From Bacillus sp. ISL-55 (lineage in GTDB: Bacteria > Bacillota > Bacilli > Bacillales > Cytobacillaceae), in assembly GCF_018613155.1 (NCBI RefSeq), contig NZ_JAGGQU010000007.1, positions 11,917-57,678 of the forward strand: 45,762 bases of DNA. The letters are read 5' to 3'. A program made the translations under genes and the position numbers. Below, one piece after another: positions 1-45,762 of this stretch (position 1 is its first letter; the number at the start of each line of letters is the position of its first letter). The notes beneath the pieces were generated by a model, which was given only the letters and a program-made list of their open reading frames with translations, ran no database searches and was not told where the DNA came from.

Positions 1-137
1 CGACAAAGAAGCGCTTTTTGCTTCTGCGGGCGGAGTTGAAGTTTCGGAGTTTCTAGGAGGTGAAACTAGACAAGCGTCTCGAGGGGCTAGGCGCTGAAGC
101 TAGCTAGACAAGAAAAGCGTAAGCGCCTTAGTCAGCG
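1..137 (+). repeat. GC-rich dispersed intergenic repeat, left-edge copy
   Basis: Bases 1-108 are nearly identical to 45574-45685 at the other end of the window, in the same orientation. They end in the family's typical tail, CTCGAGGGGCTAGGCGCTG followed by AAGCTAG. A second, truncated unit starts right after it (AAAGCGTAAGCGCCTTAGTC at about 114-133). The element continues beyond the left edge. It contains a small hairpin (GAAGC/GCTTC at about 8-24). No reading frame in it looks like a protein. It lies just past the ftsH terminator, so it is probably outside the ftsH transcript. Confidence 0.8.
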
Positions 138-138
138 G

Positions 139-171
139 AAAAACAAACAGGTGCCCCGCTAAGAGCACCTG
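139..171 (-). terminator. Intrinsic terminator of ftsH
   Basis: On the minus strand CAGGTGC (171-165) pairs with GCACCTG (154-148) around a 10-base loop and is followed by TTTGTTTTT. It begins about 10 bases after the ftsH stop codon. Confidence 0.85.
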
Positions 172-181
172 CTTCTGAATT

Positions 182-2152
182 CTATTCTTTTGGATTTTCA
201 TCGATAGCCTTTGGATCTTCGATGACTGAGTCAACTTTCTTATCAGTCTCTTCGATTGCCGGCATGTCATCTTTTTTCTTATTGATCGTTACTTTCATGT
301 CGTCACTTTCAGCAATGACTTTGCGGTCAGGAAGACGGCCATGGTCGATCAAATATTTGATTTGTTCTGCATCAAGGGTTTCAACCTCTAACAATGTGTT
401 CGCAATTATATCAAGCTTATCACGATTTTCTGTTAGCAATTTTTTCGCTCTTGCATAACTTTCCTTAATGATTGCCTGGATTTCAAGGTCGATTTCATAG
501 GCGATCTTGTCAGAGTAGTTCTGCTCATTGTTCAGGTCACGGCCTAAGAATACTTGGCCCTGCGCCTGGCCGAACTGCATTGGTCCGAGCTTATCACTCA
601 TACCGAATTCAGTAACCATTTTTCTCGCAATGCCTGTTGCACGCTGGAAGTCATTGTGTGCACCTGTGCTTACTTCACCAAAGACGATTTCTTCAGCTAC
701 ACGGCCGCCAAGGAGTCCAGTGATTTTATCCAAAAGCTCTGGCTTTGTCATGAAGTAACGGTCTTCCTTAGGAAGCATGACGGCATAACCGCCTGCCTGT
801 CCGCGAGGAACAATCGTTACCTTGTGGACCATTTCCGCTTCATCAAGGACAACCCCGATGACAGTATGGCCAGCTTCATGGAACGCAACGATATTTCTTT
901 CCTTTTTGGAGATGACACGATTTTTCTTGGCAGGACCGGCTATGATGCGGTCTGTTGCTTCATCAAGATCTTCCATGTCTATCTTCTTTTTATCTCTCCT
1001 GGCTGCAACGAGCGCAGCTTCGTTCAATAAGTTTTCAAGGTCCGCTCCAGAGAAACCCGGAGTACGAGATGCAATACTTTTCAAGTTAACGGACTCATCA
1101 AGTGGCTTATTTCTAGCATGTACCTTCAATACAGCTTCACGGCCTGCAACATCAGGACGGTCTACTGTGATCTGGCGGTCAAAACGTCCTGGGCGCAGCA
1201 ATGCTGGGTCAAGGATATCAGGGCGGTTGGTAGCAGCTACGATGATGATCCCTTCGTTGGCTCCGAATCCGTCCATTTCTACAAGCAACTGGTTAAGCGT
1301 CTGTTCACGCTCATCATGCCCTCCGCCAAGTCCAGCGCCACGCTGGCGGCCGACTGCATCAATTTCATCAATGAATATGATACATGGAGCATTCTTTTTA
1401 GCTGTTTCGAATAAATCACGTACACGTGATGCACCGACACCGACAAACATTTCTACGAAGTCGGAACCACTGATTGAGAAGAATGGCACTCCAGCTTCCC
1501 CTGCAACAGCACGGGCTAGCAAAGTCTTACCAGTACCCGGAGGTCCGACCAAAAGGATTCCTTTTGGAATACGTGCCCCAAGGTCAGCAAACTTGCGAGG
1601 GTCTTTCAGGAATTCAACAACCTCGACAAGTTCTTGCTTTTCTTCATCTGCGCCCGCGACATCCTTGAAGCGGACTTTCTTCTTTTCTTCGTTATAAAGC
1701 TTCGCTTTGCTCTTGCCGAAGTTCATAACACGGCTTCCGCCGCCCTGAGCCTGGTTCAGCAAGAAGAAGAACAGAATGAAAATGATGATAAACGGAATGA
1801 TGGACGTAAAGAACGTCACCCACCCGCTTGTTTCCTTAGCAGGCAAAATCTCTACATTTGCAGCTTCAGCTGCTTGTTCGATTCTGTTAAGAGTCTCTGG
1901 ATTGTTCCAGACATATGTGATGAAGCCTTTTCCTTCTTCCTGGCCTTCCAACTGGCCTCTTACCTCATACACACCACGTTCAGGCTGCAGCGTCAAATCA
2001 CCTTCAACATTGCCTGCCTCCAGTTTCTGCATGAATTCATCGTAAGAGATTGGTTCTGTTGGCTGGTTATTGCCATTAAAGAAACTCACAACTCCGATAA
2101 TGACTAAAAATATCAATAAATAAAAGATGGTATTACGGAAGATCCGATTCAT
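182..2152 (-). CDS. ftsH: ATP-dependent zinc metalloprotease FtsH
   Basis: Membrane-bound AAA+ protease that unfolds and degrades membrane and regulatory proteins; in B. subtilis it affects sporulation and stress responses. The 656-residue protein has an N-terminal membrane segment (about 6-25), an extracytoplasmic domain, and a second membrane segment (about 110-134). The AAA+ module follows, with Walker A GPPGTGKT (203-210), Walker B IIFIDEID (258-265) and the second region of homology near 304-325. The peptidase domain has the zinc motif HEAGH (425-429) and a probable third ligand, Asp501. The acidic, variable C-terminus is normal for the family. The ATG start follows GGGAGGAGGG. The gene is the last of the hpt-ftsH side of the cluster and has its own candidate promoter and terminator. 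Identification is essentially certain. Confidence 0.98.
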
Positions 2153-2189
2153 CCCTTACCCTCCTCCCACGGTAGACAAACTATACTAA

Positions 2190-2219
2190 ATAGTATCATA
2201 GCAAATTATGCTAATACAA
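2190..2219 (-). promoter_or_regulatory. Candidate sigma-A promoter of ftsH
   Basis: Minus-strand TTGTAT (2219-2214), an 18-base spacer, and TACTAT (2195-2190), about 40 bases upstream of the ftsH start. The -10 region lies in a near-palindrome, ATACTAAATAGTAT (2184-2197), which could bind a regulator. Confidence 0.5.
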
Positions 2220-2289
2220 GAAATTAACATTCAGAATATTTGCTTCTTACCCGAAATATGAAATTTCATTCACTAAATTGTAACCGTAT

Positions 2290-2832
2290 TTAATTTGAAT
2301 ATACTTCTGGCTTCAGAACACCGATATATGGCAGGTTACGGTATTTTTCCGCGTAATCAAGACCATATCCGACAACAAACTCATCGGGAACGATGAATCC
2401 AACATAGTCGGCAATAATATCAGCTTTTCTTCCTGTTGGTTTATCAAGCAGTGTGACGATTTTGATTGACTTTGCCTTACGGTATTTGAATAGCTCAACT
2501 AGATAGCTGAGAGTCAAACCGCTGTCGATGATGTCCTCGATGATCAGGATGTCTCTTCCTTCTACGGAAGTATCGAGGTCCTTTAGGATTTTCACCTCAC
2601 CGGAAGATACCATGGCATTTCCATAGCTGGAAACATCCATGAAGTCCATTTCAAGGTACGCATCCACGCGCTTAAGCAAGTCACCCATGAAAGGCATTGC
2701 GCCCTTTAGGACTCCAATTGCCAGCGGGAAACGGTCCTGATACTCTTCAGTTAACTGTGCCGCCAGCTGCCTTGTCTTTTCCTGGATTTCCTCTTCTGTA
2801 AACAATACCTTTTCAATATCATTTTTCATCAT
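2290..2832 (-). CDS. hpt: Hypoxanthine phosphoribosyltransferase
   Basis: Purine salvage enzyme (HprT in B. subtilis) that joins hypoxanthine or guanine to PRPP to give IMP or GMP. The 180-residue protein has the usual family length and a clear PRPP-binding loop, [13 protein letters not shown] (95-107). It also has the family signatures VLKGAMPFM (41-49) and DVSSYG (66-71). Two consecutive ATG codons open the frame; the second has better spacing to AAGGAT, but homologues also begin MMK. The gene starts 24 bases after tilS, the conserved tilS-hpt-ftsH order. In B. subtilis, HprT and TilS form a complex that activates ftsH transcription; whether that holds here is inference. Confidence 0.97.
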
Positions 2833-2856
2833 GATCCTTGTGCCCCCTGGAAGATA

Positions 2857-4239
2857 TCAATACTTTATATAAGTTAATAATAATAACCTGTTTCCTTCTG
2901 TTGATTCATGGTTCGATTTTTTCAGGCCTGGAAGCCAAAGAATCCTGCCCTCCCTGTCTGTGACAATCGGCCATTCATCTCTTTTGGCTAATGGAATTTT
3001 CATATCGATGAAAATATCCTTTACCTTTTTTGAACCCGTCATTCCCTTCAATGATATCCGGTCGCCATTTTGCCTTGTCCGGATGATCAGCGGAGTACCT
3101 GTTTGCTCCAGATCAACGATAAAACAATCATTGGGAATTTCCATCTCTTGAGCACCATTGAGCAATTGAGCATCAATGACCCCACCATTTGGCAACCTCA
3201 GCTGATCAGGCCCGGATAATTCGAGGCGATAGCTTTGCCGTTCTGGCGGATTCAATTCAAAATGGCAATTTCCATACGATCGTATGATTCTTAAACCGCT
3301 GGGGAAATCAAGAGTTCCAGATGGATGGGGATTGCGAATTATTGAAAAAACCTTTTCAATATGTATAGCGGAAAGAGAAGCAGGTCGATCATTGTAAAGA
3401 TAATTTAATATTAGTTTAATCCCTCTTCTTTGTAAAGGCATTGGCATTTCCTGAAAGGAACTAATACTAATAGTTATCCTGTTGTCCTCTTTCTTCATTA
3501 CTTTATTCAATTCTTCGCTTGTTAATTCAAGAAGATATTCTTCATCCATCTGCATTTCCTCGCTAAAACGCTGGAAGTGCTCATGGACCGCCGGATTCTC
3601 TTCTTTTAAAAAAGGGAGAACAGATTTTCTGAAACGATTCCTGCTATAGTATGCCTTCTCATTGCTTGGGTCAATTCTTGGTTTCAAAGAATTCGTGGAG
3701 CAGTACTCATTCAATTCCTCTTTTGTCAGGCATAAAAATGGCCTGAAAATCGCAAACGGACCAAATTTCCGCGAAAAAGGCATACCTGCCCTTGCTTTCC
3801 CGGAACTTCCCCTGGTGAGTCTCATCAATACCGTTTCAACCTGGTCATCCCCATGATGACCCAGTGCAAGGTACTGAAGCTGATGCTTTTCCATAACTTG
3901 CTCGAAAAAGCTGTATCGGCACGCACGGGCAGCCTGCTGGGAGCTTAGCCCTGTCTCGCGCATATAGGCCGGCACATCGATTCTCTTCATCTCAAAAGGA
4001 ATATCCCGTTTTTCACAAAAATCTTGCACAAACAGGGCATCCTGATAAGACTCATCACCACGGAACATATGGTCCACATGGACAGCTACAATCTTCAGGA
4101 AATTCCTTTCCCGCTGCTCTGATAAAAAGTGGAGCAGTGCGAGCGAGTCCGGTCCTCCAGAAACCCCAACTGCAATGGACATGTTATTCAGCTGAAAACC
4201 ATGCCTTTCAAGGAAGGCTTTTACCTTTTTTTCAATCAT
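2857..4239 (-). CDS. tilS: tRNA(Ile)-lysidine synthetase TilS
   Basis: Modifies C34 of the CAU-anticodon tRNA-Ile to lysidine so that it decodes AUA; essential in Bacillus. The 460-residue protein has the N-type ATP pyrophosphatase P-loop SGGPDS (27-32), the conserved LGHHGDDQVET segment, and a C-terminal domain ending in RTRQNGDR...KVKDIFID. The open frame extends 19 codons further upstream, but the ATG at 4239 is preceded by TAAGGAAGA at good spacing and gives the family N-terminus. It sits between the yabT terminator and hpt and is probably co-transcribed with hpt. Confidence 0.96.
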   Translation of the reverse strand: MIEKKVKAFLERHGFQLNNMSIAVGVSGGPDSLALLHFLSEQRERNFLKIVAVHVDHMFRGDESYQDALFVQDFCEKRDIPFEMKRIDVPAYMRETGLSSQQAARACRYSFFEQVMEKHQLQYLALGHHGDDQVETVLMRLTRGSSGKARAGMPFSRKFGPFAIFRPFLCLTKEELNEYCSTNSLKPRIDPSNEKAYYSRNRFRKSVLPFLKEENPAVHEHFQRFSEEMQMDEEYLLELTSEELNKVMKKEDNRITISISSFQEMPMPLQRRGIKLILNYLYNDRPASLSAIHIEKVFSIIRNPHPSGTLDFPSGLRIIRSYGNCHFELNPPERQSYRLELSGPDQLRLPNGGVIDAQLLNGAQEMEIPNDCFIVDLEQTGTPLIIRTRQNGDRISLKGMTGSKKVKDIFIDMKIPLAKRDEWPIVTDREGRILWLPGLKKSNHESTEGNRLLLLTYIKY

Positions 4240-4351
4240 CTTGTTCTTCCTTACTTGTATTGCCGGTTTAAGACTATACCCATGCCGGCAAACCATTAAT
4301 CTTCTAAATAGGTTTATTATTTTTCAGCTTAACACTTTTAACCTTCCTTGT

Positions 4352-4390
4352 TCAAAAAACAGAGCTTTATCCCTTATGTACGGACAAAGC
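4352..4390 (-). terminator. Intrinsic terminator after yabT
   Basis: On the minus strand GCTTTGTCC (4390-4382) pairs with GGATAAAGC (4372-4364), including one wobble pair, and is followed by TCTGTTTTTTG. It separates yabS-yabT from tilS. Confidence 0.65.
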
Positions 4391-4409
4391 AGCAAAAAGT
4401 TTCAAAAAA

Positions 4410-5441
4410 TCAGGTGATCTGGCTATAAATATAGAAAAAATATAATAAAGAGATAATCAGTATGATGGTGACTGTTTCAAGGGCCGAGGATTTTTTCTTT
4501 TTCTTATTGTATCCCTTCCTTGTTTGCCGGCCAGCCGAACTTGATTTTGCCCTGGATGGGCTTGGGTTTATTTGTGGTTGTGCTTGCTTTTGCGGTACAG
4601 CCTTATGCTGTACGGTACTTTTCTTAAATGCTGAACCCGGCTGATGGACCTTCAGCAGATCCGATCTCATCTCCATGGCTGATTGATAGTTACCGGCAAG
4701 AGCGTTATGGATTACCTTTTCATAAGTCTTCAATTCTCGGGCTTGTTTCACTTTTTCCATGATTTCGCCTATTCCGCCCGTCTTTTTCGTAAACCTTTTC
4801 GGATATGCCGTGTTGACCATGATCATACCGACAGCGAATAAGTCATAACCTGGTTCTGCTTTTCTGCTGCCAAGCCCCCAATAGCCCCGGTCGAAGAATT
4901 CGGTGAACTCTTTAATCGACCTGCCTTGCATCGTCGTGCCGCCGACATCTATGCATCGTATCCTTGCCGGGGGCCCAGTCACAATTAAATTATCAGGCTT
5001 CAAGTCTCCGAATACCCAGCCATTTTCATGGAGCAGCTGCAAATCGGCCAGCAGCTGGAGTATCATCACCCCAGTCCAATCCGGTCCTTTTTGCTGCAGG
5101 AAAGCAAGAAAATCTGGTCCTTTTATGAATTCCATCGCATAAAAGCTCACTCTTTTTCCTGGACGTTCCCAATCATCCACATCCAGCAAAGAAGGCCCGA
5201 GGGCAGATCCCTGGACCTTGGCAAAAGATTTCAGCACATTGACCTCGGAAGTGATTGACATTCCATTGTCACTCATTTTCAATGCTACTTGTGTATTATT
5301 GGACCTTGCCAGATAAACAATCCCATTCGCTCCAAAACCAAGCTCTTTTATGATTGTATATCGATTGTGATGCCATTTCCCTTCAATGATCGTTCCAGGA
5401 ATGACCTTACACAGATTCTTCAAAGAAGGATTCATCATCAC
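4410..5441 (-). CDS. yabT: Membrane-anchored serine/threonine protein kinase, YabT family
   Basis: In B. subtilis YabT is a forespore-expressed, DNA-responsive Hanks-type kinase. The 343-residue protein has a glycine loop GFGANGIVYLA (35-45), ATP-binding Lys55 in VALKM, catalytic loop GDLKPDN (145-151, Asp146), and metal-binding Asp165 in a DVG motif that replaces DFG. The HRD arginine is absent (VFGD), so this is a non-RD kinase. A basic low-complexity linker (about 275-318) leads to one C-terminal membrane segment (about 322-340). The apparent start is GTG at 5439-5441, followed by two ATG codons; AAGGAG lies 11 bases upstream of the GTG. The frame overlaps the end of yabS by 35 bases, implying translational coupling. 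Confidence 0.9.
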   Translation of the reverse strand: MMMNPSLKNLCKVIPGTIIEGKWHHNRYTIIKELGFGANGIVYLARSNNTQVALKMSDNGMSITSEVNVLKSFAKVQGSALGPSLLDVDDWERPGKRVSFYAMEFIKGPDFLAFLQQKGPDWTGVMILQLLADLQLLHENGWVFGDLKPDNLIVTGPPARIRCIDVGGTTMQGRSIKEFTEFFDRGYWGLGSRKAEPGYDLFAVGMIMVNTAYPKRFTKKTGGIGEIMEKVKQARELKTYEKVIHNALAGNYQSAMEMRSDLLKVHQPGSAFKKSTVQHKAVPQKQAQPQINPSPSRAKSSSAGRQTRKGYNKKKKKSSALETVTIILIISLLYFFYIYSQIT

Positions 5442-6144
5442 CGGATAATAGGCTCCTTAAAGATCGTTTTTTATTGAAATGGGAAAGTGCTTCGCGAATG
5501 GCAGGCCCTGTTGGCGTAATGCCCCCAGTCGTCAACTTGGCGAAAATGCTTGTGAGCGACTCAAGCTTCGGGGTCCAATCCAGCAATTTTTCGACATCAT
5601 TCCTTTTCCCGGGAAATACAAATACAGCAAAACGATTATCCCCTGACCTGGCATTCAGGCTTAAACTCAGGTCCAGCAAGGCTTCTTTTACCGTAGGAAG
5701 CTTGTGCTTCATGCTTGCGCTTGTATCGACAAGAATCAACACATCCAGCTCCACCGTTTCCCCAAGCTCATCAACTACCTCCATCACTTCGCCTCGCTGC
5801 TCTGGCGGAAGATCTTCCACTGTTCGGCCGCCACCAAGGATTTGCTGGAGTTCTTTATTGACTACACCCTGCAGTGTCTGGGTCATCGCTTTCCTTGTCA
5901 CCATCTGGACTGTCTGGGAAAGCTGCTGTGCGTATACAATCTGACTGACTCCGCCGCCTGACATGGCAATCCCCTCGATCTCTGTCATGCCCTGTTCATC
6001 TATAACATCCTGTTCCATCACGCCAATGACATTGACTGTAATCCCCTGCTCCTTGGCCAGTGCAGCCATCGCAATCGGATCTTCACCCTGATTTGAGCAG
6101 CCATCCGTAATGAGCAATATTTGCCTGATTGTACCTGTTTTCAT
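5407..6144 (-). CDS. yabS: von Willebrand factor A domain protein, YabS family
   Basis: The 245-residue protein contains a complete VWA fold from about residue 133, with the MIDAS motif DTSAS (140-144) and a later GGITPTGPAI segment that supplies the downstream MIDAS threonine. Before it, residues 8-75 resemble the second half of another VWA domain (ILLITDGCSNQGEDP), so the protein looks like half plus one VWA unit. No signal peptide or membrane segment is visible. The biochemical role is unknown. The overlap with the kinase gene yabT suggests that the two act together, perhaps with VWA as substrate or scaffold (inference). The ATG follows GAGGGG at good spacing. Confidence 0.85.
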   Translation of the reverse strand: MKTGTIRQILLITDGCSNQGEDPIAMAALAKEQGITVNVIGVMEQDVIDEQGMTEIEGIAMSGGGVSQIVYAQQLSQTVQMVTRKAMTQTLQGVVNKELQQILGGGRTVEDLPPEQRGEVMEVVDELGETVELDVLILVDTSASMKHKLPTVKEALLDLSLSLNARSGDNRFAVFVFPGKRNDVEKLLDWTPKLESLTSIFAKLTTGGITPTGPAIREALSHFNKKRSLRSLLSGDDESFFEESV

Positions 6145-6216
6145 GCAATCCCCTCACTTCCAGGCTCAACTTTTACAATCTAGTAAAAGAAGGAAGCCTA
6201 TGATAAATTTGTTACC

Positions 6217-6245
6217 ATTTTCGACGAAGTGGAAGGGTTTTATAC
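6217..6245 (-). promoter_or_regulatory. Candidate sigma-F (forespore) promoter of yabS-yabT
   Basis: Minus-strand GTATA (6245-6241), a 15-base spacer, then GTCGAAAAT (6225-6217). Against the sigma-F consensus GHATA-N15-GGNNANAMT there is a single mismatch in the -10. This fits the known forespore expression of yabT in B. subtilis. The same bases include TTCGTCGAA (6228-6220), a one-mismatch Spo0A box. Confidence 0.55.
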
Positions 6246-6278
6246 ATTAAGATCGAGCAGATTGAGCAAAATAAGCCG

Positions 6279-8753
6279 TTAAGCCCGCTTTTGATAATTG
6301 GCCGCTGGAATTGAAGCCCATTTTGGGATATTGTGATCGATTTTTGCGACAACCACAGTCATGTCATCCTCGATCGAACCTTCTCTGGAACGGATGACTT
6401 CTTCCATGATCAAGTCTGCGATTGCCTGCGGATCTTCTGTCTGAAGCTCATTGATTTTCCGTTTCATCCATAAGTCATAGTTTTCGACATGCTTAGGGCC
6501 TTCAAATACGCCATCGCTCATCATGACCAGCAGATCGCCTGCTTTCAGTTGTTCGCCGACAACATCTACTTCAAATTCCTGCAATATTCCCATCGGCAAA
6601 TTGCTCGCCTGCACCTTCATTACTTTTCCGCCACGTTTGATGAAGCTTGGCGTCGAACCAATTTTCAAGAAACGCGCAGATGCGTTTTGCAGGTCGATCA
6701 TGACCAAATCGAGGGTCGAGAAAATTTCATCGGTTGTCCTTAATGACAGGATTGAGTTCACTGACTTGATTGCTACTTTTTCTTCAATACCAGATTGCAG
6801 GATTTGCTGCAGCAGCAATAAAGTATCTCTGCTTTCTGAATGTGCTCTTTCACCATTGCCCATTCCGTCACTGATGGCAATCGCGTATTTTCCACCGCTC
6901 AGTTCAATGGTTGAATAACTGTCTCCTGAAATGAGGTCCCCATCCTTGGCCGCATGCGCCACTCCTGTAGACACTGTATAGGCTTTAGCAGAATGGAATG
7001 TCACATGGCAAAAGCCATTCGGGAATGTCGAACATTCTTCTGAATTGACAACGATGTTTTCTTTCAGGATATCGGAAAGCATTGGAGCGATCAGCTTTTC
7101 GCATTCACCATGTCCCTGGCAATATGGAATCGTCATGTCAATATCCACATTTCCTTGTTCAAGGCTGTAGATCTCCACATGCTCGATATGGATACCGAAA
7201 TCCTGGAGGGCCTCGAGTATTTGTTCTTCTTGTTTCGAGTGGTTCTCGCGTTCACGCTGGATCTCCTTTGCGAAATCCCCCATGACTTCTGAAACACCAA
7301 GCAATTGGTCTGCCACGAGACGCCTGCTTTCCTGAACTTGTTTCTTAAGCTTTTTATTTGCCTGATAATAGGTCAGCTGCTGCTGCATGATTTCCATTAC
7401 CTTTTTCGACCTGGTGCAATGCTTGTCCCATTCGCGGGAAAGTTTTTGCGGCACTGCACCAGAATTTTGATCCATCTCCTGCATAATCTCACTCATATAG
7501 TCATAGGTTGTATTAAAGTTCCTTGTCCAGCAATGGTCTTTCTTAAAGCATGTCTGGCACGTTTTCTCTGTTACATTGCTTAAGAAGTAATCCATATCGC
7601 GGTCAGTTTCAATCGTTTCATCCTGTACCTGAAGTGTAGAAAAACTTTTCGACAGCGCTTCAAAAACATTGGAGAACTGGACGACACGCTGTGCTGTCAC
7701 ATCTCTCATTTTTCTCATATACTGCTGCTGCTCAGCTGAATACTCCGGTGTACCCGGGATATGTTTGGCGATTTTTGACGTAAGTGATTGAGGAGTAAGA
7801 AAGAAAAGCAACACTGCCGCCGCAGATTCGGTCAGCGTCTGTCCGAGCGCGCCTCCGCCCTCGCCATACATTCCAATTAACAGTGTGGCAATAAACAATC
7901 CAAGTGCCACACCCGGTTTCCTTCCTTCTTTTAGCAAGCCGCCAAGCAAACCAGCAAAGGCCAGCAGGCTCATATGGTAAAAACTCGACACGTTCGCGAG
8001 ACTGAAAATCAACCCTGTTACGACACCAACTGTGGAGCCCACTGTGGCACCGGCGACAAATGAAAATATGAGGACCAGATACCGGGACATTACGTGTTCT
8101 ACCGACAAGTCATAGATTGTCCAGCCGATAGTTCCTGTCATCACTGATGCAAGCATGATGATCAAACAGACTATTTCCTCCGTTTTCAATGACTGCTTGC
8201 GCTTGCTTGCTGTCATCAATGGGATGCTTTGCATGAAGATGAATGTCAACACAAGGCCCAGGCCTGCTTCGACTCCAGTCATCATCCCTTCATACAAAGT
8301 GATATTTCCAGTCAAGATAAGAACTTTCAACATTTTGCCTATTAAAATAGTGAAAAATATATAAAACGGCAGCACTTTCATAGAATTTCGAATCCATTTT
8401 TTCGTCAACTTGTATAACAGTAAAAATAAGAATACAGACCCAAATGTGAAGGCGGCGTCAGTAAATGACAATGTTGCAGCTCCAGCAACCAACCCAAACA
8501 GCGCAATAGGTGCGCGGTCTTTCCGGATCAGATACACCGCTGCAAAAAATGGAAGGCTAAAAGGGGTCAACTGAGCCAGTATCAAGGCACGGCCAAGCAA
8601 GAATCCAATGATCAGAAAGATATAGCCTTTTTTCAGGAAAAGGGTTTCAATTTTGGATTGCAGCTTCGACATGCCTTTTGCCAACCTGAATCGTGATTCC
8701 TCGAGATGAACTTCACCGATCGGTTCCATCATGTTCCTTTCTACCTTTTGCAT
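6279..8753 (-). CDS. spoIIE: Stage II sporulation protein E, serine phosphatase
   Basis: Polytopic PP2C-type phosphatase that dephosphorylates the anti-anti-sigma factor SpoIIAA, thereby releasing sigma F in the forespore; it also joins FtsZ at the polar septum. The 824-residue protein has an N-terminal region with about ten membrane segments (about 40-325), a central FtsZ-interacting and oligomerisation region with CQTC and CWTRNF motifs, and a C-terminal PP2C domain from about 590. Metal-binding aspartates are visible: Asp611 (SGDSYS), Asp629 (ISDGMGNG), Asp747 (MSDG) and Asp796/797 (EDDM). They sit one residue beyond the B. subtilis numbering. The ATG follows GGGGAG. The gene has its own promoter with Spo0A sites and lies next to the tRNA genes, as in B. 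subtilis. Confidence 0.98.
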   Translation of the reverse strand: MQKVERNMMEPIGEVHLEESRFRLAKGMSKLQSKIETLFLKKGYIFLIIGFLLGRALILAQLTPFSLPFFAAVYLIRKDRAPIALFGLVAGAATLSFTDAAFTFGSVFLFLLLYKLTKKWIRNSMKVLPFYIFFTILIGKMLKVLILTGNITLYEGMMTGVEAGLGLVLTFIFMQSIPLMTASKRKQSLKTEEIVCLIIMLASVMTGTIGWTIYDLSVEHVMSRYLVLIFSFVAGATVGSTVGVVTGLIFSLANVSSFYHMSLLAFAGLLGGLLKEGRKPGVALGLFIATLLIGMYGEGGGALGQTLTESAAAVLLFFLTPQSLTSKIAKHIPGTPEYSAEQQQYMRKMRDVTAQRVVQFSNVFEALSKSFSTLQVQDETIETDRDMDYFLSNVTEKTCQTCFKKDHCWTRNFNTTYDYMSEIMQEMDQNSGAVPQKLSREWDKHCTRSKKVMEIMQQQLTYYQANKKLKKQVQESRRLVADQLLGVSEVMGDFAKEIQRERENHSKQEEQILEALQDFGIHIEHVEIYSLEQGNVDIDMTIPYCQGHGECEKLIAPMLSDILKENIVVNSEECSTFPNGFCHVTFHSAKAYTVSTGVAHAAKDGDLISGDSYSTIELSGGKYAIAISDGMGNGERAHSESRDTLLLLQQILQSGIEEKVAIKSVNSILSLRTTDEIFSTLDLVMIDLQNASARFLKIGSTPSFIKRGGKVMKVQASNLPMGILQEFEVDVVGEQLKAGDLLVMMSDGVFEGPKHVENYDLWMKRKINELQTEDPQAIADLIMEEVIRSREGSIEDDMTVVVAKIDHNIPKWASIPAANYQKRA

Positions 8754-8788
8754 TTAATACACTCCCCGTTTTTTTATCGTTGCTGATT

Positions 8789-8822
8789 ATTATAAAAGGG
8801 AGCAATCCAGAAGTTTGTCAAA
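8789..8822 (-). promoter_or_regulatory. spoIIE promoter with 21-bp spacer and overlapping 0A box
   Basis: Minus-strand TTGACA (8821-8816) and TATAAT (8794-8789) are separated by exactly 21 bases. This is the unusual spacing of the Spo0A-activated spoIIE promoter in B. subtilis. On the plus strand TTTGTCAAA (8814-8822) matches the 0A-box consensus TTTGTCRAA and overlaps the -35. A second box-like site, CGTCGAA on the minus strand (8854-8848), lies upstream. Confidence 0.85.
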
Positions 8823-8967
8823 AATAAGGACAAGCAATAAAGTTTCGTTCGACGCATTTCCCCGAAAATAAGCAATTACTCGAAATACCACGGAATATTT
8901 TAACCACCACTCCAAACTCCGCTAAAATTTACCTATCGATATTTTCTTCTTTTCTTTTAAAAATCCA

Positions 8968-8996
8968 TTGACACTATTTTAATATCTATGTATTAT
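8968..8996 (+). promoter_or_regulatory. Sigma-A promoter of the tRNA pair
   Basis: Plus-strand TTGACA (8968-8973), a 17-base spacer, then TATTAT (8991-8996), about 33 bases before tRNA-Met. It is divergent from the spoIIE promoter. Confidence 0.85.
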
Positions 8997-9028
8997 ATTT
9001 CTTGTGCCTCAAAACACATTATCAATAT

Positions 9029-9105
9029 GGCGGTGTAGCTCAGCTGGCTAGAGCGTACGGTTCATACCCGTAAGGTCGGGGGTTCGATCCCCTCCGCCGC
9101 TACTA
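9029..9105 (+). tRNA. tRNA-Met (anticodon CAT), elongator
   Basis: A full cloverleaf can be drawn: acceptor GGCGGTG with CGCCGCT, anticodon stem TACGG/CCGTA around TTCATAC, and T arm GGGGG-TTCGATC-CCCTC. The body matches the Bacillus elongator tRNA-Met rather than the initiator or the lysidine tRNA-Ile. The discriminator A is at 9102. The three following bases are CTA rather than CCA, so CCA is not correctly encoded and must be repaired or added after processing. Confidence 0.95.
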
Positions 9106-9108
9106 AGA

Positions 9109-9162
9109 AAAGCGGAGGCGACTGCTTAGCTCCGACAAGTGTTGAGGAGCAAGTCGCCGAAG
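9109..9162 (+). repeat. Short relative of the GC-rich dispersed element between the tRNAs
   Basis: The 70-base spacer between the two tRNA genes holds an inverted repeat: GGCGACT...GCTCC pairs with GGAGC...AGTCGCC (about 9117-9160). The central text CTTAGCTCCGACAAGTGTTG resembles the TCAGCCCCGACAAGCGCT core of the dispersed element found elsewhere in the window. It may act as a processing hairpin in the tRNA precursor (inference). Confidence 0.6.
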
Positions 9163-9175
9163 CTTGTATTATAAC

Positions 9176-9250
9176 GGCCCCTTGGTCAAGCGGTTAAGAC
9201 ACCGCCCTTTCACGGCGGTAACACGGGTTCGAATCCCGTAGGGGTCATCA
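9176..9250 (+). tRNA. tRNA-Glu (anticodon TTC)
   Basis: Standard Bacillus tRNA-Glu body: acceptor GGCCCCT with AGGGGTC, anticodon stem CCGCC/GGCGG around CTTTCAC, and T arm ACGGG-TTCGAAT-CCCGT. The discriminator A is at 9247 and the next three bases are TCA, so a correct CCA end is not encoded here either. It follows tRNA-Met on the same transcript and ends just before a terminator. Confidence 0.95.
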
Positions 9251-9255
9251 CACGA

Positions 9256-9291
9256 AAAACCTTGTTCCTTTTTAAGGAGCAAGGTTTTTTT
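9256..9291 (+). terminator. Intrinsic terminator of the tRNA pair
   Basis: AACCTTG-T-TCCTT and AAGGA-G-CAAGGTT form a near-perfect stem around TTT and are followed by seven T in total. Confidence 0.9.
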
Positions 9292-9310
9292 ATGTATTTC
9301 CTGGTATTGA

Positions 9311-9722
9311 ACGGACTTTGCGTTTACCGTTTTTCTCTTTCTTGGGTGTTTTCGGGCAATGCAGACACTCTGCTTTTACCCTTTTTCTCTTTCTTGTGCA
9401 TTTTGGGGTAATGCAACCGCTCTGCTTTTACCCTTTTTCTCTTTCTTGCGCATTTTGGGGCAGTGCAGCACCCCTGCTTTGACCCTTTTTCTCTTTCTTG
9501 CGCATTTTGGGGTAATGCAAACACTCTGCTTTTACCCTTTTTTTCTTTCTTGTGCATTTTCGAGCAATGCAGACTCTCTGCTTTTACCCTTTTTCTCTTT
9601 CGCTCCCATTTTGGGGCAATGCAGACACTCGCTTTTACCCAAAATTACTCTCTCGCTGTTTTTCGGGCAATGCAGCGATCCTCCTTTTACCAAAATTCAC
9701 TTCCGTTCATTGCTCGGGCAAT
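9311..9722. repeat. Tandem array 1: eight copies of a 50-52-bp unit
   Basis: Units begin at about 9311, 9361, 9413, 9465, 9517, 9569, 9621 and 9672. The five central ones are exactly 52 bp; the outer ones are 50-51 bp and more degenerate, mostly on the right. A unit reads roughly GCAGACACTCTGCTTTTACC, then a pyrimidine-rich stretch (CTTTTTCTCTTTCTTG), then TGCATTTTGGGGCAAT. Two inverted repeats recur: TGCATT/AATGCA around seven bases and GCAGA/TCTGC around three. Because 52 is not a multiple of three, reading frames drift from unit to unit, so the long open frames here on both strands are by-products. The array fills most of the 530-base convergent gap between the tRNA-Glu and yabR terminators. 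Confidence 0.92.
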
Positions 9723-9737
9723 GCAACCCACCTTAAA

Positions 9738-9774
9738 CAAAACAAAAAGACAAGTCCTTTGAAAGACTTGTCTT
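9738..9774 (-). terminator. Intrinsic terminator of yabR
   Basis: On the minus strand AAGACAAGTC (9774-9765) pairs perfectly with GACTTGTCTT (9756-9747) around eight bases and is followed by TTTGTTT. It lies about 50 bases past the yabR stop. Confidence 0.9.
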
Positions 9775-9821
9775 GGTATAGCATGATTCCTGCTATTTAT
9801 CTATATTCACTTAGCAGCAAG

Positions 9822-10277
9822 TTACCCTCTTCTTGCTCCTCTTCCGCCGCGCTTGGATTCGGTAGCGCGTTTAAGAGTGGACAGGCGGTCTTCGCTGTCC
9901 TTCAAGAATTTCGCCATTTTTGATTCAAAATTTTCCGGACGTGCATTGCGGTTGTCGTTTCCTCTGCCACCGCCGCCGCCGCGTGGACGCTGTGAGTAAG
10001 GTCTTGATTCAGATCTTTCTGGTCGTGCAGGTCGTTCTGGTCTATCAACAGCCTTCTTGATAGATAAACCAATTTTACCGTCTTTTTCAACATTGATAAC
10101 CTTTACTTCAACCTGGTCGCCCACTTTGAGGTGGTCATTAATGTCTTTTACATAGTTGTCTGCAACCTCACTGATATGAACCAGTCCAGTTGAGCCTCCC
10201 GGCAGTTCCACAAACGCCCCGAAATTTGTAATACCTGTTACCTTTCCCTGTAGCTTGCTGCCTACTTCGATTGACAT
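9822..10277 (-). CDS. yabR: S1-domain RNA-binding protein YabR
   Basis: A 151-residue protein whose first 75 residues form one S1 domain (SKLQGKVTGITNFGAFVELP at about 7-26, ending in GKIGLSIKKA), like general stress protein 13 and the RNA-binding module of polynucleotide phosphorylase. An arginine/glycine-rich disordered stretch follows (about 77-120, with RPRGGGGGRG), then a conserved C-terminal segment ending in KRGGRGARRG. As I recall, the B. subtilis protein is about 128 residues, so the RG-rich linker looks expanded here. The role is probably RNA binding near the ribosome or degradosome; the exact function is not established. AAGGAGG lies 12 bases before the ATG. It has its own promoter. 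Confidence 0.9.
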   Translation of the reverse strand: MSIEVGSKLQGKVTGITNFGAFVELPGGSTGLVHISEVADNYVKDINDHLKVGDQVEVKVINVEKDGKIGLSIKKAVDRPERPARPERSESRPYSQRPRGGGGGRGNDNRNARPENFESKMAKFLKDSEDRLSTLKRATESKRGGRGARRG

Positions 10278-10325
10278 AAAAAAGTTTTGCCTCCTTAAAG
10301 ATATAAAAAATCAAACTTACATTAT

Positions 10326-10355
10326 ATTATACAGAATATCAAAAAAGAGTGTCAA
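10326..10355 (-). promoter_or_regulatory. Sigma-A promoter of yabR
   Basis: Minus-strand TTGACA (10355-10350), an 18-base spacer, and TATAAT (10331-10326). Both hexamers are perfect. The -35 overlaps the last codons of divIC. Confidence 0.75.
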
Positions 10356-10750
10356 TAAGGCGAATCTTGGGAGTCCTTTTTCTCTTTAGGAAGATTGAAG
10401 ATAATTTCATTCTTTTCGGACAGGAAATATTCCTTGCGGGCAAGCTTAGCTATGTATTCATCATCGTTCAATTTGACGATTTCCTCATCCAGAATCTCCT
10501 GCTTTTTTTGATGGCTTGCTAATTTTTGTTCAAGCTGTTCCTTTTCTGCCTGTTTCTTTTCGAGGGCTGCAGACTGTGAAATGTACGTTGAGATCATCAA
10601 ATAAGAGATGACCGATGCGAAAAGAGCAAAGACTGCGAGGCGCCTGAAAAGCAGTTTTCGCTTTCTAGATTCTGCAATACCTGCTTTTTCACGCTGCTGT
10701 ACATATTGATTTTCAATCCTGGCTATGTTCTTTTTCCTGATGACACCCAT
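10352..10750 (-). CDS. divIC: Cell-division protein DivIC
   Basis: Single-pass membrane protein of the divisome (FtsB-like) that partners with DivIB and FtsL at the septum. The 132-residue protein has a basic cytoplasmic N-terminus, one membrane segment (about 36-57), an extracytoplasmic coiled coil (about 61-95) rich in Glu, Lys and Gln, and the family's C-terminal motif with YIAKLARKEYFLSEKNE. AAGGAGG lies at normal spacing to the ATG. It follows yabQ closely, and yabP-yabQ-divIC-yabR is the conserved order. Confidence 0.95.
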   Translation of the reverse strand: MGVIRKKNIARIENQYVQQREKAGIAESRKRKLLFRRLAVFALFASVISYLMISTYISQSAALEKKQAEKEQLEQKLASHQKKQEILDEEIVKLNDDEYIAKLARKEYFLSEKNEIIFNLPKEKKDSQDSPY

Positions 10751-10771
10751 CCCCGCAGTCCTCCTTATAAT

Positions 10772-11407
10772 TTATTTTTTAAAATTCTTTATCCATTTTA
10801 TCGGCTTAGTAGAATAATTCTTTACTATAATTAGAAATCCTGCCAATTTATTATATAACTTCTCGACGCTTTTTTTAACTGTTTTCGGCAAAAGTTTCCA
10901 AAAAAGTAAGAATATAATCTTAACTGGTTTCCAAATGAAATTGTTTAACAGCCATAGTAAAACGGCAAGAAGCCATTTTACTAGAGCATAAAGGCCTCTT
11001 CCCGTCAAAAGCAATAGTGATACAGCGGTGGCAGCCAGAAACTGGAGCGGCCTTATCACAAGCAATCTGATCGCCTTCACGATAAACACATACACGTTGA
11101 TTGTGATGGCAATGGCCCGCTCAAGCAACTTAAGGTACATATTTTTAAAAAGACTCTGGTACGCTGCAAAGCCGCATAACAATGCCAGGAAGATATAAAA
11201 ACGCAATTCTCCCATATTCACTGAAAATAAGACATAAAATATCGACAGACCCTGGAACACCCAAAACAAGATGTCATTGATAAAGACAATCCATGACTTT
11301 CGTTTTGACCTTTTCAGAAAACGATTATGGGTATCAAGTGAAGCTCCGAATAGGGTGCCCATCCATATCATGGCGAGCATGGTCAAAAATTGAGTCGAAA
11401 GCGTCAT
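10772..11407 (-). CDS. yabQ: Spore cortex membrane protein YabQ
   Basis: The 211-residue protein matches the YabQ family in length and context. It is strongly hydrophobic, with about five membrane segments, starting with TMLAMIWMGTLFGASLD near the N-terminus, and a basic C-terminal tail. In B. subtilis YabQ is a mother-cell protein needed for the spore cortex and localised to the forespore membrane. Its ATG overlaps the yabP stop by four bases (ATGA), so translation is coupled. Confidence 0.92.
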   Translation of the reverse strand: MTLSTQFLTMLAMIWMGTLFGASLDTHNRFLKRSKRKSWIVFINDILFWVFQGLSIFYVLFSVNMGELRFYIFLALLCGFAAYQSLFKNMYLKLLERAIAITINVYVFIVKAIRLLVIRPLQFLAATAVSLLLLTGRGLYALVKWLLAVLLWLLNNFIWKPVKIIFLLFWKLLPKTVKKSVEKLYNKLAGFLIIVKNYSTKPIKWIKNFKK

Positions 11408-11706
11408 CGAAATAACTTGCTAAAGAAGCCTTTAGCCTTCTCCCCATGCTGGTCATCAAGGTAGACCAGGTCAAAGATTTTCCCCTTGATCGATACAATG
11501 CCTTTGTCTACATCCAGGTTTTTCATCTGGAGGTTCTGGCCCTTGATCGCAAGGAATCCCATGACAGTCTCAAGTAAAAACTCTTCATTGTCAAAGCTTT
11601 CCACTTGCTTTACTCCCGTAATTTCAAGTGTCCGTCTGCCTCTCATCACTAAATCATGGTCTGGCAAATTACCTTTTGTCTGGTTCGTTTCATAATATTG
11701 GCTCAT
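11404..11706 (-). CDS. yabP: Sporulation protein YabP
   Basis: Small (100-residue) YabP/YqfC-family protein made in the mother cell and needed for normal cortex formation with YabQ. Conserved segments are VMRGRRTLEITGVKQVESFD (about 20-39), the LLETVMGFLAIKG segment and a C-terminal VSIKGKIFDLVYL. There is no signal peptide. Two ATG codons are adjacent; I prefer the second (11706) because GAGGGG is five bases upstream of it and only two from the first (11709). Confidence 0.92.
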   Translation of the reverse strand: MSQYYETNQTKGNLPDHDLVMRGRRTLEITGVKQVESFDNEEFLLETVMGFLAIKGQNLQMKNLDVDKGIVSIKGKIFDLVYLDDQHGEKAKGFFSKLFR

Positions 11707-11793
11707 CATTACCCCTCACAATCATAATGCACTTTTGTACATGTTTATGATTGGATAAGGGAGAATAGAACAAGCCTTCACAGGAAGCTTGGC

Positions 11794-12066
11794 TTACTCT
11801 TCATCGTCTCCTGGGATGCGTTCTTCCCCAAGAAGGGTATACATTCCTGCCGCTTCATCCTTACGGGATGTTTCCTGTATTCGCTCGATTTTTGCAGAGA
11901 CGACTTTTTGTCCGAAGCGAATTGCCAATTCATCGCCCACTTTTACATTTGTACTTGCTTTCGCAGGCACGCCATTGACTGAAATCCTTCCCTGGTCGGA
12001 TACTTCCTTCGCCAATGTTCTTCTTTTAATTAATCTTGATACTTTTAAGAATTTATCCAGCCTCAT
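11794..12066 (-). CDS. rqcP: S4-domain RNA-binding protein RqcP (YabO)
   Basis: The 90-residue protein is almost entirely an S4 RNA-binding domain (MRLDKFLKVSRLIKRRTLAK...GRISVNGVPAKAS). In B. subtilis RqcP works with RqcH on stalled 50S subunits in ribosome-associated quality control, holding P-site tRNA during alanine-tail synthesis; it is related to E. coli Hsp15. The acidic C-terminus is typical. It lies between yabN and yabP, and AAGGGG precedes the ATG. Confidence 0.92.
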   Translation of the reverse strand: MRLDKFLKVSRLIKRRTLAKEVSDQGRISVNGVPAKASTNVKVGDELAIRFGQKVVSAKIERIQETSRKDEAAGMYTLLGEERIPGDDEE

Positions 12067-12120
12067 CTTAATTAAACCCCTTTATCATTATTGGTTTGAT
12101 TTACCTGCTCACAGTTTTGC

Positions 12121-13584
12121 CTATAAGCCTTCTGTTTTCGCTTCCTCCCAGAAAGCATCCAATTCATCGAGTGTGTATTCCTCGACACTTCGGCCATTCT
12201 CTGCTGCTTTTTGTTCGATAAAAGCAAAGCGGCGCATGAACTTCCGGTTGGCCTTATTCAGTGCCTCTTCAGGATTGATGTCATAATGCCTTGCGAAGTT
12301 GACGAGGGCGAATAACAGGTCCCCATACTCCAGCTGAATATCTTCCTGAATGCCATTTCCAGTGATTTCTTCGGAAAGTTCTTCGATTTCTTCCTTTACC
12401 TTATCAAGGATCGGGGCCACCGTCTTCCAGTCGAACCCTACTTTAGCAGCTTCCTTTTGCAACTCATATGCCTTAAGCAGATTCGGAAGTCCTTTGCCGG
12501 CTCCTTCCAGCATCGATTTTACGGCACCGCCTTTTTCCTGCTCCTTGATCTCCTGCCAGTTTTTCAGGACTTCAGCTTCATTTTCAGCTGTTTTGTCCCC
12601 GAACACATGAGGATGCCTGCGGACCATTTTTGCAGATAGGCCTTCAATGACATCATCGATGGTAAAATAACCCTCATCTTCACCAATCTGTGCATGCAGC
12701 ATGACTTGAAGCAGCACATCCCCCAGCTCTTCAATCATATGATCGATATCATCGTTATCAATCGCCTCTAGTAATTCATACGATTCTTCAATCAAATACT
12801 TTTTTAATGTTTGATGAGTCTGCTTCTTATCCCAAGGACAGCCATTCGGACCGCGCAGTTCTGATATAATTCCACGCAGCTTCAGAAAATCCTTGTATAA
12901 AATTTGCTCATTTTCTACAGGTGGAACATAAACAGATGTCAAATTACTAAGTTCCATCTCTCTATCGAGTTCATATAATGGAACTTTTTTAATAACTTCC
13001 TCACTGCTTCCGGCAGCAGTCACGATGTATACCTCATAATCATCCGGCAATTTTTCCATAAGCGTCAGCTTGACGTCCGATGCAACGAACGCGTCATAGA
13101 CCTGTCCGATAATTGTGTGGCTCTTTAGCAGTAAATCTTCTTTTGACAGCGCGGTGCCGTCAAGCAGTTGAAAACCTTCGATCGGATCAATAGCCAGTGA
13201 CTGGAACATGGCATCGAGGAAGCTCTGGCCGCCGCCAATTTCAATTTCTGTATCCCGCTTTGGCCCTCGTTCGAGCAGGAGCTGCACGGTTCGCTCGGCA
13301 ATTAAAGGATGTCCGGGAACCCCATAGGTTACAGGCGCTTTTTCTGCTTCTGCAAGCAAAATCTCTGTTATCTCTTCATAAACATCCGAAAACTGGTCAT
13401 GTTTTTCATATACGTCATCGAAGGATTGAAACTGCAATCCTTCCTTCTCGAGCTCGGCGATTACCGGATGCTCCTTTGTCCGCAAATACAGATTTTTCTC
13501 CTGCTTCAGCTTTTTATATACACCAAGCGGCAGCTGGTCAAGGTCACCCGCTCCCAGTCCGATAATCAGTATTTTATTTGTCAT
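12121..13584 (-). CDS. yabN: Tetrapyrrole-methylase-like / MazG nucleotide pyrophosphohydrolase fusion (YabN)
   Basis: Two-part protein of 487 residues. The N-terminal half (about 1-220) has the SAM-dependent tetrapyrrole methylase fold (IIGLGAGDLDQLPLG and YGVPGHPLIAE); its activity in this fusion family is unknown. The C-terminal half contains MazG modules with the Mg-binding pattern EESYELLEAI...EELGDVLLQV, and a second, weaker copy (EEIEELSEEI...EYGDLLFALV). MazG hydrolyses NTPs to NMP and pyrophosphate for house-cleaning. A GTG six bases upstream (13590) is possible, but it lies only four bases from the AAGGAGG site, so the ATG at 13584 fits better. Confidence 0.93.
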   Translation of the reverse strand: MTNKILIIGLGAGDLDQLPLGVYKKLKQEKNLYLRTKEHPVIAELEKEGLQFQSFDDVYEKHDQFSDVYEEITEILLAEAEKAPVTYGVPGHPLIAERTVQLLLERGPKRDTEIEIGGGQSFLDAMFQSLAIDPIEGFQLLDGTALSKEDLLLKSHTIIGQVYDAFVASDVKLTLMEKLPDDYEVYIVTAAGSSEEVIKKVPLYELDREMELSNLTSVYVPPVENEQILYKDFLKLRGIISELRGPNGCPWDKKQTHQTLKKYLIEESYELLEAIDNDDIDHMIEELGDVLLQVMLHAQIGEDEGYFTIDDVIEGLSAKMVRRHPHVFGDKTAENEAEVLKNWQEIKEQEKGGAVKSMLEGAGKGLPNLLKAYELQKEAAKVGFDWKTVAPILDKVKEEIEELSEEITGNGIQEDIQLEYGDLLFALVNFARHYDINPEEALNKANRKFMRRFAFIEQKAAENGRSVEEYTLDELDAFWEEAKTEGL

Positions 13585-13608
13585 ATCCACACTTCCTCCT
13601 TCAAGGAT

Positions 13609-15213
13609 CTATTTAGAGAACAACTGTACAATTCTGCTGCCAAATGGCAAAGTGACTAGTTCCTCTTCAGTCAAAGCCCTGGTTCTTATCAAAATAAAAA
13701 AGTAAACAAGTGCTCCCAGGGCTACTGAGCTTAATGCCTGGAATACAGCTCCGAGCCTGTCTGGTTCAATATATCCATATCCGAATTCCGTTATAAGTAT
13801 AAATAATCGCAAAACGACGGCCATCACTGCCGAGGAAAACAATATTTTCGCTATAAAGACAAGCGATAGAACAGGCTGCCCCAGCTCACGCCTTAGTTTA
13901 TAGATCAGGATAAACATGACGGCCAGCATCGCAGCCAATGTGGCAATAGCTGCCCCCATTGTTCCAGCAATAGGGATGAGCAATAGATTTAATATGTATT
14001 TCAATCCAAATCCGGCAAGAATGACCGCCGCCGGAAAAATGGACCTATCAAGCCCCTGTAAAATGCTCATGATCGTCAGGATGACAGAACCAAATAAAAT
14101 CATCAAGCTGAGCACTCCAAGAACATCGGATCCATTTGCATTTTCAAACAGCATAATATTCACCGGAACGATGATGCTGTATAAGCCTACCGCCGCCGCA
14201 GCGCCGAAAATCAGGCTTGTCTGAAGCGCAAGCCTGACTTTGGGAAGGACTTTTTCCCGCCGATTGCTTGATTTGTCACCAGAAATCGCGGGTACAAGGC
14301 TTAATGACATCGAGGTGGCGACTACGGTTCCAAGCTGGATCAACGGCTGCCCCCGGTCAAAAATGCCTTTTGCCGATTTTGCTTCCTCTGCAGTCAGTCC
14401 CGTTGCCAGCAAAGAGGCATACATATTCAACGAATCTGCCAACTGAAGCAATATTAGCAGCATCCCACTGATGCTTATTGCAAATCCCTGAATGATCAGT
14501 GCTTTAACGACCCAGGCTGCGTCCATGAATAGATCCCTTATCTGAAAACGGGTGAAGGGATTAGCTCCACCTTTTTTCAGATAGAAAAAGCCCAGAATTA
14601 AAACGGAACTGACTCCGCCGGTTATTGACCCGAACACAGCACCTGCACCAGTGATATAAAGAGAGAAGCCTTGCTGTACCAGGACCGCTGACAGGATCAG
14701 AATGGTCGAAACACGGATGAATTGTTCCGAAACCTGGGATATCGCAGTCGGAACCATGTTTCCCTTTCCCTGGAAGTATCCCCTGAACACAGAGGTGAAC
14801 GGGAAGATCAGGAATGGCACAGAGACGACCTTGAATAAAGGCTTGAGTTCAGGGTCACCAATTTTTTCGGCAATCCACCCTGACCCAAAAAAGAAAAACA
14901 TAAAGAACAGTAGTCCAACCATGCTGAGGAAAACAAGTGAAATAGCCAAAAGCCTATCCGCCCTGCCAGTATTCCCTGCAGCCTGCTGCTCCGTATAAAG
15001 CTTGGAGATCACAACCGGAAATCCATATGTAGATAAAACCATGACAATCCCAAAAAAGGGATAAACCTGCTGATAAATATAAAAACCAATGTCCCCGACA
15101 ATATTTTGAAACGGGACACGGTAAACGGCGCTTAGAATTTTTGTAACGAGGGCTGCCATCGTCAGGATCATGGCTCCCTTCATCAGTTCCTTTGAATCTG
15201 CAACGGGCTTCAT
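13609..15213 (-). CDS. yabM: Polysaccharide flippase-family membrane protein YabM (SpoVB/MurJ-like)
   Basis: A 534-residue polytopic protein with about 14 predicted membrane segments and the MATE/MOP superfamily N-terminus (GAMILTMAALVTKILSAVYR). The closest relatives by appearance are YabM and SpoVB of Bacillus, which resemble the lipid II flippase MurJ. Likely substrates are lipid-linked envelope or spore-cortex precursors (inference). GAAGGAG precedes the ATG. It follows spoVT and precedes yabN, as in B. subtilis. Confidence 0.9.
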   Translation of the reverse strand: MKPVADSKELMKGAMILTMAALVTKILSAVYRVPFQNIVGDIGFYIYQQVYPFFGIVMVLSTYGFPVVISKLYTEQQAAGNTGRADRLLAISLVFLSMVGLLFFMFFFFGSGWIAEKIGDPELKPLFKVVSVPFLIFPFTSVFRGYFQGKGNMVPTAISQVSEQFIRVSTILILSAVLVQQGFSLYITGAGAVFGSITGGVSSVLILGFFYLKKGGANPFTRFQIRDLFMDAAWVVKALIIQGFAISISGMLLILLQLADSLNMYASLLATGLTAEEAKSAKGIFDRGQPLIQLGTVVATSMSLSLVPAISGDKSSNRREKVLPKVRLALQTSLIFGAAAAVGLYSIIVPVNIMLFENANGSDVLGVLSLMILFGSVILTIMSILQGLDRSIFPAAVILAGFGLKYILNLLLIPIAGTMGAAIATLAAMLAVMFILIYKLRRELGQPVLSLVFIAKILFSSAVMAVVLRLFILITEFGYGYIEPDRLGAVFQALSSVALGALVYFFILIRTRALTEEELVTLPFGSRIVQLFSK

Positions 15214-15392
15214 CGCCCATCTCCTTCCAATTTTTCATTTTCAACCGTATTATATCACATGGGTAAAAGCATCTGCCGCAAGTGAAACAGGCAACATCAA
15301 TTTGTTAGATGGATGTAACAAAGCTGTTCCCATTACAAAATTAATGATATTTCAGATGCCTGCACACCAGGAGGAGATAGCCTTCCTAAACA

Positions 15393-15425
15393 CGAAAAGA
15401 GGCAGCTTTGTCAGCTGCCCTTTTG
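15393..15425 (-). terminator. Intrinsic terminator of spoVT
   Basis: Minus-strand GGCAGCT (15419-15413) pairs with AGCTGCC (15407-15401) around five bases and is followed by TCTTTTCGTG. The hairpin is flanked by AAAAG and CTTTT and could work in both directions. The rest of the 250-base spoVT-yabM gap shows no gene. Confidence 0.75.
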
Positions 15426-15462
15426 AGTAAGATTATAAATCGGTAAAAATCAGGAATCTTGA

Positions 15463-15999
15463 TTATTGCTCCATCTGTCTTGCCAGGAAGCCTGCAGCTG
15501 TTTCGACAGCTTTTTGTTCCACGTCACCCAATGATCCTTCTTTAGAGAAGATAATTACTGCCCCGATTGGATCTCCGTTTGCAATGATTGGCCCGATTGT
15601 ATAAGCAGATGCAGGCTCTTCGTTCCCCTCAACAAGCGAAATGTTAGTCTGCTGGTTCACAAGGGACGAAGTACGGTCTTCCATTGTCTTTTCAACCATT
15701 TCACTAATGTTTTTATTCAAGTAGTCCTTCTTGGAACCTCCAGCCAATGCGATATAAGTATCTCTATCGCAAATCAATACCGGATTGCCTAAGCTGTCAT
15801 ATAGCGCTTCTGCATACTCCTTCGCAAAATCGCTCAGCTCACTGATTGGTGAATACTTCTTTAAAATGACTTCACCATCACGATCCACAAAGATTTCGAG
15901 TGGATCTCCTTCACGAATACGAAGTGTTCTTCTAATTTCTTTAGGAATTACGACACGACCTAAATCATCGATTCGACGAACAATACCAGTTGCTTTCAT
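15463..15999 (-). CDS. spoVT: Stage V sporulation transcription factor SpoVT
   Basis: Forespore regulator of sigma-G-dependent genes, AbrB paralogue. The N-terminal swapped-hairpin DNA-binding domain (1-53: MKATGIVRRIDDLGRVVIPK and REGDPLEIF) is followed by a GAF-like domain (about 60-178). At 178 residues it has the family length. Seven codons of open frame upstream are excluded because the internal ATG has GAGG at good spacing and gives the conserved N-terminus. Confidence 0.97.
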   Translation of the reverse strand: MKATGIVRRIDDLGRVVIPKEIRRTLRIREGDPLEIFVDRDGEVILKKYSPISELSDFAKEYAEALYDSLGNPVLICDRDTYIALAGGSKKDYLNKNISEMVEKTMEDRTSSLVNQQTNISLVEGNEEPASAYTIGPIIANGDPIGAVIIFSKEGSLGDVEQKAVETAAGFLARQMEQ

Positions 16000-16341
16000 C
16001 CAACGTTGCCTCACTTTCATCTGATGATTATTTTTTTAGATAAGGTTGTTTTCGTATTAATAGTTGTTTTTCGGAAATAATCCTTTTGTCGAAGGTTTAT
16101 GAAATGCACCTTCGATAATGATATTGCCTTTATTAATCAACCTTACCAAGATTTGAACTTAGTATCTTTCATATGGAAAGTTCTATACACTTCTCATTAT
16201 TATTTTCTTTGAAGTGATAAAGGTGCCAAAAACGGATAAACCTTCCAGCTAATAATTGCGTACACACAAAAATTACCCTTGTCTATCTTTTTTGAAACAC
16301 CTTAATATTTTACATTTAGATTACAAATTATTTCCAAATGG
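16000..16341. other. spoVT-mfd intergenic region with inverted repeat and 0A box
   Basis: No gene is seen in these 342 bases. They contain a perfect Spo0A box TTTGTCGAA (16085-16093) and a perfect 8-bp inverted repeat, TCGAAGGT (16089-16096) and ACCTTCGA (16108-16115), that partly overlaps it. I could not find a convincing sigma-G promoter for spoVT or an intrinsic terminator for mfd. Confidence 0.5.
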
Positions 16342-19300
16342 TTACGATACTGTATTTTCCTGCTCTTTTTGGGAGTCATGAAGTCCCTTAATCATCTCGA
16401 AAGTAATGTCGAACCAGCGGTCGTTAGTCATGCCTTTCGTATGGACGACCATTTTCAGTTTTTTGCCATCCATTCCAAGTCCAACTGCATTCCTATATTG
16501 GCTGCTCAGCTTAAATACCTTCTGTCCATCAATTCTGCTGCTGCCATCCTCTGTTAAAAGAATCGTTACATCCTGCTTAGCCTGTTTGATTGTTTCCACA
16601 CCTGCGGTGATTGCATACACCTTAAGTTCCGCTACCTTGAATAGGGTATCCACTTCTGCTGGGTAATCCCCGAACCTGTCTGTAATTTCTTCTTTCAATT
16701 CATCGATATCCTTCAATGTCTCTATACCACGGAAACGCTTATACATCTCGATTTTCTGGTGTCCATCAGAGATGTAGCTATCAGGGATATAGGCATCAAG
16801 TTCAAGATCGATTTCAATCGATGGCTTACGCACTTGATCCTTCTCAGGCTTGCGTTCCTCAATTGCTTCCTTGAGCATCTGTGAATACAGATCAAAACCG
16901 ACTGAGTCGATAAAGCCATGCTGCTGGGCACCGAGCAAATTACCAGCACCACGGATTGACAGGTCCCGCATCGCGATTTTAAAACCAGAGCCCAGCTCAG
17001 TGAATTCTTTAATTGCCTGCAGGCGTTTTTCCGCAACCTCAGTCAGAATCTTATCTTTTCGGTATGTGAAGTAGGCGTAGGCCACCCTGTTCGAGCGTCC
17101 AACACGTCCCCTTAGCTGATAAAGCTGGGAAAGACCCATTTTATCTGCATCGTAAACAATCAGTGTATTTACATTCGGAATATCCACACCTGTCTCAATG
17201 ATTGTTGTGCTGACCAGGACATCATATTCTCCTTCAAGGAAACCAAGCATGACAGATTCCAATTCATTTTCGGTCATGCGGCCGTGTGCAAAAGTGACAC
17301 GTGCATCAGGCACAAGCATGGAAATCTCTTCAGACTTCCGTTCGATATCCTCAACCCGGTTATAAAGGAAGTATACTTGTCCGTTCCTGGCAAGCTCTCG
17401 CTCAATAGACTCGCGGACAAGTCCCCCGTTATATTCCATGACATATGTCTGGACAGGAAACCTGTTCTCAGGCGGAGTTTCGATGACTGATAAATCCCTG
17501 ACGCCTAGCATCGACATGTGCAGCGTCCTTGGAATTGGCGTCGCCGTCAAAGTCAGGACATCTACATTTGTCTTAAGCTGCTTGATTTTTTCCTTATGCG
17601 TTACCCCAAAGCGTTGTTCTTCATCGATGATCAGCAGGCCAAGGTCGCTGTAGGTGATTTCCTTTGATAACAGCCTGTGGGTTCCAACAACAATATCAAC
17701 ACTTCCAGCCTTCAGTCCCTTGATCGTCTCTGTTTGCTGCTTGCGGGTACGGAACCTGCTCAACAGACCAATGTTAATCGGGAAGTCCTGAAACCTTTCC
17801 CTTAGGGTCTCATAGTGCTGCTGCGCAAGGATCGTCGTTGGCACAAGGAAGGCTACCTGCTTTCCATCAGCAATCGCCTTGAAGGCAGCCCTGATTGCAA
17901 CCTCTGTTTTACCATAGCCGACATCTCCGCACAGCAGGCGATCCATCGGGCGCTCACGTTCCATATCAAGCTTGATTTCATGGATTGACCGAACCTGGTC
18001 TTCCGTTTCCTGATATGGGAACGAAGATTCAAAGTCGCGCTGCATCTCGCCATCGGGAGAGAAAGCGTGCCCGATGCTTGCCTCACGTTCTGCGTATAGC
18101 TTGATCAAATCATCCGCAATATCCTGGACAGAGGATTGAACCTTGCTCTTGACACGCTTCCAATCACTGCCGCCGAGCTTATAGACTTTAGGTTCTTTGC
18201 CTTCCGATCCGACGTACTTCTGAACAAGATCAATCTGCTCGACCGGGACGTACAGCTTATCCGTTCCCTGATAGCGGATATGCAGATAATCCTTGTGGAC
18301 ACCATTGATCACGAGCGTTTCGATGCCCAGGTATTTTCCGATCCCGTGGTTGACATGGACGACATAATCGCCAATTTTAAGCTCGGAATAACTCTTGATT
18401 CGCTCTGCATTAGAAAGCTTTTGTCTTCTCGCAGGCTTCTTTGTTTTTTTATTGAAGAGTTCCTCTTCCGTAATCACAGCGATCTTCTGAATTGGGAATT
18501 CAAAGCCCGTATTCAGGCTGCCCTGGATAATCTGAACTTTTCCCGGCAGCAATTCCTGCTTGCCATTCATTTTTACTGCATCGATTTCATAGTCTTCAAG
18601 AACCCGCTCGAGCTTTTTGACTCTTTCGGCGTCCGGCCCAAGGAAAATAACCGCATAGTTTCCTTTGCGCCAGCGATCGACTTCACCTTTTAGCACATGC
18701 ATCTGACCATGGAAATTCTGCATCTGCTTGCATGAAATATTGATGATGTTTTGCGGACTCGTGTTTGGAACATGCCTTAAAAATAACGAGAGATACACAA
18801 TTGGTTTTCCTGCTTTACTCATCAAGTCAGGCAGCTGGTGTGAAATCTTCAGGTCATGGATAATTTGCCCTTCACCGAGGAGACTCGTGTACCATTCCGC
18901 CTCTTCCTTGCTAAGAGACTCATTCATCTCCTGAACCCTGCTTATTTCGTCGACGAACAGGAAACCATTAGACGGCAAGTAATCTATTAAACTTTGAGGC
19001 TTTTCGTACGCTATGGATAAGTACTTGAAAACTTGATCAGGTTTTTGGCCATTTCGGAGCTGTTCCAATTCATAGCCAATGTTTTGTGACATCAGTGTTT
19101 TCGCTTTATTATCCTTAAGCTTCTTCAAACTGCCTGAGAGCCCGGTTTCCAGCCCTGTAATCAGGCGGTCCAGCTGTTCATTTTCGATTGGGTTTTCTGT
19201 AGCCGGCCCAATTGCTACTGTCTTCATTTTTTCCTTCGAGCGCTGGTCCTCAAGAGAGAAAGTCCGGATTGAGTCAACCTCTGCATCAAACAGCTCAATC

Positions 19301-19878
19301 CTGATTGGATCTGTCGATGTCAGCGGGTAAATGTCGATAATTCCGCCGCGGAGGCTGAATTCACCAGGAGCTGAAACCATTTCTGCCCTGACATAGCCCA
19401 TGCTGACAAACCGGTTAAGAACAGATTCGAGATCAATCTCTTCACCAAGCTTGAATGTCATCTGGAATTTTGACCATAAATCCTTTGGCGGCAGCATCTT
19501 CCTAAGGCCAGCCATCGGGACAATCACAATACCTGTCTTCTTTTTGCTCCAATGATTCAGAGCCTCTATCCTCTGTGCCTTCAGCTCGGGGCTTGAAATA
19601 CTTATTTCAGCGGCAATCAATTCATTTGCCGGGTAAAGGTAAACATCATTTTCCCCTATTAAATTAACAAGATCATCATATAGTTTTTGTGCTTGCAATA
19701 AATTATGTGTGACAATCAGGACGGGGCGCTTCGTCTGTTCGTAAATCGCGGCTAGAAAGACCGTCCTCGCCGAACCAGACAGGCCTGCGACGAGCTGTTC
19801 CCTAAGCCCCGCATCCATTCCGGATATAACAGATTGGACATCATCCTGATGACTAAATAGAGCTTTCAGCCCCTGCAT
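16342..19878 (-). CDS. mfd: Transcription-repair coupling factor Mfd
   Basis: SF2 translocase that removes RNA polymerase stalled at DNA lesions and recruits UvrA; in Bacillus it also affects mutagenesis and carbon catabolite repression. The 1178-residue protein has the UvrB-like N-terminal module (about 20-350), the RNA-polymerase-interacting domain (about 499-550, VVHVNHGIGKYLG), and the translocase core: Walker A GDVGYGKT (651-658), Walker B DEEQ (752-755) and motif VI QLRGRVGRS (921-929). The TRCF C-terminal domain runs from about 1030. GGGAGAGG precedes the ATG. It follows fin, as in B. subtilis. Confidence 0.98.
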   Translation of the reverse strand: MQGLKALFSHQDDVQSVISGMDAGLREQLVAGLSGSARTVFLAAIYEQTKRPVLIVTHNLLQAQKLYDDLVNLIGENDVYLYPANELIAAEISISSPELKAQRIEALNHWSKKKTGIVIVPMAGLRKMLPPKDLWSKFQMTFKLGEEIDLESVLNRFVSMGYVRAEMVSAPGEFSLRGGIIDIYPLTSTDPIRIELFDAEVDSIRTFSLEDQRSKEKMKTVAIGPATENPIENEQLDRLITGLETGLSGSLKKLKDNKAKTLMSQNIGYELEQLRNGQKPDQVFKYLSIAYEKPQSLIDYLPSNGFLFVDEISRVQEMNESLSKEEAEWYTSLLGEGQIIHDLKISHQLPDLMSKAGKPIVYLSLFLRHVPNTSPQNIINISCKQMQNFHGQMHVLKGEVDRWRKGNYAVIFLGPDAERVKKLERVLEDYEIDAVKMNGKQELLPGKVQIIQGSLNTGFEFPIQKIAVITEEELFNKKTKKPARRQKLSNAERIKSYSELKIGDYVVHVNHGIGKYLGIETLVINGVHKDYLHIRYQGTDKLYVPVEQIDLVQKYVGSEGKEPKVYKLGGSDWKRVKSKVQSSVQDIADDLIKLYAEREASIGHAFSPDGEMQRDFESSFPYQETEDQVRSIHEIKLDMERERPMDRLLCGDVGYGKTEVAIRAAFKAIADGKQVAFLVPTTILAQQHYETLRERFQDFPINIGLLSRFRTRKQQTETIKGLKAGSVDIVVGTHRLLSKEITYSDLGLLIIDEEQRFGVTHKEKIKQLKTNVDVLTLTATPIPRTLHMSMLGVRDLSVIETPPENRFPVQTYVMEYNGGLVRESIERELARNGQVYFLYNRVEDIERKSEEISMLVPDARVTFAHGRMTENELESVMLGFLEGEYDVLVSTTIIETGVDIPNVNTLIVYDADKMGLSQLYQLRGRVGRSNRVAYAYFTYRKDKILTEVAEKRLQAIKEFTELGSGFKIAMRDLSIRGAGNLLGAQQHGFIDSVGFDLYSQMLKEAIEERKPEKDQVRKPSIEIDLELDAYIPDSYISDGHQKIEMYKRFRGIETLKDIDELKEEITDRFGDYPAEVDTLFKVAELKVYAITAGVETIKQAKQDVTILLTEDGSSRIDGQKVFKLSSQYRNAVGLGMDGKKLKMVVHTKGMTNDRWFDITFEMIKGLHDSQKEQENTVS

Positions 19879-19927
19879 CCAAACCTCTCCCTCTCTATAA
19901 AAAATGCTAATCTTTACTTTTAAAAAA

Positions 19928-20076
19928 CTCTTTTCTCAAACTTTGTTGCTATTGTTCACAAAATTAAAAAATATTAAGAGAAAAGAGCTTGCACACTTAA
20001 TACCGAACTGCAAAATAGATTTTTTTACGTTAAAATCGACTTTAGGATTTTAACAACAATCTTTACGAAAACAGCA
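19928..20076. repeat. A/T-rich dispersed element, copy A (upstream of mfd)
   Basis: About 150 bases match a second copy at 36999-37180, in the same orientation. Shared blocks are CTCTTTTCT, ACTTTGTTGCTATTG, AGAAAAGAG, CACTTAATACCGA/CAACTTAATACCGA-type text, CGTTAAAATCG, GATTTTAACAACAATC and TTACGAAAACAGC. Two inverted repeats are kept: CTCTTTTCT...AGAAAAGAG and GTTAAAATC-8-GATTTTAAC. It fills most of the fin-mfd gap. No coding frame is evident. Confidence 0.8.
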
Positions 20077-20136
20077 TTTAATAATGATGCCAATATACAA
20101 ACAGAAAAATGCTTTGGATGAGGAATCCAAAGCTTG

Positions 20137-20367
20137 TCAGTGAATTAGGTAGTCATGCTGGTGGTAGTCTGGGTTGCGTTCCAGGGCTTCTTGACAGTCT
20201 TCACAGATTGATTTTATATTGATATCACCATTACCTGCGTAAGAAACCATCTCCAGGCGCTCTTCCTCGGTCAGCTTATGCAGCCCTAAACTTTCACTGT
20301 GGACAGACAAACTGTCCAGTGAGCCCATCTTCGTGCCGCAATGACGGCAATGATAATGTATAGCCAT
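20137..20367 (-). CDS. fin: Anti-sigma-F factor Fin (YabK)
   Basis: Small forespore protein that inhibits sigma F to help the switch to sigma G. The 76-residue protein matches the family length. Two paired cysteines, Cys7/Cys10 (CRHC) and Cys55/Cys58 (CEDC), form a probable zinc site. An ATG five codons further upstream lies within its own ribosome-binding region (GGGAGGGACGGGC), so the start at 20367 is correct. It is located between pth and mfd, as in B. subtilis. Confidence 0.95.
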   Translation of the reverse strand: MAIHYHCRHCGTKMGSLDSLSVHSESLGLHKLTEEERLEMVSYAGNGDINIKSICEDCQEALERNPDYHQHDYLIH

Positions 20368-20397
20368 GCCCGTCCCTCCCAAATTAAGTCATTATCA

Positions 20398-20426
20398 TTA
20401 TTGACCCTTTGGCAGGAACTTATGCA
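20398..20426 (-). promoter_or_regulatory. Possible sigma-F promoter of fin
   Basis: Minus-strand TGCATA (20426-20421), 14 bases, then GGTCAATAA (20406-20398). The -35 fits sigma F well; the -10 has two mismatches to GGNNANAMT and the spacer is one base short. fin is sigma-F dependent in B. subtilis, which supports the reading. Confidence 0.35.
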
Positions 20427-20513
20427 CTTAGCCTATTGTATGATTCTTTTTTTACATTATATTACTTGATCAAAAGATTGGCATGTTTAATTCGCCATCT
20501 TTAATAAAATCTT

Positions 20514-21074
20514 CTATTGATTAAATGTATTCATAACTTCTAAGAAAGGCTTTTTCATCCATTCTTCACAAGCATCTGCAGACTTCATTACAGCTTCAGC
20601 CATCTGTTCGTTTTCTTCCGCTGTAAAACGTCCAAGAACCCAATCCGTGATCGCCATTCCATTTGTAGGCCGGCTGATGCCTACCCTGATTCGCTTGAAT
20701 TCCTGTGTTCCAGTATGGGCAATCGTCGACTTTATTCCATTATGGCCGCCTGCGCTGCCTTTTTGCCGCAATCGGATCCTGCCAGTCGGCATATCGAGGT
20801 CATCATAGATCACGACTAGATCCTCCACATCGATATCGTAAAAATCCATGACGGCCCTGATGGATTCACCAGAAAGGTTCATATAGGTTAAAGGTTTAAG
20901 CAGGATTACTTTTTCGCCGTCAACAAATCCCTTTCCATATAAGCCTTTATGTTTTGCCTGATCTAATGGGATATTCCACCGTTTGGATAACTCATCAATA
21001 ACTTCAAAGCCGATATTGTGCCTTGTTTTATCATATTGTCTTCCTGGATTCCCAAGTCCAACAAATAACTTCAC
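20514..21074 (-). CDS. pth: Peptidyl-tRNA hydrolase
   Basis: Frees tRNA from prematurely released peptidyl-tRNA (SpoVC in B. subtilis, essential). The 186-residue protein has the signature GLGNPG (6-11) with Asn9, the catalytic His19 in KTRHN, and the [14 protein letters not shown] and [11 protein letters not shown] segments. The start is GTG at 21072-21074, because AGGGG lies eight bases upstream; an in-frame ATG ten codons earlier would add residues not found in the family. It follows ctc after a terminator. Confidence 0.97.
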
Positions 21075-21169
21075 TTTCCACACCCCTAACCAAACGCATA
21101 TCATCTCTTCTAATCGCTAATTCCCCTTGATTCAGGGAAGCCAGAAAAAATTTCTATTTCTAATGTACA

Positions 21170-21209
21170 CGAAAACCGCAAAAGACGTAACCCTTTTCAG
21201 GCTACGTCT
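21170..21209 (-). terminator. Intrinsic terminator of ctc
   Basis: On the minus strand AGACGTA-G-CC and GG-G-TTACGTCT-type arms (21209-21201 with 21190-21183) form a stem around TGAAAA and are followed by TTTTGCGGTTTT. It starts 10 bases after the ctc stop. Confidence 0.75.
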
Positions 21210-21218
21210 ATTGCTGCT

Positions 21219-21851
21219 TTATTCTCCGCTCGCTTCAGTTTCTCTTCCTTCTTCATTTTCAGGCTCTCCTGGTTCTTGTTCTTCTCCAGAATTGATTTCT
21301 TCTTCCACTTTAGGAGGAAGGATTGAAACGACGACCGTGTTTTCGTCATCATTGATTTCGTAACTTCCTGTTTTGATATCTGCAAGTGTCAGGTTTTCAT
21401 TCACTTGCAGGTTTGTGATATCTACATCAATTGACTCGGGGATATTGCCTGGAGTCGATGTAATGTTCACTTCGTGGATCGGCTGCTGAAGTACGCCGCC
21501 ATCCTTGACACCTGCAGCATCGCCGACGAGGTTTACTCGGACGCTTGCATGTACCTTCGAGCTTTTATCGACAACAAGGAAATCAGCATGGAGAATCTCT
21601 TTCTTGATGTGATCTTCCTGATAATCTGTCAGCATGACGCTATGCTGGCTACCGCCCAAATCAAGAGAAATGACGCCATTTCGCCCATTTTCGCGGATAG
21701 TCTTCACAAACTCAATGCTGTCTACATAAATCGACTTACTATCGGTAGTCCTCCCATAGACAACTGCTGGAATATTGCCCTCCTGGCGTAATTTCCTCAA
21801 AGTAGAACGTTGAGTACCTGTGCGCTCATTTGCTTTCAATACTGCACTCAT
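21219..21851 (-). CDS. ctc: Ribosomal protein bL25 / general stress protein Ctc
   Basis: 5S rRNA-binding protein of the CTC (TL5) type, 210 residues. The N-terminal L25 domain (about 1-95) contains LRKLRQEGNIPAVVYG, and the C-terminal beta domain (about 100-185) contains VHASVRVNLVGDAAGVKDGG. The last 25 residues are very acidic. In B. subtilis ctc is induced by sigma B in stress and associates with ribosomes. AAGGGG precedes the ATG. Confidence 0.96.
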   Translation of the reverse strand: MSAVLKANERTGTQRSTLRKLRQEGNIPAVVYGRTTDSKSIYVDSIEFVKTIRENGRNGVISLDLGGSQHSVMLTDYQEDHIKKEILHADFLVVDKSSKVHASVRVNLVGDAAGVKDGGVLQQPIHEVNITSTPGNIPESIDVDITNLQVNENLTLADIKTGSYEINDDENTVVVSILPPKVEEEINSGEEQEPGEPENEEGRETEASGE

Positions 21852-21897
21852 GATTTTTATCCCCTTCCTATTTCGTAAGTACTTGTCTATATAAAAA

Positions 21898-21923
21898 ATG
21901 CCCCAAAACAGGAAGGTCTAAAC
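21898..21923 (-). promoter_or_regulatory. Candidate sigma-B promoter of ctc
   Basis: Minus-strand GTTTAG (21923-21918), 14 bases, GGGCAT (21903-21898). The sigma-B consensus is GTTTAA-N13-15-GGGTAT, so each hexamer has one mismatch. ctc is a classic sigma-B gene in B. subtilis. Confidence 0.6.
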
Positions 21924-22013
21924 GTTTTACTTTTTTTAGAGGCTCTATTAAACATGGCCGTTAGCGTTTCATTCCAGGCACTTTCACTCTCCGTGGGAAA
22001 CTGCTATAAATTC

Positions 22014-22733
22014 TTGACAGCTTTGACCCGGGGTCCTTGAAACCTGTCACAATAATGAGCTTTTCTTGACAGCTTTGACCCTGTTTCCTTGAAACCTGTC
22101 ACAATAATGAGCTTTTTTTGACAGCTTTGACCCCGTTTCCTTGAAACCTGTCACAATAACCAGCTTTTCTTGACAGCTTTGGCCCGGTTTCCTTGAAACC
22201 TGTCACAATTACGAGCTTTTCTTGACAGCTTTGACCCCGTTTCCTTGAAACCTGTCACAATAAACAGCTTTTCTTGACAGCTTTGGCCCTGTTTCCTTGA
22301 AACCTGTCACAATAATGAGCTTTTTTTGACAGCTTCGACCCTGTTTCCTTGAAACCTGTCACAATAATGAGCTTTTTTTGACAGCTTTGACCCCGTTTCC
22401 TTGAAACCTGTCACAATAAACACCTTTTCTTGACAGCTTTGGCCCTGTTTCCTTGAAACCTGTCACAATTACGAGCTTTTCTTGACAGCTTTGGCCCTGT
22501 TTTCTTGAAACCTGTCACAATAAACACCTTTTCTTGACAGCTTTGGCCCTGTTTCCTTGAAACCTGTCACAATTACCAGCTTTTCTTGACAGCTTTGGCC
22601 TCGTATCCTCAAAACCTGTCACAATAACCAGCTTTTCTTGACAGCTTTGGTCCTTTTTTCTTGAAACCTGTCACGATAACTAGCTTTTTTTGACAGCTTT
22701 GGCCCGGTATCCATGAAACCTGTCACAATAACG
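22014..22733. repeat. Tandem array 2: fourteen copies of an exact 52-bp unit
   Basis: Units start every 52 bases from 22014 to 22690 with no insertion or deletion. The consensus begins TTGACAGCTTTGRCCCNGTT and continues TCCTTGAAACCTGTCACAAT, then a short variable part (AATGAG, AACCAG, TACGAG, AAACAG and others) and CTTTTC or CTTTTT. Each unit can fold: TGACAG pairs with CTGTCA, and GTTTC with GAAAC around CTT, leaving an asymmetric bulge of about 10 bases. The outer units (1, 12, 13, 14) are the most diverged, as expected if the array grew from the middle. Reading frames shift by one base per unit, so it is not coding. It occupies most of the 1-kb prs-ctc gap, just upstream of the ctc promoter. 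Confidence 0.97.
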
Positions 22734-22750
22734 CTTTCAGATGGCATGAA

Positions 22751-22783
22751 AAAAGTGCAAGCGCCTTGACCAGCCCAGGCAGG
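22751..22783 (+). repeat. Fragment of the GC-rich dispersed element
   Basis: AAAGTGCAAGCGCCTTGACC followed by AGCCC matches the 5' end of the dispersed element (AAAGCGCAAGCGCCTTGGTC). Only about 30 bases remain, between array 2 and the prs terminator. Confidence 0.65.
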
Positions 22784-22807
22784 CCGTATGTAAAAGCAAT
22801 CAGAAAC

Positions 22808-22835
22808 AAGAGTAGGCTTGCCGCTTGGCAAGCCT
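22808..22835 (-). terminator. Probable terminator of glmU-prs
   Basis: Minus-strand AGGCTTGCC (22835-22827) pairs perfectly with GGCAAGCCT (22822-22814) around four bases and is followed by a poor U tract (ACTCTTGTTTC). It separates prs from array 2 and ctc. Confidence 0.65.
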
Positions 22836-22851
22836 GAATTCTCTTATAAAA

Positions 22852-23808
22852 TCAATCAAACAAAGTGCTGACAGACTGCTCTTCGTGGACGCGGATAATC
22901 GCTTCCCCAATCAATGGAGCAACAGACAGCTGATGGATTTTTTCAACGCGCTTTTCTTCTGCAAGCGCGATTGAGTTTGTCACAACCAGTTCTTTAATCT
23001 TGGAGTTTTCGATACGCTCAATTGCAGGACCTGATAATACAGGGTGTGTACAGCAAGCGTATACTTCAAGTGCTCCATTTTCAACTAATGCATTCGCAGC
23101 CAATGTAATCGTACCAGCTGTATCAATGATATCGTCAATCAAGATTGCAATCTTGCCTTCGATATTACCAACGATATTCATGACTTCTGCAACATTCGGC
23201 TTCGGACGGCGCTTATCAATGATGGCGATTGGCGCTTTCAGTCTTTCAGCCATCTTTCTTGCACGAGTAACACCGCCATGGTCTGGGGATACGATGACGA
23301 CATCTCCATTCAGTTCCTTGCTGTTAAAGTGGTCAGCAAGGATTGGCACGCCCATCAAGTGATCGATTGGAATATCAAAGAATCCCTGGATTTGCGGAGC
23401 GTGCAGGTCAAGCGTGATCACGCGAGTTGCGCCCGCCGTCTCGAGCAGGTTCGCCACAAGCTTCGCAGTGATTGGCTCACGAGCGCGTGCTTTACGGTCC
23501 TGTCTTGCATATCCGTAATAAGGCATAACAATATTGATTGTTTTAGCTGATGCACGCTTCAAGGCATCAATCATGATCAACAATTCCATGATGTTCTCAT
23601 TTACTGGAGAGCTAGTTGACTGGATGACATATACATCGCAGCCACGGATGCTTTCTTCAATGTTGATCTGGATTTCTCCGTCGCTGAACTGGGATACAGA
23701 GCATTTACCTAGCTCTACCCCAATTACTTTCGCAATTTCCTGTGCAAGTTCAACATTTGAGTTAAGTGAAAAAACCTTCAAATTTGGGTCAAGATACTGG
23801 TTTGACAT
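22852..23808 (-). CDS. prs: Ribose-phosphate pyrophosphokinase (PRPP synthase)
   Basis: Makes PRPP from ribose 5-phosphate and ATP for purine, pyrimidine, His, Trp and NAD synthesis. The 318-residue class I enzyme has the flexible catalytic loop [13 protein letters not shown] (100-112), the conserved [10 protein letters not shown] segment (174-183) and the PRPP loop [11 protein letters not shown] (223-233). GGAGG lies six bases before the ATG. It starts 18 bases after glmU and is co-transcribed with it. Several neighbours here (hpt, purR) use or sense its product. Confidence 0.98.
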
Positions 23809-23826
23809 TATGGACCTCCAAGACTC

Positions 23827-25200
23827 TTATTTCTTTACGTTCATTTTCCCTACATAATCTTCTTTGTTGACTTGACGAGCACGCGCAAGCGCTAGTGCTT
23901 CACCTGGAACATCTTCAGTGATCGTGGAACCAGCTGCTACATAAGCACCTTTCCCAATCGTCACTGGTGCAACAAGATTGGAATTACAGCCAATGAATAC
24001 GCCATCTTCAATCTTGGTCAAAAACTTGTTTTTGCCATCATAATTCACTGTGATTGAGCCGCAGCCGATATTCACATCAGCACCGACTTCTGCGTCACCG
24101 ATATAGCTAAGGTGTGAAGCTTTGCTTCCTTTGCCGAATACCGCTTTCTTAATTTCGACAAAATTGCCGATTTTCACTTCATCATCGATATCAGAATCTG
24201 GCCTGATATGCGCGAAAGGTCCGATATTGACTTCGGAGCCAATTTTGCTGTCAAAGGCAGCTGATTGGCGGATAACTGTATTGTTTCCAATTTGGCAGTT
24301 GCTGATTTCAGTATTAGGTCCAATCTGGCATTCAGAGCCGATGACGGTGCTGCCAGATAGTGTCGTACCCGGGAAAATAACCGTATCCTGTCCAACCTTC
24401 ACATCAGGTCCAATATACGTGTTATCAGGATCTATAAGCGATACGCCATTGCGCATATGATATTCGTTAATCCGCTTTTTCATCGTGCGTTCGGCTTCAG
24501 CAAGAGCAACCCGGTCATTGACACCAAGCGTCTCCGCGAAGTTATCAGTCACATAGGCAGATACGATTTCGCCCTGATTTTTCAGGATCTCGATGACATC
24601 CGGAAGATAGTATTCTCCCTGAACATTATCGTTTGATACATTCTGGATCGCCTCGAATAACATTTTGTTGTCGAAACAATATGTACCAGTGTTGATTTCA
24701 TTGATGCTTCTTTCCTGCTCGCTGGCATCCTTATGCTCGACGATTTTTTCAACAAAACCTTCCGCATTCCTGACAATCCTGCCATAGCCTGTTGGATTCT
24801 CAGCCCTCGCAGTCAGGATGGTTGCTTTGGCGTTTGTCTCTTCATGGTGCTTGAAAAGAGCTTCCATTGTTTCACCCTTGATCAGCGGAGTATCACCGCA
24901 GACCACGATTGTGACTCCCTCTTTGTCTGCAAGCATGTCCCCTGCCTGCTGTACAGCATGAGCAGTTCCGAGCTGTTCTGCCTGAAGGGCATACTGGCTA
25001 TCCTCACCGAGCTGATCCTTTACTTTTTCTGCTCCATGACCGACAATGGTCACGATTTCGTTTATATCAAGACTTTTCACCTGGTCAATTACATGCTGTA
25101 CCATTGGCTTTCCGCATACAGGGTGAAGAACTTTATACAATTTAGACTTCATTCTTGTTCCCTGACCGGCAGCTAAAATGATTGCATAACGATTAGACAT
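23827..25200 (-). CDS. glmU: Bifunctional GlmU: GlcN-1-P acetyltransferase / GlcNAc-1-P uridyltransferase
   Basis: Makes UDP-GlcNAc for peptidoglycan and teichoic acids (GcaD in B. subtilis). The N-terminal uridyltransferase (about 1-230) has [20 protein letters not shown] near residue 9, and the C-terminal half (about 250-455) is a left-handed beta helix of hexapeptide repeats carrying the acetyltransferase ([20 protein letters not shown]). Length 457 is normal. GGAGG lies seven bases before the ATG. It is first gene of the glmU-prs pair and has its own promoter. Confidence 0.98.
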
Positions 25201-25235
25201 TAGCAGGCCTCCAATTTACCTTTTTATCCATTACG

Positions 25236-25264
25236 AATATATCTTAAATAGCCGTCCATTTCAA
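25236..25264 (-). promoter_or_regulatory. Candidate sigma-A promoter of glmU-prs
   Basis: Minus-strand TTGAAA (25264-25259), a 17-base spacer, TATATT (25241-25236), about 36 bases before the glmU start. Confidence 0.6.
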
Positions 25265-25373
25265 GAATAGATGAACAAGTACAATTATTTGTCAGTTTAG
25301 GGGGGAAGGTATACTTCGAAAAAATAGGGAAATTTTCATCATAATAGGTTTAACCGAGGGATAAGCTGGGGAA

Positions 25374-25407
25374 ATAAAAAAGAGCCTTACTTATGCAGCA
25401 GGCTCTT
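25374..25407 (-). terminator. Intrinsic terminator of spoVG
   Basis: Minus-strand AAGAGCCT (25407-25400) pairs with AGGCTCTT (25387-25380) around 12 bases and is followed by TTTTATT. It is about 20 bases past the spoVG stop. Confidence 0.9.
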
Positions 25408-25426
25408 GATGTTATACACTTATATT

Positions 25427-25717
25427 CTAGGAAGCGCCAGCTTCTTCGAATTCAACTTCCAATTCACCTAAACGGTGGTACTCTGCCAATACAGCATCCT
25501 GGATCTTTCCGCGTGTACCCGAATTGATCGGATGCGCGATATCACGGAACTCGCCATCAGGAGTGCGTTTACTTGGCATTGCAACAAATAGGCCGTTGTT
25601 TCCATCAATCACCCTGATATCATGGACAACAAACTCGTTGTCAAGCGTGATGGAAGCGATCGCTCTCATCCGTCCATCTGTATTAACGCGGCGTAATCTT
25701 ACGTCAGTTACTTCCAT
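25427..25717 (-). CDS. spoVG: Septation/regulatory protein SpoVG
   Basis: Small site-specific DNA/RNA-binding protein, early sporulation gene and modulator of asymmetric septation. The 96-residue protein has the conserved [19 protein letters not shown] start and [13 protein letters not shown] and [11 protein letters not shown] segments. A GTG four codons upstream is not used, since AAAGGTGGTG spaces well to the ATG at 25717. Its sigma-H promoter is readable upstream. Confidence 0.97.
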
Positions 25718-25760
25718 TCTGTTCACCACCTTTACAAATAGATAAAATTCTAGTTAAATA

Positions 25761-25787
25761 ATTCCACGTTGAAATCAAATCTCCTTC
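25761..25787 (-). promoter_or_regulatory. Sigma-H promoter of spoVG
   Basis: Minus-strand GAAGGAGAT (25787-25779), 11 bases, then GTGGAAT (25767-25761). The sigma-H consensus is RNAGGAWWW-N11/12-RNNGAAT; one base differs in the -35. spoVG is the textbook sigma-H gene in B. subtilis. Just upstream is a perfect 16-bp palindrome, ATTTTTTCGAAAAAAT (25800-25815), in A/T-rich DNA, where AbrB would be expected to bind. Confidence 0.85.
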
Positions 25788-25861
25788 TTTTACAAGAAAA
25801 TTTTTTCGAAAAAATAGGGCGAATTTATGAACATTTCCATTTCGAAAGCCTTTTCATGAAT

Positions 25862-25887
25862 AAAAAACCTTTAAAATAGGCTTTTTT
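25862..25887. terminator. Weak A/T-rich terminator-like hairpin between ridA and spoVG
   Basis: AAAAAACC (25862-25869) can pair with GGCTTTTT (25879-25886), with one mismatch or wobble depending on strand, around a nine-base A/T loop. It could back up the ridA terminator and insulate spoVG. The rest of the 390-base gap holds the sigma-H promoter and no gene. Confidence 0.35.
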
Positions 25888-26093
25888 GGCTATTGACGCG
25901 TAAAAAAAGATTTCCTACAAAGTTATTATTTTTTATTTCTTTTTGAGATCTTATTATAGAAAAAACATTTATTTTAAAAGGTGTTTCCCCTTCTTGTGAC
26001 TGAAACTCCTGTTCCATTCCTTTTTCGTGCACATAGACTCCTTTTGTAAACCCTTTTCCTTCCCAAACAATATCTCATGCTTTTTGAACATAA

Positions 26094-26124
26094 AAAAAAC
26101 GCCCGTTTATTTAACGAGCGCTAC
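26094..26124 (-). terminator. Intrinsic terminator of purR-ridA, overlapping the ridA stop codon
   Basis: Minus-strand CGCTCGTT pairs with AACGGGCG (one wobble) around a short A/T loop and is followed by eight T. The ridA TAA stop (26107-26109) lies inside the hairpin. Confidence 0.85.
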
Positions 26125-26481
26125 TACTTCGATTTCCACCAGGGCATCCTTTGGCAGTCTTGCCACTTCTACTGTTGAGCGAGCTGGCTTATGCACACTG
26201 AAATACTCTGCATATACTTCATTCAACTGAGCGAATTCATCCATATTTTTGATGAAGACAGTTGCTTTTACGACTGTTTCAAGTGAAGCACCTGCAGCCT
26301 CAAGTACTGCTTTCAAGTTTTTGAATACCTGATGCGTCTGGGCCTGGATGTCCCATTCGACCATGACACCCTCTGGAGTCAATGGAATCTGGCCAGAGCT
26401 GTAGAAGAGATTGTTCACAACCACCCCTTGCGAATATGGGCCGATTGCTGCAGGCGCGTTTGAAGTTTGTACAATATTCAT
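26107..26481 (-). CDS. ridA: RidA/YjgF/YER057c-family reactive enamine/imine deaminase (YabJ)
   Basis: The 124-residue protein hydrolyses enamine/imine intermediates such as those made by PLP dehydratases; in B. subtilis YabJ is needed for full PurR-dependent adenine repression. The family signature [19 protein letters not shown] (about 101-119) contains the conserved catalytic arginine. [10 protein letters not shown] near the N-terminus is also diagnostic. GAGGTG precedes the ATG. It follows purR by 33 bases and shares its transcript. Confidence 0.95.
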
Positions 26482-26513
26482 ATTGTCACCTCGTCAATTT
26501 GTTATATGAACAA

Positions 26514-27338
26514 CTATTCTCTGCGTGCGAAGTAATTTCCTTCACTCACGGTAATATTTCGTTCTTTTACATCTACATCTGAAAGGCGGACGAGTGAAAG
26601 ATACTCATCGACAAGCCTTTCTTCAATATTCTCCGATTCAACCAGAACCGCTATTCCCGCTAACTTAGCATTAAACTCTTCAAGCAGGTTGATCATGCCA
26701 TTAACGGTACCGCCTGCTTTCATGAAGTCATCGACAATCAGAACCTTCGAACCCTCTGCTAGACTGCGCTTTGACAGCACCATCGTCTGAATTCTTTTTG
26801 AAGAGCCTGAAACATAGTTTATGCTTACAGTCGACCCTTCAGTTACTTTGCTATCCCTTCTGACAATCACAACAGGTACATTCAATTGGCTTGCGACTGC
26901 ATACGCAATTGGTATTCCTTTTGTCGCCACGGTCATGACAACCTCAATATCCTTTTCAGCAAAAGCAGAAGCGAGCAGCCTCCCCACTTCCTGCACAATC
27001 GCTGGATTTCCGAGGATATCGTTCATGAAAAGGTAGCCGCCTGGCAGCAACCTGTCAGGACTTGCCATAATGGTACACAGTTCATCGATTACCTTCCTGG
27101 CTTTTTCTTCACTGACATGAACATGGAACTTGACTCCGCCGGCTGCGCCTGGCACGGTCTGCAGGACACCGATTCCCCGCTGTTCAAATGTTTCTTTGAT
27201 GATTCCGAGATCTTCACTGATTGAGGACTTTGCTGAACCATACTTCTCGGCAAAATAGGTTAACGGTACCAATTGGCGCGGATGTTCCAGTAAATAAGTC
27301 GTCATATCGATCAAACGCTCGCTGCGTCGAAATTTCAT
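26514..27338 (-). CDS. purR: Purine operon repressor PurR
   Basis: Represses purine synthesis and transport genes by binding inverted PurBoxes; PRPP, the Prs product, relieves repression. The 274-residue protein has an N-terminal winged helix (about 1-74, RRSERLIDMTTYLLEHP) and a phosphoribosyltransferase-fold domain with the PRPP loop VLIVDDFMKAGGT (199-211). It is slightly shorter at the C-terminus than my recollection of the B. subtilis protein. GGAGG lies seven bases before the ATG. Its promoter carries PurBoxes, implying autoregulation. Confidence 0.97.
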   Translation of the reverse strand: MKFRRSERLIDMTTYLLEHPRQLVPLTYFAEKYGSAKSSISEDLGIIKETFEQRGIGVLQTVPGAAGGVKFHVHVSEEKARKVIDELCTIMASPDRLLPGGYLFMNDILGNPAIVQEVGRLLASAFAEKDIEVVMTVATKGIPIAYAVASQLNVPVVIVRRDSKVTEGSTVSINYVSGSSKRIQTMVLSKRSLAEGSKVLIVDDFMKAGGTVNGMINLLEEFNAKLAGIAVLVESENIEERLVDEYLSLVRLSDVDVKERNITVSEGNYFARRE

Positions 27339-27351
27339 TCAAGAACCTCCA

Positions 27352-27401
27352 AAATCCGAATATTTAAGGTTAATATACCATCAATATACGGATTTAATCA
27401 A
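27352..27401 (-). promoter_or_regulatory. purR promoter with an inverted PurBox pair
   Basis: Minus-strand TTGATT (27401-27396), 18 bases, TATATT (27377-27372). AAATCCGAATATT (27352-27364, plus strand) matches PurBox AWWWCCGAACWWT at 12 of 13 positions. AAATCCGTATATT on the minus strand (27395-27383) matches at 11 of 13. The boxes face each other across 18 bases, one in the promoter spacer and one just past the -10. The -35 overlaps the ispE stop. Confidence 0.75.
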
Positions 27402-28263
27402 GAGTGTGTCGCTCTCCAAGCATTCTCACTGCAAACACTTGGTCACAGAACCCTCGCAGGCCGTTATAAATGCGATGCATCCGCGAATCATGAGCCACAA
27501 GGCTAAATACTGTCGGTCCGCTTCCGCTCATCAAAACAGCGTCAGCACCAAACCTCTTCATTTGGTCTTTGATCTGCGCTACCTCAGGATAAAGCGAAAG
27601 CGTCACATCTTCCAAAACATTTCCGACACTGTTGCAGACTCCATTGAAATCTCCATTTTCAATTGCGGATATCATTTGCTTTGTAGGCGGATGCTGAACC
27701 TTCTCTACATTAAGGCGGCGATATACTTCTGCGGTCGATACACCGATAAACGGCTTCGCCAAAACAATCCAACATGTTGGCGGTGCCGGAAGTTGTTCAA
27801 TAATTTCCCCTCTGCCCGTTGCAAGCGCAGTTCCTCCGTAAACACAGAAAGAAACGTCTGAACCAATTTCAGCGCCAAGCACAGCCAGCTCGTCCAATGA
27901 CAGACCAAGCTTCCATAGCTTATTCAAACCTCTTAATGTTGCCGCTGCATCACTGCTGCCGCCAGCAAGACCCGCTGCCACCGGAATCGTCTTCTCAATT
28001 CCAATAATAACACCTTGCTTAACCTGGAATCTCTCCTTCAACAGATGCGCTGCCTGGTAAGCTAGATTCCGCTGATCATCCGGAACAAACCGGTTATGGG
28101 AATGGATCACAATCCTGTCTTCTTCTAGTAAACTAAGTTCAATGCGATCAGCCAAATCAATCGTCGTCATGACCATTTCCACCTCATGGTAACCGTCCGG
28201 ACGTTTGTGCAAAACATCAAGTGACAAATTGATTTTTGCTGGCGCCTTCACTAAAACCTTCAC
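27394..28263 (-). CDS. ispE: 4-diphosphocytidyl-2-C-methyl-D-erythritol kinase IspE
   Basis: GHMP kinase of the non-mevalonate isoprenoid pathway. The protein begins near [13 protein letters not shown] and has the ATP-binding motif [19 protein letters not shown] (about 94-112) and the C-terminal [15 protein letters not shown] motif. The frame is open from a GTG at 28272. I choose the GTG at 28263 because it gives 289 residues, the B. subtilis length, with AGGTGG five bases upstream. The start is the least certain of this window. Confidence 0.95.
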
Positions 28264-28321
28264 AACCTCCACCTACTTTAAACGAATTCCACATTTTGTC
28301 CTATTTTACCACAAAAAGAAA

Positions 28322-28497
28322 ATAAAAGCGCAAGCGCCTTGGTCAGCCCCGAAAAGCGCTGGAGGGCCGACCATTGAAGTCGCTCTTTGACTTCATTGGG
28401 CGGACCGAAGCGTCTCGAGGGGCTAGGCGCTGGAGCTGGACAAATAAAAGCGCAAGCGCCTTGGTCAGCCCTGAAAACTCGATGGAACTGGACAATT
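28322..28497 (+). repeat. GC-rich dispersed element, complete copy plus truncated copy
   Basis: A complete unit (about 28325-28440) begins AAAGCGCAAGCGCCTTGGTC, contains the internal hairpin TGAAGTC/GACTTCA, and ends CTCGAGGGGCTAGGCGCTGG. Its GCGCC...AGCCCC and GGGGCT.AGGCGC ends are complementary, so the whole unit can fold. A second unit starts at 28446 and breaks off after about 25 bases, with a short degenerate tail. This lies in the 490-base ispE-sspF gap; the remaining bases (28498-28650) show nothing I can name. Confidence 0.88.
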
Positions 28498-28654
28498 GCC
28501 TACTTTAAAACCATACTCTCTGAGTAAAATAAGTAAGACTCCTCTTTAATAAACATTCCTTTATTTTATCATTAGCGTAATCGCGAATACAGTAATTTCA
28601 CAAAGAATTGGAATGGCAGATGATCCATGGATGTTGCCCTCGTTTTTAGGCATG

Positions 28655-28680
28655 CAAAAAGCCGGAGCAATAGCCCCGGC
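28655..28680 (-). terminator. Intrinsic terminator of sspF
   Basis: Minus-strand GCCGGGGC (28680-28673) pairs with GCTCCGGC (28668-28661) around four bases and is followed by TTTTTGC. It is about 75 bases past the sspF stop. Confidence 0.85.
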
Positions 28681-28756
28681 ACCGCGATGGATCTGAATTT
28701 TATTGGCAACTGCAAGTAACAGCTGTGTGGCAGTCTCTAAAGAATTTTTATCTGGG

Positions 28757-28936
28757 TCAGCGGTTTTGGTTCGCAAGCTGCTGTTCGGCAAGCTCGATGG
28801 CTCGCTTAACCATGTTACCAGCGTCCTTGGCCTTTATGCCGCCCCATCCTTCATTCTGGACGACATCATAGAAGCCTAGCTCCTTTGCAAGCTCTTCCTT
28901 CAACCTTTCAGACATAATCCCTCTTCTTCTGCCCAT
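28757..28936 (-). CDS. sspF: Small acid-soluble spore protein, alpha/beta type (SspF)
   Basis: DNA-binding SASP of the forespore. The 59-residue protein has the family's two conserved helices: [10 protein letters not shown] (about 15-24) and [20 protein letters not shown] (35-54). The ELA triplet at about 15-17 lies where the GPR protease normally cuts. An upstream ATG is excluded because AAAGGAG leads to the ATG at 28936. A sigma-G-like promoter is visible. Confidence 0.95.
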
Positions 28937-28969
28937 TACTACCATCTCCTTTCACCACCGCGGTTACCT

Positions 28970-28999
28970 TAGTATTTTTGAAAGGAGGGGTTTTCATGT
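28970..28999 (-). promoter_or_regulatory. Candidate sigma-G promoter of sspF
   Basis: Minus-strand ACATG (28999-28995), exactly 18 bases, then AATACTA (28976-28970). Against GHATR-N18-CATNHTA each element has one mismatch. sspF is sigma-G dependent in B. subtilis. Confidence 0.55.
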
Positions 29000-29033
29000 G
29001 CTCCTTATTTATCCTTAAATTAAGTAAATTTGG

Positions 29034-29069
29034 GCAAAATAAAAAGCAGCTAACCCGAGAGTTGACTGC
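29034..29069 (-). terminator. Intrinsic terminator of veg
   Basis: Minus-strand GCAGTCAAC and GTTAGCTGC pair with a two-base internal loop around TCTCGG and are followed by TTTTTATTTT. Confidence 0.75.
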
Positions 29070-29092
29070 CTGTACTGCATTGAGCCAAAAAA

Positions 29093-29356
29093 TTAGCTCA
29101 AAGCTATTGATCCTGTTGTATCTTCAAAGAAGGTAATCTCCACTGTTTCAGTTAAAACATCTGCGTAGCTGTACGAAACACGTTCAAAAGCATTTTCATC
29201 CTGGTCAAGCTCGATGACGAAAACAGAAGGATAAGTTTCCGCTAACACGCCAGAACGTTCAATCGTCTTTCTCCGTCCTCCGTTGGCCTTTAGCATGAGT
29301 CTTTTTCCTAAGTTTGAATCAAGCGCTTTTTTGATATCCGATAATGTTTTTGGCAT
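29093..29356 (-). CDS. veg: Biofilm-related protein Veg
   Basis: Small (87-residue) highly expressed vegetative protein; in B. subtilis it stimulates biofilm formation by interfering with SinR, and it affects spore outgrowth. The conserved core is [20 protein letters not shown] (about 17-36), then [20 protein letters not shown]. The frame opens 13 codons upstream, but GAGGTG leads to the ATG at 29356, which gives the family N-terminus. Confidence 0.95.
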
Positions 29357-29377
29357 TCGGTCCACCTCACTGTGTAA

Positions 29378-29406
29378 AGTATAACACGCTGACACTAATT
29401 AGTCAA
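29378..29406 (-). promoter_or_regulatory. Strong sigma-A promoter of veg
   Basis: Minus-strand TTGACT (29406-29401), 17 bases, TATACT (29383-29378), 20 bases from the start codon. The veg promoter is a classic strong vegetative promoter. A palindrome ACTAATTAGT (29394-29403) overlaps the -35. Confidence 0.85.
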
Positions 29407-29528
29407 ACAAAAACATAAATTATAACAGTACTTAAATTTAAAAGTCAATATATTTCGGTCTTCTTTTTCTTCTAATTTTCAACAATTTTAGCGTAGCCTT
29501 TAATGCGATAAAATATGTACTGAAATAA

Positions 29529-29564
29529 TAAAAAACGCCGGACCGTATTTTATTCAGTCCGACG
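29529..29564 (-). terminator. Intrinsic terminator of yabG
   Basis: Minus-strand CGTCGGAC (29564-29557) pairs with GTCCGGCG (29543-29536), with one wobble, and is followed by TTTTTTATT. It overlaps the last yabG codons. Confidence 0.85.
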
Positions 29565-30432
29565 AATTTTTATTATATGGCATTCCTGTCCTTAATACTC
29601 CCTTGGTTTCAATTCCCCCAAGGCCCTTATCTCCCGTCAATGTATTTCGCAATACATCCCAAACATTTATGCGCTCCATGAATGGTGTAAAGCTGATTTT
29701 AGCAACAATATAGACTGGGTCAAGAGCATGGATATTGACTCTTGAAGGGGAACTGGCAAAATTGGCTCCAGCATGGATCAATGATTCAAAATGAGATTGG
29801 CACGCTCCAGCAAATATGACCAGCTGGTCCAGATGCGGAACTTTCCTCCTGGCCTCTCTTACTGTCTGGACAAAATGCTTAGAATGTCGATATGCATTCA
29901 GGTCGTCCATCGTTCCCTTAGACTTTGAATAAGCATCATGTCCTGTAATGACCAATATATCGGGCCGATAGTAATCAATCAGCGATCCGACTTTATCCGG
30001 CATTTCCTTTTCATTGCAATGGAATCCATAAACAGGAACTCCTACTTTCTCATATAGTGTCAGGCACTTTTTTAAATAATTTGGATCTCCATCAATATGG
30101 AGCACCTTCCCAGGCATCTGAAAGTAGTTATATGATTTGCTGTAACCTTCAGTGGCTTCATATTCCTGTTTTTGCTGCAGTAAATCTACATCCTGCCGGA
30201 ATAGCTTATATGACTGTTCTTCAAGTGAGCGGAATTCCTTTGTCAGCCTCATGCGCATACTCGGATCTATTTTAATCAAATCTTCATAGGGCGCATCCGC
30301 AATCAACCGGAATTCCTCACCATATAATATCGCGATTTTTTTGCCATGTTTCTCTCTGATATCGATTACCCGGAACATAATATCGCATTGATGCGAAACC
30401 CTGCCGACGATATCCATGAGGTTAATATTCAT
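29554..30432 (-). CDS. yabG: Sporulation-specific protease YabG
   Basis: Mother-cell protease that processes spore coat proteins before SafA-dependent crosslinking by Tgl. The 292-residue protein has long conserved blocks: MPGKVLHIDGDPNYLKKCL, DILVITGHDAY, HLDQLVIFAGACQSHFESL and PSRVNIHALDPVYIVAKIS. The GHDAY and GACQSH segments carry a His and a Cys that could be catalytic, as proposed for the C57 peptidase family. Two ATG codons are adjacent (30435, 30432); GGAG is best spaced to the second. It has a sigma-K promoter. Confidence 0.95.
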   Translation of the reverse strand: MNINLMDIVGRVSHQCDIMFRVIDIREKHGKKIAILYGEEFRLIADAPYEDLIKIDPSMRMRLTKEFRSLEEQSYKLFRQDVDLLQQKQEYEATEGYSKSYNYFQMPGKVLHIDGDPNYLKKCLTLYEKVGVPVYGFHCNEKEMPDKVGSLIDYYRPDILVITGHDAYSKSKGTMDDLNAYRHSKHFVQTVREARRKVPHLDQLVIFAGACQSHFESLIHAGANFASSPSRVNIHALDPVYIVAKISFTPFMERINVWDVLRNTLTGDKGLGGIETKGVLRTGMPYNKNSSD

Positions 30433-30485
30433 CATCCTCACTCCAATTGCCCCGCACACAGGCTGCGCTAAGTGGTATTCTTACA

Positions 30486-30514
30486 TAAATTATGCAGATA
30501 CCCATAGACATGTG
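30486..30514 (-). promoter_or_regulatory. Sigma-K promoter of yabG
   Basis: Minus-strand CACA (30514-30511), 16 bases, CATAATTTA (30494-30486), an exact match to the sigma-K pattern MACM-N16-CATANNNTA. It lies about 55 bases before the start and agrees with sigma-K control of yabG in B. subtilis. Confidence 0.8.
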
Positions 30515-30654
30515 CCTTTCGGGACTCTGGACGATTGATATATTGGTTCTTGGAATAGGATTATCTTGAGTTTACTGGTTATTTTTCTGAAGTCAGATAA
30601 TATTTTCCTTGAATCCATGATATATTCCTTCATCACCCGAATTAATTCCTAAAT

Positions 30655-30684
30655 GTAAAAAAAAGCCCGAAAAAATATCCGGAC

Positions 30685-30687
<3 letters not shown>
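30655..30687 (-). terminator. Intrinsic terminator of rsmA, overlapping its stop codon
   Basis: Minus-strand AAGTCCG (30686-30680) pairs with CGGGCTT (30669-30663), with one wobble, and is followed by a run of T. The first arm overlaps the rsmA stop. Confidence 0.8.
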
Positions 30688-32116
<1,429 letters not shown>

Positions 32117-32131
32117 GGTACCTCCAATTGA

Positions 32132-32247
32132 AAGCGCAAGCGCCTTGATCAGCCCCGACAAGCGCTGGAGGGCCGACCGGTGAAGTCGTTCTTTGACTTC
32201 ATTGGGCGGACCGAAGCGACTCGAGGGGCTAGGCGCTGGAGCTGGAC
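32132..32247 (+). repeat. GC-rich dispersed element, complete copy upstream of rnmV
   Basis: It reads AAAGCGCAAGCGCCTTGATC...CCCCGACAAGCGCTGGAGGG, internal hairpin TGAAGTC/GACTTCA, and ends CTCGAGGGGCTAGGCGCTGG then AGCTGGAC. It is almost identical to the copy at 28325-28440. It ends only 16 bases before the rnmV start, so any rnmV promoter lies within or beyond it. The following 170 bases (32248-32420) are A/T-rich with a small AAGCG/CGCTT hairpin; I see no clear promoter there. Confidence 0.9.
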
Positions 32248-32422
32248 ATTTCTCGAAGTGTGATGGTTAAAATTCTTTTCTTTAATCAAAAAGCTTAAGC
32301 AAATTAAAAAAGAAAAAAATTTTTCTTTGAAATAAATGAAACAGTTATGAAATATAATCGTCTATATAGGTGTAAAGTTTTTAAGCGATTACGCTTTTCT
32401 TATTATACCTTAAACGTAAAAT

Positions 32423-32458
32423 GAAAAAACAAAAATGCAGAGGAAGGTTCCCCTGCAT
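32423..32458 (-). terminator. Intrinsic terminator of yabE
   Basis: Minus-strand ATGCAGGGGAA (32458-32448) pairs with TTCCTCTGCAT (32445-32435) around two bases, with one wobble, and is followed by TTTTGTTTTTT. Confidence 0.9.
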
Positions 32459-32465
32459 CCATGAA

Positions 32466-33662
32466 TTAATTTAGGATTTTGATTTTGACTTTCTTTCGGC
32501 CCCAGCGGTATGCATCCGACTTTGAGGCAAAGAATACATCAATCTTATTGCCTTTGATAGCTGACCCTTTGTCGGCAGCTATTGCATAGCCATATCCTTC
32601 AACATATACTTTTGTTCCTAAAGGAATAACTCTAGGATCTACTGCGATGACCTTGATGTTAGGATTCGCCCTAAGATTGATGCCAGTGGCCGTGTAGCCT
32701 GAGCAGCCGTTACAGTTAGCAGTATAGGCTGTGGAAGAAACATAGAATTCCTTCCCGGCAGGTTCACTTGAGCCACGTGATACTTGAGCTACGATGACCT
32801 TCGTTCCCATTGCCACGACTTTATCCTGTTTTTCTTTCATTTTCTTTTCACTGACCAGTTTTCTTGATACTTCTTTGCCGTTTTCAAGGATGACTTCATA
32901 TTCCTTTGAAAGCAAGCCTTCCTGGCCTTCTGTTACGACTTTCTGTTTCCCTTTTTCCAGTTTGCTGTCATTTTTCGTAATGACTGCATAGCTAATTGGT
33001 TCTTCCACTACATCGGTGACTTTTTCAACTCGAATGACATTAATCACGGCATCTTTAGTGACGTTCTGCTTTAATGCAGGCTCAACACGGTCCATTTCGT
33101 TCAGTGTGATTCCTTGCTGTGATAAAAAGTCAGCGACCGTAGTCGAAGTCGACCATACTTCTTGCTCTTTTCCGCCTACTACAACCTTAAGCGGGAAAGC
33201 TCTTTGAATGGCAATCTTCATATCTTGCTTTAATTTAGCGTCTGGGTTTGGGTTTAACTTGTCGTGTTCATTTATAGCGACATTCTGTTCTTTCAGGAAT
33301 TCCTCTACAGTATCGGCTGCTGTCCAATACGTTTTCTTTTCCTGATCTTGTATTAGCTCTACCTGTCTTGCCGGCTTCCACACGATCGATAGGTTGTTTT
33401 TAACCTCCGTGTTTGCCGCCAGCGATAAATAATCCTCTGAGCGCAATGAAATATTGAGATCATTAAATATATCTTGGATAGTATTCGCGTGTGTTTTAAT
33501 GACTCTTTCTTCGCCATCCAGCGTCAATGCGACTGTCTTTTTGGTCCCTTCGTACATGAAGAACCCGAGAGCAGCGGCAAAAACTAGGAAACTAGCAGAA
33601 AAAATCACTAGTTTCTTCTTACTCAAAGTCTTGGAAAACAGGTTTTTCATACTATTAATCAC
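32466..33662 (-). CDS. yabE: Resuscitation-promoting-factor-like cell wall protein YabE (DUF348/G5/3D)
   Basis: Secreted or membrane-anchored putative lytic transglycosylase acting on peptidoglycan. The 398-residue protein has an N-terminal signal/membrane segment (about 17-36), three DUF348 repeats (about 38-190), a G5 domain (about 205-285) and a C-terminal 3D domain (about 305-398) with AYTANCNGCSGYTATG, DPRVIPLGTKV, and ADKGSAIKGNKIDVFF, whose aspartates are the likely active site. B. subtilis YabE is controlled by an antisense RNA; I did not establish one here. The start is GTG at 33662, since GAGGAGG lies 11 bases upstream; the ATG four codons later is too far. Confidence 0.92.
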   Translation of the reverse strand: MINSMKNLFSKTLSKKKLVIFSASFLVFAAALGFFMYEGTKKTVALTLDGEERVIKTHANTIQDIFNDLNISLRSEDYLSLAANTEVKNNLSIVWKPARQVELIQDQEKKTYWTAADTVEEFLKEQNVAINEHDKLNPNPDAKLKQDMKIAIQRAFPLKVVVGGKEQEVWSTSTTVADFLSQQGITLNEMDRVEPALKQNVTKDAVINVIRVEKVTDVVEEPISYAVITKNDSKLEKGKQKVVTEGQEGLLSKEYEVILENGKEVSRKLVSEKKMKEKQDKVVAMGTKVIVAQVSRGSSEPAGKEFYVSSTAYTANCNGCSGYTATGINLRANPNIKVIAVDPRVIPLGTKVYVEGYGYAIAADKGSAIKGNKIDVFFASKSDAYRWGRKKVKIKILN

Positions 33663-33691
33663 GATGAAAAACGCCTCCTCTTCTCGGAGTG

Positions 33692-33721
33692 ATTATAAAG
33701 ATATTGTTGCCGACTTGTCAA
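33692..33721 (-). promoter_or_regulatory. Sigma-A promoter of yabE
   Basis: Minus-strand TTGACA (33721-33716), 18 bases, TATAAT (33697-33692), both perfect hexamers, about 30 bases before the start. Confidence 0.8.
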
Positions 33722-33887
33722 CCCAGACACCCTTGCCAAGCGTAGTCCCTATTATGCAAGATGCTCCATAAAAAGAAAAGCAAGAGTTATCGACACGGTT
33801 ATCCTATGTCGCAAGTGAGACATGTAGAACTTTTTAGAAACATAAAAAGTTTGGACAACCTTGTTGAAAAATCGACAACATTCTTTA

Positions 33888-34655
33888 TCACTTTATGCCG
33901 AATAATTTTTTTGCATTTCTGGCTGTTTCTTCAGCCACTTCCTCAAGAGTTAAACCTTTCAGTTCTGCAATTTGTTCGGCTACCAATTTTACATAGGCTG
34001 GTTCATTTCTTTTTCCGCGATATGGATGCGGAGTCAAGTATGGGCAGTCTGTTTCGACCAACAGACGGTCCAATGGAATCGCCTCTGCTACTTCCTTCGG
34101 TTTTTTTGCATTTTTAAAAGTAACAGGTCCGCCAAGTGAAATTAAGAAATTCATTTCAATGCATTCAAGAGCTGTTTCGACGCTGCCGCTGAAACAGTGC
34201 ATGATCCCGCCTACTTCCCCTGCATTCTCTTCCTTTAAAATCTCTACTATGTCTGCTGTTGCATCACGATTATGTATGATAATAGGAAGTTGGACTTCTT
34301 TTGCCAGTCTGATTTGTTTGCGGAAGACTTCTTTCTGGATTTCCTTCGGTGACTTGTCCCAATAATAATCAAGGCCCATTTCACCAAGTGCCACCACCTT
34401 CGGATGATCTGCCAGTTCTCTCAGCCATTCCAGATGCTCCTGGGTCATATCGATCGCATCGACTGGATGCCACCCTACACTCGCATAAAGAAAGTCATAG
34501 CTTTCGGCGAGCTCCAGTGCCTTTTTAATCGTTATTTCATCGAACCCGACAACCACCATATTCGTAACACCTTCAGCAATTGCGCGGTCAATGACCTCCT
34601 GGAGATCTTCGTTGAATTGTTCTGCATTTAAGTGCACGTGTGTATCAAAAAGCAT
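33888..34655 (-). CDS. tatD: TatD-family metal-dependent DNase (YabD)
   Basis: Amidohydrolase-fold nuclease, 255 residues like B. subtilis YabD. Metal ligands are visible: His6 and His8 (FDTHVHL), the Glu in GEMGLDY, the His in IIHNRDA, the His in GGIMHCFSGS and the Asp in VETDCPYL. It likely acts on DNA 3' ends in repair or turnover; the physiological role is not settled. Seven codons of upstream frame are excluded because AAAGGAG leads to the ATG at 34655. It has its own promoter, between the metG terminator and yabE. Confidence 0.95.
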   Translation of the reverse strand: MLFDTHVHLNAEQFNEDLQEVIDRAIAEGVTNMVVVGFDEITIKKALELAESYDFLYASVGWHPVDAIDMTQEHLEWLRELADHPKVVALGEMGLDYYWDKSPKEIQKEVFRKQIRLAKEVQLPIIIHNRDATADIVEILKEENAGEVGGIMHCFSGSVETALECIEMNFLISLGGPVTFKNAKKPKEVAEAIPLDRLLVETDCPYLTPHPYRGKRNEPAYVKLVAEQIAELKGLTLEEVAEETARNAKKLFGIK

Positions 34656-34765
34656 GTCAAAACTCCTTTGCAGCATTACCCTGCAGTTTCATTCTAATCG
34701 GACCTGACAAAAGGTTGCATAGAATTCCTGCGATGTTCTTATTATTGTGATAAAGATGTGTCGAT

Positions 34766-34795
34766 ATCATAACTTTTTTTCAATGTAAAGGTCAA
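34766..34795 (-). promoter_or_regulatory. Candidate sigma-A promoter of tatD
   Basis: Minus-strand TTGACC (34795-34790), 18 bases, TATGAT (34771-34766); one mismatch per hexamer. It would give a leader of about 105 bases. Confidence 0.5.
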
Positions 34796-34899
34796 ATTTT
34801 TGAAACTGTTTTCATAAAAAACCGGTAAGTGTCGGGAGTGCTAGCTAAATAACTCTCTTACTATCATAAAACACTCTTTTAAAAAAATTGCTTTTTTAA

Positions 34900-34945
34900 C
34901 ACAAAAAACCTGAAAATGTTACACATGAAACATTTCCAGGTTTTC
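34900..34945 (-). terminator. Intrinsic terminator of metG
   Basis: Minus-strand AACCTGGAAATGTT (34942-34929) pairs with AACATTTTCAGGTT (34920-34907) with one mismatch, around eight bases, and is followed by TTTTGTGTT. Confidence 0.9.
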
Positions 34946-34954
34946 ATTCTGTAC

Positions 34955-36922
<1,968 letters not shown>

Positions 36923-36953
36923 CTAAAACTGCTAGTTCATTCTAATAGTAGTT

Positions 36954-36959
36954 ATTATA
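36954..36959 (-). promoter_or_regulatory. Candidate extended -10 promoter of metG
   Basis: Minus-strand TGGTATAAT, a perfect TATAAT (36959-36954) preceded by TGN, about 45 bases before the metG start. The -35 is poor, as is common with extended -10 promoters. Confidence 0.55.
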
Positions 36960-36998
36960 CCAGCTAATGCCCTATGATTCATAACACTTTAATGTAGG

Positions 36999-37180
36999 CT
37001 CTTTTCTTATACTTTGTTGCTATTGAATACGAAATTGGATTGAACTTCTTAAATTGCTTCGTAAAGTTGACGCTTCTTATGAGAAAAGAGCATGCAAACT
37101 TAATACCGACCTGCAAACCGGGAATATATTCCGTTAAAATCGGCTTTATGATTTTAACAACAATCCTTACGAAAACAGCC
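36999..37180. repeat. A/T-rich dispersed element, copy B (upstream of metG)
   Basis: About 180 bases related to 19928-20076, with the same order of blocks and both inverted repeats: CTCTTTTCT...AGAAAAGAG and GTTAAAATC-8-GATTTTAAC. This copy has a longer left loop and an extra palindrome, GGAATATATTCC (37131-37142). It sits just upstream of the candidate metG promoter. Confidence 0.8.
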
Positions 37181-37212
37181 TTAATGCAAAACAAAGCCCC
37201 ATTATTAATGGT

Positions 37213-37221
37213 TTCGACAAT
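37213..37221 (-). promoter_or_regulatory. Lone Spo0A-box-like site
   Basis: Minus-strand ATTGTCGAA, eight of nine to TTTGTCGAA. No promoter is evident beside it. Confidence 0.35.
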
Positions 37222-37354
37222 CTCATTTTACTCAATTAGGAAAATCATAGTTATTTATAAAAAAAATCTTTCACTACGGACATTCTCCCTATATAGTTTA
37301 CGAATTTTGTCAGTAGAGAATTTCATTGGGATTTATCCATAACAGAACTTTATC

Positions 37355-37388
37355 AAAAAAGCCCCGCCTCAGTTTATTGGCAGGAGCT
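37355..37388 (-). terminator. Orphan minus-strand terminator in the metG-abrB gap
   Basis: Minus-strand GCTCCTGCC pairs with GGCGGGGC (one bulge, one wobble) around 10 bases and is followed by TTTTTT (37360-37355). There is no annotated gene upstream of it on that strand, since abrB points the other way. Confidence 0.6.
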
Positions 37389-37495
37389 CAACAGACAATT
37401 TAAAGTGAAAATTTAATATTCTGCATAATAAAATCATAACCAAATCCGTTAAGAGAATATACCTGTTTACAAAATAATGTACATGGCATCTAGAG

Positions 37496-37546
37496 TTTGT
37501 CGAATTTGTGACATTTTGTCGAAGTTTTTTGTAGAAATTTGTCGAA
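37496..37546 (+). promoter_or_regulatory. Cluster of Spo0A boxes, distal to abrB
   Basis: Three perfect TTTGTCGAA boxes at 37496-37504, 37515-37523 and 37538-37546, plus TTTGTAGAA (37528-37536, one mismatch), all in the same orientation within 51 bases. They lie about 190 bases upstream of the abrB -35. The rest of the 904-base gap holds the repeat copy B, the orphan terminator and the two gene promoters. Confidence 0.75.
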
Positions 37547-37709
37547 TCGCGCACCGTTTACTATTCCACGAATAATGTTTTCCTTCTATTCTCAATTCGA
37601 AAAAACTGCACCATTCCTTATTCCCTCTTGTCTTTCCTATTCAAAACCCTTGATATGAAAAGGTTTTCTCCATGTGTTAAAATTTGTTAAAGGAAGAAAA
37701 ATAAAATAA

Positions 37710-37738
37710 TTGACGGTTATTGGAATCGCTGGTATTAT
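37710..37738 (+). promoter_or_regulatory. Sigma-A promoter of abrB
   Basis: TTGACG (37710-37715), 17 bases, TATTAT (37733-37738). It is followed by the proximal Spo0A boxes. Confidence 0.8.
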
Positions 37739-37757
37739 AAAACCAATAAGAGAAAAA

Positions 37758-37774
37758 TGTCGAATAATGACGAA
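37758..37774 (+). promoter_or_regulatory. Tandem Spo0A boxes of the abrB operator
   Basis: TGTCGAA (37758-37764) and TGACGAA (37768-37774), spaced by three bases and located just downstream of the probable transcription start. It is the same arrangement by which phosphorylated Spo0A represses abrB in B. subtilis. Confidence 0.88.
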
Positions 37775-37811
37775 ATTAATAGATGGGAAAATGAGAGGAG
37801 AACAAATAATT

Positions 37812-38099
37812 ATGAAATCTACTGGTATCGTACGTAAAGTTGATGAGCTTGGCCGTGTGGTAATTCCAATCGAACTTAGAAGGACTCTTGGCATCGCAGA
37901 AAAGGATGCTTTGGAAATTTATGTTGATGATGATCGCATCATCCTTAAGAAGTACAAGCCAAACATGACTTGCCACATCACTGGTGAAGTTTCTGACAAC
38001 AACATCACATTGGCAGGCGGCAAGCTGATCCTTAGCCGTGAAGGTGCTGAACAGCTTCTTCAAGAAATCCAGGGAAGCTTCGAACCTGCAAAAGCATAA
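37812..38099 (+). CDS. abrB: Transition-state regulator AbrB
   Basis: DNA-binding repressor of transition-phase genes, including spoVG. The 95-residue protein has the swapped-hairpin DNA-binding domain (1-50: MKSTGIVRKVDELGRVVIPI, then ELRRTLGIAEKDALEIYVDD) and a C-terminal oligomerisation domain with Cys54. The open frame reaches far upstream through the operator, but GAGGAG leads to the ATG at 37812. It is the only protein gene on the plus strand and is paralogous to SpoVT in this window. Confidence 0.98.
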   Translation: MKSTGIVRKVDELGRVVIPIELRRTLGIAEKDALEIYVDDDRIILKKYKPNMTCHITGEVSDNNITLAGGKLILSREGAEQLLQEIQGSFEPAKA

Positions 38100-38110
38100 A
38101 TCTAATACTC

Positions 38111-38140
38111 AAGGCCGTGGACAACTCCACGGCCTTTTTT
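38111..38140 (+). terminator. Intrinsic terminator of abrB
   Basis: AAGGCCGTGG (38111-38120) pairs perfectly with CCACGGCCTT around six bases and is followed by TTTT. It separates abrB from the convergent rsmI. Confidence 0.92.
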
Positions 38141-38157
38141 ATTTGTGCTGTTTCCGC

Positions 38158-39039
38158 CTATTCTTTAATATGATACGCCTGGTATACCTCTCGCTTTTGC
38201 ATACCTCTATCTTTGGCTGTTTGCTTGATTGCTTCCTTAGAGTTCATTTGTTCACTGGAAATATAATGTTCGACATGGTCTTCCATGCTTAAATTTCCCC
38301 ACCAATGGTTCTCTTCTTCGACAATGGAATCCGGTGAAGCACCTTCAATGACTAACACAAATTCCCCGCGGACTTCTTCTGCCTCTGCCCATGCCAACGC
38401 TTCAGAAATCTTTCCTCTCAGGAACTCCTCATATTTCTTCGTCAGTTCACGGCAAAGGACGATTTTTCGATTTCCAAGTCCTTCAAGCATCAACGACAGT
38501 GTCTCCTTCAGACGGTGAGGGGACTCATAGAGAACTATAGTTGCCGTCTGCTTCGCCAGGAGCTCAAGTTCCTTCTTCTTATCCTTTTTTCCTCTCTGGA
38601 GGAATCCATAATAATAGAAAGGCTGAGGAAGTATGCCAGAGGCAATCAAGGCTGTCAGGGCAGCGTTCGCCCCTGGAAGCGGTACGTCAGTCAATCCCTC
38701 AGCGATTGCTTCGGCCACCAGTTCTGTACCTGGATCAGAAATGGTCGGCATGCCGGCATCGCTGACAAGCGCGATTTTTGCACCCTCCTTGATCTTTTCG
38801 AGCAATTTATATCCGCTGCTTTCTTTATTATGTTCATGATAACTGGTAACAGGCGTTTCAATCTCAAAATAATTACATAGCTTTTTCGTGTTCCTTGTAT
38901 CCTCAGCCGCAATCATATCGGCTTCCTTCATGATCCTGATCGCCCTGAAGGTCATGTCCTCAAGGTTCCCAATTGGAGTTGGCACAAGATAAAGAATCCC
39001 TTTTTCATGCTCCCGTTCAAAGCTTTTCTGCTGTTGCAT
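38158..39039 (-). CDS. rsmI: 16S rRNA (cytidine-1402-2'-O)-methyltransferase RsmI (YabC)
   Basis: SAM-dependent enzyme for the 2'-O-methyl of the doubly modified C1402 in the ribosomal P site. The 293-residue protein has the tetrapyrrole-methylase-fold signatures LYLVPTPIGNLEDMT near the N-terminus, AEDTRNTKKL, LVSDAGMPTISDPG and PGANAALTALIASG. The start at 39039 is preferred over a GTG three codons earlier because GGTGAT (anti-SD complement) precedes it. Just 24 bases separate it from yabB; yazA, found between them in B. subtilis, is absent. Confidence 0.95.
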   Translation of the reverse strand: MQQQKSFEREHEKGILYLVPTPIGNLEDMTFRAIRIMKEADMIAAEDTRNTKKLCNYFEIETPVTSYHEHNKESSGYKLLEKIKEGAKIALVSDAGMPTISDPGTELVAEAIAEGLTDVPLPGANAALTALIASGILPQPFYYYGFLQRGKKDKKKELELLAKQTATIVLYESPHRLKETLSLMLEGLGNRKIVLCRELTKKYEEFLRGKISEALAWAEAEEVRGEFVLVIEGASPDSIVEEENHWWGNLSMEDHVEHYISSEQMNSKEAIKQTAKDRGMQKREVYQAYHIKE

Positions 39040-39062
39040 GGATATCACCCGTTTCTCTGCGC

Positions 39063-39806
39063 TTATTTGCTTCCATATAACATCTCTTTAATCACTGGGG
39101 TATATTCATTATTTTCATCATACACCGTCAAAGGCTCAAGAATTTTAAGATCAGGGCTTCCATCCTTAATCGCCTCAACCAAAAGCGTGTTCGCTTCCTT
39201 CCCGGCCTTTGGATAGACAAACTGGATTCTCTTGGGCTCAAGGCGGTATTTTCTCATAATCTCGATGATATCGATCAACCTGCCTGGACGGTGGACAAAG
39301 GCAACCTTCCCGCCCTGCTTTACAAGCTGGCTCGATGATTTAATCGCATCCTCAAGTGTGCAGAGTATCTCGTGGCGCGCAATCGCCAAATGTTCATTCA
39401 AATTTATTTCTTCCTTTGAAGGTGTGGGAAAATAAGGAGGATTGCACGTTACGACATCATACTTCTCGTAGCCAAGCTCTTTTGGCGCATCCTTCAGGTC
39501 ACCATGAATCATATGTAATCGATCTTCAAGATGATTATAATCAATACTGCGGACAGCCATATCGTACAGCCGCTCCTGAATTTCCACACCCGTAATATTT
39601 CCCTTTGTCCTCGCGCTTAAAAATAGTGGAATCACACCATTGCCGCTGCAAAGGTCGACAATCCTGCCTTTTTGGATTGGTACCCAGACAAACCTCGCAA
39701 GCAGGACAGCATCCAGCGAAAATGAAAATACATTCGGACTCTGGATGATCCTTAAATCCTCTGCCAACAAATAATCCAATCGTTCATCTTCCCGTAAATT
39801 AACCAT
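39063..39806 (-). CDS. yabB: N6-adenine tRNA/rRNA methyltransferase-like protein YabB (TrmN6 family)
   Basis: The 247-residue protein has the SAM motif [15 protein letters not shown] and the N6-adenine catalytic motif NPPY (CNPPYFPTP). It resembles E. coli TrmN6, which methylates A37 of tRNA1-Val, but the substrate in Bacillus is not established. The open frame extends eight codons upstream; the ATG at 39806 has GGAGG upstream and gives the same length as B. subtilis YabB. The gene follows the yabA terminator. Confidence 0.9.
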
Positions 39807-39943
39807 TCTAGCTAGTTCCTCCATATACATGTTGAATCGCCCTGATCAGTTTCGATAAATGTCCTGACTTTTAATAATATGACTCCGTTACCAAGGCAGG
39901 TGATTTTCAAAATCAACATTAAGCTATTACAAAATCAATCTTA

Positions 39944-39974
39944 TAAAAATAGCCTTCCCTAATGAAGGAAGGCT
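39944..39974 (-). terminator. Intrinsic terminator of the darA-yabA operon
   Basis: Minus-strand AGCCTTCC (39974-39967) pairs with GGAAGGCT (39958-39951) around the loop and is followed by ATTTTTAT. It lies just after yabA. Confidence 0.85.
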
Positions 39975-39979
39975 GCCAA

Positions 39980-40351
39980 TTATTTTTTATTAAGAAAGGA
40001 TAGACAGAACAGACAATCTTCTTTACGCGGGCTTCCGAAATGCAGATTGCAGATATGGAAGCCTTCCTGGTACAGACGGGCAAGGTTATCGTAGCCTTCA
40101 CCGATGTCGACTACGTTTTTATCACCCTGGGCCTGATTGCTGTTTTCCTTACCGCTTTTCTTAATGGTTGGATCTTTTTTACCTATGGTTTGATCCAGAC
40201 GGCGTCTTATATGCTCATTTTCCAGCTTTAATGCATTATTCTCTTCCAGAACTTCTGCCAAATGCTGTTTTAACTCACCAAGCTGACGGTATAAATCACC
40301 GATCTGCGATTCCATATTACTTACTGAGTCAAAGATATCTTTTTTATCCAC
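39980..40351 (-). CDS. yabA: Replication initiation control protein YabA
   Basis: Negative regulator of DnaA that also binds the DnaN clamp. The 123-residue protein has an N-terminal leucine-rich coiled coil (about 1-55), a variable linker, and a C-terminal zinc domain with His99, Cys101, Cys113 and Cys116 ([16 protein letters not shown]). The start is GTG at 40349-40351, since GAGGTG lies six bases upstream and homologues begin MDKK. It is in the same run as holB, linking clamp loading and initiation control. Confidence 0.95.
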
Positions 40352-40364
40352 CTGTTCCACCTCA

Positions 40365-41195
40365 TTAATCTGTGGATGATTGCAACGATACAGCTCCTGC
40401 TTCCTGTATTTCCTCAAGTGTATATTCCAGCACACGTTCCTGGCCAGGTATATCGACTTGCATGACTCGTTCCAGGATGTTCAACCCGACTACCTTACCA
40501 GTACCATCAGGTGTAATAATCATTTCACCCAGGTCAGGCAGCTGCTCTTTCGCTGATTCATATTCGTCGTTCTCATATTTCAAACAGCACATGAGCCTGC
40601 CGCAAAGGCCGGAAATTTTCGTTGGGTTAAGCGAGAGGTTTTGATCCTTGGCCATCTTGATTGAAACTGGATCAAAGTCCCCCAGGAACGTTGAACAGCA
40701 AAGCATTCTGCCGCATGGTCCTATCCCGCCAAGCATTTTCGCTTCATCCCTGACACCAATTTGGCGCAGTTCAATCCTTGTCCGGAAAATCGAGGCCAAG
40801 TCCTTGACCAGTTCCCGGAAATCGACGCGGCCATCAGCCGTGAAGTAGAAAATGACTTTATTGCGGTCAAATGTATATTCAACATCAACAAGCTTCATAT
40901 CAAGCTGATGTTCATTCACTTTATCACTGCAAACATCGTACGCTTCCTTTGCAGCTGTTTTGTTCTCCTCGACAATAAGACGATCCTTCTGATCTGCAAT
41001 TCTGACTACCTTTTTCAGAGGCAGGACAACATCCTTCTCGCCGACCTGCTTACGGGGAGTTACCACTCTTCCGTACTCAACACCCCTTACAGTTTCGACA
41101 ATGACGAATTCGTCCTTTTGAATTGAGAGATCGCCGGGATCAAAATAATAAATCTTCCCCGCTTTCTTGAAGCGGACACCTACTACATCATACAA
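40365..41195 (-). CDS. ricT: PSP1-domain protein RicT (YaaT)
   Basis: Member of the RicAFT (YaaT-YmcA-YlbF) complex, which carries Fe-S clusters and works with RNase Y in mRNA maturation; it supports biofilm, competence and sporulation. The 276-residue protein has the PSP1 core with many cysteines: GPCGRMLCC and [14 protein letters not shown]. The start codon is TTG (41193-41195), nine bases after GGAGG. It overlaps the holB end by eight bases. Confidence 0.95.
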
Positions 41196-42204
41196 GTGTA
41201 GATCCCTCCTGCAATTTTAACACCAGCTCTTCCATTAGAAGCTGGGGATTCATATTGGCATGCAGCTTCCTCTTCGCCTCCAGAATGGCTGCCATTTGTT
41301 CGGTAAGACGCCGTCCGGATGTCTGTAGTGCAAACTGTTCTAAACGTGAGCTTTCGTTTAGATATACAACCTGGTCTTTCTTGCCAAGCTGAATGTATAG
41401 TAAATCCTTAAAAATAAGAAGTAATAAATCCAAACCACGATCGATTTGTTCTTTCTCTTTAAAGTGCATAAACCAGTTCTCTTGAAGCGCGACCATAGCT
41501 TCCAGTGAATTCTTTTTCAGCACTTCATATAATTTTAACACTATTTTTTGTGCTTGTGCAAACCAATCATCATTACTTATCTCTAAAGCTTCTTCCAAAT
41601 TATTGGTTAGCTGAGCCAATAGCGGTGCCATTTGCGGCTGTATCCCAATCGCTATCAATTGTTCTGCCATATTTTTAGGAGATAACGGGGTAAAATTAAT
41701 CAATTGGCATCTTGATAAAATCGTCGGCAGCATTTGCTGTGCCTGCTCGGTGATCAATACGGCAACAGTTCCGGCATGCGGTTCCTCAAGGAATTTCAGC
41801 AGGCTGTTCGCCGCATTTTTCGTCATCCGATCGGCATGCACAATACTGTAAAGTTTATTCTTTGACTCTACACCTGTTTTCGAAAACTCCTCCTGCAGCA
41901 GCTGGATTTGCCCCTTCTTGATCGACAGGCCATCCGGCTCGACAAGATGGATATCAGGATGGTTGCCATGGTTGATCCTTTTGCAGTTCAAGCAGCTTTC
42001 ACAAGGCTTATAGCCATCGACCGGAGCCTGGCAATTGATGCTCTTGGCAAGAAGTATACTAATCTCCTTTTTGCCGGTACCCCTCATTCCTTCAAACAAA
42101 TACGCATGGGCTATTCGATTTTTCAGGATGCTGTTTTTAATCATTTTCAAAACATTCGGCTGAATTCTCTCCAGCTCGTCCCATGTCTTTGCCAATGCGA
42201 TCAC
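41188..42204 (-). CDS. holB: DNA polymerase III subunit delta' (HolB)
   Basis: Clamp-loader subunit. The 338-residue AAA+ protein has a P-loop-like GMRGTGKKE (39-47) and a zinc module with Cys59, Cys68, Cys71 and Cys74 (CESCLNC), then KLYSIVHADRMTKNAANSLL and LLKFLEEP. The apparent start is GTG at 42204 with a weak ribosome-binding sequence; a TTG three codons on is an alternative. Confidence 0.94.
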   Translation of the reverse strand: MIALAKTWDELERIQPNVLKMIKNSILKNRIAHAYLFEGMRGTGKKEISILLAKSINCQAPVDGYKPCESCLNCKRINHGNHPDIHLVEPDGLSIKKGQIQLLQEEFSKTGVESKNKLYSIVHADRMTKNAANSLLKFLEEPHAGTVAVLITEQAQQMLPTILSRCQLINFTPLSPKNMAEQLIAIGIQPQMAPLLAQLTNNLEEALEISNDDWFAQAQKIVLKLYEVLKKNSLEAMVALQENWFMHFKEKEQIDRGLDLLLLIFKDLLYIQLGKKDQVVYLNESSRLEQFALQTSGRRLTEQMAAILEAKRKLHANMNPQLLMEELVLKLQEGSTLV

Positions 42205-42208
42205 TCAC

Positions 42209-42649
42209 TTACGTATATAAATTGATCAACAGGCCTTTGATTTCTCCAATTTTACCGAGAATATCAATCTGTTCATCTTTATTATCCATTAACTCTTCTG
42301 TCAACTCCACGAGCTTTTCGTCGATTGTTTCTACAAGTTTCAGTGACCTGCCTTCGCCATATTGGTTCCAGCTATGCGAGTGCTTGAGCTCCATTCCAAA
42401 GTTGACGGTTTCTTTTACAAATTCCTTAACCAGTGTCTTGAACTTGGCCAGGTCCTTGAACGTCCTCGACCGGGCAAGCCTCTCACCAGCAGACTCGACT
42501 TCCTTCATTAATTGCTGCAGCTGTCCAAGTTGCATTTTATGTTCCTGTTTCTGCACAAGTTCATTGAACTTGATTCCGCCTCCAGGCTGCTGCTTTTGAT
42601 CCTGTCGGACTTTATCTATGTTAAGGCGCATATCCTGATTAATCTTCAT
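42209..42649 (-). CDS. yaaR: DUF327-family protein YaaR
   Basis: A 146-residue, mostly helical cytoplasmic protein of unknown function that is always near holB in Bacillus. It has the conserved SAGERLARSRTFKDLAKFK (about 51-69) and HSWNQYGEGRSLKLV segments and no signal or membrane segment. GGAGG lies 11 bases before the ATG. Its position between darA and holB suggests a link to replication or c-di-AMP physiology (inference). Confidence 0.9.
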   Translation of the reverse strand: MKINQDMRLNIDKVRQDQKQQPGGGIKFNELVQKQEHKMQLGQLQQLMKEVESAGERLARSRTFKDLAKFKTLVKEFVKETVNFGMELKHSHSWNQYGEGRSLKLVETIDEKLVELTEELMDNKDEQIDILGKIGEIKGLLINLYT

Positions 42650-42677
42650 CTCTTGCTAAACCTCCGGGTACTTCCCG

Positions 42678-43007
<330 letters not shown>

Positions 43008-43288
43008 TCATTATCCCCCTAGGTTAATTCGCAGGCGTGCCGCTTTCGTGACCAAAATGAAATTTGGTTCTAAAAAGCAACAACCAGACGAAAAAGTGTT
43101 TTTTCATTCCGTTGCATTTGTATGTTTATTATAACAGGATTCATGGGACAAGACATGATATAAACATAAAATTCCATTGCCTTCCAGCTGAAATTCACTT
43201 ATCTGTAAATCGAATGGTTTTATTCGCAAATTCTAGTGCTTTAGTCGTGAAAGTAACCTTTTATTCACAAACCGGAATCAATACTATG
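43008..43288. other. tmk-darA intergenic region with darA promoter
   Basis: No gene is seen here. On the minus strand an extended -10, TGTTATAAT (TATAAT at 43133-43128), lies about 120 bases before darA and is the best promoter candidate for the operon; no good -35 is present. The remainder is A/T-rich without clear structure. Confidence 0.45.
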
Positions 43289-43322
43289 TAAAAAACAAGC
43301 CTGATGAAAATCATGGCTTGTT
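43289..43322 (-). terminator. Intrinsic terminator of tmk
   Basis: Minus-strand AACAAGCC-A-TGAT pairs with ATCA-GGCTTGTT around TTTC and is followed by TTTT. It may also work on the plus strand. Confidence 0.9.
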
Positions 43323-43332
43323 TTTCTGGATA

Positions 43333-43965
43333 TTAACTATTTAATAGCTCTTTAATTTTACTTTCAGCTTGTTTATAAACTGCTTCTAATTCCTTTGAAG
43401 CATCGATTTTTGCAATCCTGTCCGGGAATCTCTCGGCGATGATCATATAGCCCTCTCGAACCTTTTGATGAAATTCCAGCTTCTCCATGTCCAGTCGATT
43501 GACCTCGCGTCCCTTGTTTTTATTGATTCTTTCCAGCCCAATCTCTGGCGCAACATCAAAGTACAGGGTCATCGTTGGCATCATATTTTCAATCGCAAAC
43601 TCATTGATTGAGTATACCTCATCAATACCGAGTCCACGAGCATGTCCCTGGTAGGCAAGGGAACTGTCTACAAACCGGTCACATAAAACGACTTTTCCTG
43701 CATTTAAAGCAGGATTCACCTTTTCAGCAAGATGCTGCCTTCTCGCCGCGGCGTATAAAAGTGCTTCCGTACGTGGATCCATCGCAGTATTTTCCGGATC
43801 CAGGATGACTTTCCTGATTTGTTCGGCAATCTCGATGCCGCCAGGCTCACGTGTGGCCACCACTGCGTGTCCTTCCTTTTCAAGATTTTCAGCTAGCATT
43901 TGAAGGATTGTCGTCTTTCCAGAACCATCCGGACCTTCTATCGTAATGAATATTCCCTTTTTCAA
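43333..43965 (-). CDS. tmk: Thymidylate kinase
   Basis: Phosphorylates dTMP to dTDP. The 210-residue protein has the P-loop GPDGSGKTT (11-19), the TREPGG motif, and [13 protein letters not shown] start it at TTG (43963-43965), which follows GGAGG by eight bases; the frame could also open at a TTG five codons earlier (43980), but there the GGAGG would be internal. It begins two bases after the yaaO stop, so the two are coupled. Confidence 0.95.
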
Positions 43966-43967
43966 TT

Positions 43968-45398
43968 TTAAAGCCTCCAACTCTTAAACACTTTTATTTT
44001 ACCAGTATGCAAATATTCTCCGCCCTGGATTTTTGCTTTTTTATCTGTTAAAAAAGCGATTGTTTCAATTTCAGCTTCTGTTACAACTTCCCCCGGCAGA
44101 CAAAGCGGAATTCCCGGCGGGTAAGGAATGATCTGCTCCGCACTTACCCTTCCTGTAGCGTCCTTCAATAGGACATACTCTGTCTGTTGCAGCTCCATCT
44201 CTTTATAACTGACCTCTAAAGTTGAAATAGTTTTATGGACAACCTTTGATTCAGGTTTATTTTTCCCAACAGGCATAGCACTTACAACCTCGGCAATCTT
44301 TTCAGCCGCTTCTTTCAAGCGGTGCTTCATGCCATACTTCAATAAAGGAAGAACGAGCAGCACATTATAAGGGTCTGCAAGCTCCGTGAAGATCCCTACC
44401 GATTCGAGTTTTGATTGCAGCTCGAAACCAGACCAGGCACCCTTTGACTGAATGGTTAACTTCAATGGGTCATCATGCTGCAAAATACGAATAACTTCTA
44501 ATGTCTGCAGGTTTTCTTTGAACTTCTCTGTTTCCTCCTTGAGGTATGAAAGATCCTCCTTGCTATAAGTACCCAGATAAAGGCGTGCCAAATCAAGGGA
44601 AGCCATCAATGGATACGAAGGACTGCTTGACTGCAGAGCCTGTAAATAGAATTTAAGCTTGCTGAGTGATACACGATCCGTTTGATAATGAAGGAAAGCT
44701 CCCATTGTCATCGCTGGCAATGTCTTATGCGCAGATTGCACGACAATATCGGCCCCAAGTTCAACAGCAGAAGCCGGAAAATAATCCCCTGCGATAAAGT
44801 GGACTCCATGAGCCTCATCCACCAATACAGGAATGCCATGCTCATGAGCTAAATCTATAATGGTTTTAAGGTCATATGTCAGTCCGTAATAATTAGGGTA
44901 CGTTAGGATAAGTGTCTTAGCATTCGGATACTGACTGATTGCTGATTTAACTCCTTCAATACTTAACCCTGCAGCCACTCCGTATTCTCCGTTGAATTCC
45001 GGACTAATGAATACAGGCTTTGCTTTTGCAAGTCTTATAGCATTCATGATGGATTTATGCGAATTGCGCTGGACAAGGACCAGATCATCTTCATTAATCG
45101 CAGCCATGATCATTGCCAGATTCCCGACAGTTGATCCATTTATTAAAAAAAAGCTTTTCTCCGTTTTATATAAATCCCTAAGTAATTCTTCCGCTTCAAA
45201 AATAACTCCCTCTGGCGAATGAAGGTCATCCAATCCGGTTATTTCTGTTGCATCCATTTTTAAAATTTGATTAAAAAAGGCTTGTCCTTCTTCAGGAAAA
45301 AAAGCCCCATTTTTGTGTCCTGGTACATGAAATGAGAGCGGGTTTCCGTTTATATGCCTAACCAATTGAGAGTACAAGGGTGTTTTGGATTGATCCAT
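43968..45398 (-). CDS. yaaO: PLP-dependent Orn/Lys/Arg decarboxylase-family protein YaaO
   Basis: The 476-residue fold-type I PLP enzyme has the family entry motif HVPGHKNG (about 24-31), the cofactor-binding DEAHG (194-198), and the Schiff-base lysine Lys225 in [10 protein letters not shown]. The family decarboxylates basic amino acids (lysine, arginine or ornithine); the substrate of YaaO is unproven. A 23-codon upstream extension is excluded because AGGTGAGACT precedes the ATG at 45398. It pairs with tmk, as in B. subtilis. Confidence 0.92.
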
Positions 45399-45461
45399 AG
45401 TCTCACCTATATATATAAATTCACACCTATCTATTCTAACATTGTTCTTTAGGAACAAAAA

Positions 45462-45690
45462 GAGCAAGCGGCTCGTTCAGCCCCGACAAGCGCTTGAAGT
45501 CGTTCTTTGACTTCAATGGGCGGACTGAAACCGAAAAGTATAGCCGACTGTCCAGAAACGCAGAAACTGGAGACTTCGACAAAGAAGCGCTTTTTGCTTC
45601 TGCCGGCGGAGTTGAAGTTTCGGAGTTTCTAAGAGGCGACACTAGACAAGCGACTCGAGGGGCTAGGCGCTGAAGCTAGACAATTCTCGA
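45462..45690 (+). repeat. GC-rich dispersed element, long right-end copy
   Basis: It starts AAGCGGCTCGTTCAGCCCCG, has the TGAAGTC/GACTTCA hairpin, then an extra 100 or so bases not found in the short copies (with GAAGC/GCTTC hairpin), and ends CTCGAGGGGCTAGGCGCTG. Its last 110 bases match 1-108 of the window. It lies upstream of yaaO; the open frames it produces are not credible genes. Confidence 0.88.
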
Positions 45691-45722
45691 AGGGGAAATC
45701 TACACTTCAATATATTGTAAGA

Positions 45723-45748
45723 AAAGCATCGACTACGATGCTTTTTAA
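45723..45748. terminator. Intrinsic terminator at the right edge
   Basis: AGCATCG (45725-45731) pairs with CGATGCT (45736-45742) around ACTA and is followed by TTTT on the plus strand; the minus strand also ends in TTTTCTT. It probably ends the next gene beyond the window on the minus strand. Confidence 0.7.
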
Positions 45749-45762
45749 TCTAGATATTCAGC

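What the first reader, a model, noticed from the sequence alone, without database searches (positions are those of the whole stretch)
22014..22733. Fourteen-copy, indel-free 52-bp array with a foldable unit between prs and ctc
Seen: 14 consecutive units with exactly 52 bases each. Inverted arms TGACAG/CTGTCA and GTTTC/GAAAC are kept in most units, with variation limited to a few positions. 52 bp is close to five turns of B-DNA, so every unit would present the same face. Known: in B. subtilis glmU-prs-ctc form one transcription unit; here the array and a terminator split prs from ctc. Inference: a phased protein-binding or topological site, a source of structured RNA, or an expandable spacer controlling ctc read-through. 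I do not recognise the element.
Basis: partly seen in the sequence, partly recalled or inferred. Interest (0 to 1): 0.75.

Follow-up and report, generated by a model that had tools for sequence, protein, structure and literature searches.

The report
52-bp satellite array beside ctc
This is one of at least thirty related DNA satellites in a Bacillus relative whose repeat is nearly always exactly 52 bases long, a published but unexplained class; the added detail is that such arrays tend to carry mirror-image arms, point along the direction of DNA copying and lie between genes.

Summary
The array is real: TRF gives 22011-22732, period 52, 13.9 copies, no indels. It is not unique. The genome (Mesobacillus, near M. 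selenatarsenatis) has 49 BLAST matches to it in at least 30 places, plus 52-bp families of other sequence, one at 9315-9675 of this window. It belongs to the published 52-nt satellites of Bacillus, where B. selenatarsenatis is listed by name (PMC8161180). The kind is known; its function is open. Added here: (1) mirror arms in 14 of 19 sequence clusters and 14 of 27 published families; (2) the purine-rich strand is the leading strand in 42 of 45 scorable arrays; (3) 33 of 53 neighbouring gene ends have a terminator before the array, here between the prs terminator and a sigma-B-like ctc promoter; (4) about 11-17 times fewer indels per substitution than the spacer beside this array; (5) four sister genomes with 0-5 F1 cores show no 52-bp array in 192 kb. 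I favour a DNA-level role, a helically phased, replication-oriented ladder of protein sites, over RNA or ctc control. A neutral satellite with an unknown length ruler is nearly as likely.

The parts
22011..22732 (.). 52-bp satellite array, family F1: 13 full units plus a partial one; unit = GACAGSTTT-N15-AAASCTGTC-N19
   Evidence: TRF; units printed; core spacing
22014..22020 (+). first copy of the outer arm (TTGACAG); its mirror CTGTCA closes the same unit; both in 14 of 14 units
22814..22835 (-). terminator-like hairpin after prs, between prs and the array; kept in 19 of 20 readable genus spacers
21898..21923 (-). sigma-B-like ctc promoter GTTTAG-N14-GGGCAT, between array and ctc; a GTTTAGACC...GGGCAT element is in 20 of 20 readable genus spacers (sigma-B consensus recalled, not from a call)
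   Evidence: sequence; relatives
21967..21981 (-). short stretch GTGCCTGGAATGAAA like the end of a dispersed Bacillaceae intergenic repeat (recalled); found near 1 of 30 F1 arrays, so not taken as part of the satellite
21219..21851 (-). ctc (ribosomal protein L25 / general stress protein Ctc)
   Evidence: NCBIfam NF004133
22852..23808 (-). prs (ribose-phosphate diphosphokinase)
   Evidence: NCBIfam NF002618
9315..9675 (.). second 52-bp satellite of other sequence (family F2), after a tRNA-Met/tRNA-Glu pair and a terminator-like hairpin read by eye
   Evidence: TRF; sequence; tRNAs; further genome matches

Best explanation
The array is a member of the known 52-nt satellite class of Firmicutes, lodged in the gap between the prs terminator and the ctc promoter. 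Shown here: constant 52-bp unit, inverted arms in most sequence clusters, conserved arms with drifting loops in F1, polarity along replication, terminators before many arrays, and loss or lack of the class in some sister genomes as far as sampled. Inferred: it works as double-stranded DNA. Each 52-bp unit (five helical turns) presents the same arm pair on the same face, so the chromosome carries some dozens of ladders of phased sites, oriented with the fork, on which a protein (unidentified) could assemble cooperatively and organise or mark the nucleoid. It does not act on ctc in particular.
For: Class membership: PMC8161180 lists B. selenatarsenatis with 49 tandem repeats of 51-53 nt, and says its repeats are shared with B. 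boroniphilus and B. subterraneus; Ctc of M. selenatarsenatis is 98% identical to ours. Length: 366 of 384 single unit steps are exactly 52; indel events to substitutions 18:2515 in arrays against 155:1272 in the neighbouring orthologous spacer at like divergence. Arms: 14 of 19 clusters and 14 of 27 published families have inverted arms at p<0.05 against shuffles. Within F1 the arms hold 1.88 and 1.98 bits per column against 0.49 for the loop over 30 arrays. Polarity: purine-rich strand is the leading strand in 42 of 45 scorable arrays (50 looked at, 5 ambiguous), including 12 of 12 between convergent genes; leading-strand purine 0.601 in arrays against 0.527 in other non-coding DNA. Place: terminator between gene end and array in 33 of 53 cases against 1.6 expected from shuffles; 1 of 28 F1 arrays between divergent genes against 91 of 430 array-free G009 spacers (Fisher p 0.026). 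Class-wide lack: F1 core in 18 of 21 genus genomes; in four with 0-5 cores, no 52-bp array of any family in 192 kb.
Against: No binding protein was found; SbcD and Y1 transposase do not track the trait. One genome holds several families with different arms, hard for a single sequence-reading protein. Half-sites are 24 and 28 bp apart centre to centre, awkward for a simple dimer. Five of 19 clusters and 13 of 27 published families show no significant arms. The polarity could partly be mutational strand bias. Genes often end in terminators anyway, and gene ends without arrays were not compared. On G009 alone, 2 of 16 arrays lie between divergent genes, no clear avoidance. Copy number at this site varies from 0 to about 14 between genomes, as expected of unselected DNA. 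The indel comparison is partly biased by repeat finding and rests on one locus.
Confidence: 0.4

Rival explanations
1. Neutral or near-neutral satellite. Hairpin-prone sequence is duplicated at the fork by slippage with a built-in length ruler, and arrays survive where they harm nothing, in gaps after terminators and away from promoters.
For: Place between genes and often after a terminator, copy number 0 to about 14 at the same site between genomes, polarity with replication, inverted arms as slippage aid, near restriction of the F1 core to the genus (1 of 172 other family genomes).
Against: I know of no ruler that gives 52 for differing sequences; arms are far better kept than loops over 30 arrays; indels are rarer than substitutions predict.
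Confidence: 0.35
2. RNA element: the array is transcribed from prs read-through and folds into a chain of hairpins acting as small RNA, sponge or mRNA stabiliser.
For: 52-nt satellites are reported to be transcribed in B. coagulans RNA-seq (PMC8625621); five units of the minus strand fold a little better than shuffles (z -1.81, 7 of 200 shuffles as good).
Against: A terminator precedes the array at 33 of 53 gene ends; the purine strand follows replication where it can be told from the gene; no G-U excess and a standing G-G mismatch in the stem; no Rfam match at E<=1; plus strand z -1.25.
Confidence: 0.12
3. Local regulator of ctc or prs: the array tunes read-through or sigma-B expression of ctc.
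For: It lies in that spacer in 12 of 21 genus genomes, with one or two units left in 2 more.
Against: Promoter element kept in 20 of 20 and prs hairpin in 19 of 20 readable spacers, with or without the array; 6 of 21 genus genomes lack it there and one contig ends too early to tell; like units occur beside many other genes.
Confidence: 0.05
4. Mobile or selfish element spread by an unknown enzyme that copies 52-bp hairpin units.
For: Many dispersed copies and amplification in one genus, inverted arms.
Against: No match in 72,556 plasmid and 50,697 phage records at distant-blastn sensitivity; Y1 transposase does not track. Target duplications were not looked for.
Confidence: 0.08

Closest known systems
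52-nt tandem repeats (satellites) of Bacillus and other Firmicutes, Subirana and Messeguer (PMC8161180; PMC8625621)
   Same: Unit 52 +/-1, non-coding, several families per genome, short signals and their reverse in one unit, same species group; alkalitelluris family 71_52_7 has arms TTCGGACAGCTTT/AAAGCTGTCTGAA, like part of F1.
   Different: The parts of the two papers that I read report no statistics on arms, replication polarity, terminators, indel depletion or class-wide lack in sister genomes; the 2020 J Bacteriol paper could not be read.
BIME-2 / REP arrays of enterobacteria (recalled, no call)
   Same: Intergenic, palindromic, repeated, at ends of transcription units.
   Different: No constant tandem period of 52 is known to me for REP; a Y1 (RAYT-type) transposase does not track here.
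CRISPR arrays (comparison made in PMC8161180)
   Same: Regular repeats with conserved and variable parts.
   Different: Neighbouring units share the variable part; dozens of arrays per genome; cas genes were not looked for here.
20-21-nt satellites of Bacillus (PMC8161180)
   Same: Second constant-length class in the same genomes (19 of 89 non-coding arrays sampled).
   Different: About two turns, not five; arms not tested.

Membership tests
52-nt satellites of Firmicutes | tandem unit of 52 +/-1 nt, constant length | tested here: met
52-nt satellites of Firmicutes | non-coding, not a protein repeat | tested here: met
   52 is no multiple of 3; array lies between ctc and prs. A 70-aa ORF overlaps its end (22619-22831), taken as chance
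52-nt satellites of Firmicutes | several sequence families of the same length in one genome | tested here: met
   F1, F2 and further families
52-nt satellites of Firmicutes | short signal and its reverse complement within the unit (paper: 'often') | tested here: met
   TGACAG/CTGTCA in 14 of 14 units
52-nt satellites of Firmicutes | reported in this species group | tested here: met
   B. selenatarsenatis rows of Tables 1 and 4; 98% Ctc identity
52-nt satellites of Firmicutes | transcribed (shown for B. coagulans) | not testable with these tools
   no RNA data for this species
CRISPR array | unique spacers between identical repeats | tested here: not met
   whole 52-bp unit repeats, loops are alike between units
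REP/RAYT element | cognate Y1 (RAYT) transposase in array-bearing genomes | tested here: not met
   no match in G006 and G015 (173 and 194 F1 cores), matches in G008 and G012 (0 cores)
structured RNA family | pairing kept by covariation or G-U on one strand | tested here: not met
   F1 stem counts; no Rfam match at E<=1

The most novel reading that the evidence does not exclude
Some Bacillaceae carry an undescribed chromosome-wide system in which a trans-acting factor reads helically phased, arm-bearing 52-bp ladders oriented along the replication fork, a bacterial counterpart of satellite-based chromatin. Species that lose the factor lose all 52-bp satellites at once, whatever their sequence.
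Probability: 0.15. Interest if true: 0.85.

Novelty: new member of a known kind. Interest (0 to 1): 0.45.

Why it matters
Why bacterial satellites of differing sequence keep a unit of exactly 52 bp is an open published puzzle (PMC8161180). The mirror arms, fork-oriented polarity, place between genes and apparent class-wide lack in some sister genomes point to a DNA-level, replication-linked cause. They also give a gene hunt a contrast to start from: Mesobacillus genomes with hundreds of F1 cores against sister genomes with 0-5.

Tried and rejected
RNA folding of five units on either strand: weak, and stem statistics speak against RNA. Rfam on 20000-24500: nothing at E<=1. Plasmids and phages, distant blastn: nothing. 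Hairpin nuclease SbcD as the gene whose loss lets palindromic arrays live: matches in 21 of 21 genus genomes, over the cut-off in 20. Y1/RAYT transposase: 18 of 21, does not track the arrays. A dispersed intergenic element as source of arrays: end pattern beside 1 of 30. A universal GACA/TGTC core: in 10 of 27 published families and not among the 12 most enriched 4-mers, so rejected as universal. Whole-unit dyad score: 17 of 51 arrays at p<0.05; the local-arm score was used instead, on 19 cluster representatives. A ctc tree was wrong because some loci lay in reverse; redone, where several branches have low support. A first core pattern with N16 found nothing; the right spacing is N15.

Limits. 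The G000 sample blocks were chosen around F1 arrays, so counts that include them are enriched for F1 and, for gene orientation, for convergent pairs. Of 58 non-coding arrays with period 51-53, 7 were left out because period or TRF consensus was not 52 long. Three of the 19 clusters carry F1-like arms, and some published families are near copies of one another, so neither set is fully independent. Seven larger unit steps (90-260) are skipped units; counted as indels they would raise indels per substitution to about 0.011. The comparison tail is one locus in 11 genomes, its 55 pairs are not independent. Leading strand was taken from GC skew or, for G009, from the place of ctc near an assumed origin. 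Genes were called by a simple ORF script with different length limits. The 53 gene ends come from G009 and G000 blocks, and gene ends without arrays were not compared. The four array-poor genomes were sampled only in the ctc region (192 kb in all), and G011, the comparison, elsewhere. The 1 of 28 figure comes from the 30 best BLAST arrays; on G009 alone 2 of 16 arrays lie between divergent genes.

Full report
What is there. The array is as described. TRF gives 22011-22732, period 52, 13.9 copies, 0% indels. The 13 full units and one partial unit all carry TGACAG and CTGTCA; the inner GTTTC is in 9 of 14 and GAAAC in 13 of 14. The unit is GACAGSTTT-N15-AAASCTGTC-N19. The mirror axes of such a tandem repeat fall 26 bp apart. 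The neighbours are ctc and prs. The array lies between a terminator-like hairpin after prs at 22835-22814 and a sigma-B-like promoter, GTTTAG-N14-GGGCAT on the minus strand at 21923-21898 (sequence; consensus recalled).

It is not alone. The own genome gives 49 BLAST matches to the array, in at least 30 separate places, and 364 exact F1 cores. A second 52-bp array of other sequence lies in this window at 9315-9675, with relatives elsewhere in the genome. The sample was 0.8 Mb of a complete sister genome, 20 blocks of the own genome chosen around F1 arrays, stretches of eight other genomes and 28 named loci. In it, 54 of 89 non-coding tandem arrays with at least 2.7 copies have period 52, 4 have 51 or 53, and 19 have 20-21. 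Where TRF marks nothing, 7-mers in Mesobacillus non-coding DNA still recur at lag 52 (81 times against a median of 15 per lag).

What it is. PMC8161180 (parts 1-4 of 5 and the tables section read) describes this class: 52-nt tandem repeats of constant length and variable sequence in about 30% of the Bacillus species studied, often with short signals and their reverse within a unit. It lists B. selenatarsenatis, with 49 repeats of 51-53 nt. Our genome is of that group (98% identity of Ctc). PMC8625621 (parts 1-2 of 3 read) reports transcription in B. coagulans. Both leave the function open. The 2020 J Bacteriol paper is not held. So the kind is known.

Length. Of 384 single steps between neighbouring units in 51 arrays, 366 are exactly 52, 9 are 51, 7 are 53, one each 50 and 54; seven larger steps are skipped units. 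Neighbouring units differ at 12.7% of sites, yet indel events number 18 to 2515 substitutions. In the orthologous spacer next to the array, at 14.5% divergence, they number 155 to 1272. Repeat finding favours indel-poor arrays, so I read this as 11- to 17-fold with that caveat.

Arms. I grouped the 51 arrays into 19 sequence clusters, three of them F1-like. Fourteen of 19 have inverted arms stronger than 95% of shuffles, with differing arm sequences, for example TGACAG, TTCGGACAAAT, GTCCGAAT, GGGCCTTCAT and ATGACGGA. In the 27 families of the published table 14 do; the other 5 and 13 do not. The alkalitelluris family 71_52_7 has F1-like arms. Within F1, over 30 arrays of the own genome, the arms hold 1.88 and 1.98 bits per column and the loop 0.49; the units were collected by their arms, which flatters them. 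The sixth pair of the stem is G-G in 312 of 417 units and the rest shows no G-U excess (38 G-U, 46 A-C). That is how a DNA recognition sequence behaves rather than a folded RNA.

Direction and place. Of 50 arrays, 45 have a clear purine strand; in 42 it is the leading strand. Two of the three exceptions lie in a block whose skew is -0.01. Arrays between convergent genes agree 12 of 12, between divergent genes 3 of 3, beside lagging genes 3 of 4. Arrays exceed the background skew (purine 0.601 against 0.527). A terminator stands between gene end and array in 33 of 53 cases, 1.6 expected from shuffles; gene ends without arrays were not compared. Of 28 F1 arrays with both flanks called, 19 lie between co-directional, 8 between convergent and 1 between divergent genes; in G009 spacers without arrays the figures are 268, 71 and 91. 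On G009 alone, arrays number 11, 3 and 2, no clear difference.

History at this site. Of the 21 genus genomes, 12 have an array of 2.9-13.9 copies in the prs-ctc spacer, 2 keep one or two units, 6 have none and one contig ends there. The promoter element is in 20 of 20 readable spacers and the GGCTTGCC-type hairpin in 19 of 20, L049 being the exception. The ctc tree puts most array-rich genomes together, with low support in parts. Genome-wide, the F1 core is found in 18 of 21 genus genomes and 1 of 172 others of the family. Genomes with 0-5 cores (G002, G008, G012, G014) show no 52-bp array of any family in 192 kb around ctc, whereas 100 kb of G011, from another region, show two, neither of them F1. 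This suggests, on a small sample, that the whole class comes and goes together, as if one factor were needed. SbcD and Y1 transposase are not that factor.

Verdict. Known class, ordinary member, unexplained function. The best reading is a DNA-level, helically phased and fork-oriented site ladder (0.4), with a neutral satellite with a replication ruler close behind (0.35). Searches of the paper library for earlier reports were made; word starts palindrom- and hairpin do not occur in the main text of PMC8161180. I cannot say that the added features are absent from papers outside that library.

Noticed in passing
window 9315-9675: Second 52-bp satellite (GGGYAATGCA...TGCTTTTACCC) after two tRNA genes; further matches elsewhere in the genome.
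   Followed up: partly
L062 5802-5997, L070 2632-3162: A third 52-bp family (CGGTCACAAG...CATGTGCCCGTGAA) about 4 kb upstream of ctc in relatives; TRF lists no array at the matching place in the window.
   Followed up: no
L070, L066: Contigs titled Chryseobacterium sp. ISL-80 and Cytobacillus oceanisediminis 2691 carry Mesobacillus-like ctc and F1 arrays; the record names look wrong.
   Followed up: no
L051 (G008): An extra stretch lies between the sigma-B-like promoter and ctc, a different place from the satellite.
   Followed up: no
Mesobacillus non-coding DNA (G000 and G009 samples): Peaks of repeated 7-mers at lags 21, 42, 63 and 84, as expected of the 21-nt class, beside the peak at 52.
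   Followed up: no
F1 arrays, sixth arm position: On the purine-rich strand the left arm is mostly GACAGG and the right arm AAAGCTGTC, so most units have one GACAGC and one GACAGG half-site pointing opposite ways.
   Followed up: partly
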